Shown here piece by piece: positions 1 through 64,000 of a DNA stretch of 64,000 bases. The stretch is from Gemella haemolysans (GTDB lineage Bacteria > Bacillota > Bacilli > Staphylococcales > Gemellaceae). The notes below the pieces were generated by a model. The model was not told the origin of the DNA and did no database searches. It saw only the letters and a program-made list of their open reading frames with translations. How positions within the stretch are numbered: the stretch's first letter is position 1; every line of letters begins with the position of its first letter. The translations under genes and the position numbers were made by a program. The stretch is taken from contig NZ_CP050965.1 of the NCBI RefSeq assembly GCF_012273215.1, positions 1,038,541 through 1,102,540 of the forward strand, given 5' to 3'.

Positions 1-710
1 TTACTTTTCGCTCTATAAGTACCGATAGCTAGTACCGCTGCTGCTGAAACTAATCCTAATGTTGCAGCTCCTGCCCCCACATAGTTTTCATTAGAAAATA
101 GTATTAATCCCATCGCAACTGTTGATACAGGTGTAACGATTAAGAACGAAAATGTCATCGTTATTAAAATACACATTAACACTGGTTGTAATGTTGTAAA
201 TTCAAAAATGATCGATGCTAAAAGTTTAGTTAAACTCTTAGTATATGGTAATGTTACTAATCCTAACGCTGCTACTAATCCTCCAGTGATTGGTAAGAAA
301 ATAATTGTAACAGCTCCGAATTTATCTTTAACAAGGTTAATTGCTAAAGCTCCAATAATTGTAATTAAAATGACGTTAAATAAATCTCCCATTGGAACCC
401 CAGTCCATGCTTTTGCTTGTGCATTAAAAGTTAAAGATCCACTTGCTGCTAAGACTGTCGCTCCTAATACTGCTGACTCTAATGGTTTGAATTTTAAACT
501 TTGCCCTACAATAACTCCTACTAAAACTGGAATTGCAAATTGTAATAAATACATCGCTTGAGTTAATGTAGTGAATAATCCAGGTGCAAATAATGTTCCT
601 AAATATTTAAATAATGTACTTAGAACTGCATTTGGAATTAATCCTGCAACAACTCCTAAAGCTGTACCGTTTAAAATAATATTAAGAAAATCCCTTACTG
701 ATTTTGTCAT
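1..710 (-). CDS. PTS sugar transporter subunit IIC (PTS_EIIC_2 type), 3' end cut off by window
   Basis: Membrane permease of the PTS_EIIC_2 family, related to putative sugar phosphotransferase EIIC proteins of staphylococci and other Bacilli. The first 236 codons are visible; the frame is still open at base 1, so the C-terminus lies outside. The start at 710 has an AAAGGAGG site about 8 nt upstream. The protein begins MTKSVRDFLNIILNG and is a run of hydrophobic segments rich in Gly, Ala, Leu and Val, with short polar loops such as FNAQAKAWTGVPMGD. No EIIA or EIIB domain is seen in this part. The substrate cannot be told from sequence. Family assignment is from recalled similarity. Confidence 0.8.
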   Translation of the reverse strand, partial: MTKSVRDFLNIILNGTALGVVAGLIPNAVLSTLFKYLGTLFAPGLFTTLTQAMYLLQFAIPVLVGVIVGQSLKFKPLESAVLGATVLAASGSLTFNAQAKAWTGVPMGDLFNVILITIIGALAINLVKDKFGAVTIIFLPITGGLVAALGLVTLPYTKSLTKLLASIIFEFTTLQPVLMCILITMTFSFLIVTPVSTVAMGLILFSNENYVGAGAATLGLVSAAAVLAIGTYRAKS

Positions 711-750
711 ATACATCCTCCTTTGTTTGTTTTTAATGAATATAATAAAT

Positions 751-779
751 ATAATAATATAAAATCAAACAAAAGTAAA
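751..779 (-). promoter_or_regulatory. Promoter of the PTS EIIC gene
   Basis: Read on the minus strand: TTTACT (779-774), a 17-base spacer and TATTAT (756-751), about 40 bases before the EIIC start. A TGTATACGCTTTACA sequence lies further upstream (near 820-836). It loosely resembles a catabolite-response element but departs from the consensus, so I do not call it one. Confidence 0.45.
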
Positions 780-840
780 GAATTTTTTGAAAATTTATCT
801 ATTTTTTCTTTATTTTATTATGTAAAGCGTATACAAATTA

Positions 841-888
841 AAAAGCAGCTAACATCATTAGGTATAAAATGATATTTAGCTACTTTTA
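841..888 (-). terminator. Rho-independent terminator of mnmG-rsmG
   Basis: Inverted repeat AAAGCAGCTAA / TTAGCTACTTTT with an inner ATCATT/AATGAT pairing, followed on the minus strand by a T run. It lies 30 bases past the rsmG stop. Confidence 0.7.
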
Positions 889-917
889 TAATACTTTTAT
901 TTCATCACAAAATTACA

Positions 918-1631
918 CTATAATAATGGTTTTTTATTCGGTGTACCTGCTTTTCTAGGATATTTGTTAGGTGTCTCTTTAGCTTTTCTTATTTCTAAAA
1001 TATGACGCTCCTCACCTTCAATATCAAATTCTAAATCTTGTTCTAACTTTCCACCTAGAAGTTTTATTGCATTAATCGCTTCTTTCGTCTCTTCTTCCGC
1101 TTTTTGTGCTTTTAAACTTAAGAAATATCCACCTTTTTTTACTAACGGTAAACACAATTCAGCTAATACATTTAATCTTGCTACCGCTCTAGCAGTTACG
1201 ATTTCAAAACTTTCTCTGTAGTCTTTATTTTGTCCAAATTCTTCTGCCCTAGCATGAACAAAATTACAATCACTAAGTCCTAGTTCATCTTTTACTAAAT
1301 TTAAGAACTTAATTCTCTTGTTTAACGAATCAACAATCGTAACTTTTAAATTTGGATATAATATTTTCAATGGGATTGAAGGAAATCCTGCTCCACTTCC
1401 CACATCACAAATACTTTCAATATTAGAATAATCTTTATAGAAAGCTAGTGAAATTGAATCAAAAAAGTGTTTTGTATAAAATTCATCTTCTTCGGTAATA
1501 GCAGTAAGATTTATCTTCTGATTCCATTCAACTACTAAATCATAATATTTACTATACTGCTCTTTTTGAAGCTCTGATAATTCTATTCCTACCTTTTCTT
1601 TTACTGCAGCATAAAACTGTTCTTTATTCAT
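918..1631 (-). CDS. rsmG: 16S rRNA (guanine-527-N7) methyltransferase RsmG
   Basis: Methylates N7 of G527 in 16S rRNA using S-adenosylmethionine. The 237-residue length is usual. The family core is visible: [19 protein letters not shown] near residue 40, then the SAM-binding motif [15 protein letters not shown] near residue 77, and [22 protein letters not shown] further on. The start overlaps the end of mnmG by 8 bases, so the two are probably cotranscribed and translationally coupled, as in many bacteria. The lysine/proline-rich C-terminal tail (residues 220-237) is an extension beyond the conserved fold. Confidence 0.95.
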
Positions 1632-3507
1632 TGTTTGTTCCTCTACGTTGTTCTAAATATACTAATAAAATAGAAATATCCGCTGGATTAACTCCTGAGA
1701 TACGAGATGCTTGACCAATAGTTAATGGTAATACTTTTTTTAGTTTTTCCCTTGCTTCTAAAGCTAAACTTGGTACTTCATCATAATTCAGATCTGTAGG
1801 TATTTTCATCTCATTCATCTTCTTAAGTTTTTCTACTTGTTGAAGAGATTTTTTAATATAACCTTCGTATTTAACTTCGATTTCAACTTGCTCTACTACA
1901 TCTTTAGGAAGAACTGTATCATCATTAGCTAAATATAGAACATTTGCATGGCTTAATTCTGGGCGTCTTAGCATATCAATCGCCAAAATACCGTCACGAA
2001 TTTCCGCACTATTTAATTCTGCTAGTTTTTCTAGAGTAGCAGCTGTTGGAGTTATTCTGAAAGTTTTAAGTCTTTCAATTTCGTCAGCAACCATCTTACG
2101 TTTTTCACAGAATTTATTATATCTCTCTTTAGTTACTAAACCGTAGTTATAAGCTTTTTCAGTTAAACGCATATCAGCATTGTCATGACGTAATAATAAT
2201 CTATGTTCTGCTCTTGAAGTTAAAAGTCTATATGGCTCATTTGTTCCTTTTGTTACTAGGTCATCAATAAGAACTCCAATATATGCTTCATCACGACCTA
2301 GAATCATCGGCTCTTCACCAAGCACTTTACAAGCGGCGTTTATTCCAGCCATAATACCTTGACCTGCTGCTTCTTCATAACCACTCGTACCATTAATTTG
2401 ACCCGCAGTAAATAACCCGTCAATTAATTTTGTTTCCAATGTTGGCCATAGTGTTGTTGGATTTACTGCATCGTATTCAATCGCATACCCATTACGCATA
2501 ATTACTGCATTTTCAAGACCAGCAATACTATGTACCATGTCACGTTGAACATCATCTGGTAACGAAGTAGACAGACCTTGTACATATATTTCTTTCGTAT
2601 TTCTACCTTCTGGTTCTAAGAAAAGTTGATGTCTTTCCTTATCGTTAAAACGAACATATTTGTCTTCAATACTTGGACAATATCTTGGTCCTGTTCCTTT
2701 AATCACTCCAGAATACATAGCTGAACGTCCTAAGTTCTTATCGATAATTTCATGTGTTGTTGAATTTGTATAAGTTAACCAACATGGTACTTGATCTTTA
2801 ACAAATTCTTTAGTTTCATAACTAAATGCATGTTCTTCTTCATCACCTGGTTGAATTGCTGTTTTAGAAAAATCTACACTATCCGCATTAACCCTTGGTG
2901 GTGTCCCAGTTTTAAACCTAACTAAGTCAAATCCTAATTCTTCTAATTGTTTCGCAAGATCGATAGATGGCATTTGATGATTTGGTCCAGAAGAATATTT
3001 AATATCTCCAATTACAATTTCACCACGTAAATATGTACCTGTAGTTATAATAATTGTTTTTGCTTTATACGCTGTTCCAAGCATAGTTCTTAATCCAACT
3101 ACTTTATTATCTTCAATAATAAGTTCACGTACCATTGCTTGCTCAATATCTAAATTTGGAGTATCTTCTAAAATTCTCTTCATCTCTAATTGATACTCAA
3201 CTTTATCAGATTGCATTCTTAGTGCACGAACTGCTGGCCCTTTTGCTGTATTTAACATTTTACTTTGAATATTAGTCTTATCAGCTACTCGTCCCATTAG
3301 ACCACCAAGTGCATCTACTTCACGTACAACAATTCCTTTTGCCGGTCCACCCACACTCGGATTACACGGCATAAACCCAATAGTATCTAAATTAATTGTA
3401 ATCATTAGAGTTTTAACACCTTTTCTACTTGAAGCATGTGCTGCCTCAATTCCGGCATGTCCTCCTCCAATTACAATAACATCATATTCTTTTAAAAATT
3501 CAGTCAT
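1624..3507 (-). CDS. mnmG: tRNA uridine-5-carboxymethylaminomethyl modification enzyme MnmG
   Basis: FAD-binding subunit of the MnmE-MnmG complex that modifies U34 of several tRNAs. I place the start at 3507 ([10 protein letters not shown]), because a GGAGG site lies 6 bases upstream; a longer frame to 3555 has no such site. The 627-residue length is normal. The Rossmann motif [14 protein letters not shown] is at residues 10-23, [12 protein letters not shown] follows near 47, and the GIDA signature [11 protein letters not shown] is in the middle. The C-terminal helical domain ends [18 protein letters not shown]. Its partner mnmE is not in the window. First gene of an operon with rsmG. Confidence 0.96.
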
Positions 3508-3641
3508 AGTACCTCCATATATTTTAACGTAATTGCAAAATAATGCTTTGACCAAAATTTTGATATATTACTAAATTTTTACCTTTATAATATTATCATA
3601 TCGAGAAGAAAAACACTAATAATATACCTATGTTCATAAAA

Positions 3642-3669
3642 AAATCGTAGCACTTTCGTACTACGATTT
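3642..3669 (-). terminator. Terminator of tcyP
   Basis: Perfect 9-bp stem AAATCGTAG / CTACGATTT with a 10-base loop, followed on the minus strand by TTTTTT. It directly follows the tcyP stop. Confidence 0.85.
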
Positions 3670-3676
3670 AAATTAT

Positions 3677-5077
3677 TTATTCTGTTACTTTATCAAACTC
3701 ATAAAATTTATCTTTATTAAATAAACCTAAGTGTTTATCAACCATTATTGAGTTTGTCATACCACCACTAACATTTAAGCAAGTACGTCCCATATCTAAA
3801 ATTGGGTCAACTGCTAAAATTGGGTTAATTTGATTGAATAATGCTCCAAAACCTACTCCGTTAACTGAAACTGAGGCAGCTGTAATTGCTGTACCAGGAA
3901 CCCCTGCGATACCTACAGAACCTAATGTTACTACAATAACAGTCATAATAAATAATGTTGCATCAATTGTTATTCCATTTGCATTAGCTAAAAATACTAC
4001 TAACATTGTTGGATAAATACCAGCACATCCTTGCATTCCCGCTGTAGAAGAGAACGAAGCAACAAAGTTTGCTGTTGACTGATTAACTCCCATTTCTTTA
4101 GTTAAAGTATTAATAGTTAAAGGTAATGTACCCGCACTTGAACGTGAAGTAAATGCTAAAACTAATGGCTTACTTGCTTTTTTAAAATATGTAACAGGTG
4201 AAACACCATGTAGTAATAAGAATAATCCTTGAATTACAAATTGAATTACTACTGCTACATATAATAATCCGATAAATAATAATACATCTTTAATTGATTT
4301 TAATCCTCTTTGTGCAATTGTGTTAGCTAGTAACGGAATTACAGCATAAGGTAATAATCTAATTATTAGTACTGTCATTCGAGATACAATAGCATGTAAA
4401 TTAGCAATATAGTCTATGAAAGTTTTTACTTTACTTTCATCTTTATTTTGAATATATCTTGCAGCTAGTCCGATAAACATCGCAAAAATTACTACACCAA
4501 TTACATTAAAGTCAACCATTGCTTTAATAGGATTTGAAGGAATTAATTCTCGAATAATTGTAACAACATTTTTTACTTCTTTAATTTTACTATCCCCATT
4601 ACCTAAAACAATAGAACTACTTCCAAGTTTAAATACTGCAGAAACTACAAAACCAACTATAGAGCTTATTGCAACCATTCCTAATGTAATAATCAGTGTT
4701 AATCTTGTTAATTTTTTAACATCAGTATTAGCATTAATATTTACAATTACATTGATAATTGAAACTAATACTAATGGTACGATTAACATTTTAATTAAAT
4801 CAATAAATCCATTCCCAAATAATGAATACCATGTAGTTGTTTCAGCAACATATTTAATCTTCATCGGTTCATCACTAAATCCTGAATATGCTTGTATACC
4901 AATCCCTAGAAGTAAACCTATTGCTGTTGATAATAACGTTCTTTTTGAAGAACTAACTCTTTTTTTTGCTAAATAATACATTAAGTAAAATAACGCAAAA
5001 AGTACTACTAAAAATAATAATGTTTCTTTTGTAGAAATCATAATAAATTTCTCAAAAAATGTAAATTTGTTTTCCAT
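3677..5077 (-). CDS. tcyP: L-cystine uptake symporter TcyP (dicarboxylate/amino acid:cation symporter family)
   Basis: Sodium-coupled importer of the DAACS family. The TcyP-type N-terminus (hydrophobic helix, then a KKRVSSSKRTLLSTAIGLLLGIGIQ stretch broken into helices) and IDLIKMLIVPLVLVSIINVIV near residue 95 point to cystine transport. The conserved core motifs are TSRSSAGTLPLTINTL around residue 310 and GIAGVPGTAITAASV around residue 390. Its 466 residues fit the family. GGAGG sits 7 bases before the ATG. Upstream lies an unusual structured leader with a possible short peptide frame, described separately. Substrate is inferred from family resemblance. Confidence 0.88.
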   Translation of the reverse strand: MENKFTFFEKFIMISTKETLLFLVVLFALFYLMYYLAKKRVSSSKRTLLSTAIGLLLGIGIQAYSGFSDEPMKIKYVAETTTWYSLFGNGFIDLIKMLIVPLVLVSIINVIVNINANTDVKKLTRLTLIITLGMVAISSIVGFVVSAVFKLGSSSIVLGNGDSKIKEVKNVVTIIRELIPSNPIKAMVDFNVIGVVIFAMFIGLAARYIQNKDESKVKTFIDYIANLHAIVSRMTVLIIRLLPYAVIPLLANTIAQRGLKSIKDVLLFIGLLYVAVVIQFVIQGLFLLLHGVSPVTYFKKASKPLVLAFTSRSSAGTLPLTINTLTKEMGVNQSTANFVASFSSTAGMQGCAGIYPTMLVVFLANANGITIDATLFIMTVIVVTLGSVGIAGVPGTAITAASVSVNGVGFGALFNQINPILAVDPILDMGRTCLNVSGGMTNSIMVDKHLGLFNKDKFYEFDKVTE

Positions 5078-5091
5078 TTTCTATCCTCCAA

Positions 5092-5107
5092 ATGAGTTTT
5101 TACTCAT
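5092..5107 (-). promoter_or_regulatory. Hairpin immediately before the tcyP ribosome site
   Basis: ATGAGT / ACTCAT with a four-base loop ends two bases before the GGAGG site of tcyP. It may affect ribosome access; this is inference. A second perfect repeat, GTAAAATTT / AAATTTTAC (5123-5147), and a third with one bulge (5148-5168) lie just upstream. Confidence 0.4.
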
Positions 5108-5136
5108 CTTCTTTTTTATTTTGTAAAATTTTAATC

Positions 5137-5190
5137 TTAAATTTTACTCCATCTACAGATAGAATGGAAAAGATAATGACCTTTTTCCAT
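5137..5190 (-). CDS. Possible 17-residue leader peptide upstream of tcyP
   Basis: A short frame reading MEKGHYLFHSICRWSKI. It is preceded by a good GGAGG site (5197-5201) 6 bases before the ATG, and by a promoter-like pair close upstream. It contains one cysteine. The frame overlaps one hairpin and ends at the next. The layout of promoter, short frame, hairpins and cystine transporter resembles an attenuator or leader-peptide control, but no T-run terminator is seen. Such a short frame with a good ribosome site can also occur by chance. No homologue is recalled. Confidence 0.3.
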   Translation of the reverse strand: MEKGHYLFHSICRWSKI

Positions 5191-5221
5191 ATTGTACCTC
5201 CGTAATGTAAAAGATATTTAA

Positions 5222-5250
5222 ATTAAACTACAATTTTCAGAAATTTTCAA
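5222..5250 (-). promoter_or_regulatory. Promoter of tcyP and its leader
   Basis: Minus strand TTGAAA (5250-5245), 17-base spacer, TTTAAT (5227-5222). Transcription would begin roughly 20 bases before the leader ribosome site, giving a tcyP leader of about 140 bases. Confidence 0.4.
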
Positions 5251-5290
5251 TAGTTTTGCTCAAAAAAATATATTTTATAAATTCTTTTTA

Positions 5291-5319
5291 TTTACTTAAT
5301 ATTTTTAATAAGTTATAAT
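5291..5319 (+). promoter_or_regulatory. Promoter of the flavodoxin gene
   Basis: TTTACT (5291-5296), 17-base spacer, TATAAT (5314-5319), about 45 bases before the flavodoxin start. Confidence 0.6.
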
Positions 5320-5364
5320 AATGATTAGTTATTATTTATATATTAATAGAATGGAGGGATTTTT

Positions 5365-5811
5365 TTGAGTATTAAATTAGTTTACGCAAGTTTAACAGGT
5401 AATACTGAAATGTTATCTGATTTAATAATAGAAAAATTCGAAGAAGAAAAAGGTCTAGAAATAGAAAAACTATTTATCGAAGACATGGAAGATTTTGATT
5501 TTCTAGATGATGCAGATGCTTTTATCGTTGCAAGTTATACATATGGTGAAGGTGAACTTCCTGAAGAAATGGAAGAATTTTACGAAGCATTAGCAGATAA
5601 AAACTATGAAGGAAAAATCTACGGGGTTATTGGAACTGGTGATACTATCTACGATGAGTACTGTGTTTGTGTAGATCAATTCGATGAGCAAATCGCTAAA
5701 ACTGGTGCTACTAATCCAACTGAAAATCTTAAAATTGAAATTGAAGCAGATACTGATGAAGATTTCGAAAACATTGATAAATTTATTGAAGCATTCGCTA
5801 GCGCTCTATAA
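5365..5811 (+). CDS. Flavodoxin
   Basis: Short-chain FMN electron carrier of 148 residues. The phosphate-binding loop SLTGNTEML is at residues 9-17. The FMN-stacking loops are recognisable as ASYTYGEGELPEEM near residue 57 and GTGDTIYDEYC near residue 91. The protein is very acidic, as flavodoxins are. Translation starts at TTG, supported by a GGAGGG site 8 bases upstream and by the flavodoxin fold beginning directly after it (MSIKLVYASLTGN). It is monocistronic, with its own promoter and terminator. The redox partner is unknown. Confidence 0.93.
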   Translation: MSIKLVYASLTGNTEMLSDLIIEKFEEEKGLEIEKLFIEDMEDFDFLDDADAFIVASYTYGEGELPEEMEEFYEALADKNYEGKIYGVIGTGDTIYDEYCVCVDQFDEQIAKTGATNPTENLKIEIEADTDEDFENIDKFIEAFASAL

Positions 5812-5821
5812 TAAAAAAAAC

Positions 5822-5841
5822 GGTTATGATAAATCATAACC
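5822..5841. terminator. Bidirectional terminator between flavodoxin and Rrf2 gene
   Basis: Perfect 9-bp stem GGTTATGAT / ATCATAACC with a two-base gap, flanked by an A run on the left and a T run on the right. It can end both converging transcripts. Confidence 0.85.
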
Positions 5842-5851
5842 ATTTTTTTAT

Positions 5852-6355
5852 TTATCCTTTAAAGAAAACATTAACCCTTTCAAATTCGTCTTCCCAATTA
5901 TTCCAATCTAATCTTATCTTAGAATTTTCTTCAAGAATATCCTCAACTAAATTTTCGATTGTAATTTCTTCTAATGAAGCTTTAATCGCTTTATTCACAG
6001 TATTAACCTTTTTCAAGTATTTACTATAACGTTTATCTACCGCTAAAGCACCTTCAAAAATTTTTGAAACATAGTCTGTTTTTAGTGCAAAAATTTCTAC
6101 TTCGTCATTTAGCGCTACATATATATCATATAAAGTAACTTTTTTATTTGACTTGTATTTATATCCCCCGCCAATACCAGTGTTAGCTTTTACTAGATCA
6201 TTGACAACCAATTTTCTCATAATTTTTTTCAGATATGTTGGAGAAATATTTAAACGCTGGCTTATTTCCTTAGAATTCAAGAAAACATGTCTATCTTGAA
6301 GGTATAACATAACCATTATACAGATTGCTTGTTCAGTACTCTTTGTTAAATGCAT
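5852..6355 (-). CDS. Rrf2-family transcriptional regulator
   Basis: Winged-helix DNA-binding protein of 167 residues. The Rrf2 pattern is clear: MHLTKSTEQAICIMVMLYL, then SKEISQRLNISPTYLKKIMRKL as the recognition helix and GGGYKYKSNKKVTLYDIYVAL as the wing and linker. The iron-sulfur cysteine cluster of IscR, NsrR or RsrR is absent; the only cysteine is near residue 12. So it is a non-cluster Rrf2 protein of unknown signal, similar in type to CymR/YwnA-like members. No target operator was identified. It converges on the flavodoxin gene. Confidence 0.88.
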   Translation of the reverse strand: MHLTKSTEQAICIMVMLYLQDRHVFLNSKEISQRLNISPTYLKKIMRKLVVNDLVKANTGIGGGYKYKSNKKVTLYDIYVALNDEVEIFALKTDYVSKIFEGALAVDKRYSKYLKKVNTVNKAIKASLEEITIENLVEDILEENSKIRLDWNNWEDEFERVNVFFKG

Positions 6356-6432
6356 AAACTCAACCTCTTTTCTTTTTAATATAACTCTACTTACATCCTT
6401 ATTTTATGATATATTTTTATAATTGTCAAATG

Positions 6433-7560
6433 TTATCTTAATTTTTCTCCCCAGTATTGATAATAGGTACATTCAATGGAACCATTAAAAAGTTTTCTTC
6501 TTTTTGTTGCTTTTTTTCCATATAAATGTTCAAACATTTTATGAGATGTTAATAAATAAAGTGACCAATGTTTCTTATTTTTAAGCTCAGTTCCTAAAAA
6601 CTTATACATTGCTTCTACTTCTTTTTTCTCACCAAGACGTTCACCATAAGGTGGGTTTGCAATTACACATCCAGTTTCTTTTTTTGCCACAAAGTCAAAT
6701 ACCGACATTTGTTTGAACTTAATTACTCCTGCAAGTCCAATTTCCTCAGCATTATTTTCAGCCGTCGCAATCATTTTAGGATCAATATCAGAACCATATA
6801 GTTCTAATTCTTTATCATAATCAATAAGATCTTCTGCCTTATTTCTTTCTTCATCTACAAGACTTTTTGGCATCCATGGCCACTTTTCAAAGTCAAAGTT
6901 TCTATTAATACCAGGAGCCATATTTTGAGCTGCCATAGCCGCTTCTATTAATAATGTTCCAGATCCACAGAACAAGTCATATAATGGTGTTTCACCTTTC
7001 CAGTTAGTTAATTTAACCATTGCTGCTGCTAGTGTTTCTTTTAACGGTGCAGTACCTTGTTTAGCACGGTATCCACGTTTATGAAGTCCATCTCCTGAAG
7101 TATCTAGTAGGATAGTTGCAATATCATTCAACATAATTATCTCTAATCTATATCTAGCACCAGTTTCTGTTAACCATCCTGTAACTCCATAACTCTTTTT
7201 CATTTTTTCTACAATTGCTTTTTTTACAATAGACTGACAGTCAGAAACACTAAATAATATAGACTTATGACTACGTCCATCTACAGGGAACTTAGCATCT
7301 ACTGGAAGATATTTATCCCATTCGATTGCTTTAGTTTTTTCAAATAATTCCTCAAAAGTATACGCTGGAAATTGTGCTACAACGATTTTTACCCTGTCAG
7401 CACATCTTAACCATAGATTTGAACGAACTATCGCTCTTTTATCTCCAGAATAATAAACTCTTCCATTTTCTACTTTTGTCTCATAACCTAACTCTTGAAC
7501 TTCTTTAGCTACTATTGCTTCAATTCCCATTGGGGTTGTTGCTACTAAATTAAATTTCAT
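6433..7560 (-). CDS. ypsC: THUMP-domain 23S rRNA (guanine-N2) methyltransferase (RlmL/YpsC type)
   Basis: SAM-dependent RNA methyltransferase of 375 residues. An N-terminal ferredoxin-like/THUMP region (residues 1-150) is followed by the catalytic domain with LYDLFCGSGTLLIEAAMAA near residue 190 (SAM binding) and CVIANPPYGERLG near residue 300. The NPPY motif is the target-base pocket of N-methyltransferases acting on exocyclic amines. YpsC of Bacillus also sits near rnpB. It is the last gene before rnpB on this strand. The exact rRNA position is inferred from the family. Confidence 0.9.
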   Translation of the reverse strand: MKFNLVATTPMGIEAIVAKEVQELGYETKVENGRVYYSGDKRAIVRSNLWLRCADRVKIVVAQFPAYTFEELFEKTKAIEWDKYLPVDAKFPVDGRSHKSILFSVSDCQSIVKKAIVEKMKKSYGVTGWLTETGARYRLEIIMLNDIATILLDTSGDGLHKRGYRAKQGTAPLKETLAAAMVKLTNWKGETPLYDLFCGSGTLLIEAAMAAQNMAPGINRNFDFEKWPWMPKSLVDEERNKAEDLIDYDKELELYGSDIDPKMIATAENNAEEIGLAGVIKFKQMSVFDFVAKKETGCVIANPPYGERLGEKKEVEAMYKFLGTELKNKKHWSLYLLTSHKMFEHLYGKKATKRRKLFNGSIECTYYQYWGEKLR

Positions 7561-7572
7561 CTCTTCCTCCTT

Positions 7573-7598
7573 AAAAAAAGAGGCTCCTAAGAGCCCCT
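7573..7598 (-). terminator. Terminator of rnpB
   Basis: GC-rich stem GGGGCTC / GAGCCTC followed by TTTTTTT on the minus strand, directly after the 3' end of the RNase P RNA. Confidence 0.75.
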
Positions 7599-7604
7599 AG
7601 AACT

Positions 7605-8014
<410 letters not shown>

Positions 8015-8062
8015 TTATACTACTTTATACTAAAAATATTATTTTGTAAACAATATTTTAAA

Positions 8063-8260
8063 CTATTTTTCTAAAACAGAAATTTTCCCTTCAGCAATTT
8101 CTTCTAATGCTTTACCTACTTCTTTGTGAGAAGTATATTTATCTAATTTTGCTGTTTCAGGGTTTGCAAATAATTCTCTTGCTCTTTTGCTTGCTAATGA
8201 AACTAACATATATTTTGAATTTACTTTTGATTTTAATACATCTAATTTTGGATATAACAT
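8063..8260 (-). CDS. rpoZ: DNA-directed RNA polymerase omega subunit
   Basis: Small polymerase assembly subunit of 65 residues. The family region is clear: MLYPKLDVLKSKVNSKYMLVSLASKRARELF, followed by the helix TSHKEVGKALEEIAEGKISVL. It lies 9 bases downstream of gmk, the usual gmk-rpoZ pair of Firmicutes, so they are likely one transcript. Confidence 0.95.
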   Translation of the reverse strand: MLYPKLDVLKSKVNSKYMLVSLASKRARELFANPETAKLDKYTSHKEVGKALEEIAEGKISVLEK

Positions 8261-8269
8261 CTTCTTCTC

Positions 8270-8950
<681 letters not shown>

Positions 8951-9057
8951 TTAAACTATAAACATGTATATTTAAGTTGAAAATTAATTTACTTATATTT
9001 TCTCAAAATTCTCAATTTTCTAGTATAGTTTACTTCTAATTCTTTATTTATATCTTC

Positions 9058-9384
9058 CTAAAAAGCATATCTTATTATCCCTGAAGATAATATTCCAACC
9101 ACAACAATAACGAGAAGACTTTTTGAAATAATAGCACTAACTACTGTAGGCAAAGATGCTAATAGGTTTTCATAATTGATTTGAGGAAATTCCCCAATTT
9201 TTTGTATAAATAAACTATCAAACCACAATGCTGACATTATTACAATTGGTACAAAACTAAGATACTCAATTATCGCTTTTGGTAGATCAAATTTTTTCAA
9301 TAGTACAAATGGAAGTACTCTTGATAGCCATGTTACAATTGTACATCCCAATATTGTTAAGAGAATATAACTAGTTGATAACAT
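9058..9384 (-). CDS. azlD: AzlD, small subunit of branched-chain amino acid exporter
   Basis: Membrane protein of 108 residues with about four hydrophobic segments (residues 3-30, 42-60, 69-84, 87-106). The AzlD pattern TWLSRVLPFVLLKKFDLPKAIIEYLSFVPIVIM is split over two helices. It overlaps azlC by 14 bases, which signals translational coupling. AzlC and AzlD together form a LIV-E type exporter for branched-chain or related amino acids. Confidence 0.9.
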   Translation of the reverse strand: MLSTSYILLTILGCTIVTWLSRVLPFVLLKKFDLPKAIIEYLSFVPIVIMSALWFDSLFIQKIGEFPQINYENLLASLPTVVSAIISKSLLVIVVVGILSSGIIRYAF

Positions 9385-10078
9385 TCTTTAATACCACTCC
9401 TATCGCACATCCTATTAAAGTAACTACTATTATCAATACATTACTCGGAATAAAAATCATTCCAAAATATACCAAAAATAACACGACAATAATTACAATA
9501 AACTGGACCTTTTTCTTTATAGTAAAGTCTGAAAGAACTTGTAAATATAATAATCCTATAAACATTGCTACTAAAGCAAAATCTAAACCAAGAGATTTAG
9601 GATCCTTAACTATTCCCCCTAATAATGCTCCTGCAACTGATGAAGTAAACCATGTAAAATAAGATATTAAATTTGCTGCATTAAACCATTCATAAGTAAG
9701 ATTTCCATTTGTATAGTTTTGCTTATTCATTCCTAAAGCAAAACTCTTATCTGTTAAAAAAGTACCTATTACTATATTCTTAAATACACTATAACGTTTA
9801 AAAAATGGAGCTATGGCCATACTCATTAATATCATCCTCGAATTAATTAGAAATGTTGCTAGAACGATTGAAAGTATAGGAGCACCGCTTGAGAGCATAC
9901 TCACTGTAATAAATTGAGCTCCTCCTGCATAAATAAATAATGACATTGCTCCTACAAAGAAAGGACTAATCCCCACTGAACTAGCTATAATTCCAAATGC
10001 CAAACCTATACCTATATATCCAAATACGGTTGGTAATGTATCTTTTATAGCTGTTTTTACATCTAATTTATCATCCAT
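9371..10078 (-). CDS. azlC: AzlC, large subunit of branched-chain amino acid exporter
   Basis: Integral membrane protein of 235 residues. Family features seen: TLPTVFGYIGIGLAFGIIASSVG at the N-terminus, SLFIYAGGAQFITVSMLSSG near residue 45, INSRMILMSMAIAPFFK near residue 78, and the FLTDKSFALG loop near residue 105. Several helices follow. The partner azlD starts inside its last codons. The pair has no adjacent Lrp-type regulator here, unlike azlB in Bacillus. Confidence 0.92.
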   Translation of the reverse strand: MDDKLDVKTAIKDTLPTVFGYIGIGLAFGIIASSVGISPFFVGAMSLFIYAGGAQFITVSMLSSGAPILSIVLATFLINSRMILMSMAIAPFFKRYSVFKNIVIGTFLTDKSFALGMNKQNYTNGNLTYEWFNAANLISYFTWFTSSVAGALLGGIVKDPKSLGLDFALVAMFIGLLYLQVLSDFTIKKKVQFIVIIVVLFLVYFGMIFIPSNVLIIVVTLIGCAIGVVLKNVIN

Positions 10079-10106
10079 ATACTCACCTTCCTTTGATGTT
10101 TAATAT

Positions 10107-11774
10107 TTAATTTTTATCATTTGTTAAAAGTTGTCCAATAAGATCTTTATCTATCTTTTGCTTAACAGTTTTTTGTCCTGTATACGTCACTAATCCAGGT
10201 TTAGCACCAGATATTTTTTTCACATTTTTTATTAATGTTCTGTCAACATTAACATATTCTTCATTTTTAAACTTCGAATAGTATGCTGCTAACATTGATG
10301 CAACTTCTATTGTATCTTCACTTGGATTATTATCAAAAATTACAACATGACTACCTGGAATATCTTTTGCATGAAACCATAAATAGTCACGTCTTGCTAA
10401 TTTATTTGTAATAGTATCATTTTGAAGATTATTCTTTCCAACATATATTGCTGTCTCATTATGATAAATAATAAAATAATTACTCTTGTTCTTTTTCTTA
10501 TTAATTTTTATCTTTTCTTTTAAAATACCATTAGCAATCAATTCTTCTTTAATTTCTGCTATATCTGTTTTATCCGCATTTTCAAGTTGGAATTTTATCG
10601 TCTCAAAGTATCCTAAATCTTCTTTAGCTATCTCTATTTGTTCAATTAGATTCTCAATGGTTCTCTTATTCTTTTTATAAAGATTAAAATATTTCTCCGA
10701 GTTTTTTTCAATAGTTAAATTCGGATCTAATTCTATCTTAATTTCAGACAAATCTTCACTATAAAAATTCTGCAACGTTACTGTTTCTGGTATCTCTCTT
10801 TTAAATAAATAAATATTAGAAATCAATAGCTGACCTTTTAATTTGTAATCATCTCTATTTTCAGCTTGAATAAGCTCACTTTCTAGTATTCTTACCTTTT
10901 TATTTAGTCTATTTATTTTTGTATTAATAAAATTAAATAGTTTTCTGTCAGTATTCTTATTAATTGATTCTCTAGCTATATCCATATAATAGTAATCAAG
11001 CAATTGTGATAACGAATCAAACTCTTTACTATACTCTTTAACTTCAAAGAAGTAAAAATCCTTTTTACCATTTTCTTCAATCAAAATAGGCTTATTATAC
11101 TTATCAAATTCCTCACAGAAGTTTAGAAAAGCATTTTTCAAATCCAACTCAGAATTTTTTTCGAAATACTTATTCAATAAAGCAGAAACACCATAGAAAT
11201 TTTTCATTAAAAACTTGTTATCTTTATTCTCAAATTCTAAATTTTTATATTTGTCAAAGTCGAATGGATCATATTTTTCTTTAGTAGGAGGTAAAGTATA
11301 AGCCATGTTTGAAATTGTAGATCGTTTAAATTCAAGACTATAACTATTTTTCAATGATTCAAGTATAATATTATCTTCATTTGTTAAAATAATATTAGAA
11401 TGTTTCCCCATTAGTTCTGTTATTAAATAATAGTATTTCTCATATCCAAGGTCATCAAAATTTTTAATTTTAAAAACCAAAACACGATCATTATTTACTT
11501 GCTTTATTTCTTGTATTATCCCACCTGTTAAGTATTTTCTAAGTACAGAACAAAAATTTGATGGTGTTGAAGGATTTTCATAACTATTATTAGTTAATTG
11601 TATTCTAGATGCACTTGGATTTGCTGATAGAAATAATTTTAAATTTTTCCCTTTTCTGATTGAAAAGACGAACTCATCTGTTGATAGATTATTTACTTTA
11701 TTTATTCGCCCTTGTAATATAGTTTCTTCTAATTCTTTTACCATCTTTCTTACAAAAAAACCATCGAATGCCAT
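10107..11774 (-). CDS. rqcH: Ribosome quality control protein RqcH (Rqc2/NEMF, formerly fibronectin-binding protein)
   Basis: Binds stalled 50S subunits and recruits alanyl-tRNA to add a C-terminal alanine tail. The 555-residue architecture fits: NFACT-N domain beginning MAFDGFFVRKMVKELEETI, a long coiled-coil middle (residues 280-400, for example ESELIQAENRDDYKLK), and the NFACT-R domain with VGKNNLQNDTITNKLARRDYLWFHAKDIPGSHV, in which the GS.HV element is typical. Older annotations call such proteins fibronectin-binding. Single gene; about 140 bases separate it from the terC terminator. Confidence 0.93.
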   Translation of the reverse strand: MAFDGFFVRKMVKELEETILQGRINKVNNLSTDEFVFSIRKGKNLKLFLSANPSASRIQLTNNSYENPSTPSNFCSVLRKYLTGGIIQEIKQVNNDRVLVFKIKNFDDLGYEKYYYLITELMGKHSNIILTNEDNIILESLKNSYSLEFKRSTISNMAYTLPPTKEKYDPFDFDKYKNLEFENKDNKFLMKNFYGVSALLNKYFEKNSELDLKNAFLNFCEEFDKYNKPILIEENGKKDFYFFEVKEYSKEFDSLSQLLDYYYMDIARESINKNTDRKLFNFINTKINRLNKKVRILESELIQAENRDDYKLKGQLLISNIYLFKREIPETVTLQNFYSEDLSEIKIELDPNLTIEKNSEKYFNLYKKNKRTIENLIEQIEIAKEDLGYFETIKFQLENADKTDIAEIKEELIANGILKEKIKINKKKNKSNYFIIYHNETAIYVGKNNLQNDTITNKLARRDYLWFHAKDIPGSHVVIFDNNPSEDTIEVASMLAAYYSKFKNEEYVNVDRTLIKNVKKISGAKPGLVTYTGQKTVKQKIDKDLIGQLLTNDKN

Positions 11775-11870
11775 TTTTCTCCTCCTAATTCTAATTCAAT
11801 ATATATCTTAAAATTATATCACATATCTTTCTATGTGTATATGAAAACCAGAAGTCTAAGTGAACACAAA

Positions 11871-11904
11871 AAAAAAGAGATAATAACTATATCATCTCTT
11901 TTTT
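11871..11904 (-). terminator. Terminator of the ABC-terC operon
   Basis: Inverted repeat AAAAAAGAGAT / ATCTCTTTTTT just past the terC stop, followed on the minus strand by a long T run. Confidence 0.8.
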
Positions 11905-11911
11905 CTATTTA

Positions 11912-12676
11912 TTATTTATTTTCAAATCTTTTAGATACTAATACTCCCCATACTAATAATCCAAGTAATACAACCCAGAAAATGACAGTCCAAAGTGTTG
12001 AATGAGGAAAATCGTGTGGTATTAATCCTAATTTTTCATGGGCAGCTGCTATAACAAATAGTTTAATACCTACCCAGCCAACTATTAAGAAAGCTGCGAT
12101 TTCTAAACCAGGTTTAGTTTCTAATACTCTAATAAAAATATTAGCAGCATAACGCATTATTATAACCCCAACAAAACCACCGATCACCATAACAGAAAAT
12201 TGTCCAAGGTTAATCCCTCCGATTGATGTCTCTGAGATATGCGGTAATGTAATCGCAATTGCTACAGCTGCTAAAATTGAATCGATAGCAAAAGCTATAT
12301 CTGTTAATTCTACTTTTATAACTGTTGCCCAGAAACCACCTTGTTTTTTCGGCGCTTTTACTTCCTCTTCAGAATTTTTTTGTTTCTGTTTATCAAAAAA
12401 TTCCTTGATATGCGTACCAGCCATATATATAAGATATAGTCCACCTAGTACCTGTATTTCCCAATACTGTGCTAAAATTGTAATTAGGAAAATTGCAATT
12501 ATTCTAAAAATTAATGCTCCTGCAAGACCATACATTAAAGCATGTTTTTGATCCTTAGGAGGAAGATGTCTAACCATAACAGCTAGTACAATAGCATTAT
12601 CTGCTGACAATAATCCTTCTAATAGTATCAAACTAAGCAACACTATTACATACTGAATTAATATCTGTGTATCCAT
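11912..12676 (-). CDS. TerC-family integral membrane protein (YkoY/YceF type)
   Basis: About seven membrane helices in 254 residues. The TerC signature residues are present: LEGLLSADNAIVLAVMVRHLP near residue 20, with the conserved Asp and Asn, and ELTDIAFAIDSILAAVAIAI near residue 125. Relatives in Bacillus take part in Mn(II) export and in loading metal onto secreted enzymes. It starts 12 bases after the ABC permease gene, so it belongs to that operon. No manganese (yybP-ykoY) riboswitch is seen directly upstream. Confidence 0.88.
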   Translation of the reverse strand: MDTQILIQYVIVLLSLILLEGLLSADNAIVLAVMVRHLPPKDQKHALMYGLAGALIFRIIAIFLITILAQYWEIQVLGGLYLIYMAGTHIKEFFDKQKQKNSEEEVKAPKKQGGFWATVIKVELTDIAFAIDSILAAVAIAITLPHISETSIGGINLGQFSVMVIGGFVGVIIMRYAANIFIRVLETKPGLEIAAFLIVGWVGIKLFVIAAAHEKLGLIPHDFPHSTLWTVIFWVVLLGLLVWGVLVSKRFENK

Positions 12677-12688
12677 TTAAATCTCCTT

Positions 12689-13450
12689 CTATCCGAATAT
12701 TTTTTTTATTAATCTTACTATATAAATAACTATTACTAATCCAACAAAATTTAACACTAAAGGTAAAAAAGTAGTAAGGTTAAATGTAATATGTTGATTC
12801 AAATTATTAAATGATTTAGTAAAAATAGTAAGCACACTATTATCTATTCTTTCACTTGCAAAGTTAAGCCTTGTTTTAATCATCTTAGCAATTACCTCTC
12901 CACCTAAAAAGTATAAAAGAGAAACAGAAATAGCTAAATTAGTATTATTGAATAATGTTAACGATAATAAGAATATAATATTTACGAACAATAACAACAA
13001 TATTAACATTGTTGCGAACGCTCCTACAGTATTTACATTCATCATAATCGATTTTATTTCACTAAATAAACTATTCTTACGAACAAATAATAAAGCTAAT
13101 AAACTTGATACTATTATTACATAATAAACTAAAAAGTAAATTAAATTAGCTAAGATTGAAGAAAAATCTCGGACACTTTTCTTTTTATGAATCTCAAGAA
13201 AAACATTTACCTTTGAAATATAATCTTCTCTATACGAAAAGATGTAATTCAATCCCATAATAAATAATATTACCACTAAATCTATTTTTAATACAATATT
13301 AAAAATAATATCCACCAAAGACTTATCATAAAATAATGATAAAGAATCTAATTTAAAAACTATACCTAAATTTAATAAAATTAAAATTAATGCGAATAGA
13401 TAATTAAATTTTCTTCTAAATAACTTACCAAATTCAATCCTAAAAAACAT
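12689..13450 (-). CDS. ABC-2 type transporter permease subunit
   Basis: Membrane protein of 253 residues with about six hydrophobic segments and few recognisable motifs. The N-terminus MFFRIEFGKLFRRKFNYLFALILIL has the cytoplasmic helix typical of ABC-2 permeases. It overlaps the adjacent ATPase-like gene by one base (ends at 13450), so the two surely work together. Very rich in Ile, Leu, Asn and Lys. No substrate can be named. Downstream follows a TerC-family gene in the same run. Confidence 0.7.
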   Translation of the reverse strand: MFFRIEFGKLFRRKFNYLFALILILLNLGIVFKLDSLSLFYDKSLVDIIFNIVLKIDLVVILFIMGLNYIFSYREDYISKVNVFLEIHKKKSVRDFSSILANLIYFLVYYVIIVSSLLALLFVRKNSLFSEIKSIMMNVNTVGAFATMLILLLLFVNIIFLLSLTLFNNTNLAISVSLLYFLGGEVIAKMIKTRLNFASERIDNSVLTIFTKSFNNLNQHITFNLTTFLPLVLNFVGLVIVIYIVRLIKKIFG

Positions 13451-14292
13451 TATAAATCAGCCTCGCCCTCATACAATTTAATTTTCTCACCTAAGTTACG
13501 AATTTGATATACTTCAATATTATTTTTTAATAGGTTATAAACTACTTCTTCAAGAACCTCTTCTCTTACTACTATTTCATTATCATGATATATAGTATAC
13601 TGATATCCAGATAGTATATCATCTAGTTTTTCGTTGTCAGAAATATTAATAGCAGTAAGTTGTTTTAAGATTAATAAATCTTCAAGATTACCAAAATATG
13701 ATTTAATTCCATCAGTAATAACTAGAACCTTATCTGCAATACTGTTATATCTATTTAACATAGTATCTAAAATAATTACATTGGCATTATTTGATTTATC
13801 CAAAATAAAGTCACTTATAACTTCCATATCTTCAGAAGTTAAATCTTTATCAGTATTATCAATAATAAGAACATTTTGATCTACGAGTATTGAAAATAGT
13901 GTATGAAATTTATTAACTTCATTTGGAAGTAATTCCTTATACTTAGAACTTGATTTAAGATTTAAAGATTCTAAATCATTTTCTAAATCATCAATTGAAA
14001 ATTTTACATTGTATAAATCTAATGCTACCTTTAAATTTTTTATTAATGTTAAATCATTATAAAATCCGAAATCCTTAGTGAATAATAGTTTTTGCTTACT
14101 AACATCTTCATTATCGAAAAGAATCTCCCCTTTATACTTCGTTCTTTTTCTAAAAGAATCTTTTAGAAGTTCTAAATCCTCTGATTTATTATTAATAATA
14201 GTTAATATTTCACCTGTATCCACCTGTAAATCTAACTCTAAGATGGTATCTTTTTTTATTTTCTTTTTATATTCTCTAAATTCTAAAACCAT
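13450..14292 (-). CDS. ABC transporter ATPase-like protein with degenerate nucleotide site
   Basis: Length 280 residues; the frame follows an ABC ATPase layout. Yet the Walker A loop, expected near residue 35, reads IINNKSEDLELL and lacks the GxxGxGKS/T core. The signature region reads LPNEVNKFHT instead of LSGGQ. The Walker B strand is VLIIDNTDKDL, without the catalytic Glu. A DILDTM/TDGIKSYFG C-terminal part remains. ATP hydrolysis by this subunit is therefore unlikely. The gene is intact, with no stops or frameshifts, and is paired with a permease gene. It could be a regulatory or structural relic subunit, or partner an ATPase encoded elsewhere. Confidence 0.7.
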   Translation of the reverse strand: MVLEFREYKKKIKKDTILELDLQVDTGEILTIINNKSEDLELLKDSFRKRTKYKGEILFDNEDVSKQKLLFTKDFGFYNDLTLIKNLKVALDLYNVKFSIDDLENDLESLNLKSSSKYKELLPNEVNKFHTLFSILVDQNVLIIDNTDKDLTSEDMEVISDFILDKSNNANVIILDTMLNRYNSIADKVLVITDGIKSYFGNLEDLLILKQLTAINISDNEKLDDILSGYQYTIYHDNEIVVREEVLEEVVYNLLKNNIEVYQIRNLGEKIKLYEGEADL

Positions 14293-14426
14293 TGCTTCTC
14301 CTATATAAAAATAACAAAATTTTATTACTCTTTTTCTATATCTTTTTTTCCTTAAAAATATAAGATTACATCTTACTATAATACCATTGCTTTATCTCAT
14401 TGTCAAAACAATAGTCAAAAAAATTA

Positions 14427-14461
14427 AAAGATGATAGAAGATTAAACTCCTATCATCTTTT
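14427..14461 (-). terminator. Terminator of brnQ
   Basis: Perfect 12-bp stem AAAAGATGATAG / CTATCATCTTTT with an 11-base loop, seven bases past the brnQ stop. Confidence 0.85.
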
Positions 14462-14467
14462 AATTAA

Positions 14468-15802
14468 TTATTTATTTTCTTTTACAAAGAAAGTTAAAAC
14501 GATACCTAGTACAAAACCGATTAATGCAAAGTCTAACCATGCAAAATCTGCAGGTACTGGTAAGAATTTAACTTTTGCTAATAAATTATCAACAGCTGGT
14601 ACTGCTAATTTAAATGTTGAAATTACAGTTGTATATAAACTAAATAATCCTGTAAATAATACTGTAGTTACATAAACAACTCTCTTTCCACCGAAGAAAT
14701 TATTTAAGAATCCTAATAGGATTAATACCATTGTTAATGGGTATAATAAAACTAGTACTGGTACTGCTCCTTGAATGATTGCAGCTAATCCATAGTTACC
14801 TACTGCAAATGAGAATAAAGTAAGTGCAATAGCATAAGTTTTATAGCTAACTTTATCATATAATCTTACGAAATATGAAGAACAAGCTGTTACTAATCCT
14901 ACACTTGTTGTTAGACAAGCTAAGAATACAATAACGAATAATAATAATTTACCAACATTACCGAAGTAATACGTTGTTGCTCCAGTTAATACTCCTGCAC
15001 CTGTTTTTTGTAATCCTAATACTGAAACAGATGTAGCTCCAATATTTGAAATGAATACATAAACTAAAGCTAGTAATACAGCTGCAATAATTGCTGATTT
15101 TGCTGTGTTGTTAAACACTTCTTTCTTAGTTTTAGCTCCGTATAGTTTTACAGAGTTAATAACGATAATACCAAATACTAATGATGCCAATGCATCCATA
15201 GTATTGTATCCTTCCATTAAACCATTTGTAAATGCTAATGAAGTAGTAGCATATGTTTTAGTAGGTTCTTGAGCTACACCCATAGGTTTAACTAATGATG
15301 CAATAATTAACACAACCATTGAAAGTAGTAAAACTGGTGTAATTACTGTACCAATTCTATCTACTAGTTTATTTGGGCTAATAGCTAACCATAATGTTAA
15401 TCCCATGAATAAAGCTAAGAAAATAGCTTGAGCAATTGTAGTATTTTCAGGCGCTACAAAGCTTGATAATCCTAATTCGTAAGTTGTAGTTCCTGTTCTA
15501 GGAATTGCAAAGAAAGGCCCGATTGTTAAGTATAATAAAGTCGTAAAAGCAATACCGAAACCTTTACCTGCTCTACTAGATAAATCTAATAAGTCCTCAG
15601 CTCCTGAGTACCCCATTACAATAACTCCTAAAAGTGGTAATCCCACTCCCATAATAATAAATCCTATCATCGCTGTAGATAAATTAGTTCCAGCGTTTTG
15701 TCCTAGGAATGCTGGGAAAATTAAATTACCAGCACCAAAGAACAGTGCAAATAACATAAGTCCGATTGATATATATGGATTTTTCTTTAAAAATTTTAAC
15801 AT
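14468..15802 (-). CDS. brnQ: Branched-chain amino acid:cation symporter BrnQ
   Basis: LIVCS-family importer of Leu, Ile and Val with about 12 helices in 444 residues. I choose the start at 15802 (MLKFLKKNPYISIG) because GGAGGAG lies 7 bases upstream; the longer frame to 15850 lacks a ribosome site. Family motifs: LMLFALFFGAGNLIFPAFLGQNAG at the N-terminus and IGPFFAIPRTGTTTYELG near residue 100. It carries its own terminator. With azlCD nearby, the window holds both an importer and an exporter for these amino acids. Confidence 0.95.
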   Translation of the reverse strand: MLKFLKKNPYISIGLMLFALFFGAGNLIFPAFLGQNAGTNLSTAMIGFIIMGVGLPLLGVIVMGYSGAEDLLDLSSRAGKGFGIAFTTLLYLTIGPFFAIPRTGTTTYELGLSSFVAPENTTIAQAIFLALFMGLTLWLAISPNKLVDRIGTVITPVLLLSMVVLIIASLVKPMGVAQEPTKTYATTSLAFTNGLMEGYNTMDALASLVFGIIVINSVKLYGAKTKKEVFNNTAKSAIIAAVLLALVYVFISNIGATSVSVLGLQKTGAGVLTGATTYYFGNVGKLLLFVIVFLACLTTSVGLVTACSSYFVRLYDKVSYKTYAIALTLFSFAVGNYGLAAIIQGAVPVLVLLYPLTMVLILLGFLNNFFGGKRVVYVTTVLFTGLFSLYTTVISTFKLAVPAVDNLLAKVKFLPVPADFAWLDFALIGFVLGIVLTFFVKENK

Positions 15803-15939
15803 GTCATCTCCTCCAAATAATTTTTGTTTTTCAAAGTATGTTATATACAATAATATATTTATTAATATTTGTCAATAGATTTTTAAAAATATTTCATTTT
15901 TTGTTGGATAAATGCTTTAAATTTTCAGATAATTAACCC

Positions 15940-15990
15940 CTTAAATAACATAAGTTAATCGTTTTCTCGATTAATTTATGGTGTTTGAAG
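15940..15990. repeat. Inverted repeat in the brnQ-topA gap
   Basis: ATAAGTTAATCG / CGATTAATTTAT around 15950-15980, with a short TTTTCT loop, lies in the 5' region of brnQ. It could be an operator or leader hairpin; no regulator is recognised. The rest of the 280-base gap is AT-rich without a gene. Confidence 0.45.
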
Positions 15991-16040
15991 ACGCTATTTT
16001 AATACTAATAAATTATTATCTATCAATAATTAAAAATTAA

Positions 16041-16075
16041 AAAGATTTGACAATTAAACAAATTATCAAATCTTT
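16041..16075 (-). terminator. Terminator of topA
   Basis: Perfect 10-bp stem AAAGATTTGA / TCAAATCTTT followed by T-rich sequence on the minus strand, about 10 bases past the topA stop. Confidence 0.75.
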
Positions 16076-16085
16076 ATTATTATTT

Positions 16086-18137
16086 TTATTTTTTAATTTC
16101 TTCTTTGTAATCACAGTGATCACAATGAACACCTTTTTTACCTTCAAATAGAATATTATCACACTTAGGACAATTTCTATTTATCGGCTTATCCCATGAT
16201 ACAAAATCACAAGTTGGGAATCCTTCACATCCATAGAAAAGTTTACCTTTTTTAGATTTCTTTTCTAATATATCATGTTTCTTACATTTTGGACATTTTA
16301 CCCCTACTTTTTTCTGAATTGTATTTGTATATCTACAATCAGGGAAATTAGAACAAGCTATGAATTTACCAAATTTACCTAACTTGAATACAAGTGGAGA
16401 TGAACATTCTGGACAAGATTCACCAGTGAATTCTTGTTTAATTTCAACTTTTTCCATTTCTGATTCCGCTTTTTCTACATCTTTTCTAAAACCACTGTAG
16501 AAATTATAAATTGTTTTTTCCCATCCAACTTTACCTTCTGCAATATCATCTAGCTGACTTTCAAGATTTGCAGTAAATTTTGTATTAATAATATCAGGGA
16601 AATACTGTTCGGTAATTTTACTTACTAATGTTCCTAATTCTGTTGGAGTAAATACTTTATTTTGCAACTTAGCATAATATCTTTTTTGTAGAGTATCCAC
16701 TATTGTTGCATAAGTTGATGGACGACCTACACCTAATTCTTCAAGTTCAGCAATTAATTTTGCTTCAGAATATCTTGCTGGTGGCTGTGTGAAGTGTTGC
16801 TCTTCTTTCATCTCTTTAACCTTAGCATCTTCTCCAACTTCAAATTCTGGTGCTAATTTAACTTTTTCTTTTTCTTTTAATACTGCCAAGAATCCATTAA
16901 ATAAAAGCTTAGAATGTGCTCCGCGATATACAACTTCATTATTTTCAAATGTAGTAGTACTCGTTTCATAAACTGCAGCACTCATACGACTCGCAAGGAA
17001 TCTTTCCCAGATTAATTTATATAACTTATATTGATCATTTGATAAATATTCTTTAATAGAATCTGGGGTGAAATTAATGTTTGTTGGTCTTATCCCTTCA
17101 TGAGCATCTTGAACATTCTTACTAGATTTTCTTGATTTTACTGATGTAGCTAAATAATCTTTACCAAAATTATTTAGTATATAATCACTAGCCATTTTTA
17201 CCGCTTCATCAGATACTCTAGTTGAGTCTGTTCTCATGTACGTAATTAACCCGGTAACACCACCCAATTTTTTAAGATTAATTCCTTCATATAACTCTTG
17301 TGCTACACTCATAGTTTTACGAGTTTTAAAATTAATCTTTCTTGAAGCATCTTGTTGCATAGTAGAAGTAATATAAACATTAGGAGCATTCCTATTTTTC
17401 TTAGTTTTCGCTACATCCGTTACTTTAAATGTATCACCTACTATAGCTTTTCTTATATTGTCTACATCTTTTTTGCTCTCAAGTTTAATCTTTTCACCTT
17501 TATACGAATAGAAATTAGCTGTTAAGACTTTTCTATTTTTAATAAAATCTATAGGCATTGACCAATATTCTTGAGGTACGAATTTTTGTATCTCTTCTTC
17601 CCTATCTACAATTAGTTTTAATGCAGCATTTTGCACTCGACCAGCAGATAACTTTGGTTTAACTTTTTTCCATAGAACTGGTGAAATATTATACCCTACA
17701 AGACGATCAAGAATTCTTCTCGCCTGTTGTGATTGAACTAAGTCCGTATTAATTTTTCTTGGATGCTTAATTGCATCCTTTACCGCATCTTTTGTTATTT
17801 CATTAAATACTATTCTATTATCAGAATCATTATCTAATCCTAATATGTGAGCAATATGCCATGCTATTGCCTCTCCTTCTCTATCAGGGTCGGATGCTAG
17901 GAAAACTTTTTTCCCTTTTGCCTCTTTTTTTAGAGATTTGATTACATCACCTTTTCCTCTTATAGAAATATAATCAACATCCACACTCCCATTATCTAGT
18001 ACTTCTACTCCCATTCTACTTTTAGGTAGGTCTCTTACATGACCTTTTGAAGATATTACTCTGTATTTTTTCCCTAGATATTTTTCAATAGTTTTTGCCT
18101 TTGAAGGAGATTCGACTATTACTAAATTTTCTGCCAT
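16086..18137 (-). CDS. topA: DNA topoisomerase I (type IA)
   Basis: Relaxes negatively supercoiled DNA. Length 683 residues. The TOPRIM domain starts LVIVESPSKAKTIEKYLGKK, with the acidic DPDREGEAIAWH motif near residue 105. The catalytic tyrosine lies in TGLITYMRTDSTRVSDEA near residue 300. Three C-terminal zinc ribbons are visible: CPECSSPLV...CSNFPDC, CPKCKKHD...CEGFPTC and a shorter one, CPKCDNILFEGKKGVHCDHC. Complete gene with start at 18137. It stands alone between terminators; the dprA neighbour of many Firmicutes is missing. Confidence 0.97.
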   Translation of the reverse strand: MAENLVIVESPSKAKTIEKYLGKKYRVISSKGHVRDLPKSRMGVEVLDNGSVDVDYISIRGKGDVIKSLKKEAKGKKVFLASDPDREGEAIAWHIAHILGLDNDSDNRIVFNEITKDAVKDAIKHPRKINTDLVQSQQARRILDRLVGYNISPVLWKKVKPKLSAGRVQNAALKLIVDREEEIQKFVPQEYWSMPIDFIKNRKVLTANFYSYKGEKIKLESKKDVDNIRKAIVGDTFKVTDVAKTKKNRNAPNVYITSTMQQDASRKINFKTRKTMSVAQELYEGINLKKLGGVTGLITYMRTDSTRVSDEAVKMASDYILNNFGKDYLATSVKSRKSSKNVQDAHEGIRPTNINFTPDSIKEYLSNDQYKLYKLIWERFLASRMSAAVYETSTTTFENNEVVYRGAHSKLLFNGFLAVLKEKEKVKLAPEFEVGEDAKVKEMKEEQHFTQPPARYSEAKLIAELEELGVGRPSTYATIVDTLQKRYYAKLQNKVFTPTELGTLVSKITEQYFPDIINTKFTANLESQLDDIAEGKVGWEKTIYNFYSGFRKDVEKAESEMEKVEIKQEFTGESCPECSSPLVFKLGKFGKFIACSNFPDCRYTNTIQKKVGVKCPKCKKHDILEKKSKKGKLFYGCEGFPTCDFVSWDKPINRNCPKCDNILFEGKKGVHCDHCDYKEEIKK

Positions 18138-18214
18138 TTTCTTCTCTCCATAATTTTTTAATAAGTAGTATCTTAAATCATTTTTATTAAATTGTCAACT
18201 TTTTTCAATGAAAA

Positions 18215-18976
18215 TTAGTCTATTTTTGTTAAAATCAAGGGTTCTTGATTCTCACGGACAACAATTGTATGTTCATATTGAGCGATATATGAACCGTCAT
18301 TTGCGACTAATTCCCATTCATCTCTATCTGAATTTCCTACAGTTTTTGCTTTTGTAGATACGAATGGTTCTACAGCCAAACACATACCATCTTTTAGGAT
18401 AATGTTATCCCATGGGTCAAAATAGTTGAAAACATGTTGTGGCTCTTGGTGTAACGAAGTTCCAATTCCGTGACCTGTTAAGTTTTCAATTACTTCTAAC
18501 TTATGTTCTTTAATTTTTTTGTGGACATTTTTCCCAATTTGATTAATTTTTCTTCCAGCAACAGCATGTTTAATACCTTCGTAAAATGCTTCTTTAGCAA
18601 CTTCACAAACTTTTTCTTTCATCGGGTCATCTACTTTACCTACTACAAAAGAAATACCAGTATCTGCATAGTAACCATCTTTACATCCTGATACATCGAT
18701 ATTAAGAAGATCTCCATCTTTTAAAATTTTAGTACTTGATGGAATACCATGTGCTGCTTGATAATTTAATGAAATACATGTATATCCAGGGAAATCATAC
18801 TCAGTTATTGGAGCTGACTTTGCTCCATATTTTTCAAATAATTCTTTAGCAATATTATCAAGTTCTTTTGTTGAAACTCCTGGTACTGCTTTTTTTACCA
18901 TTTCGTCTCTGATTGTTGCACAGATGAAACCTATTTCTTTCATTTTCTGTAATTGTTCTTCAGTTTTTATAATCAT
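18215..18976 (-). CDS. map: Methionine aminopeptidase, type I
   Basis: Removes the initiator methionine from nascent proteins. Length 253 residues. Metal ligands are visible: DIDVSGCKDGYYADTG (Asp pair) around residue 105, GHGIGTSLHQEP (His) near residue 170, and MCLAVEPFVS and EHTIVV (Glu residues) near the end. It is not in the usual secY-adk-map cluster but follows a HAD phosphatase gene with a 14-base gap. The strain may have another copy elsewhere; this cannot be judged here. Confidence 0.96.
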   Translation of the reverse strand: MIIKTEEQLQKMKEIGFICATIRDEMVKKAVPGVSTKELDNIAKELFEKYGAKSAPITEYDFPGYTCISLNYQAAHGIPSSTKILKDGDLLNIDVSGCKDGYYADTGISFVVGKVDDPMKEKVCEVAKEAFYEGIKHAVAGRKINQIGKNVHKKIKEHKLEVIENLTGHGIGTSLHQEPQHVFNYFDPWDNIILKDGMCLAVEPFVSTKAKTVGNSDRDEWELVANDGSYIAQYEHTIVVRENQEPLILTKID

Positions 18977-18990
18977 TTATATTCTCCTCG

Positions 18991-19758
18991 CTATTTAATC
19001 AATTGATATAAGTTTTCTATTGAATACGTTGGTTTTTTCTCTTTTTCTTTCAATTCTTCGAAGCTTGTCACACCTGTTTGAACATGAATTGTATCTATTC
19101 CGCTATTTATACCTGACATAATGTCTGTATCATAATTATCACCTACCATTACTATTTCATCTTTTCTATAATTGAATAATTTAATGGCAGATTCCATAAT
19201 AATATTACTAGGTTTACCTATAATTGTAGCCAGCGTAGAAGTTGCATATTCCAAATATTTGACTTGCCCCCCATTACTTGGCGCAAAACCATGTGCAGTA
19301 GGTAATAATGTATCTGGATTAGTACCAATAAGTTCTGCTCCATTTAAAATAGCTTTAGTAGCAATAGCTAATTTTTCATATGTAAGTTCTCTATCTAGAC
19401 CTACCACTACTGCTTCAACATCTTCTTCAGTATCCTTTTGGCAAAATAAACTAAGCGTATTCTTTACCCCAGCTTCTCCTATTACATATAAGTTTTTATA
19501 TCCTTTAGATTCAAGATAAATTTTAGTAGCATCACTTGAAGTAAAAACATGTTCTTCAGAAGTGTATATAGCAAATTTCTTTAGATGCTCAGCGACATCT
19601 TTTGGTTCTTTCGTCGAATTATTTGTTAAAAATAAATAGTCTATATTCTTTTCGTTTAAATATTCAACAAATTCTTTAGCATACCTGATTTTTTTTTCTC
19701 CATTATATATAGTACCATCTAAATCTATCAGGTATAATTTATAATTTTTTATAGTCAT
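18991..19758 (-). CDS. HAD-superfamily phosphatase of the NagD/YutF (class IIA) type
   Basis: Length 255 residues. HAD motif I is LYLIDLDGTIYNGEKKI at residues 8-24 with the nucleophilic Asp and the acid/base Asp. Motif II is FLTNNSTKEPKDVAEHL near residue 43. Motif III/IV is IGKPSNIIMESAI near residue 180, then IVMVGDNYDTDIMSGINSG. The match is to the YutF subfamily of Firmicutes (TIGR01457). The physiological substrate is unknown; relatives dephosphorylate small sugar or nucleotide phosphates. It lies upstream of map with a 14-base gap. Confidence 0.9.
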   Translation of the reverse strand: MTIKNYKLYLIDLDGTIYNGEKKIRYAKEFVEYLNEKNIDYLFLTNNSTKEPKDVAEHLKKFAIYTSEEHVFTSSDATKIYLESKGYKNLYVIGEAGVKNTLSLFCQKDTEEDVEAVVVGLDRELTYEKLAIATKAILNGAELIGTNPDTLLPTAHGFAPSNGGQVKYLEYATSTLATIIGKPSNIIMESAIKLFNYRKDEIVMVGDNYDTDIMSGINSGIDTIHVQTGVTSFEELKEKEKKPTYSIENLYQLIK

Positions 19759-19937
19759 GCTATTACTCCATAAGTTTCTATTAACATAACAGTAAAATCA
19801 TCAAATTAAAATAATTTTCGTCTTAAAATATAAATTTATTAATTGATATTACTTAAGCTATATAAAATCACAATTTTGATTCATTTTAGCACATATTATG
19901 TTACTCTTTATATTTTACACCGTTTATAAAAAAAATA

Positions 19938-19972
19938 AAAGCATTAATTAGGTTTTTCCTATTTAATGCTTT
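19938..19972 (-). terminator. Terminator of ccrZ
   Basis: Stem AAAGCATTAATTAGG / CCTATTTAATGCTTT with a 5-base loop overlapping the last codon region of ccrZ, followed on the minus strand by TTTTATTTTTTTT. Confidence 0.8.
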
Positions 19973-31061: not shown

Positions 31062-31095
31062 AAGTTCGCAGGAAAATTTCTGCGAACTTTTTTTA
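31062..31095 (+). terminator. Terminator of nox
   Basis: Perfect 10-bp stem AAGTTCGCAG / CTGCGAACTT followed by TTTTTT, 11 bases past the nox stop. Confidence 0.9.
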
Positions 31096-31129
31096 TTCCA
31101 AACAATAGTTTCACTATATTTTTACAAAA

Positions 31130-31165
31130 AAACCTACACAAGCTCCTTTTGGACTGTGTAGGTTT
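31130..31165 (-). terminator. Terminator of hbs-folE-mtrB
   Basis: Perfect 11-bp stem AAACCTACACA / TGTGTAGGTTT followed by TTTTTGT on the minus strand, just past the TRAP-like gene. Confidence 0.85.
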
Positions 31166-31170
31166 ATGAT

Positions 31171-31374
31171 TTATTCTGAAATTACCTGATCTAAATTTGA
31201 TACAATTCTCGCTCTTCCTTGTACTTTAAAGTTTACGATATTATCAAAAATGTTTAAAATAATAACTTCTCCCTTATTTAATATTTCTAAAGCTTCTTCA
31301 TTATTTGTCTTTTTCGTAATAACTTTTACATTATCGACTTCAGCTCTAATAATAATATAACTACTCTCTTTCAT
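31171..31374 (-). CDS. mtrB: TRAP-like protein (MtrB homologue) with altered RNA-binding residues
   Basis: 67 residues. Place (hbs-folE-mtrB order, as in Bacillus subtilis) and sequence suggest MtrB, the tryptophan RNA-binding attenuation protein. SSYIIIRA, LNKGEVIILNIF and NFKVQGRARIVS match SSDFVVIKA, LDKGEVIIAQF and AIKVRGEALIQT. However, by my alignment Lys37 is Ile, Asp39 is Asn and Arg58 is Gln, while Glu36 and Lys56 remain. The tryptophan-loop region is about 3 residues shorter. So the fold is probably the 11-mer ring, but RNA target and ligand may differ. No trp genes are in the window. Confidence 0.75.
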   Translation of the reverse strand: MKESSYIIIRAEVDNVKVITKKTNNEEALEILNKGEVIILNIFDNIVNFKVQGRARIVSNLDQVISE

Positions 31375-31402
31375 AATCTACTCCTTATATTATCAGTTAT
31401 TC

Positions 31403-31963
31403 TTATAACTTAATTTTATATTGAATATCTTTAACTAATTCCGTATCTTCTAAGAAAATACCAGTTTTTTTACTAGTCACTGTTTTTGATCCAATTTTCT
31501 TGATTCCTCGCATAGCCATACACATATGTTCAGCTTCAATAATTACATACACACCTTTTGGTTGTAGTTGTTCTTCTATTGCATTTACAAGCATCAATGT
31601 CATATCTTCTTGAATTTGCAGTCTACGACTAGCACTTTCTACAAGACGAGCTAATTTACTAAGACCTGTTATTTTTTTATTATTTGGAACATATGCGATG
31701 TGACACACACCATAAAATGGTAACATATGATGTTCACATAATGAATAAAACTGAATGTCTTTTACTAATATAGGTTCATCATTATCTGATTCAAAAAATG
31801 TATTAATTTCTTCTTTTGGATCTACATTCGTTTTTGATAATAACTCTTCATACATTTTCACACATCTTTTTGGTGTATCTAGTAATCCTGGTCTTGATGT
31901 ATCTTCCCCAATATTTTCTAATAATGTTTTTATAAGTTCTTGTGATTGTTCTTTATTTTTCAA
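31403..31963 (-). CDS. folE: GTP cyclohydrolase I
   Basis: Converts GTP to dihydroneopterin triphosphate, the first step of folate synthesis. Length 186 residues. The zinc and active-site motif SLCEHHMLPFYGVCHIAYVP lies near residue 75. Further on are GLSKLARLVESASRRLQIQEDMT and GVYVIIEAEHMCMAMRGIKK, with the second zinc Cys in HMCM. It corresponds to mtrA of B. subtilis, where it is cotranscribed with mtrB. No other folate genes are here. Confidence 0.97.
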   Translation of the reverse strand: MKNKEQSQELIKTLLENIGEDTSRPGLLDTPKRCVKMYEELLSKTNVDPKEEINTFFESDNDEPILVKDIQFYSLCEHHMLPFYGVCHIAYVPNNKKITGLSKLARLVESASRRLQIQEDMTLMLVNAIEEQLQPKGVYVIIEAEHMCMAMRGIKKIGSKTVTSKKTGIFLEDTELVKDIQYKIKL

Positions 31964-31983
31964 AACTATCCTCCATTTTTATA

Positions 31984-32018
31984 AAAAAAAGAGCTACTAA
32001 GTAGTAACTCCTCTTTTT
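31984..32018 (-). terminator. Terminator or attenuator between hbs and folE
   Basis: On the minus strand an AAAGAG...TACTA / TAGTAGCTCTTT stem is followed by an eight-T run, in the 69-base hbs-folE gap. It probably reduces read-through from the abundant hbs transcript into folE. Confidence 0.65.
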
Positions 32019-32032
32019 GAATTAAATTGTTA

Positions 32033-32305
32033 TTATTTAACTGCGTCTTTAAGAGCTTTACCAGCTTTGAAAGCAGGAACTTTGCTTGCAGCGATTTCGA
32101 TAACTTCGTTAGTTTGAGGGTTGCGTCCTTTACGAGCAGCTCTTTCTCTAACTTCAAAGTTACCAAATCCGATAATTTGGATTTTTTCACCTTTAGCTAA
32201 AGTTTCTTCAACTGTTTCTACGAATGCTTCGATAGCAGCAGTTGCTTGTTTTTTTTGTAGTCCTGATTTCTCAGCAACTTTTGAAATTAATTCTGATTTA
32301 TTCAT
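32033..32305 (-). CDS. hbs: DNA-binding protein HU
   Basis: Nucleoid protein of 90 residues that bends DNA. The sequence is a complete [34 protein letters not shown], then the DNA-gripping arm [23 protein letters not shown] with the Pro at the arm tip, and the C-terminal helix [19 protein letters not shown] sits upstream. Gene order hbs-folE-mtrB follows B. subtilis. Confidence 0.98.
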
Positions 32306-32483
32306 TAATTCTTTACCTCCATTATTGAGTAACGGTTCTCCCGTTTCACTTATTAAATATTACCACATAAATCGCTAATAATCAAGGTTTTATTATATAA
32401 ATTTAGCATTTTTTAGCATTTTTTCTATATTTTAATTAGTAATTTTCAAATTATTTTATCTTTCTATTAATATGTAAACTTCT

Positions 32484-33494
32484 TTATTCAAATTTATTTA
32501 ATTCTTCTGCAGCCATTTTATTCATAAGGTTGTTAACACAGTCTTTTATACTAAGTCCTTCATATAGAACTTTATATATATTTTCAGTGATTGGCATATA
32601 TACATCAAACTTCTTAGATAAGAAATAACATACTTTCGTTGTTCTAACACCCTCTGCCACCATGTCTAACTTTTCTATTGCTTGATCTAATGTATAACCC
32701 TGACCAATTAAATAACCGCAGTTATAGTTTCTTGAGTGCTTAGATGTACATGTTACTACTAAATCACCTATTCCTCCAAGCCCTAAGAAAGTCATTTCAT
32801 CGGCACCTAATTTTTTACCTAATCTAGTTATTTCTATTAATCCACGTGTAAGTAACGCTGCTTTAGCATTATCACCGTATGCCATTCCATCAATAATCCC
32901 ACATCCAAGAGCAATAATATTTTTAAGTGCTCCACCAACTTCTACTCCTACAATATCCTTGTTGACATAAATTCTAAAATATTTATTGTGGAAAATCTCC
33001 TGTGCTATCTTATTTAGTTCATCATTTTCAGAAGCTATTGCTACTACAGTAGGATTTCTTAAAATTAACTCTTCTGCATGAGATGGGCCACTAAGAACTC
33101 CAACACCTTTAAGTTTATCTTTATCAATTTCATCAGATATAACCTCTGACATCCTCTTGTTAGTATCCATCTCCAATCCTTTGGATACATGGATTATATA
33201 TTTTGGTCGATCTAAGTATTTATTAATTTCCCTTGATACTTCTCTCATTACTTTAGTAGGTACTGCTATTACAATTACCTCTGCAAATTCTACTGCTTCT
33301 TTTAAATTACTAGTAGCAACAACTTCCTTAGGTAAAATAGCATTTTTTAAATATCTACTATTTGTGTGATGGATATTAATTTCATCACGCGATTTCTCAC
33401 TTCTTGAATACAATAATAGTTCATGCCCATTATCAACAACAGCTTGAGATAAAGCTGTTCCCCAACTTCCTGAACCTATCACAGATATTTTCAT
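32484..33494 (-). CDS. gpsA: Glycerol-3-phosphate dehydrogenase [NAD(P)+]
   Basis: Reduces dihydroxyacetone phosphate for phospholipid synthesis. The start at 33494 (MKISVIGSGSWGTALSQAV) has GAGGAC upstream and matches the family N-terminus; a longer frame to 33557 has no homology. Length 336 residues. The dinucleotide motif is GSGSWGTAL at residues 7-15. The catalytic region VGVEVGGALKNIIALGCGIIDGMAYGDNAKAALLTRG is seen in parts near residue 180. Located upstream of hbs as in other Bacilli. Confidence 0.96.
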   Translation of the reverse strand: MKISVIGSGSWGTALSQAVVDNGHELLLYSRSEKSRDEINIHHTNSRYLKNAILPKEVVATSNLKEAVEFAEVIVIAVPTKVMREVSREINKYLDRPKYIIHVSKGLEMDTNKRMSEVISDEIDKDKLKGVGVLSGPSHAEELILRNPTVVAIASENDELNKIAQEIFHNKYFRIYVNKDIVGVEVGGALKNIIALGCGIIDGMAYGDNAKAALLTRGLIEITRLGKKLGADEMTFLGLGGIGDLVVTCTSKHSRNYNCGYLIGQGYTLDQAIEKLDMVAEGVRTTKVCYFLSKKFDVYMPITENIYKVLYEGLSIKDCVNNLMNKMAAEELNKFE

Positions 33495-33651
33495 CGTTCT
33501 GTCCTCACTATGCATTATTCTAACTATAATTATATCAAATTTTTTTAAAATATACATTAATTTTACTTATAAGCATCATTTTATCTTAACCAAAAAATTC
33601 AACTAAAATAGCATCCACTAACTGCTATACTATTTTTTTCTTTTAAATTAT

Positions 33652-33659
33652 GTTATAAT
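33652..33659 (+). promoter_or_regulatory. Extended -10 promoter of the small-gene group
   Basis: TG-T-TATAAT at 33651-33659, about 30 bases before the ribosome site AAGGAGG of the next gene. The same TGTTATAAT element precedes nox. Confidence 0.4.
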
Positions 33660-33690
33660 TTAGTCAGAATAAATATAAGGAGGTAATTTT

Positions 33691-33894
33691 ATGAATTGGT
33701 TTGAAATTACTTTAATCGATGGAAATCGTGGATTAATCAACTTAAACAATATCGTTGATATTTGGAAAGGATTAAATGATGAGTATGCGACTATTTCTCA
33801 AGTAAATGGAGAAGAAATTGAAGTACCTGCATCAGAATATGATAGATTAAAACGTGCATTAGATATGAAAGGATACGTTTTAGGAGGTTTCTAA
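33691..33894 (+). CDS. Hypothetical protein, 67 residues
   Basis: I do not recognise this protein. It is mostly soluble, with a predicted beta-rich first half (WFEITLIDGNRGLINLNNIVDIWKG, in pieces) and a helix near ASEYDRLKRALDMKG. It starts 10 bases after AAGGAGG, and its own promoter precedes it. One base separates its stop from the next gene, so they form an operon of three small genes. Intact frame, typical codon use. Confidence 0.7.
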   Translation: MNWFEITLIDGNRGLINLNNIVDIWKGLNDEYATISQVNGEEIEVPASEYDRLKRALDMKGYVLGGF

Positions 33895-33895
33895 T

Positions 33896-34102
33896 ATGGC
33901 TAGATTTTTAAAAATATTTCTTACTTTATTAACTATCACAATTGTAGGGTTTGGTTTATATTATTACTTCAACAACAACTCTACCGATGATAATAAAGTA
34001 GATGACAAAACTAATATTGAAAATACTGTAAAAAGCGAAACAAATTCTCAAGAAAATATCGAAGGGACTGTCGTCGCTAAACGTAGTACTGAAAATAATT
34101 AA
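33896..34102 (+). CDS. Hypothetical membrane-anchored protein, 68 residues
   Basis: Unknown. An N-terminal helix (residues 5-25, LKIFLTLLTITIVGFGLYYYF) precedes a polar, Asn/Asp/Lys/Thr-rich tail without structure. It is likely a signal anchor with an exposed or cytosolic tail. The start is 1 base after the previous stop, with GGAGG inside the preceding gene's end, so translation is probably coupled. Confidence 0.65.
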   Translation: MARFLKIFLTLLTITIVGFGLYYYFNNNSTDDNKVDDKTNIENTVKSETNSQENIEGTVVAKRSTENN

Positions 34103-34123
34103 TTCTTGCGAAAGGATAATACT

Positions 34124-34741
34124 ATGAAAAAGAATACTCTAAAAAAAATAACAAGTTTATTTCTTACATCTACATTAATATTTTCTACAATAAGTGCATC
34201 AAGCATTAATCTTATAGAGGCAAAAGGATCATCAGCTAGGCCAAGCGCTTCAAGATCTAGTTCTAAACCTAGTTCTTCTAAACCATCTAGTAGTAAACCA
34301 AGTTCTAAACCTACTAGTTCAACTTCTAGTAGCAAACCAACTTCAAGCACTACTAAGAACTTCACGAAAAATTCAGGTGGTTCATATAATAAGGATTATA
34401 ATAGTTACAATAATCAAGGTTATAAAAAACAGTATACTGACTACATAAATAATAACTACAGAAGTAGCGGTTTCTTTTCAGGAAGTAATATAACGAATGC
34501 ACTTCTATGGTATACATTATTCAGTTCAGCTACATCACACAATCATGTTCAAGTAAGTGATAAGCAAAAAGAGTTAGTCGATAATGTAAAAGATTCCAAA
34601 GTTCCAGTTTATATGCTTGAAATTAAAACTAAAGATGGTGAAACAAAACACGTTACCGTTACAAAAGAACAATATGAAAAAGTTAAAGAAGGAGATAATA
34701 TCTCTTTAAAAGACGGTAATTTAGAAATTAAAAATCAATAA
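34124..34741 (+). CDS. Secreted low-complexity Ser/Lys/Pro-rich protein
   Basis: Length 205 residues. I choose ATG at 34124 (MKKNTLKKITSLFLTSTL), with AAAGGA about 7 bases upstream. A signal peptide ends near residue 35 (SSINLIEAKG). It is followed by a Ser-Lys-Pro repeat region built of SSKPSS units (residues 39-75), a Tyr/Asn-rich segment (NKDYNSYNNQGYKKQYTDY), and a hydrophobic patch NALLWYTLFSSATS. The C-terminal domain YMLEIKTKDGETKHVTVTKEQYEKVKEGDNI is regular and looks folded. Function unknown; no cell-wall anchor. It ends the three-gene group. Confidence 0.75.
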   Translation: MKKNTLKKITSLFLTSTLIFSTISASSINLIEAKGSSARPSASRSSSKPSSSKPSSSKPSSKPTSSTSSSKPTSSTTKNFTKNSGGSYNKDYNSYNNQGYKKQYTDYINNNYRSSGFFSGSNITNALLWYTLFSSATSHNHVQVSDKQKELVDNVKDSKVPVYMLEIKTKDGETKHVTVTKEQYEKVKEGDNISLKDGNLEIKNQ

Positions 34742-34748
34742 CTCATAA

Positions 34749-34788
34749 AAATTAGCCTAAGAATTTTATAATTCATAGGCTAATTTTT
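34749..34788. terminator. Shared terminator of the small-gene group and the MetE-like gene
   Basis: Perfect 11-bp stem AAATTAGCCTA / TAGGCTAATTT, with A and T runs on the two sides, between converging genes. Confidence 0.85.
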
Positions 34789-34790
34789 CT

Positions 34791-35984
34791 TTATTTACAA
34801 TATTTTTCTCTTAATATTTTTGAAGCTTTTACCATATTCTGTAGTTTTTTCCGAATTATTGGATAAGGATTTAGAGGTCTCTTCGAAAATGTTGCAAATC
34901 CACAGTCAGGATTTAGCCATACATTTTCAGGTGGTAAGAATTCCAGAACCTTTTCTACATTTCTCACAATTTCCTCAACAGTTTCAACTCTATCACTTCT
35001 TGGATTTATACATCCAAAACCTAAAATAATTTTTGTATCTAGAAAATTATTATAAAACAATTTTTCCACTTCTCCTGCTCGAGGTGTTGAAAATTCTAAT
35101 GCCAGCATATCTACTTTAAGAGAATCAAAAAATTTCCCAAGTTTATCATATGCTCCTTCGAGTAATACACTTTCATCTTTTGTCCAATTCCCTCTACAAA
35201 CATGCATAATACTCATTATACCTTCATGAGAATTTATTTCATTTAATACCTCAATTAATAAATTCTTTGTAAACTTTAACTCTTTGTCAACCTTGACTTT
35301 TTCTGATAGAGCACCTCAGTAGAAGGAATTATCTGATTTAGAATTAGTAAAGACGATTTCTGATAATATCGGTTCATCTATCTGAATAATCTTTACTCCC
35401 TCTTTTACTAATTCTCTAATTTCATGACGTAAAAGTTTTACTACATCTTCTCCTAGTTCATTTCTACTCTCATAAGAATTTCCTGTAATTTCTTTTAACC
35501 ACATTGATCTAGTTAATAAATATGGACTTGGTAATGTACATTTGAAATGTTCTATTGAACTATTCTTTAGTACTTCTATTTCTAATTTATTTAACCTAAC
35601 TCCGGTATTTATTTTTTCAAAACAAATTGGACTATTCATACTATTATCTGAAGCATCCATTTCTTCTAAACTTTTACGAAAATTTTCATTATTCCCTGTT
35701 AATTCTTTTAACTCTTCAAGAGTTAATAATTTTACACCATCAACTATTTCACCTATGTAACTCATATAGTTATCTCGATTTAATTCGCCGCTAACAATAA
35801 CCTCTATTCCACAATCTTTCTGAAAAGAAATTACTTTATTTGTTTCTTCAATATATTTTTCTAAATACACATTACTATATTTTTCACTTTTCATACTACT
35901 TTCTTTCAACATCAACAGTTCCTTTGATCTCGGCAAACTACCTATTAATGATGTAGTAAAAGGTTTAAACAGATTTTCATCCAT
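34791..35984 (-). CDS. MetE-like (cobalamin-independent) zinc methyltransferase with in-frame TGA: candidate selenoprotein
   Basis: 397 codons in one frame, interrupted only by TGA at 35318-35316 (codon 223). The start at 35984 (MDENLFKPF) has GGAGG 8 bases upstream. It resembles the C-terminal barrel of cobalamin-independent methionine synthase. Seen are KIIQIDEPILSEI near residue 205, MHVCRGN (His and Cys zinc ligands), the later Glu in LEFSTPRAGE, and NPDCGFATF (third Cys ligand). The context is KSDNSFY-TGA-GALSEKVKV. A hairpin with a GG loop follows. I infer selenocysteine. The alternative is a pseudogene with one nonsense codon. It lies downstream of the YedF-like gene. Confidence 0.78.
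35280..35318 (-). promoter_or_regulatory. In-frame TGA and candidate bacterial SECIS hairpin in the MetE-like gene
   Basis: TGA at 35318-35316. On the minus strand GTCAA / TTGAC (35297-35286) pair around a GG, giving a loop read as AGGT, at 24-25 nt after the TGA. A lower CTCT / AGAG pairing (35311-35308 with 35283-35280) extends it. The loop AGGT equals the start of the E. coli fdhF SECIS loop. The stem is short, so support is weaker than for nox. Confidence 0.55.
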
Positions 35985-36049
35985 ACTTAATACCTCCATC
36001 ACCCTAAAGTCCTAAAATTTAACAAAGTTTATATGAAAACTCATAGACG

Positions 36050-36170
36050 CAGTGGTTTATTGATTTAAAAAATATCTTTATTAAAGCTTTTTTGAAATCT
36101 AATAAACTGTGTAGGAGCGACTCCACAAAATCTTGTTTCTACAAAATCACGATTTTTGAGTCGCTCCCTT
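36050..36170. repeat. Inverted repeat between the YedF-like and MetE-like genes
   Basis: GGAGCGACTC (36114-36123) and GAGTCGCTCC (36158-36167) are perfect 10-bp arms, 34 bases apart. GTTTATT / AATAAAC (36055-36061, 36101-36107) lies alongside. There is no T run after it, so it is not a plain terminator. It may be a regulatory leader element or a small dispersed repeat. The gap 35985-36179 holds no gene. Confidence 0.6.
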
Positions 36171-36179
36171 AAAACAATA

Positions 36180-36521
36180 CTATGGTTCAACAACTAGTTC
36201 GCTATTTGACAAAATATCTATTACTTCTGACATAGTTGTTAGTCCACCTACTTTTAAGTAATCAGTTAAGTCATAATAGTCTACACAAATTCCACAAGAA
36301 AGTATTTTTACTCCTCTTAATTCTAGTTCTTTTAAATCTTCTAACGCTTCAGAACCTTTTGCAGTATATTTTACTCCTTCTCCATAAAATATAATATGCT
36401 CTGGTAAGTGTTCTTTTTGAGCAAGAGTATGGATAAACCCTTTCATTAGGTTATCACTTAATTCTTGTTCTCCACTACCCATTCCTGTAGATTTAATAAC
36501 AACATCATATTTTTTTGACAT
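36180..36521 (-). CDS. yedF: YedF-type DsrE-like domain protein (selenium-trait marker)
   Basis: 113 residues, matching the C-terminal domain of YedF (TIGR03527). Seen are KYDVVIKSTGMGSGEQELSDNLMKGFIHTLAQ, LPEHIIFYGEGVKYTAKGSEALEDLKELELRGVKILSCGICVDYY in parts, and DYLKVGGLTTMSEVIDIL. Known members occur in genomes that use selenium. The usual N-terminal SirA/TusA domain is absent; AAGGGGGAC lies just before the ATG, so the gene is complete as a stand-alone domain. Its molecular task is unknown, perhaps selenium handling. It precedes a TGA-containing gene on the same strand. Confidence 0.85.
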   Translation of the reverse strand: MSKKYDVVIKSTGMGSGEQELSDNLMKGFIHTLAQKEHLPEHIIFYGEGVKYTAKGSEALEDLKELELRGVKILSCGICVDYYDLTDYLKVGGLTTMSEVIDILSNSELVVEP

Positions 36522-36731
36522 AATTATGTCCCCCTTAGTTTTTATAATATTTTTATAGAATTATTTCTAATACATATTATATCATTATATATAAAGTTAA
36601 TCTACATCAAAATTAAATAAAGAAAAATTATTATATTTCTAACTATAAAGATTCTATTAAAATAATTTATTTATCTCTCTATATATTAATACAATTTTTC
36701 TATAAATATACAATAATTTTTCTTCATAAAA

Positions 36732-36765
36732 AAACTTTCGAAATAGTTTCCTACTTCGAAAGTTT
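36732..36765 (-). terminator. Terminator of typA
   Basis: Perfect 11-bp stem AAACTTTCGAA / TTCGAAAGTTT, followed by T-rich sequence on the minus strand. The rest of the gap 36522-36773 is AT-rich without a gene. Confidence 0.85.
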
Positions 36766-36773
36766 CTTTAATT

Positions 36774-38618
36774 TTATTCTTCTGAATATTTAGCTTTACG
36801 AGCTGCTTTTTCGCGAGCCGCTTTATCTAATTCTTTTTTACGTAGACGAATTGACTCTGGAGTTACCTCTAAGTATTCATCATCACTTAAGTACTCAAGA
36901 CTTTCTTCTAAAGTCATGATACGAGCTTTTTTAAGTGTTACAGTTTGGTCCTTAGTTGAAGAACGTACATTTGTTTGAGCTTTAGCTTTTGTGATGTTAA
37001 CTGTTAAGTCATTTTCACGGCTGTTTTCTCCAACAATCATACCACCATATACATCAGTACCTGGTTCAATAAATACTGTACCACGATCTTCTAAACTTGA
37101 GATAGAGTACGCTGTAGCTTGACCATTTTCTAATGCTACTAATACACCATTACGACGTCCACCAACACGTCCTTTTTGCATTGGTTGGTAAGAATCAAAT
37201 GTGTGGTTAATAATACCATATCCTTTAGTCATAGACATGAATTCTGTAGAGTATCCGATAAGTCCACGAGCTGGTACATTGAAGATAAGACGAGTTTGTC
37301 CATTGCCATCAGCTTGCATGTCTACCATATCACCTTTACGTTGTCCTAAGGACTCAATAACTGCTCCAACACTTTCGTCTGGTACGTCAACTTGAACACG
37401 CTCAACTGGTTCACAATCAACACCATCGATGTTACGGATAATTACTTCTGGTTTAGAAACTTGAAGTTCGTAACCTTCACGACGTAAATTTTCAATTAAT
37501 ATTGATAAGTGAAGTTCTCCACGTCCACTAACTACCCAAGAATCACTTGTATTTGGTTCAACACGTAATGAAACGTCAGTTTCTAATTGTTGCATTAATC
37601 TATCTTCTAATTTACGAGCTGTAACAAATTTACCTTCCTTACCAGCAAATGGTGAGTTATTAACTAAGAAAGTCATTTGTAGTGTTGGTTCATCAATGTG
37701 AAGCACTGGTAATGCTTCTTGGTGATCAGTTGGACAAACTGTTTCCCCAACGTTGATATCATCCATACCACTTACTGCAACGATATCACCTGCATGTGCT
37801 TCTTGAATTTCTTCACGTTTTAATCCAAAGTAACCGAAAATTTTAGTTACACGGAAATTTTTAACTGTTCCGTCAAGCTTCATAAGAGATACTGATTCCC
37901 CTACTTTCATACTTCCACGGAATACACGTCCAATACCAATACGACCAACATAGTCATTGTAGTCTAATAATGCTACTTGGAATTGTAGAGGTTCGTCACT
38001 ATTATCTTTTGGTGCTGGAACATAATCGATTACTGTTTCATATAAACATTGCATGTTTTCTTCTTGAGCATTAGGATCACTTTCTAAAGAAGCTGTTCCG
38101 TTAATAGCTGATGCATAAACAACAGGGAATTCAAGTTGTTCATCGTTTGCACCTAATTCAATAAATAAATCAATTACTTCATCCACAACTTCTTCTGGGC
38201 GAGCTGAAGGTTTATCAATTTTGTTTACTACAACGATTGGTTTTAAGTTTTGTTCTAAAGCTTTTTTAAGAACGAAACGTGTTTGAGGCATTGTTCCTTC
38301 ATAAGCATCAACTACTAAAAGAACACCATCTACCATTTTCATAATACGCTCTACTTCTCCACCGAAGTCTGCGTGTCCCGGTGTGTCTAGAATGTTAATT
38401 CTCTTACCTTTATAATCAATAGCTGTATTTTTCGCTAAGATAGTAATACCACGTTCTCTTTCTAAATCGTTAGAGTCCATCGCTCTTTCTTCAACGTGCT
38501 CATTAGAGCGGAAAATCCCTGATTGTTTTAATAATTCGTCAACCAATGTTGTTTTACCGTGGTCAACGTGAGCGATAATCGCAATATTTCTAACATCATC
38601 TCTTAATTGTACTGACAT
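36774..38618 (-). CDS. typA: GTPase BipA/TypA
   Basis: Ribosome-binding translational GTPase linked to stress and 50S assembly. Length 614 residues. GTPase motifs: [15 protein letters not shown] (P-loop) at residues 17-31, [11 protein letters not shown] (switch I) near residue 56, [14 protein letters not shown] (G3) near 75, [14 protein letters not shown] (G4) near 130 and [11 protein letters not shown] (G5). The C-terminal domains follow, with [20 protein letters not shown] and [17 protein letters not shown]. Single gene with its own terminator. Confidence 0.97.
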
Positions 38619-38779
38619 TTTTTTCTCCTTGTTCTTACTTTATAAAACATAATAAATCATTAAATATAATTTTTATAATCTAACTTATCAATAATACCAC
38701 TATTTTCCTCCATTGTAAACAAATATACTAATGAAAGTGATTTATTTTAGAATTTTTTTCTACAACTCTATATACAATG

Positions 38780-38811
38780 AAAAAGAAGACCGAGTATAAC
38801 TCGATCTCCCT
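38780..38811 (-). terminator. Terminator of lctP
   Basis: On the minus strand GAGATCGAGT / ACTCGGTCTTC with a TAT loop and one G-T pair, followed by TTTTTC, about 15 bases past the lctP stop. Confidence 0.6.
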
Positions 38812-38826
38812 CTAAAATTTCTTTTA

Positions 38827-40482
38827 TTATGGGTGTACTGGAATCATCCATCCAAGTACTCCTGTTGATTGAAGTGCGATGATAGCACACACAATGATTA
38901 ATAGGATGAAACTGTGTTTAACTGTAAATTTAAGTAAATCTGACTCTCTTCCTACTAATCCAACCGCTGCAGCTGCTACCGCGATAGATTGTGGAGAAAT
39001 CATTTTACCTACAACTCCTCCAGATGCGTTAGCTGCCACTGCTAATAATGGATCCATTCCTACTTGGCTAGCTGTAACTTGTTGTAATTTAGCGAATAGT
39101 AAGTTAGCTGATGTATCAGAACCAGTGATGAATACTCCAATCCATCCAAGTGCTGGAGATAAGAATTTAAATGCTCCTCCAGTTGCCGCTAATGCGTATC
39201 CTAAAGTATTTGACATACCTGATGCATTCATGATGTAAGCAAATCCTACTACAAAACAGATAGTTAGCAATGCAATTTTAACTTCATTAAATGTTTGAAC
39301 AAATGTTACAGCTGCATCTTTCCAACTAATTTTAATGATAAATTTAGAAATTAATGCTGCTACTAAGATTGCTGTACCAATTGATCCTACTAAATCTAAC
39401 TTGAATACTGCAGCTATTTCTTTACCAGATACTGAACTGATAATGTTGTTGTGAATAAATGGTACTTTAGGGTTTAAAGCAATTGTTTTGAAGAATGCTT
39501 TAGAAGATTTCATAGTCCATAAGAAGATAATCACTGTTAATACTACGAATGGTGACCAAGCTACTAAAACTTCGTTTAAGCTGTGTTTTGCTTTAACATT
39601 CTCTTTACCATCAACTTCTTTTTCATCAGCAAATCTCCAAGTTGTTTTAGGTTTCCAGAATTGAAGTAAAATAACGATTGAAACTAATGATACTAATGAT
39701 GAAAGAATGTCAGGTAATTGTTCTCCCATGTAGTTAGAACTTACAAATTGTGCGATTGCGAATGATCCACCAGATACTAATAATGCTGGCCAAACTTCTA
39801 ATGTTTTCTTAAATCCAGCCATAATTAATACTAAGTAGAATGGAATGAAGATAGACACTAGTGGTAATTGACGCCCAATCATTGCTGCGATTTCAGCAGC
39901 TGCGATTGGTGAACCATTTGCGTATGTTGCTAATCCGTCCATAGCTGTTACCGGTGCTCCAACTGCTCCGAATGCAACCGGTGCAGTATTAGCGATCATA
40001 CAAACACCTGCAGCATAAAGTGGTTTAAATCCTAAACCTACTAATAATGAAGCTGTGATTGCTACTGGTGCACCAAATCCTGCAGCTCCTTCCAAGAACG
40101 CTCCGAATGAGAATGCAATGATTAATGCTTGAATACGACGGTCATCAGTTAATGAAGTAATACTGTCTCTGATAATGTCAAAGTGACCAGTTTTTACTGT
40201 CATTTTATATAAGAACACTGATGTTAAGATAATCCAACCGATAGGCATAACTCCGTATACCATACCATGTAATGTTGAGAATGCCGCAAATTGGAATGGC
40301 ATTTTAAAGAATAGACATGCAATTACAATTGCTACTAATAAAGTTAAAAGTCCTGTTAACCACCCTTTAACTTTGAATCCAGCTAGTGCTACTAAGTAAA
40401 ACACAATCGGGATTAATGCAACAAGTGCAGAAACATATAAATTATCAGCCACCGGCTGTAATAATTGAGTGAATTTTTCCAT
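38827..40482 (-). CDS. lctP: L-lactate permease (LctP family)
   Basis: Lactate/proton symporter of 551 residues with about 13 helices. I choose ATG at 40482 (MEKFTQLLQPVADNLYVSAL), with AAAGGAG about 10 bases upstream. Family motifs seen: FSFGAFLEGAAGFGAPVAITASLLVGLGF near residue 130 (parts) and TGSDTSANLLFAKLQ near residue 465, ASGGVVGKMISPQSIAVA near residue 495. It is preceded by a strong promoter with an overlapping palindrome and a long leader. Direction (uptake or export) cannot be deduced. Confidence 0.94.
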   Translation of the reverse strand: MEKFTQLLQPVADNLYVSALVALIPIVFYLVALAGFKVKGWLTGLLTLLVAIVIACLFFKMPFQFAAFSTLHGMVYGVMPIGWIILTSVFLYKMTVKTGHFDIIRDSITSLTDDRRIQALIIAFSFGAFLEGAAGFGAPVAITASLLVGLGFKPLYAAGVCMIANTAPVAFGAVGAPVTAMDGLATYANGSPIAAAEIAAMIGRQLPLVSIFIPFYLVLIMAGFKKTLEVWPALLVSGGSFAIAQFVSSNYMGEQLPDILSSLVSLVSIVILLQFWKPKTTWRFADEKEVDGKENVKAKHSLNEVLVAWSPFVVLTVIIFLWTMKSSKAFFKTIALNPKVPFIHNNIISSVSGKEIAAVFKLDLVGSIGTAILVAALISKFIIKISWKDAAVTFVQTFNEVKIALLTICFVVGFAYIMNASGMSNTLGYALAATGGAFKFLSPALGWIGVFITGSDTSANLLFAKLQQVTASQVGMDPLLAVAANASGGVVGKMISPQSIAVAAAAVGLVGRESDLLKFTVKHSFILLIIVCAIIALQSTGVLGWMIPVHP

Positions 40483-40738
40483 AAATACACTTCTCCTTTG
40501 TATAAATATATTTTGTTTGGTTTGAGAAAATCTATTGTTTTTAACTACCAAATAATATGTTAACTAAAAATCAAATATCATAAAAATTCTAAACTGTTTA
40601 TTTTAAAGACTATTTTTTTCTTTTTCAAAAATCAGATATATAACAGATTTAAAACTGTTTCATTTTTTATTGATTAGATATAATAACCGCTTGATATTTG
40701 ATGGTAATTAATCAATGATTTTCTTGTTTACATTAAAT

Positions 40739-40770
40739 ATTGTAGCACGCTTTCATTTAAATGTAAAGCG
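40739..40770 (-). promoter_or_regulatory. lctP promoter with an overlapping palindrome
   Basis: On the minus strand TTTACA (40767-40762), 17-base spacer, TACAAT (40744-40739). A near-perfect palindrome (40748-40770) with arms CGCTTT / AAAGCG and an ATTTAAAT centre overlaps the -35 and spacer. ATGAAAGCG inside it is a good half of a catabolite-response element. The leader from here to lctP is about 250 bases, AT-rich, with a weak AACAG/CTGTT hairpin. Nothing else was found in this gap, 40483-41021. Confidence 0.5.
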
Positions 40771-40953
40771 TTTTTTTAGTTATTTTTACAACATTCTTAA
40801 GAAATCCACTAATACCAAAGATAATTGTATGTATTTTTTTGAAATAAATTACAAACGTTTTTTATAACAGTTCCATTTTCTATTTACACTTTTCAATAAA
40901 AAATTAAGGTCAAAATAATTATTTTATACTATTTTATTCTTTAGGTATAAAAA

Positions 40954-40988
40954 AAACATATCGTAATAAACCTTATTACGATATGTTT
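40954..40988 (-). terminator. Terminator of secG-rnr-smpB
   Basis: Perfect 16-bp stem, AAACATATCGTAATAA / TTATTACGATATGTTT, with a 3-base loop, followed by TTTTTTATACC on the minus strand. About 35 bases past smpB. Confidence 0.92.
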
Positions 40989-41021
40989 GATTATACTTAC
41001 TATAAAATAATACATAGTTTT

Positions 41022-41486
41022 TTAATATTTTTGTTTATCTTTTAAAACCCTACTTATCTCTTTATTTGCTTCTTTTTGCTTCAACACATGACGTTTATCA
41101 TAGTTCTTTTTACCCTTAGCAACTCCAATTAACAGCTTTGCGTAGCCATTTTTTATATATAGTTTTAAAGGAACTATACTCATACCAATTTCATTTTGGA
41201 CATTAGTCAATGAAGCAATTTGTTTTTTCTTTAATAACAATTTTCTTACTCTTAATGGTTCATGATTAAATCTATTCCCCTCTTCAAAATGAGATATATG
41301 CATATTATATACAAACATTTCTCCACGTCTAGTTTGACAATAAGAATCCTTTAGATTAATCCTTCCACGACGTATCGATTTTATTTCCGTACCAGTTAGA
41401 ACTAATCCTGCCTCGTATGTTTCCTCAATAAAATAATCATGATTTGCTTTTTTATTTTGAGCTATTACTTTAATTTCTTTGTTCAT
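41022..41486 (-). CDS. smpB: SsrA-binding protein SmpB
   Basis: Delivers tmRNA to stalled ribosomes in trans-translation. Length 154 residues. Core: [42 protein letters not shown] (parts), then [28 protein letters not shown], and [23 protein letters not shown] at the C-terminal tail. It follows rnr by 11 bases; secG-rnr-smpB is a usual set. No tmRNA gene (ssrA) is seen in the following gap. Confidence 0.97.
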
Positions 41487-41497
41487 AATATCTTCCT

Positions 41498-43624
41498 CTA
41501 TTTACCACTAATTAATGATTTATGTTTTAATATTTTGAAATCTATTTCCTGATTCTCTAAATCAACATTCGCTACTTTAACGATAACCTCATCACCTAGG
41601 CGATATATTTTTTTCTTTCTTCTTCCAATTAAAACCATGTTCTTTTGATCATAAGTATAATAATCATCATTCATAGCCTTAATATGGACTAGTCCTTCAA
41701 TATTACTTCTTTCTAACGTAATAAACACTCCAAAATTAGTAACACTAGATATAATACCTCTGAATGTTTGTTCTTGATATTTTAACATATACTCACATTT
41801 CTTCATTCTATCAACTTCACGTTCACAATCAACCGCTCGTTTTTCATATTCTGAAGAACTTTCTGCTAATTCTGGAAGTCTAGTTAGAAAGTTATCAATC
41901 GTTTCATCAGATACATCTCCATTAAACAGATAAGTTCTTATCATTCTGTGTACCAATAAGTCAGGATAACGTCTTATAGGCGATGTAAAGTGAGTATAAT
42001 ATTTCGTCGCTAATGCAAAGTGCCCTATATTATTTGTAGAATATCTTGCCTGATTCATAGTTCTTAATAAAATTGTAGAAAGCATAGGTTCTACTACTTC
42101 ACCTTTAAATTTTCTAAGCATATTTGCAAGAATATAAGGTTCAATTTCGTCAATTTTCCCTTTTGTTCTATATCCTAGACTAGCCGCGATATCAAAAAAT
42201 TGTCTAAGTTTTTCAAATTTTGGTTCTTCATGAATACGATAAATAAACGGCACTTGCATCCAAAAGAAGTGTTCTCCTATTACTTCATTTGCACTTAGCA
42301 TAAAATCTTCTATTAAGCGTTCTGATATACCTCTTTCTCTTAGAACGATATCCACTACCTCACCATTCTCATCAACTACAACTTTAGATTCTGGTTTATC
42401 AAAATCAATAGCTCCTCTTGTTTCCCTATTCATTCGAATTTTTCTAGATAATTCTAATGCAGTTTTTAACATAGGGACATACTCTTTATATTCACCTATA
42501 ACTTCTTTATTTTCTGCATAGACTTCATTAACTTTTTTATAAGTTAGTCGTCCTTTTGATTTGATAACCGCTGGATAAATATCATAACTTTCAGGATGTC
42601 CTTTAAAATTAAAATCAATATCACAACATATTGTATATCTTAATATATGTGGATTTAACGAGCAAATATTATTAGATAATTTTCTTGGTAACATAGGTAC
42701 AACCCTATCCGCTAAATAAACACTGCACCCTCTATTAGCTGCTTCTTTATCTAATGGGCTATCCTCAGTAACATATCTACTGACATCAGCAATAAATACT
42801 TTTAATCTATACCCTTTTTTAGTTTTCACAACAGAGACAGCATCATCTAAATCCTTCGCATCATCTCCATCTATTGTGACAACCATTTCGTCTGTACAAT
42901 CTCTGTACTTATCCTCAATTTTAATCTCCTCACTGATTTTTTCAGTTTGTTCAACTACTTCCTTTGGAAATTCATTCGGGACATTATGTTTATATATTAC
43001 TGAAAGAATATCAACTCCTGGATCATCTTTATGACCTATTGACTTGATTATTATCCCTTTATGATCTTCAAAGCTAACCTTAGAATAATCAGTAATTTCA
43101 ACTAACACCTTAGTTCCATCTACAAAATTAAAATTTTTGGCATTTGTTATTTTTATATATTTTACAATATTTTTATCATCACTTTTTACAAAAGAGAAAA
43201 ATTTTGCATTAGTTAATGTTCCAACCGTATACTTAGTATTTCTTTCTAGTACTTTTTGAACAACACCTTCTAAATTACGATCGTTTTTATATACACTATC
43301 TACTTTAACAAGAACAACATCACCAGTCATAGCACTTTGTGTAAATCCTTTAGGTATATATACTTCTATTCCTAAATCAGCCGAATAAACAAATGCAAAT
43401 CCTTTTTGATGTAATCTAATTACCCCTTCTACTTCTATAGCTTCTTTGACATAAAGAAATTTCTCATTAGGTAATTGAGTTATAACTAATTTTCTTTCTA
43501 ACTTTCCAACATTCTTAACTAACTCAACAAATTCTTTTGCTGAATCAATATTTAATTTTTCTTTTAAATCTTCAATACTTAAAACTTTATCTTCATTGAA
43601 TATTTTTTCAATTTTTTCTAACAT
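41498..43624 (-). CDS. rnr: Ribonuclease R
   Basis: 3'-to-5' exoribonuclease that degrades structured RNA and works with SmpB/tmRNA. I place the start at 43624 ([13 protein letters not shown]), with AAAGGAGG 5 bases before it; a longer frame to 43654 would cross that site. Length 708 residues. Cold-shock domains occupy residues 60-220. The RNB catalytic site [18 protein letters not shown] is near residue 255, with [15 protein letters not shown] later. A C-terminal S1 domain [16 protein letters not shown] is near residue 630. The basic tail typical of some family members is short. Confidence 0.96.
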
Positions 43625-43674
43625 ATAATCCTCCTTTATTAGATTATACAACATATAATTATTTCTATAAAAAT

Positions 43675-43704
43675 AAACCTAAAATGAAATTACATTTTAG
43701 GTTT
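43675..43704 (-). terminator. Terminator of secG
   Basis: Perfect 12-bp stem AAACCTAAAATG / CATTTTAGGTTT with a 6-base loop, between secG and rnr, followed by a weak T run. Confidence 0.75.
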
Positions 43705-43717
43705 ATCATTGTTTAGT

Positions 43718-43948
43718 CTATAATTTTAACCAAGTAAGACACACTAGTGTTATAAAAAATATTAGTCCTAGTACTATTGTAATTCTTTGTAAAACTAATT
43801 CAGCACCTCTTACTTTTTGTTTTCCAAATAGTTCTTCTGCTCCACCAGTTAATCCAGATAAACCTCCAGATTTACTTTCTTGTAATAAAACTACTACAAT
43901 TAACAGAATACTACTTACTATTGCTATTGTCATTAAAAAAGTGTGCAT
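43718..43948 (-). CDS. secG: Preprotein translocase subunit SecG
   Basis: Small subunit of the SecYEG channel, 76 residues. Two helices (residues 4-23 and 52-72) flank the conserved loop LQESKSGGLSGLTGGAEELFGKQKVRGAEL. GAGGAG precedes the ATG. It lies upstream of rnr, as in other Bacilli. Confidence 0.95.
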   Translation of the reverse strand: MHTFLMTIAIVSSILLIVVVLLQESKSGGLSGLTGGAEELFGKQKVRGAELVLQRITIVLGLIFFITLVCLTWLKL

Positions 43949-44024
43949 ACTCTCCTCCTAAAATAATCATTCGTTAATACAATACAATTTATATTAACAC
44001 ATTTTTTCAAAAAAAGCAAATTAA

Positions 44025-45104
44025 TTAAACAATTCTTGTGAATATTATTCTTCCTGAAGATGTTTGTAGTACACTTTGCACCTCAACTTCGACAGTTTTT
44101 CCTACGGCACGTTTACCATTTTCAACAACAATCATTGTACCATCTTCAGTATATGCTACACCTTGATTATTTTCCTTACCTTCTCTTAGAACCTGAACTT
44201 CTAATTTTTCACCTGTAGTTAACATAGGTTTTACAGCATTACTTAAATCATTAACATTTAGAACCTTAATCGATTGTAAAGTAGCAAGTTTATTAAGGTT
44301 ATAATCAGTTGTTATAATAGCACATTTATATTTTAAAGCATAGTCAATTAGTAGATTATCTACACCTTTATGCTCGTTATAATTGTATTTATTATCTATT
44401 TCAAGATCAATCTCTTTCATTTTTTGGAGATGTTCAACACAATCTAACCCTAATCGACCTTTGGCACGTTTTAATGGATCCTCTGAATCTGAAATTAATT
44501 GTAATTCTTTTAATACAAACTCAGGAACAATAATCTTCCCTTCTAAAAATCCAGTTTTAGCAACATCTTGAATACGTGAATCAATTAAGGCACTTGTGTC
44601 AACAACCTTAGCTACAACTTTCTTAGTCTTAACTTTAGGTTCTTTTTCTTTAGGTTTATTTCCAAATTTAAAAGCTGTAAGGATATTTAAAAATTCACCT
44701 TCACGTCTATACCCTAGTACCAATCCTAAGTATCCAAAAACAATATAAATCACAGCTGAGATAATTCTTCCCATTATTCCTGCACCAGCTATAACATCAA
44801 CTCCTGATGAAAGTAAACTGGCTAAAAGTAACCCAAGAATTAATCCTATTGTCGTGAAAACAATTTTTTGTATTGGTGTTCTTGAAAGACGATCTTCGAT
44901 TCTTTTTAACATTGCTACAAATCTATCTGAAAATAATAAAGACATTAATACAAAAAATACTGTAGTTCCAATTGTAACAATGATTCTTAACATCGTCTCA
45001 CTCATTGAAGTAAATATATTATAATAAATCAATGCACTAGTTGAAAGTGTTCCGACAGTTATTCCTAGAAAAAAGGAAATTGTAATTATAACTTTTTTCA
45101 ACAT
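44025..45104 (-). CDS. yacL: PIN-TRAM membrane protein YacL
   Basis: Membrane-bound putative RNA-binding nuclease of 359 residues, starting at 45104 (MLKKVIITISFFLGI), with AAAGGAG 9 bases upstream. Four N-terminal helices (to about residue 140) precede the PIN domain, VVDTSALIDSRIQDVAKTGFLEGKIIVPEFVLKELQ in parts. That domain carries the catalytic acids including the Asp in IITTDYNLNK. A TRAM domain follows, with EVQVLREGKENNQGVAYTEDGTMIVVENG. In Bacillus it follows disA; here it follows radA and disA is missing. Confidence 0.92.
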   Translation of the reverse strand: MLKKVIITISFFLGITVGTLSTSALIYYNIFTSMSETMLRIIVTIGTTVFFVLMSLLFSDRFVAMLKRIEDRLSRTPIQKIVFTTIGLILGLLLASLLSSGVDVIAGAGIMGRIISAVIYIVFGYLGLVLGYRREGEFLNILTAFKFGNKPKEKEPKVKTKKVVAKVVDTSALIDSRIQDVAKTGFLEGKIIVPEFVLKELQLISDSEDPLKRAKGRLGLDCVEHLQKMKEIDLEIDNKYNYNEHKGVDNLLIDYALKYKCAIITTDYNLNKLATLQSIKVLNVNDLSNAVKPMLTTGEKLEVQVLREGKENNQGVAYTEDGTMIVVENGKRAVGKTVEVEVQSVLQTSSGRIIFTRIV

Positions 45105-45289
45105 AAAAATCACTCCTTTAAATATTTAATTGTAATTTAAAATTATTAATTATTCTCTAATAATTTTATATTGTATGATAAAGAGATATAAAACGTCTCT
45201 TCTAACTATTCTACTACATTCTACTTAAAATTAACATAATTAAGTTCAAAATAATTTAAGTATTTTTAATATTTTTTTATACTAATAGA

Positions 45290-45331
45290 TGAATAGAGAA
45301 ATTAAATTACTAAAACTCTATTCACCTATCA
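45290..45331 (-). terminator. Terminator of ctsR-clpC-radA
   Basis: On the minus strand GGTGAATAGAG / CTCTATTCATC with an AT-rich loop, just past radA. No strong T run. The gap 45105-45339 otherwise holds a promoter region and no gene. Confidence 0.5.
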
Positions 45332-45339
45332 TAATTTAT

Positions 45340-46722
45340 TTAAAAAAAATTGCTAAAAGCTATGTCTAAACATTCTCTAATATCTTTTACCGGAATTATT
45401 TCAATCCCATCTGGAAAATCAGAATTTTTCATATTGCCTATTGGCACTATAACACGTTTAAATCCATGTTTTTTAGCTTCATTGATTCTTTGTTCTATTC
45501 TACTTACTCTTCTAACTTCACCAGTTAATCCAACCTCACCGATGAAACAATCATTCATATTAACCGCAATATCTTTAAAACTTGAAGCAACAGCCATGAC
45601 TACACCTAAGTCTACAGCAGGATCATCAATTTTAACCCCCCCTGAGACTTTAACGTAGACATCTTGTTGTTGAAGTAAATACCCTGCTTTCTTCTCAAGA
45701 ACAGCCATTAATAGGATTAATTTATTATACTCTAATCCAGTAGAAATTCTTCTTGGGTTATTAAAAGCAGTTGGTGTAGTTAGCGATTGTATTTCTACTA
45801 ATAATGGTCTACTACCTTCCATTGTACTTATAATTGTTGCCCCTGCAAGATTTTTACTTCGTTCCTCAAGGAACATCTGCGAAGGATTAGCTAAATCTTC
45901 TAGTCCACTATGTTTCATCTCAAAAATACCGATTTCATTAGTAGAACCAAAACGATTTTTCACAGCTCTAAGTATTCTGTAACTATGTTGACCTTCCCCT
46001 TCAAAATACAGTACAGTATCAACCATATGCTCAAGCATGCGTGGCCCTGCAATAGTTCCTTCTTTAGTAACATGTCCTACTATAAAGATAGCTATGTTTA
46101 GACTCTTAGCAATTTTCATAAGTTGTTGTGTACATTCTCTAACTTGAGTAATACTTCCTGGTGAATTTTCTAGATTAGGATTATAAATTGTTTGAATCGA
46201 GTCGATAACTAAAAACTGAGGTTTTATTTTTTTTACTACTTGATAAATTAAATTCAAATCAGTTTGCGCATAAACAAAAAGTTCATCTGTATTATTTTTT
46301 AATCTATCAGCTCTTATTTTAACCTGCCTTACAGATTCCTCGCCTGTTACGTAAAGAACATCGTGTTCTTTGGCTAAATATGCTGATATTTGAAGAAGTA
46401 AAGTAGATTTCCCAATACCTGGATCTCCTCCTAAAAGGACTAACGATCCTCCTACAACTCCTCCTCCTAGGACTCTATTTAATTCACCGCTATCAGTAAG
46501 TGTTCGTGGAACATCCTGTGTAGAAACTGATTTTAGTTTCCCAGCTTCTACACGTTCTGTATCATTTGTTTTAACTTCAAATTCTGTATGTTTAGTAGCC
46601 TTCTTTGCTTCAACTACTTCTTCCATAGATGCCCATTTTTTACAATTAGGGCATCTTCCCATATATTTCAAACTTTGGTAACCACAGGCATTACATTCAT
46701 ATTTAACATTTACCTTTGCCAT
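45340..46722 (-). CDS. radA: DNA repair protein RadA
   Basis: RecA-like branch-migration protein of 460 residues. The zinc finger YECNACGYQSLKYMGRCPNCKKW is at residues 7-29 (four cysteines). Walker A is GGDPGIGKSTLLLQIS near residue 95. The RadA motif KNRFGSTNEIG is near residue 255. The C-terminal Lon-protease-like domain contains PAVDLGVVMAVASS and GLTGEVRRV. It follows clpC with 2 bases between them, in the ctsR-clpC-radA cluster. Confidence 0.96.
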   Translation of the reverse strand: MAKVNVKYECNACGYQSLKYMGRCPNCKKWASMEEVVEAKKATKHTEFEVKTNDTERVEAGKLKSVSTQDVPRTLTDSGELNRVLGGGVVGGSLVLLGGDPGIGKSTLLLQISAYLAKEHDVLYVTGEESVRQVKIRADRLKNNTDELFVYAQTDLNLIYQVVKKIKPQFLVIDSIQTIYNPNLENSPGSITQVRECTQQLMKIAKSLNIAIFIVGHVTKEGTIAGPRMLEHMVDTVLYFEGEGQHSYRILRAVKNRFGSTNEIGIFEMKHSGLEDLANPSQMFLEERSKNLAGATIISTMEGSRPLLVEIQSLTTPTAFNNPRRISTGLEYNKLILLMAVLEKKAGYLLQQQDVYVKVSGGVKIDDPAVDLGVVMAVASSFKDIAVNMNDCFIGEVGLTGEVRRVSRIEQRINEAKKHGFKRVIVPIGNMKNSDFPDGIEIIPVKDIRECLDIAFSNFF

Positions 46723-46724
46723 AG

Positions 46725-49199
46725 TTACCTCTTAGTTTTCTTTACAACAAAATTATCATTTTTATAATCAATATTAATAGTTCCAGTTAAATCTGGATTT
46801 CTTAATAGTTCTTCACTTAATAAGTCTTCAATATTTTTTTGAATACTACGTTTCAATGGACGAGCTCCATATTCTTTTATACTACCGTCTTCAACGATTT
46901 TAGCCATAGCTTTCTTAGTAAGTTTAATAGTAATATCTCTATCTGCTAATCGCTTAGATAATCCATCAATTAATAACTCTGAAATTTTTTCTAATTCTTC
47001 TTTTTCAAGAGTTTTGAAGACAATAATATCATCTATTCTATTTAAAAATTCTGGGCGATATTGTTTTTTCAATGCTTCCATCATAGTATTTTGAACATTT
47101 TTATAATCATTTTTGATAGATTCACTTCCACCAAATCCTACAAATTTTTGATCATTTAGTTCACTCACTCCAACGTTCGAAGTCATGATAATAATAGTAT
47201 TTTTGAAATCTACTACACGACCTGAGGCATCTGTTAAACGTCCATCATCTAATACTTGTAATAAAATATTAAAGATAGATGGATGAGCTTTTTCAATTTC
47301 ATCAAATAATACTACAGAATATGGTTTTTGACGAACTTGTTCAGACAATTGTCCCGCTTCTTCATATCCTACATAACCTGGAGGAGCTCCAACAAGTCTA
47401 CTAATTGAGTGTGGTTCCATATATTCACTCATATCAATACGAATCATATTATCTTCTGAACTAAATAATGCTTCAGATAAGCTTTTCGCAAGTTCTGTTT
47501 TCCCTACACCTGTAGGTCCTAAGAAAATAAAACTTCCTATTGGTCTATTAGGTGCTTTAAATCCGCTTCTCGCTCTTCTAACCGCTTTAGCTAGACTTAC
47601 TACAGCTTCATCTTGTCCAATAACTCGTTTGTGTAGAATTTCTTCTAATTTTAGAAGTCTTTCACTTTCTGTTTCTGTTAATTTAGTAACAGGTACCCCA
47701 GTCCAAGCTGCTAGAACTTCAGCTACATGATCAGCACTAATTTTTATTTTATCTTTTGATAAACTGTCTTGCCAAGAAATTTTAAATTGTTCAATTTTAC
47801 TAATTACTTGGTTAACTTCATCACGTTTTTTAGCTGCTATTTCAAATTCTTGATTAATTACAGCTCTATCTTTTTCTTTATTTAAACGACTTAATTCATC
47901 TTCATATTCTTTTAATTTCTCTGGAGATTTATAAAATCTTAGTTTAACTTTAGAACAAGCTTCATCGATAAGGTCAATTGCTTTATCTGGTAAACATCTA
48001 TCAGTAATATAAGTTGTACTTAACTTAACCGCTGCATCTAAAGCTTCATCTAAAATTTCTACATTATGATGTTCTTCATATTTATGGCGTAATCCTTCTA
48101 GAATTTTAATTGAATCTTCTGTATTTGGTTCTTCAACTTTAATCGGTTGGAATCTACGTTCTAAAGCTGCATCTTTTTCAAAATATTTTCTATATTCTTC
48201 AGTAGTTGTAGCTCCTATACATTGAATTAAACCACGTGATAATGCTGGTTTTAAGATGTTTGATGCATCAGCACTACCTTCAGTTCCTCCAGCACCAATT
48301 ATCGTATGGATTTCATCGATGAATAAAATAATATCTCCTGCATCTTCAATTTCAGTAATGATATTTTTTAATCTTTCTTCGAATTCACCACGATATTTAG
48401 TACCTGCAAGTAAAGTTCCCATATCTAGAACCATAACTCTCTTACCCAATAAATTACTAGGAACATTTTGAGATACTATTCTTTCCGCTAAACCTTCAAC
48501 AATAGCTGTTTTTCCAACCCCAGGTTCTCCAATTAATACCGGATTATTCTTAGTACGTCTATTTAGTATCTCTATCATTCGAGTAATTTCTTTATCACGA
48601 GCTAAAACAGGGTCTAATTTATTATTAAAGGCATCTTTTGTTAAATCCTTAGCTAATGAATTTAGTGTTTTAGTTTTTGCTGAACTATCTTCTGGTGCTT
48701 CTAATTTTTTAAATCCATCGAATAATTTAGACAGTAACCCCTGGCTTTGTTTTAATAATTCAAATAGTTCCGTAATTAACGCATCAACATTAACTCCTAA
48801 CTTGTCAGTTAATAAACGAACAGCAGTCCCTGTTTTTTCATTAAGTAAAGATAACAGTAAGTGCTCACTTGTAACTACAAAACTAGATGTATCATCTGCA
48901 AACTGTTGACTTTTTTCTATAGTTCTAACAGCTCCATTAGTATAATCTATTTTCATTAGAACATTGCGATAAAAATCAGTACCTTCTAATTCCGCTTCAT
49001 AAAAGTCTACTACGTTTTTTCTGAAGTCATCATAATAAACACCATATTTATTAAGTGTTTTACATGCTAATGTATTATTCATACTCAACATAGCTAATAG
49101 TAAGTGTTCAGTCCCTACAGCCTTAACACCAAAATCATTAGCTTCTTCTTTTGCTGTCGTTAGCACCATAAGGGCTGTTTCATTAAATCTTATGTACAT
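46725..49199 (-). CDS. clpC: Clp protease ATP-binding subunit ClpC
   Basis: AAA+ unfoldase of 824 residues, a partner of ClpP. N-domain repeats (residues 1-145) start YIRFNETALMVLTTAKEEAN. The first AAA domain has GEPGVGKTAIVEGLAERI near residue 225. A UVR-type middle region contains KEKDRAVINQEFEIAAKKRDEV. The second AAA domain has GPTGVGKTELAKSL near residue 550 and the ClpP-binding loop region following. The N-terminus has the Arg/Phe pattern MYIRFNE. It follows ctsR by 4 bases. McsA and McsB, its usual adaptor and kinase in Bacillus, are not between them. Confidence 0.96.
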   Translation of the reverse strand: MYIRFNETALMVLTTAKEEANDFGVKAVGTEHLLLAMLSMNNTLACKTLNKYGVYYDDFRKNVVDFYEAELEGTDFYRNVLMKIDYTNGAVRTIEKSQQFADDTSSFVVTSEHLLLSLLNEKTGTAVRLLTDKLGVNVDALITELFELLKQSQGLLSKLFDGFKKLEAPEDSSAKTKTLNSLAKDLTKDAFNNKLDPVLARDKEITRMIEILNRRTKNNPVLIGEPGVGKTAIVEGLAERIVSQNVPSNLLGKRVMVLDMGTLLAGTKYRGEFEERLKNIITEIEDAGDIILFIDEIHTIIGAGGTEGSADASNILKPALSRGLIQCIGATTTEEYRKYFEKDAALERRFQPIKVEEPNTEDSIKILEGLRHKYEEHHNVEILDEALDAAVKLSTTYITDRCLPDKAIDLIDEACSKVKLRFYKSPEKLKEYEDELSRLNKEKDRAVINQEFEIAAKKRDEVNQVISKIEQFKISWQDSLSKDKIKISADHVAEVLAAWTGVPVTKLTETESERLLKLEEILHKRVIGQDEAVVSLAKAVRRARSGFKAPNRPIGSFIFLGPTGVGKTELAKSLSEALFSSEDNMIRIDMSEYMEPHSISRLVGAPPGYVGYEEAGQLSEQVRQKPYSVVLFDEIEKAHPSIFNILLQVLDDGRLTDASGRVVDFKNTIIIMTSNVGVSELNDQKFVGFGGSESIKNDYKNVQNTMMEALKKQYRPEFLNRIDDIIVFKTLEKEELEKISELLIDGLSKRLADRDITIKLTKKAMAKIVEDGSIKEYGARPLKRSIQKNIEDLLSEELLRNPDLTGTINIDYKNDNFVVKKTKR

Positions 49200-49203
49200 A
49201 ACC

Positions 49204-49722
49204 TTATCCTCTCTTATTATATTTTATATTTGTTAAAAATCTTATTGTTAAATCTTTTAAATTTGCTTTTGTTTTAGAAATCATCTCTTCAGCACTATTA
49301 TCATCAATATGCTCTAAGAACTGATTATGCACTTCTGTAACAATCTCTACGCTATCTATAAAATGATTGTAATCAAATTTATCTATGTATTCTTTTTCAA
49401 GTAGAATTTTAGCTATTCTCATAGCTTCATCTACCTCTAAAATTTCATTATCTATTGTCTCAATTAAATAGTCTATGTAATCTTTATTTTTGTGAAGGGT
49501 TATTTTAGTAATCCTAATAAATCCTCCCCCTCCACGTTTACTTTCTATAATAAATCCATGTTCCGGAGTAAATCTCGTTTTTATTACATAATTTAATTGG
49601 GATGGTACACAGTCAAATTTTTGTGCGACATTACTTCTTTTAATAATTATATGATCTTCTGTTGCCTCATTAAATAAGTTCATAATATATTGTTCAAGAA
49701 TATCTGTCATATTATTATTCAT
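49204..49722 (-). CDS. ctsR: Heat-shock repressor CtsR
   Basis: Represses clp and other stress genes; 172 residues. The winged helix DNA-binding part reads [41 protein letters not shown] in pieces; the glycine-rich RGGGGF tip senses heat in CtsR. The C-terminal dimer part follows. GGAGGTG lies 7 bases before the ATG, so the start is at 49722. First gene of ctsR-clpC-radA. Its own operator lies upstream, so it autoregulates. Confidence 0.96.
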
Positions 49723-49737
49723 AAGGGCACCTCCTTT

Positions 49738-49768
49738 ATTGACTAAAATTGACCTTTATTAAATTATA
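49738..49768 (-). promoter_or_regulatory. ctsR promoter and CtsR operator
   Basis: On the minus strand GGTCAAT-TTT-AGTCAAT (49754-49738), a CtsR heptad repeat with the final A of each heptad changed to T. TATAAT (49768-49763) lies just upstream, and TTGTAC at about 49792-49787 is an 18-base-spaced -35. The operator covers the transcription start. Confidence 0.7.
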
Positions 49769-49825
49769 CTACATCTACAATATTTTGTACACAAAAAACA
49801 TTGATTTTTAAGCCTAAATACATAA

Positions 49826-49893
49826 AAAAAGAGAACGTTTTTATAAAATCGAAATATTATATAAATCAATATTATAAAGTCATTCTCTTTTTA
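49826..49893 (-). terminator. Terminator of the purine permease gene
   Basis: AAAAAGAGAACG and CATTCTCTTTTTA arms with an AT-rich loop, on the minus strand followed by a T run, about 50 bases past the permease stop. Confidence 0.5.
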
Positions 49894-49940
49894 ATTTTTA
49901 ATAAATTTCTATATCTAAATCACAATCTATATCTAGCTAA

Positions 49941-51200
49941 TTAATTATTTAATTTTGATTTTCTATTAAATATTAAATTCATTACAATAGCAACTATTGT
50001 TCCTAGTACAATACCACTATCCGTAAACATACGAATAAAGCTTGGTAATTGTGAAAATGCTGTTGGTGCTGTAGTAACACCAAGTCCTAATCCAACTGAA
50101 CAAGCTATTATCATAAGATTTTCCTGTTTCGCAAAATCTGTATTACCTAACATCTTAACCCCATACGCAAGTACCATACCAAACATACTAATCATCGCTC
50201 CCCCTAATACTGGTTGAGGTACGATTGTAGCTAAAGCTCCGATTTTTGGAATAGATCCAAAAACTAGTAGTAAAAGCACCATTACATACATCACTTTTTT
50301 ACTCTTAACACCTGAAATTTGCACAAGCCCTACATTTTGAGAATAAGTTGTATACGGGAATGCATTTACTAATGAACCTATCATTACAGCTAAACCTTCA
50401 GCTAAGTACCCTCTTCGTAAATCTGGTTCTTTAACTTCTTGATTACAAATATTTCCTAGGGCATAATATACACCAGTTGATTCAATCATACTAACAATCC
50501 CCACTATAACAAATGTTAAAATAGCACTCATGTTAAATTCAAAACCAGTAAATTTAAATGGTGTTGGATGCTGGAACCAACCCGCTTGTGATACTTCTGA
50601 TAAACTCACCAACCCCATAAAACTAGCAATAATTGTACCAGATACTAAACCTAGAAGAATAGCTATTGATTGAATAAATCCTGTAGTGAATTTATATATT
50701 ACTAAAATAATTGCTAAAGTGATACATGCTAATAAAATATTTTTTGGATTCCCAAAATCTTTTGATCCTTGTCCACCTGCAATATAGTTCATCGCAACAG
50801 GCACTAAAGTAATACCAATAATCGTAACTACACTTCCTGTAACAACTGGAGGGAATAATTTAGCCACCTTTGCAAAGAATGGAGCTATTAAAACTACTAC
50901 TAATCCAGAAACGAAAATAGCTCCATACATAGTTGGCAACCCAGAACTATTACCTATAGCTATCATCGGTGCTACTGCAGTAAAAGTACATCCAAGAACA
51001 ACAGGTAAACCAATACCTGTAAATTTTCCTTTATATACTTGTAGGAATGTTGCTACCCCACACATGAAAATATCAACTGACACCAAATAAGTTGTTTGTT
51101 CTGCTGAAAGACCTAATCCACCAGCCACAATTATCGGAACAATAACTGCTCCTGCGTACATTGCTAGTACGTGTTGTAAACTTGATATAAAAGTTTTCAA
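49941..51200 (-). CDS. pbuX: Xanthine/purine permease (nucleobase:cation symporter-2 family)
   Basis: 419 residues with about 13-14 helices. NCS2 signs: LQHVLAMYAGAVIVPIIVAGGLGLS at the N-terminus, the GCTFTAVAPMIAIG stretch, MIESTGVYYALGNICNQE near residue 240, and YSQNVGLVQISGVKSKKVM, the QNVGL part of the family signature. It is controlled by the guanine riboswitch upstream, which supports purine (xanthine or guanine) rather than uracil transport. Monocistronic; no xpt gene is adjacent. Exact base unproven. Confidence 0.88.
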   Translation of the reverse strand: MKTFISSLQHVLAMYAGAVIVPIIVAGGLGLSAEQTTYLVSVDIFMCGVATFLQVYKGKFTGIGLPVVLGCTFTAVAPMIAIGNSSGLPTMYGAIFVSGLVVVLIAPFFAKVAKLFPPVVTGSVVTIIGITLVPVAMNYIAGGQGSKDFGNPKNILLACITLAIILVIYKFTTGFIQSIAILLGLVSGTIIASFMGLVSLSEVSQAGWFQHPTPFKFTGFEFNMSAILTFVIVGIVSMIESTGVYYALGNICNQEVKEPDLRRGYLAEGLAVMIGSLVNAFPYTTYSQNVGLVQISGVKSKKVMYVMVLLLLVFGSIPKIGALATIVPQPVLGGAMISMFGMVLAYGVKMLGNTDFAKQENLMIIACSVGLGLGVTTAPTAFSQLPSFIRMFTDSGIVLGTIVAIVMNLIFNRKSKLNN

Positions 51201-51256
51201 AATTCTTATCTCCTTAGTTATATATTATTTTTTGACAAATATAACTATATAAATAC

Positions 51257-51289
51257 AAAAAATCACCTATAATTACTTATAGGCGATTT
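51257..51289 (-). terminator. Riboswitch terminator before pbuX
   Basis: On the minus strand AAATCGCCTATAA / TTATAGGTGATTT with a 4-base loop and TTTTTTG after it, the intrinsic terminator of the purine riboswitch. Confidence 0.85.
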
Positions 51290-51350
51290 AAAATTCTACT
51301 ACAAATAATACTTTAAAAACTAGTTTAAAGTAAAATATAATAATAAGTAT

Positions 51351-51419
51351 GCCCATAGTCATCAAATTTACGGTTTGATGGTAGAAACTTGCAAGCCATA
51401 TTCTTGCCTTTATATGTGC
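51351..51419 (-). promoter_or_regulatory. Guanine-type purine riboswitch aptamer
   Basis: The minus strand carries ATATAAA, AATATGGCTTGCAAG, GTTTCTACC, ACCGTAAA and GACTATG in the order of the xpt aptamer, with P3 pairing ATCAAA / TTTGAT. The discriminator base in GACTATG is C, the guanine/hypoxanthine/xanthine form, not the U of adenine riboswitches. Followed by the terminator above. It predicts that purines shut off the permease. Confidence 0.93.
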
Positions 51420-51563
51420 TATATTTTGTCTGTACAATATATAATAACAATTTTCAAATTGATTTTCAAGTGTTATCCATAATTTATTTAATATTTTATT
51501 ATCTATCATAGAAGAATTTAATATATTATTAGGTTCTCAAATAGAATCTTTAAGCCCCAATGA

Positions 51564-52496
51564 CTAATCTATTACTTTTAGCTTACCTCTAAAGTCCTCT
51601 AAACTTGAGTATCCTTTTTCTTTCATGATTTCTTGTAGTTCTTTAGTTAATCTAGAAAATACTGAAACTCCCTCTTTATGTAAAGTTGTTCCTACTTGAA
51701 CTAAATCTGCACCACATAGAATATGTTCGAATACATCTTTACCATTAATAACTCCACCAGTTCCAATAATTTTTATACTTGGATTTAATCTTTCTCTAAA
51801 TGCACGAACATTGGCTAATGCTGTTGGTTTAATATATTCTCCACCAAGACCACCAAATCCACCTTTTGGTTTAATAACTACTTGTTCTTTATCTAAATCA
51901 ATATATAAACCATTACCTACACTATTTACGCTATTTACATACGTAAGTGGATATTTATTAAGAATTTTTGCCATTTCATCAAAATGTGCAATGTCAAAAT
52001 ATGGTGGTAATTTAACACCTAGTGGTTTTGTAAAGAATGTGAATACCTCAGCTAATAATTTATCTGTAAGTTCAAAATCATAAGCAATCTGAGGTTTCCC
52101 AGGAACATTCGGACATGACAAATTAAACTCTGTGACCCCTTCATATTCGCTCTCTTGAATTTTCTTTAATAAACCAACATTCTCTTCATAACTCATACCA
52201 GTAACTGATAAAAACTGTAATTTTGCTCCAGATTTTTGACGCTCAATAACATAGTCTAAATAATAATCTAAACCATTATTTGGTAATCCCATTGAATTAA
52301 TACTTCCTAAATTTGTATCATAATATCTTGGTTCAGGATTACCTGCTCTATAGTCTCTAGTTGCAGTTTTTGTAACAAAAGCCCCCGCTTCACTATTAGC
52401 TAATTCATCTAATTCCTCGATAGTCATACAGTGTACCCCTGATGCATTCATTAACGGATTAGATAATTCTACATCTAAAAAGTTTGTTTTTAACAT
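51564..52496 (-). CDS. pyrD: Dihydroorotate dehydrogenase, class 1A
   Basis: Fumarate-linked flavoprotein of pyrimidine synthesis, 310 residues. Class 1A signs: [29 protein letters not shown] and the catalytic Cys in [13 protein letters not shown] near residue 128. The later [26 protein letters not shown] is the phosphate-binding part. No other pyr gene is adjacent. The single gene is preceded by the terminator of the DUF302 gene. Class 1A types are common in lactic and related bacteria. Confidence 0.95.
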
Positions 52497-52593
52497 TCTT
52501 CATACCTCCTATGTTTACTAACAATAGTTTATCACAAATAAATTCTAATAACCATTGTTAAAGCTAGTTTTAGATTTGTATCCAAGTAAAAAA

Positions 52594-52631
52594 AGAAGGA
52601 GATAAAAAATCAATTTTTTCTATCTCCTTCT
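52594..52631 (-). terminator. Terminator of the DUF302 gene
   Basis: Perfect 11-bp stem AGAAGGAGATA / TATCTCCTTCT followed by TTTTTTT on the minus strand. Confidence 0.88.
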
Positions 52632-52662
52632 ATAGAAGTTAGTAATAAATAAATAATTCTTA

Positions 52663-53040
52663 TTATGCTTCTATATAATTAATTATATCTAAATATAAAT
52701 TGTCCATCTTAGGTAATATTTCTTTTATTCTATCAGAATGATTTTCTTTTAACCAAGAAGTAGGTTTTTCATATAATACTTCTGTCTTATCTTCTCTCTT
52801 AATAAGTAATAATTTAAGTGGTAGGTTAAAACTTAGATATAAGTCATCTTGCATTAGTAATGTTCCAACTTTTGGATTCCCAAAAACAACATATTGAATA
52901 TCCTCTAATTCTAAATCAACGTTTCTAGCGTATTCACCTTGGTTAATATTTAGAAATTGGTGAATATTATTTTTTTCTAAATATTCATCTACTTTCGATT
53001 TTATATTTTTAAATTCGTCATTAATTAGATATTTTTCCAT
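52663..53040 (-). CDS. DUF302-family protein
   Basis: 125 residues. The DUF302 core YVVFGNPKVGTLLMQDDLYLSFNLPLKLLLI lies near residue 50, with the alternate strand-helix fold expected. The C-terminal part is charged (ENHSDRIKEILPKM). Function of the family is unknown. A soluble, single-gene unit with its own terminator. Confidence 0.75.
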   Translation of the reverse strand: MEKYLINDEFKNIKSKVDEYLEKNNIHQFLNINQGEYARNVDLELEDIQYVVFGNPKVGTLLMQDDLYLSFNLPLKLLLIKREDKTEVLYEKPTSWLKENHSDRIKEILPKMDNLYLDIINYIEA

Positions 53041-53171
53041 AATTTACCTCACATAAATACTAATATACTTTTTTAACCATATCTTAGTATAAAAAAGACA
53101 TTTACACAAATAATTTGTACTTTTCTTCTAAATTTTAAAATGTTTTAATATCATTTTTTATTGAAAAAAGT

Positions 53172-53205
53172 AGAAATCTAAGCAACAAAGTACACCTAGA
53201 TTTCT
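53172..53205 (-). terminator. Terminator downstream of the surface-protein remnant
   Basis: Perfect 9-bp stem AGAAATCTA / TAGATTTCT with a 16-base loop. It follows the remnant by about 35 bases on the minus strand. The gap 53041-53238 has no gene. Confidence 0.6.
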
Positions 53206-53238
53206 AATAAAATTTTTCTTACTTGATAAAACCTCTTT

Positions 53239-53511
53239 TTATTTTCTTAGATATTTTCTCGTATAGCCCAACCCTAAGCATGCTAGCAGAGCAAAACCTA
53301 ATAATCCTAACATAGAATCTTTCATTCTTGTATTTGGAAGTTGCTTCTTAGATTTTCCCTTTGAGTTAGTAACTTTTACAGATTCTTGAGATATTTTATC
53401 ATCTTTAATTTCTTCATTCTCAACCATTTCTTTTTTTGTTTTCTTCGCATCTACAATGTTTATGACTTTACCAATAGCATCAGTAACTTCTTTTTGTTCA
53501 CCTCCTATGTT
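53239..53511 (-). pseudogene. Remnant of a cell-wall surface protein, C-terminal tail
   Basis: An open frame beginning GGEQKEVTDAIGKVINIVDA (from about 53511) runs to 53239 without a convincing start. The only ATG (53427) lies far inside. The end reads LPNTRMKDSMLGLLGFALLACLGLGYTRKYLRK in parts: a sortase-type tail, with a hydrophobic helix and basic end, but the LPNTG motif has become LPNTR. In-frame TGA lies just before the open part. It looks like the tail of a decayed LPXTG protein, deleted upstream. A real small membrane protein is the other possibility. Confidence 0.55.
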
Positions 53512-53560
53512 AAAAGAAATACCATATCAATATTTTTCAGTAAATTATTTTTTATCTTAT

Positions 53561-55279
53561 TTAATACTTAAAGCTCTCTACTGCTTTTGATCTCTCAATT
53601 AGTTTTCTATACACCCTAGAATGTTCTAACAAGTAATTATGTGTTCCTTGGCACTCAACTATTCCATTATCTAAGACTATTATTTTATCTACATTCTCTA
53701 TTGATTTAAGTCTATGAGAAATAACAATTACTGTTTTATTTTTTATAAGATTATTTAAACTATCTTGAATTTTTTTCTCATTTTCCACATCTAAAGCCGC
53801 AGATATTTCATCTAAAATAACAATTGGAGAATCTTTTAAAAATGCTCTAGCTATCGATAATCTTTGTCTTTCTCCTCCAGATAAGGTTGCACCATTTTCA
53901 CCAACTATTGTATTGTAGCCATTTTCTAAATCATCTATAAAATCGCAACAAGCCATCTTAGCAGCTGCTATAACTTCTTCATCAGTAGCACTACTACGTC
54001 CTATTCTTATATTTTCCATAATAGACGTATTGAATAATACGACATCTTGGAAGACGATTGAAACATATTTATATAGCGTATCTGTAGAAATTTCTTTTAT
54101 ATCATGTCCATCAATAATTATCTGTCCATCATCATAATCATATAATCTAGATATTAATTTTAAAATACTAGTTTTACCACATCCTGAAACACCTACTAGT
54201 GCTGTAACTTCATTTTGTTTAGCTGTAAAACTGACATCTTTTAATACGGGACTTTCTTTATCATAACCAAATTTCACATTTTTTAATTCAATACCAAAAT
54301 TATTCAATTTAATTTCTTTACCTTTTTGAATTTGAGTCTCTTTTATCTCTTTGATTCGTTTAATACGAGAATCTAGGTAAAATAGCTCTGTAGTATTAGC
54401 AGCCAATCCATCAACTATATCTTTCATTTTCATCGCAACGAATATATAACCAATTAAGTATAATATATTAATACTTCCACTCGCATAAAGTGCTGTACCA
54501 ACTATTATTACGACTACTAAAGTTCCTTGAGCAACAACCCATGATAAAAATAAAGGTATAAATAGTACCATTTCCACTTTAAGTTTTAATTTTTCACTTA
54601 TATCCATATCTTTATTTAATTTTTCTCTTATCTTATTACCTAAACCAAAACTTTTTATATCTTGTTGAAGTTCAATCGCTTCTTGGAAACTTTCAGAATT
54701 ATAACGAAGTTGTTCAAAATTCTCATATTGTTTTTTTAATTGAATTTTTTTAGAAACTAGTATTAGAGAATAACTTAGAACTACAGGTATCATTATTGAT
54801 AAACCTAAATATATATTTCCAACTAACATAAGTATAGACATAATTGGGAAAAATAGAATAAATCCTATAATTTTTGCCATTGCATGACTCATTGCATGCT
54901 CTATTGCTTCAACATCTTTCATAACAGTTTGACTTATATCTGATAAGTTGTGTTTTGAAAAATAAGCAAGTGGAAGTTTGCTTAACGTTGTAGCTATATC
55001 TATTCTTAAATTAGCACTTTCTTTATAGGTTGCACTATATAATGCATCGTACTCTTTAGCCAAAAGTACATATATAACAATCAGTACCACTATTGATATT
55101 ACTATATATAGATATTTACTTTTAACATTTCCTAACAAAAGTTCATCTACTAATATCATAAGTAACATAGCAGGAAACATATTTGAAAAATATACTAGAA
55201 ATGATAAAATACTAGCTCTTATTAAATCAGTCGCTCCTTGATTTGTTAAAGCAAACCAATTTTTAATTTTATTTTTCAT
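53561..55279 (-). CDS. ABC exporter half-transporter, second subunit (membrane + ATPase)
   Basis: 572 residues. I choose ATG at 55279 (MKNKIKNWFALTNQG), with GGAGGG 6 bases upstream. Six helices (residues 15-290) precede the ATPase: Walker A GVSGCGKTSILKLI near residue 365, signature [15 protein letters not shown] near residue 470, Walker B IVILDEISAALD with its catalytic Glu. It overlaps the first subunit by 11 bases, so a heterodimer is likely. Related pairs carry drugs, lipids or siderophores; the substrate is not known here. Confidence 0.9.
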   Translation of the reverse strand: MKNKIKNWFALTNQGATDLIRASILSFLVYFSNMFPAMLLMILVDELLLGNVKSKYLYIVISIVVLIVIYVLLAKEYDALYSATYKESANLRIDIATTLSKLPLAYFSKHNLSDISQTVMKDVEAIEHAMSHAMAKIIGFILFFPIMSILMLVGNIYLGLSIMIPVVLSYSLILVSKKIQLKKQYENFEQLRYNSESFQEAIELQQDIKSFGLGNKIREKLNKDMDISEKLKLKVEMVLFIPLFLSWVVAQGTLVVVIIVGTALYASGSINILYLIGYIFVAMKMKDIVDGLAANTTELFYLDSRIKRIKEIKETQIQKGKEIKLNNFGIELKNVKFGYDKESPVLKDVSFTAKQNEVTALVGVSGCGKTSILKLISRLYDYDDGQIIIDGHDIKEISTDTLYKYVSIVFQDVVLFNTSIMENIRIGRSSATDEEVIAAAKMACCDFIDDLENGYNTIVGENGATLSGGERQRLSIARAFLKDSPIVILDEISAALDVENEKKIQDSLNNLIKNKTVIVISHRLKSIENVDKIIVLDNGIVECQGTHNYLLEHSRVYRKLIERSKAVESFKY

Positions 55280-57017
55280 AATTAACCCTCCACTCATTTG
55301 CTTTATTATATAAACTTTGGAGTTTTTTATACTCACCATCTAAAGCCATCAATTCTCTATCAGTTCCACGTTCAATAATATTCCCATTATCCATTACTAA
55401 TATTTCATCAACATTTCTAATACTAGGTAATCTATGAGCAATCATAATAACTGTTTTATTTTTTATTAGATTTGAAAATGCGCGCTGTAATTCATATTCA
55501 TTTTCTGGGTCTACTGCTGCACTAGCTTCATCCATAATAATAATTTTTGCATCTTTTAAAATAGCACGAGCTATAGCAATTCGTTGTTTTTCACCACCTG
55601 ATAGATATACTCCTTTAGTACCTATTTGAGTTTGTTCTCTTTCTCTGAATTTATCAAGAATACTATCACATCCCGCTAAACTCATGGCATTCATAACTTC
55701 TTCATACGATGCATCAGCTTTACCAATTTTAACATTCTCATATATTGATGTTTTAAATAATTTAACATTTTGAAAAACAAAAGCAATATTATTAATTAAA
55801 GTCTCTTCAGTATATGAACTTATACTTTTATCTCCAATTTTGATAACTCCACCATCTACCTTATAAAAACCAGAAATTAGTTTTGCAATAGTAGATTTAC
55901 CACTACCAGAAGACCCCACTAAAGCATAGCTCTTGTTTTCTTCTAGACTGAAACTCAAATCATTTATAATTTTTTTATCAGTATAACCAAAGCTAACATT
56001 TTCAAAGGTAATATTATAATTTTCAAACTCATTATTAGAACCAAATGTTAATTTATTACTATTCATTTCTTCAAAAATACTCTCTAGTTTTTCAATGACA
56101 GACTGTCCCATAAATGCATACATCGATACATACATTATTGCCATTAATGAAACAAACAGTGCACCGCTTAAAAACAGTACCATAATCAATTCAACAGCTA
56201 ACATTTTTGGATCTTCAATATTGTAAAACAGTAAAAGAATTGGGATTACCATAGCTATAAAGCTAAAAAAGAACCATTGAAATCCAACAAAACCTCTTTT
56301 ACATGACATAGCATATTCTAAAGAATATTTAGAATAATTTTTTATGGCTGTATTTAAGGCTTTAAATGATTCAACACTAATACCAAAAATTTTAATAACT
56401 TGAATTCCTCTAACATACTCTACTGTTTCACTACTTAAAGTTTCTAAAGATTCTTGATAAATCTTCATAAATTCTTTTTCACCAGTCATCATAGATAGAG
56501 ATATTCCTCCAACAATACTCAGTATTATCAGAATAATCCCTACTTTTATACTAACTAAAAATCCAAGGATTAATAATAGAATTGGCATTAATATAGCTCC
56601 AGCATTATCAGGTATTAAATGTGCTACAATCATATGTGTATCCGTTGCATTATCATCTATTATTTTTCTAGTTTTTCCTGAAGGATGAGTATCAAAAAAA
56701 CTAAAGCTCGCTTTTGATAATCCTTCAATTCCATATTTTCTAAGATTTGTTTCCAATCTAAATCCTAATACATGTGTTACTAATCCAGAAATTCCATATA
56801 ATGTAATACCAATAATTAGTAAACCAACTATACAAAATCCATAATACTTAGCATTTTCTATATTATTATTAACAATTATTTCAATTAAAAACTTACTTAA
56901 ATAATAATATCCCCATACTTTGAATACTACTGACAACATAGATAATAAAATCCCTATATATGCCAAGTATCGTTCTTTAGGAACATAAGATAAAATTTTT
57001 TTATATACTGTTAACAT
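55269..57017 (-). CDS. ABC exporter half-transporter, first subunit (membrane + ATPase)
   Basis: 582 residues, starting at 57017 (MLTVYKKILSYVPKER) with AAGGAGG 7 bases before it. Helices take up residues 15-310. The ATPase has GSSGSGKSTIAKLISG (Walker A) near residue 365, FQNVKLF (Q-loop), LSGGEKQRIAIARAIL (signature) near residue 475 and IIIMDEASAAVD (Walker B with Glu). Both sites look catalytically complete, so this pair is symmetric. First gene of a two-gene unit. Confidence 0.9.
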   Translation of the reverse strand: MLTVYKKILSYVPKERYLAYIGILLSMLSVVFKVWGYYYLSKFLIEIIVNNNIENAKYYGFCIVGLLIIGITLYGISGLVTHVLGFRLETNLRKYGIEGLSKASFSFFDTHPSGKTRKIIDDNATDTHMIVAHLIPDNAGAILMPILLLILGFLVSIKVGIILIILSIVGGISLSMMTGEKEFMKIYQESLETLSSETVEYVRGIQVIKIFGISVESFKALNTAIKNYSKYSLEYAMSCKRGFVGFQWFFFSFIAMVIPILLLFYNIEDPKMLAVELIMVLFLSGALFVSLMAIMYVSMYAFMGQSVIEKLESIFEEMNSNKLTFGSNNEFENYNITFENVSFGYTDKKIINDLSFSLEENKSYALVGSSGSGKSTIAKLISGFYKVDGGVIKIGDKSISSYTEETLINNIAFVFQNVKLFKTSIYENVKIGKADASYEEVMNAMSLAGCDSILDKFREREQTQIGTKGVYLSGGEKQRIAIARAILKDAKIIIMDEASAAVDPENEYELQRAFSNLIKNKTVIMIAHRLPSIRNVDEILVMDNGNIIERGTDRELMALDGEYKKLQSLYNKANEWRVNYEK

Positions 57018-57144
57018 AATTTCCTCCTTATTTTTTTTATAAACTCCCATTTAAATTAATACTTTAACAATAATTTAAAACTCTTACATTAATTTTATCA
57101 CTCTTATTTGTAATTGTAAATAATAACTATTATCAATTATATAT

Positions 57145-57186
57145 AAAAAAGTAAAGAATTGTTAAAATTCAATTCTTTACTTTTTT
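57145..57186 (-). terminator. Terminator of the MarR-regulated group
   Basis: Nearly perfect stem AAAAAAGTAAAGAATTG / CAATTCTTTACTTTTTT with an 8-base loop. It overlaps the last codons of the GNAT gene. Confidence 0.9.
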
Positions 57187-57738
57187 ATACTTATTTAGTT
57201 TTGTGAATATATCTAAGTCTATATATTCACCATTCAATACTTCGTGTTCTACTAGTGTAGCTTCTTTAAAATAACCTAAACGTTGAGGAACACTTGCACT
57301 CTTATAATTTTCAGGATGTACCCTAATTTGTAATTTATGTAGTTTTAATTCGTTAAAAGAATACTTTTCTATCATATCAACAGCTTGTGTCATTATGCCA
57401 TAACCTTCGAATTTTTCACTTAGCCAATAGCCGACTTCAGCCCTTTTTGAACTTCTATTTATATTATGAAGGTCAATCATTCCTGCCACATTTTCATCTA
57501 CTAGAATAATAAACATCATCATTTCTTCTTTATGAATTTTTTCTATACTATACTCAAGGAATTGTTCCTCATCCTGAACTGATTTCATATCCATTACCCA
57601 AGGTAAGTACTTTGCTAGTCTTAATCTTTCATCTACTATTACTTTATAAATATCTTCAGCATATTTTTTATCAGGTAATACTAGTTTACATTCACTACCA
57701 TTGTTTAAAATAAACTTCTTTGTTTTATAAATAAACAT
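57169..57738 (-). CDS. GNAT-family acetyltransferase (RimJ/RimL type)
   Basis: 189 residues. The SAM-independent GNAT fold is seen: GMIDLHNINRSSKRAEVGYWLSEKFEGYGIMTQAVDMI contains the acetyl-CoA pocket EGYGIMT near residue 115. LHKLQIRVHPENYKSASVPQRLGYFKEATLVEHEVLNGEYIDLDIFTKL follows in parts. This resembles N-alpha- or ribosomal-protein acetyltransferases. Its stop is TGA, an ordinary termination since the terminator follows at once. The gene is 10 bases downstream of the luciferase-like gene. Confidence 0.88.
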   Translation of the reverse strand: MFIYKTKKFILNNGSECKLVLPDKKYAEDIYKVIVDERLRLAKYLPWVMDMKSVQDEEQFLEYSIEKIHKEEMMMFIILVDENVAGMIDLHNINRSSKRAEVGYWLSEKFEGYGIMTQAVDMIEKYSFNELKLHKLQIRVHPENYKSASVPQRLGYFKEATLVEHEVLNGEYIDLDIFTKLNKYKKVKN

Positions 57739-57748
57739 TGTACACTCC

Positions 57749-58798
57749 CTATTCGTTTTCTAATTCATCTACAACTTCTTTTAATAATTCATATGAATGA
57801 TGTTGAGCTTCTTCATCATAAATATATGAATTAATCATAAGCTCATCAAATCCTACTCTACGTTTTAAATCAGCAATTTGTTTTTTTACTGTTTCTTTAC
57901 TGCCAATAAACGAAATTTTAGTCATTTGTTTAACTATAGATTTCTCATGATCTACTATTTCATCGTGTTCAAAAGCTATTGGTCCGAAATGTGGAACCTT
58001 CGTAGTCGCGATATAATTTTTCCAAACCGCTTCTTCTGATTGTACTGGAGGAACCATTCCTTGAGGATTACTTGTAATAATATTTAAAAATGATTGAATC
58101 TGAGTTGTTGATAATCTTTTTGCTTCTTCATCAGAATCTGCAACAACTGCATTAGCACCTATAATTACATACGGCTCGCTTAAAACTTCTGACGGTTTAA
58201 AGTAATGTCTATAAATAGCTACTGCATTTTCCATCATAGCTGGAGCAAAATGCGATGCAAATACATAAGGTAGTCCTAGTTCAGCAGCTACATATGCACT
58301 ATCAGTACTAGATCCCAGAATATATAATGGAACATCAAGCCCGGCTGCTGGATATGCATGAACAGGTCGCTTATCTTTAAAATACTCTGACAGTTCTACA
58401 ACTTCTTTTTTAAAATCCATCTCTCTATTAGTATTTCTTCTAATGGCACGCGCAGTATTATAATCTGTACCAGGTGCTCGACCTAAACCTAAATCAACTC
58501 TATCTGGATATAAAGTTTCCAAAGTTCCATATTGTTCTGCAACTATATATGGACTATGATTAGGTAACATCACACCACCCGAACCTACTCTAATATTACT
58601 AGTGTTGTCTAGTGTACGTTGGATTAATAACTGCGTTGCGCTACTAGCTACACTTTTCATATTATGATGTTCTGCAATCCAATATCTTTCATATCCTAAT
58701 TCATCAGCCTTTTTAGCTAATCTAATCATTGCATCTATTGCATCTTTAAAATTTTCTCCTTGTCTTAATGGAGCTAAATTTAAAATTGAAATTTTCAT
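57749..58798 (-). CDS. Luciferase-like flavin monooxygenase (MsnO8 type)
   Basis: 349 residues of the bacterial luciferase/LLM family: NLAPLRQGENFKDAIDAMIRLAKKADELGYERYWIAEHHNMKSVASSATQLLI in parts, then GSGGVMLPNHSPYIVAEQYGTLETLYPDRVDLGLGRAPGTD. Likely uses FMN reduced by another enzyme. Substrate unknown. It lies between hchA and a GNAT gene in the MarR-linked group, which suggests a role in reactive-carbonyl or xenobiotic defence, an inference. Confidence 0.88.
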   Translation of the reverse strand: MKISILNLAPLRQGENFKDAIDAMIRLAKKADELGYERYWIAEHHNMKSVASSATQLLIQRTLDNTSNIRVGSGGVMLPNHSPYIVAEQYGTLETLYPDRVDLGLGRAPGTDYNTARAIRRNTNREMDFKKEVVELSEYFKDKRPVHAYPAAGLDVPLYILGSSTDSAYVAAELGLPYVFASHFAPAMMENAVAIYRHYFKPSEVLSEPYVIIGANAVVADSDEEAKRLSTTQIQSFLNIITSNPQGMVPPVQSEEAVWKNYIATTKVPHFGPIAFEHDEIVDHEKSIVKQMTKISFIGSKETVKKQIADLKRRVGFDELMINSYIYDEEAQHHSYELLKEVVDELENE

Positions 58799-58810
58799 AG
58801 TTTTTCACCT

Positions 58811-64000: not shown

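Follow-up and report, generated by a model that had tools for sequence, protein, structure and literature searches.

The locus analysed here raises the question of whether a methionine-synthase-like gene that appears to be broken by a stop codon is intact, and what its product would do if it is. The gene lies on the reverse strand of a 64,000-nucleotide stretch of the Gemella haemolysans genome (hereafter the window) and reads from an ATG at 35984 through 222 sense codons to a TGA at 35318-35316, and then through 174 sense codons to a stop at 34793-34791, so that the frame of 398 codons is open but for this single TGA. A preliminary description of the sequence had reported two MetE-like frames of these lengths in phase with each other, and both the coordinates and the counts were confirmed. 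An open run of 174 codons would arise by chance with p ~5e-7 in a random frame at 29.7% GC, and no other frame of the window is divided by just one TGA into two parts of more than 100 codons each. The read-through protein matched Pfam Meth_synt_2 (PF01717) with 108.2 bits (E 6.8e-31), above the gathering score of 21. The apparently broken gene is almost certainly an intact methionine-synthase-type enzyme with selenocysteine (Sec) where its relatives have cysteine, and we regard it as practically certain that UGA 223 is decoded as Sec, with a SECIS-like hairpin 22 nt 3' of it. The positions of the features are collected in Table 1.

Table 1. Features of the MetE-like selenoprotein locus (window coordinates)
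Feature	Position	Strand	Basis
Short YedF, DsrE domain only, CGIC, 113 aa; likely functional partner	36180..36521	-	TIGR03527 123.7 bits, cut-off 110
GGAGG ribosome-binding site	35993..35997	-	Seen in sequence
MetE-like selenoprotein gene, 397 residues, Sec at 223	34791..35984	-	One-TGA open frame; PF01717 E 6.8e-31; AlphaFold2 model
Ser16, predicted homocysteine ligand	35937..35939	-	Invariant in 81 homologues; E. coli MetE Ser433 (PMC7857596)
Glu67, predicted homocysteine ligand	35784..35786	-	Invariant in 81 homologues; E. coli MetE Glu484 (PMC7857596)
Asp203 of IDEP, predicted homocysteine ligand	35376..35378	-	Invariant in 81 homologues; E. coli MetE Asp599 (PMC7857596)
In-frame TGA, selenocysteine codon 223	35316..35318	-	TGA in 18 genomes, Cys in other relatives
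Conserved SECIS-like block AARGTCAAGRTTGAY.RAGAATT	35278..35300	-	Nucleotides almost invariant in 16 aligned sequences, rare synonymous codons GTC and AAG among them
SECIS-like hairpin GUCA-AGGU-UGAC, apical loop 35290-35293	35286..35297	-	bSECIS spacing, loop, and stem rules; pair counts
His261 and Cys263, predicted zinc ligands	35196..35204	-	Invariant in 81 homologues; E. coli MetE His641, Cys643 (PMC7857596)
Glu297, predicted zinc ligand	35094..35096	-	Invariant in 81 homologues; E. coli MetE Glu665 (PMC7857596)
Cys361, predicted zinc ligand	34902..34904	-	Invariant in 81 homologues; E. coli MetE Cys726 (PMC7857596)

The TGA at codon 223 recurs, with no other internal stop, in 18 genomes from several Bacillota families, including Gemella, Parvimonas, Facklamia, Companilactobacillus, and Atopobacter. 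Because the identical TGA is present in 17 further genomes, it is not an artefact of sequencing or of the strain, and sequencing error was ruled out as its source. A genome-wide reassignment of TGA was set aside, since other genes of the window terminate normally at TGA and Sec genes are present. Within the Gemella family, the gene occurs in 6 of 15 genomes, with exactly one TGA in each. Scanning genome contigs yielded 80 loci. In an alignment of 81 sequences, column 223 holds Sec in 15, Cys in 66, and no other residue; class-level matches beyond this alignment again had Cys or Sec there. The preliminary description had named two findings that would speak against a selenoprotein, namely homologues without Cys or Sec at this column and frameshifts in the copies of sister species. 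Both were looked for and neither was found, the sister copies having no frameshift and no second stop, and the selenoprotein reading is thus supported. The tree separates the Sec and Cys forms on one branch (SH-aLRT 82), and an additional Sec copy occurs in a distant Bacilli genome (G082). pN/pS was 0.15-0.28 after the TGA and 0.22-0.42 before it, and it was lower downstream in all six pairs. A strong Cys-type paralogue is also present in the genome carrying the Sec gene. Another Cys-type homologue (locus L139, genome G248) has an internal TAA stop and is probably a decaying copy. A search of viral contigs found no relative.

The Gemella genome, a single contig of 2.08 Mb, contains selA, selB, selD, and tRNA-Sec, the genes that had been suggested as a check of the selenoprotein proposal, with profile scores of 68.7 bits for tRNA-Sec (cut-off 47), 352 for SelB, 597 for SelA, and 371 for SelD. 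Its selenium locus comprises selA, a cysteine desulfurase/Sec-lyase-like gene, selB, a full YedF, and selD, and SelD has a single in-frame TGA of its own, in the motif CGGUNSKIGPG. The main YedF of the genome (L143, 7391-8191, minus strand) has 266 aa, with two TusA-type domains ahead of the DsrE domain, and a phage-type integrase gene (L143, 9384-10487, minus strand) lies immediately upstream of the selenium locus. In a phyletic sample of 398 Bacilli genomes, the MetE-like family was found in 13, all of which have selB, against a selB background of 85/398 (hypergeometric p 9e-10, not corrected for shared ancestry). Among the genomes reached via their loci, selB was present in 11 of 11 with the Sec type and 5 of 5 with the Cys type, and among further Cys-type genomes, some of them incomplete assemblies, in 38 of 48. 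Because the other ten gave no selB match, the link between the Cys form and the use of Sec is not a strict one; at the same time, the presence of selB in all Cys members of the 398-genome sample and in most other Cys genomes indicates that even the Cys form accompanies selenium use.

The 16 aligned sequences have in common, 3' of the UGA, the block given in Table 1 or a near variant of it. The apical loop of the hairpin, AGGU, has G as its second nucleotide and starts 22 nt 3' of the UGA, and the stem comprises 4-5 bp; in spacing, loop, and stem, the element conforms to the bacterial SECIS model (PMC13188914). That model allows GG or GU in the loop, and the G082 hairpin has GU where the others have GG, and an outer C-G pair where they mostly have G-C. 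GTC stands at the same codon in all 15 Sec genes, while elsewhere in each gene it makes up 0-31% of the Val codons, and AAG adjoins this conserved GTC in 15 of 15. The folding energy in the window, -4.3 kcal/mol, misses the published -7.5 kcal/mol of the model (PMC13188914) and is no better than that of shuffles (z +1.1). Few relatives reach -7.5 kcal/mol, some of them via a different fold, and pair covariation is thin, with one compensatory change and an A.A outer pair in 5 of 16 sequences. Since atypical bSECIS elements exist (PMC13188914), we do not consider the energy shortfall decisive; given the weak folding energy and the few compensatory changes, the support for a SECIS comes from its position and the nucleotide constraint. 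Rfam at gathering thresholds matched only RNase P and a purine riboswitch in the 64-kb window.

The AlphaFold2 model of the protein (mean pLDDT 86, pTM 0.89) matched known structures over the whole barrel, led by MesD (3RPD, Z 36.5, 21% identity) and T. maritima MetE (Z 36.4), with MetE and MesD matches at Z 34-36 overall. All four zinc ligands and the Ser, Glu, and Asp ligands listed for the zinc and homocysteine sites of MetE (PMC7857596) are invariant, and the core accordingly resembles a homocysteine-dependent zinc methyltransferase; as had been claimed, the motifs HVC, LEFS, and NPDC all lie 3' of the TGA. Judged by its sequence, the 397-residue protein is quite probably a stand-alone MetE catalytic barrel, predicted to bind zinc together with homocysteine or an analogue such as selenohomocysteine. 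The Sec codon does fall 18 residues past IDEP, and in the predicted secondary structure it occupies a loop between the IDEP strand and the strand ending in H261/C263, which would place it on the catalytic face. This agrees with the earlier suggestion of a loop at the active-site face, the loop itself being modelled at low confidence (pLDDT about 54-61). That an insertion can reach the amino-acid site has a precedent in MesD, where a Tyr within an insertion contacts the bound amino acid (PMC7857596).

Comparison with known families sets the protein apart in several respects. It shares with MetE (TIGR01371) the fold and the catalytic ligands of the C-terminal half, but it scores 97.6 bits against a cut-off of 930, lacks the N-terminal folate-binding half, and has 397 residues instead of about 750. 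The core methionine synthases MesA-MesD (PMC7857596) are likewise stand-alone MetE catalytic domains with the same four zinc and Ser/Glu/Asp ligands, but the Gemella protein has an extra invariant Cys/Sec after IDEP, and its family is partnered by YedF, DsrE, or rhodanese, whereas corrinoid proteins or MesX are described for the former (PMC7857596). It also lies far below every curated NCBIfam methionine-synthase cut-off, and it passed no model of NCBIfam release 20.0. The Cys-type sister family, with the motif FMC.(A/G)L, has about 37-46% identity and all ligands, but it carries Cys in place of Sec and has other neighbours; both forms occur in five genera.

The gene neighbourhood points to a partner. 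Flanking genes were read at 16 Sec loci, and at 15 of them a short YedF lies directly upstream, always on the same strand, with 110-134 aa, a DsrE domain only, and the motif CGIC or CGTC. In the window, it matches only positions 83-193 of the TIGR03527 profile and is without the N-terminal TusA/SirA domain. It thus has the DsrE domain of YedF with its CGXC, a motif described for this selenium-linked family (PMC5322559), but no TusA domain, and a separate YedF of TusA-TusA-DsrE architecture adjoins selB and selD. Within the Gemella family, the genomes with a short YedF are precisely the six that have the Sec gene, and a full-length YedF lies near selB/selD in all 11 selB-positive genomes. A palindromic repeat of about 70 bp (36100-36171) separates yedF from the MetE-like gene in the window; we rejected it as a regulatory element because at least 40 copies of it are scattered over the genome. 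The sixteenth Sec locus, that of G082, has an OsmF/ProV-like betaine-type ABC importer and a three-domain rhodanese upstream of the Sec-MetE gene, in an almost gapless arrangement that looks like an operon (L145, 92-5805). The Cys copies have other surroundings. At 50 of 66 loci, they belong to a cassette of acyl-CoA-dehydrogenase-like (ACAD), substrate-binding-protein-like (SBP), MetE, and OsmC genes, whose ACAD-like protein weakly matches SfnB and sulfinopropanoyl-CoA desulfinase. This cassette, present in the Gemella genome itself (L144, 432-4260) and at about 50 other loci (e.g., L061, L071), has an Rv1679-like ACAD and a cytoplasmic-looking Rv1680-like SBP and is linked to selB genomes, including Haemophilus. 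Eight Cys copies adjoin a DsrE gene and a TusA-OsmC fusion, which lie upstream of MetE in relatives of Bacillus and Paenibacillus (L111, L115, L117, L119, L120, L121, L124, L126), and one Cys locus (L105) has a short YedF.

Taken together, the conserved Sec, the Sec machinery, the selection, the ligands, and the neighbours lead us to infer a homocysteine-binding zinc methyltransferase whose Sec or Cys works with a perselenide or persulfide carrier. We give a probability of about 0.6 to this explanation as a whole, that is, a genuine selenoprotein with a zinc/homocysteine MetE barrel and a chalcogen relay to YedF. The chemistry that we propose for it is more tentative: a methylated selenium or sulfur compound would donate its methyl group to zinc-bound homocysteine, and the selenium or sulfur set free would be taken up by the Sec/Cys residue as perselenide or persulfide and then passed to the CGXC thiol of the adjacent short YedF and onward to SelD. 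A Sec or Cys in a flexible selenium-handling loop is also a feature of SelD, the selenophosphate synthetase (PMC13188914), which has Sec in Gemella too, but its fold and chemistry are unrelated. The importer at the G082 locus suggests, from one genome, an onium-type substrate. How cells obtain selenium and deliver it to SelD is considered an open question (PMC13188914), and a bolder and rather improbable version of the proposal is that the locus encodes an undescribed step of selenium acquisition, in which the Sec zinc enzyme demethylates environmental methylated selenium onto homocysteine and passes the perselenide formed on Sec via the short YedF to SelD; if this were true, selenium would be used to acquire selenium.

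Several other readings were weighed against this relay. The protein may be a methionine synthase isozyme of the ordinary kind, with Sec shielding or adjusting the active site, for example against oxidation, and playing no part in selenium supply. The complete conservation of zinc and homocysteine ligands, the Sec/Cys replacement typical of redox tuning, and the best structural matches, MetE and MesD, would all fit. However, the Cys/Sec is invariant in the subfamily and lies outside the known zinc/homocysteine site of MetE, the neighbours are carriers of the persulfide/perselenide type (YedF, DsrE, TusA, rhodanese) and not methionine genes, and the Cys family likewise tracks selB, so that we consider an isozyme of this kind fairly unlikely.

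Somewhat less credible is a reaction in the reverse direction. The enzyme would then serve either detoxification, by methylating selenide or a selenol, or recycling, by removing the methyl group of selenomethionine to give selenohomocysteine. Methionine or selenomethionine would fit the conserved amino-acid pocket, the MesD structure 3RPD contains selenomethionine, and a selenolate bound to zinc is a good nucleophile; but a volatilising enzyme would have no obvious need for a YedF carrier, and no exporter or selenium-resistance gene is linked to the gene in the loci read. We find it similarly doubtful that this is a general sulfur family, active in sulfonium or thiol demethylation and persulfide transfer, in which selenium genes co-occur because some members need Sec. 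DsrE, TusA, and rhodanese do serve sulfur as well, the SfnB and desulfinase matches and the SBP-like gene of the Cys cassette point the same way, and so do the ten Cys genomes without a selB match. Against this, all Cys members of the 398-genome sample keep the tie to selB although they need no Sec themselves, and YedF is a selenium-linked family (PMC5322559). Finally, a decaying pseudogene, or a true stop yielding a 222-residue product, has a negligible chance of being correct: automatic annotation would divide the gene in two, a true stop would leave the enzyme inactive because all zinc ligands lie in the downstream half, and the strong Cys paralogue could cover the function, but we exclude decay because 18 genomes share the TGA and have neither a second stop nor a frameshift, and purifying selection is stronger after the TGA, while selB is present in every tested TGA-form genome, the TGA form is absent from Gemellaceae genomes lacking selB, and the ligands 3' of the TGA are invariant.

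A MetE type is not among the 119 prokaryotic selenoprotein families in Table 1 of a 2026 review (PMC13188914), and deep-Sep (PMC12013277) makes no mention of one. A search of the open-licence literature for selenocysteine in Gemella or Companilactobacillus, for selenoproteins of the MetE type, and for any link of Rv1679/Rv1680 to selenium returned nothing relevant, and a report elsewhere is possible. A selenoprotein with this barrel extends the chemistry associated with Sec to zinc-dependent methyl transfer, and it gives the selenium-linked YedF a specific partner. The two-gene unit of yedF and metE makes part of the question of selenium delivery to SelD testable. In practical terms, pipelines that read TGA as a stop would split or miss the gene in Gemella, Parvimonas, Facklamia, and the food-associated Companilactobacillus.

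The window also contains, at 29626-31050 on the forward strand, a gene for an NADH-oxidase/CoA-disulfide-reductase-like flavoprotein with an in-frame TGA (29812-29814) at the active-site position (FMGUGSQ), followed by a downstream hairpin with GGG in its loop. It is probably a second selenoprotein, and a CoA-disulfide-reductase selenoprotein family is already on the published list (PMC13188914).

Follow-up and report, generated by a model that had tools for sequence, protein, structure and literature searches.

YedF proteins (TIGR03527) are defined by a SirA/TusA domain carrying CPxP together with a DsrE domain. This signature was taken from the available sections of PMC5322559, where YedF is linked to SelD, its function is described as unknown, and a redox role is also proposed for its DsrE part. 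The second group that is close to the locus described here is the methionine synthases, with MetE and the core (folate-independent) enzymes MesA-MesD. The roles of the zinc and homocysteine residues of MetE were taken from the accessible text of PMC7857596. In the accessible part of PMC9312934, the 2022 list of prokaryotic selenoproteins includes an NADH oxidase family, and a family for MetE or for methionine synthase is absent from it. The main text of a 2026 review (PMC13188914), as far as available, does not contain the terms 'MetE', 'methionine synthase', 'YedF', 'Gemella' or 'Lactobacill', and the available portions of PMC5029168 and PMC1794560 name no MetE-like selenoprotein family. In the literature collection searched, nothing on point was found for selenocysteine in Gemella or Companilactobacillus or for a MetE-type selenoprotein.

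We analyzed a window, meaning the whole stretch of 64,000 nucleotides, from a Gemella-like genome of 2.08 Mb in one contig (G000). It contains a short yedF gene and a MetE-like gene with an in-frame TGA. The short YedF resembled the described YedF in its DsrE half, which carries CGxC and scores above the cut-off, and in its selenocysteine (Sec)-decoding hosts. However, it was without TusA, formed a separate clade, adjoined the MetE-like TGA gene and not selD, and coexisted with a longer YedF. The MetE-like enzyme shared the C-terminal barrel of MetE with the known methionine synthases and kept the zinc set H, C, E, C and the homocysteine residues S, E, D. It differed from them by an extra Sec/Cys that was invariant in 25 rows, by scores below the cut-off, and by sulfur-carrier-type neighbours in the loci read. 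Measured against the available text of these sources, the MetE-like proteins are apparently an unreported selenoprotein family, accompanied by a DsrE-only YedF paralog.

The short yedF gene and the longer YedF

The short yedF gene was located at 36180..36521 on the minus strand. It was an ATG-started open reading frame of 113 amino acids with a DsrE domain only and a CGIC motif (SCGICVDYY). A ribosome-binding site, AAGGGGG, was read from the sequence at 36530..36536 on the minus strand, and its end was 8 nt from the ATG. The protein scored 123.7 bits against TIGR03527 (cut-off 110), covering positions 83-193 of the 194 in the model, and 25.9 bits against Pfam DsrE (cut-off 22.7). No Pfam match to a TusA/SirA domain was found at E up to 1, and only the DsrE half of the two-domain signature was present. 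The original prediction of a stand-alone YedF-type protein with a strong ribosome site of its own was confirmed, with the family cut-off passed on the C-terminal half alone. Identity to seven relatives was 56-87%, and CGIC was kept in 8/8 sequences. Because of this conservation, the open reading frame is judged not to be a chance one.

The predicted structure of the short YedF had a mean pLDDT of 77, and a structure search with this model indicated the DsrE/YchN fold. The model matched YchN (1jx7) with a TM of 0.65 and E of 1.5e-5, and the DsrEFH chain 2hy5_C with a TM of 0.60 and E of 0.08. The fold is shared with DsrEFH/TusBCD and YchN, but the short YedF differed from them in its low identity (13-17%), its CGIC motif and its occurrence as a single gene.

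Genes for selenium use were found in G000. selD, selB and tRNA-Sec were each above cut-off, and ARAGORN also called a tRNA-SeC; the tRNA-Sec cut-off was passed in 5/14 control genomes too. By this gene content, G000 is a genome that decodes selenocysteine. The earlier claim that the context supports selenium use was borne out by these genes and by the gene next to the short yedF, which very probably encodes a selenoprotein. Named close relatives of G000 include Gemella sanguinis and G. bergeri. Among 15 Gemellaceae genomes, the three components were above cut-off in an identical set of 11. A longer YedF with the order TusA-TusA-DsrE was found in all 11 of these, on the same contig as selD and selB and adjoining them. 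In G000 it had 266 amino acids (its open frames span 268-285 across the family) and was located at L006 (G000:C1:1483393-1484175), with two TusA-like stretches followed by DsrE. By eye, the second TusA-like stretch of this protein seems to be without a plain CPxP. The order in the selenium island of G000 was selD, yedF, a DUF3343-like gene, selB and a desulfurase-like gene (the last two by eye). A selenium island within the window was rejected, since selB-yedF-selD lie at 1.481-1.485 Mb of G000:C1 and the window at 1.039-1.103 Mb.

The short YedF was found in 6/15 Gemellaceae genomes (G000, G001, G006, G007, G008 and G014). G013 was 72% complete and G014 66%, and absences in G013 are weak. The short form had been proposed as a marker of the selenium trait, and this did not hold, as it occurred in 6 of the 11 Sec-decoding Gemellaceae, whereas the longer YedF occurred in 11/11. 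The idea that only a DsrE-like domain exists was correct for this locus and failed for the genome, where the longer YedF is present. Outside the long YedF, a search of G000 with TIGR03527 at E up to 0.001 gave no separate TusA-like place. The short YedF as the split-off half of the G000 YedF was rejected because the longer YedF is present and the clades differ. The supposed splitting off of a TusA-like domain was likewise abandoned: the TusA-TusA-DsrE YedF is a separate protein adjoining selD/selB, and the short form belongs to a different clade.

DsrE-only proteins were also surveyed in the class. TIGR03527 matches at E up to 1e-15 were found in 27/398 class genomes and in 0/14 control genomes. 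When the best DsrE domain per locus was taken, the DsrE-only form was present in 26/27 matched genomes with G000 included (25/26 without it), and the full form in two (G258 and G000). The cut-off was passed in six class genomes, in five of these by a DsrE-only protein. A separate deep branch was formed by 22 solo DsrE proteins, mostly with CKTC and nearly all below the cut-off. The DsrE-only form as a rarity was rejected on this survey, which used the domain position within the open frame. The absence of the TusA-like domain had been called unusual; it is not unusual among YedF-like proteins in Bacilli. In addition, selD was present in 25/27 class genomes with a TIGR03527-like protein (not in G057 and G281) compared to 96/371 others. 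As a group, YedF-like DsrE proteins go with selD, as the available text of PMC5322559 has it for YedF. At L118 and L119, a DsrE-only YedF was seen by eye between DUF3343-like and CoA-enzyme-activase-like genes, beside a desulfurase-like gene.

The MetE-like gene and its TGA codon

The MetE-like gene with the in-frame TGA was located at 34791..35984 (from the ATG) on the minus strand. Its predicted structure (pLDDT 76) was a MetE-type barrel, and the comparison with T. maritima MetE (1xdj) gave Z of 34.6 and rmsd of 2.5 with 334 aligned positions. The zinc ligand positions H262, C264, E298 and C362 and the substrate positions S17, E68 and D204 were invariant in 25/25 rows. The S, E and D positions and the zinc E and C aligned with T. 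maritima MetE, and the zinc H and C were assigned by motif only. The best score against the methionine synthase models of NCBIfam was 139.5 bits compared to a cut-off of 406, and none among those listed passed. Since the zinc and homocysteine-binding positions of MetE are kept, the enzyme probably acts on a thiol resembling homocysteine or methionine.

The in-frame TGA was at 35316..35318 on the minus strand and corresponded to Cys in 10 aligned Cys-type homologs. The alignment of 25 rows was composed of 15 of the 17 Sec-type genes (G006 and G007 excluded) and 10 Cys-type genes, with 15 U and 10 C in the Sec column. In the 17 genomes, a single in-frame TGA occurred at one column and the downstream frame was conserved. 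G070 was first counted with one TGA; its 386-aa open reading frame has none inside, and it was assigned to the Cys type. In the structural model, the Sec loop (208-231) had a pLDDT below 50 and followed the barrel strand ending in QIDEP.

A SECIS-like core hairpin, GUCA-AGGU-UGAC, was found at 35286..35297 on the minus strand, with the apical loop starting 22 nt after the UGA. We compared this place in 17 Sec-type and 7 Cys-type rows. The 4-bp stem with its 4-nt loop paired at the fixed place in 17/17 Sec rows and in 0/7 Cys rows, and when the register was shifted by 1-8 nt either way, the full stem was found in 0/17 Sec rows. The arms were of the GUCA/UGAC type in 16 rows, and a compensatory GCUC/GAGC was present in G901 (L176). 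The loop had G at position 2 in 17/17 and was AGGU in 12. GTC made up only 17/383 Val codons in eight window genes, yet it was used in the hairpin arm in 6/6 Gemellaceae rows. The stem, the loop G and the 22-nt spacing agreed with the bacterial rule in section 5 of PMC13188914. As quoted in the text available, this rule also asks for an MFE at or below -7.5 kcal/mol. The window hairpin had an MFE of -4.3 kcal/mol, and 130/200 shuffles folded as well. For eight MetE-like stretches of 42 nt, the MFE was -3.1 to -8.4 kcal/mol, with two below -7.5; the hairpin was in the minimum-energy fold of 6/8, and no z-score was below -0.8. Conservation of the hairpin may come partly from the encoded protein (KVKVD). 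Because the homologs have Cys at this position and the hairpin pairs in the Sec rows alone, once with a compensatory change, the TGA of the MetE-like gene very probably encodes Sec.

Another TGA-carrying gene, NADH oxidase-like (nox), was located at 29689..31050 on the plus strand, with its TGA at 29812-29814 in FMGUGSQS, and was separate from the two-gene block. Its presence nearby had been predicted correctly, with the distance being about 5 kb and not 6 kb. The TGA form of nox was found in 9/15 Gemellaceae genomes; the Nox alignment consisted of the window row and five other U rows.

Cys-type MetE-like proteins of Bacilli are homologous enzymes with Cys at the Sec column and a DsrE neighbour. 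They differ from the window pair by the absence of Sec, by a DsrE that is not TIGR03527 (no match at L109), and by extra TusA and OsmC parts. The MetE profile matched 13 of the 398 genomes of the G000 class, with TGA in G000 and G018 only. Just upstream of 9/11 Cys-type genes in the class sample (L106-L113 and L115), DsrE and TusA-OsmC-like genes were found, and five of these nine loci had a small TusA too in the stretch examined. The nine loci came from several families within the class. At L114, the TusA-OsmC-like gene was the only one. Neighbour families were scanned for L109, L087, L104 and L120, and the others were read by eye. A second Cys paralog type was present in Gemella (L086 and L087) and at L105, L177, L179 and L180. 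Its neighbours were OsmC-like, PhnD-like (Rv1680-like) and acyl-CoA-dehydrogenase-like (Rv1679-like) genes, with no DsrE in the neighbouring stretches read; at L178, an OsmC-like gene stood alone in the stretch read. Since many Cys-type relatives have DsrE, TusA and OsmC neighbours, the pairing of a carrier with a MetE-like enzyme would be wider than the Sec form.

Distribution of the gene pair

The short yedF was just upstream of the MetE-like TGA gene as predicted, on the same strand and 195 nt apart. In Gemellaceae, both genes were present in 6/15 genomes and neither in 9/15. Fisher's test for co-occurrence gave 0.0002 with the 15 genomes and 0.002 with the 11 Sec genomes, both uncorrected for kinship. 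Judged by gene content, the pair is conserved and is present or absent together. Since the identical six genomes carry both, the short form tracks the MetE-like TGA gene in these sequences and not the selenium trait.

A short YedF directly upstream and co-directional was found in 14/17 TGA-MetE loci. These 14 pairs were from six Gemellaceae, four named lactobacilli, and four genomes of the order of G018, which we take to be Lactobacillales. The lactobacilli were Companilactobacillus zhongbaensis, C. versmoldensis, C. mishanensis and Bombilactobacillus mellifer; in each of them, the MetE-like TGA gene came directly after the short yedF. The short-YedF profile matched 13 of 301 Lactobacillaceae genomes; full-length YedF was present in 13/13 and the short form only in G412 and G414, both of them seeds of this profile. 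Among 395 genomes of the G018 order, the MetE profile matched 10, seven of them with an internal TGA. The short yedF was immediately upstream of TGA-MetE in G809, G1005, G925 and G861, the G861 copy being cut by the contig end. In G901, a DsrE-only gene was convergent and there was no co-directional short yedF; G018 had a rhodanese gene just upstream instead, and G769 had no short yedF and a desulfurase-like gene downstream (by eye). Because three of the 17 TGA-MetE genes were without a co-directional copy, the short YedF is not strictly needed. The gap between the two genes was from about 10-30 nt (G925, G861 and G1005) up to 353 nt. In Bombilactobacillus mellifer (L026, 9815-16074), D-proline reductase-like and proline racemase-like genes were seen by eye to adjoin the pair.

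All four named lactobacilli with the short YedF had selB above cut-off. By eye, selB lay in an island in which the end of a selD-like gene adjoined a full yedF, together with a DUF3343-like gene, a desulfurase-like gene and the start of selA. The occurrence of the short YedF in many strains without selD or selB had been named as refuting the selenium reading, and for this clade it was not seen in the genomes tested: selB was present in 10/10 tested genomes with the clade (the six Gemellaceae and four lactobacilli), and selD in the 6/6 tested, the Gemellaceae, all of which had selB.

In a tree, the 14 short YedF proteins formed one clade (100/100) that excluded the full-length rows as well as the convergent DsrE of G901. 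This tree was rooted at the midpoint and left out 7 of the 11 full-length rows from Gemella and all 22 solo rows of the deep branch. With midpoint rooting, the short clade was apart from all full-length rows, and in another tree, with six identical copies dropped, it was sister to the full-length YedF of G623 (96/80). The short YedF proteins of G1005 and G925, from the G018 order, nested among the Gemella rows, which suggests transfer. The protein distances for the short YedF were correlated with those for the MetE-like protein (Spearman 0.66, with 0/5000 permutations as high) in 11 of the 14 pairs, with G006, G007 and the cut G861 excluded. Such agreement is also expected from plain common descent.

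The two-gene block (34742..36727) was absent from G005, G003 and G002, with both flanks kept. Matches to the window ended at 34741 in G005 and G003 and at 34735 in G002, and resumed at 36728, 36729 and 36767 in G005, G003 and G002, respectively. The length between the flanks was 63 nt in G005, 63 nt in G003 and 227 nt in G002. G007 carried the block at the same place as the window. The pair was followed by other genes in G. bergeri (L022) and in L023 than in the window, which indicated that it sits elsewhere there.

Between the two genes, an inverted repeat with GGAGCGACTC arms was found at 36114..36167. It may act as a partial terminator or attenuator, but the prediction gave no terminator-like site. 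Twelve intergenic stretches from the 14 loci were folded, and hairpins were predicted in 9/12 (L021-L027 and L171; imperfect in L022; none in L172-L174). Given these predicted hairpins, co-transcription of the two genes is putative, and the hairpins are perhaps partial terminators that set an excess of the carrier. A plasmid search with the intergenic hairpin gave no match. By tblastn against plasmids, 17 records were YedF-like with less than 60% identity and four were distantly MetE-like. The promoter scan gave 8 sites compared to 12.6 in shuffles, and Rfam gave 0 matches over 34700-36800.

Function of the pair

We consider, with a probability of roughly 0.7, that the short YedF serves a Sec-containing MetE-like zinc enzyme as its dedicated carrier or thiol partner, and that the two form a mobile pair in Sec-decoding Bacilli. 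Since sulfur carriers are frequent beside this enzyme family, the simplest reading is that the short YedF would act as a carrier too. The CGIC cysteines would carry sulfane sulfur, selenium or reducing equivalents to or from the MetE-like enzyme, probably via its Sec residue. The short YedF would fill, in the Sec form, the carrier role that DsrE/TusA/OsmC would have in the Cys form. A more specific model is offered tentatively. In it, the locus might be a two-gene selenium unit in which the YedF paralog hands over or takes up sulfane sulfur or selenium and the Sec-containing zinc enzyme acts on a homocysteine/methionine-type substrate. This could be a carrier-coupled methyl or chalcogen transfer, with a Cys version using DsrE-TusA-OsmC in other Bacilli. 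To our knowledge, such a transfer is known for no methionine synthase relative.

The short YedF might instead be a dithiol reductant of oxidized Sec (a selenenyl sulfide) that carries neither sulfur nor selenium, a role that overlaps with the partner role above. CGxC is a typical redox motif and was invariant in 8/8 sequences, and Sec enzymes commonly depend on a thiol partner. A redox role of the DsrE part, as proposed in the available text of PMC5322559, is consistent with this. However, the DsrE, TusA and rhodanese neighbours are sulfurtransferase types and fit carrying better, which makes a purely reducing role rather unlikely. A general role in selenium metabolism, by selenium delivery to SelD or selenium redox, with the short YedF as a trait marker, is still harder to accept and appears improbable. 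Such a role would agree with the passing of TIGR03527, which is a selenium equivalog, and with the presence of selB (10/10) and selD (6/6) in the tested genomes with the clade. The association of TIGR03527-like proteins with selD in the class (25/27 compared to 96/371) and the tie of YedF to SelD in the text available from PMC5322559 point the same way. However, the short YedF was absent from 5 of the 11 Sec-decoding Gemellaceae, all of which had the longer YedF, and it was tied to the MetE-like gene and formed its own clade. Termination at the TGA, with the MetE-like gene as a pseudogene or two fragments and the short YedF as a bystander, is very improbable: the evidence for Sec is from sequence and the hairpin stability is unremarkable, but 17 genomes share one TGA column with a conserved downstream frame, the homologs carry Cys there, the hairpin pairs and shows a compensatory change, and the 10 genomes in which selB was searched have Sec machinery.

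With the dedicated partner as the preferred reading, a loose selenium marker is replaced by a specific and testable pair, namely a MetE-like selenoprotein and its own DsrE partner. A YedF relative that goes with a single enzyme provides a defined partner for learning the function of the DsrE half. In addition, Sec genes in Gemella and lactobacilli would be cut in two when the TGA is read as a stop.
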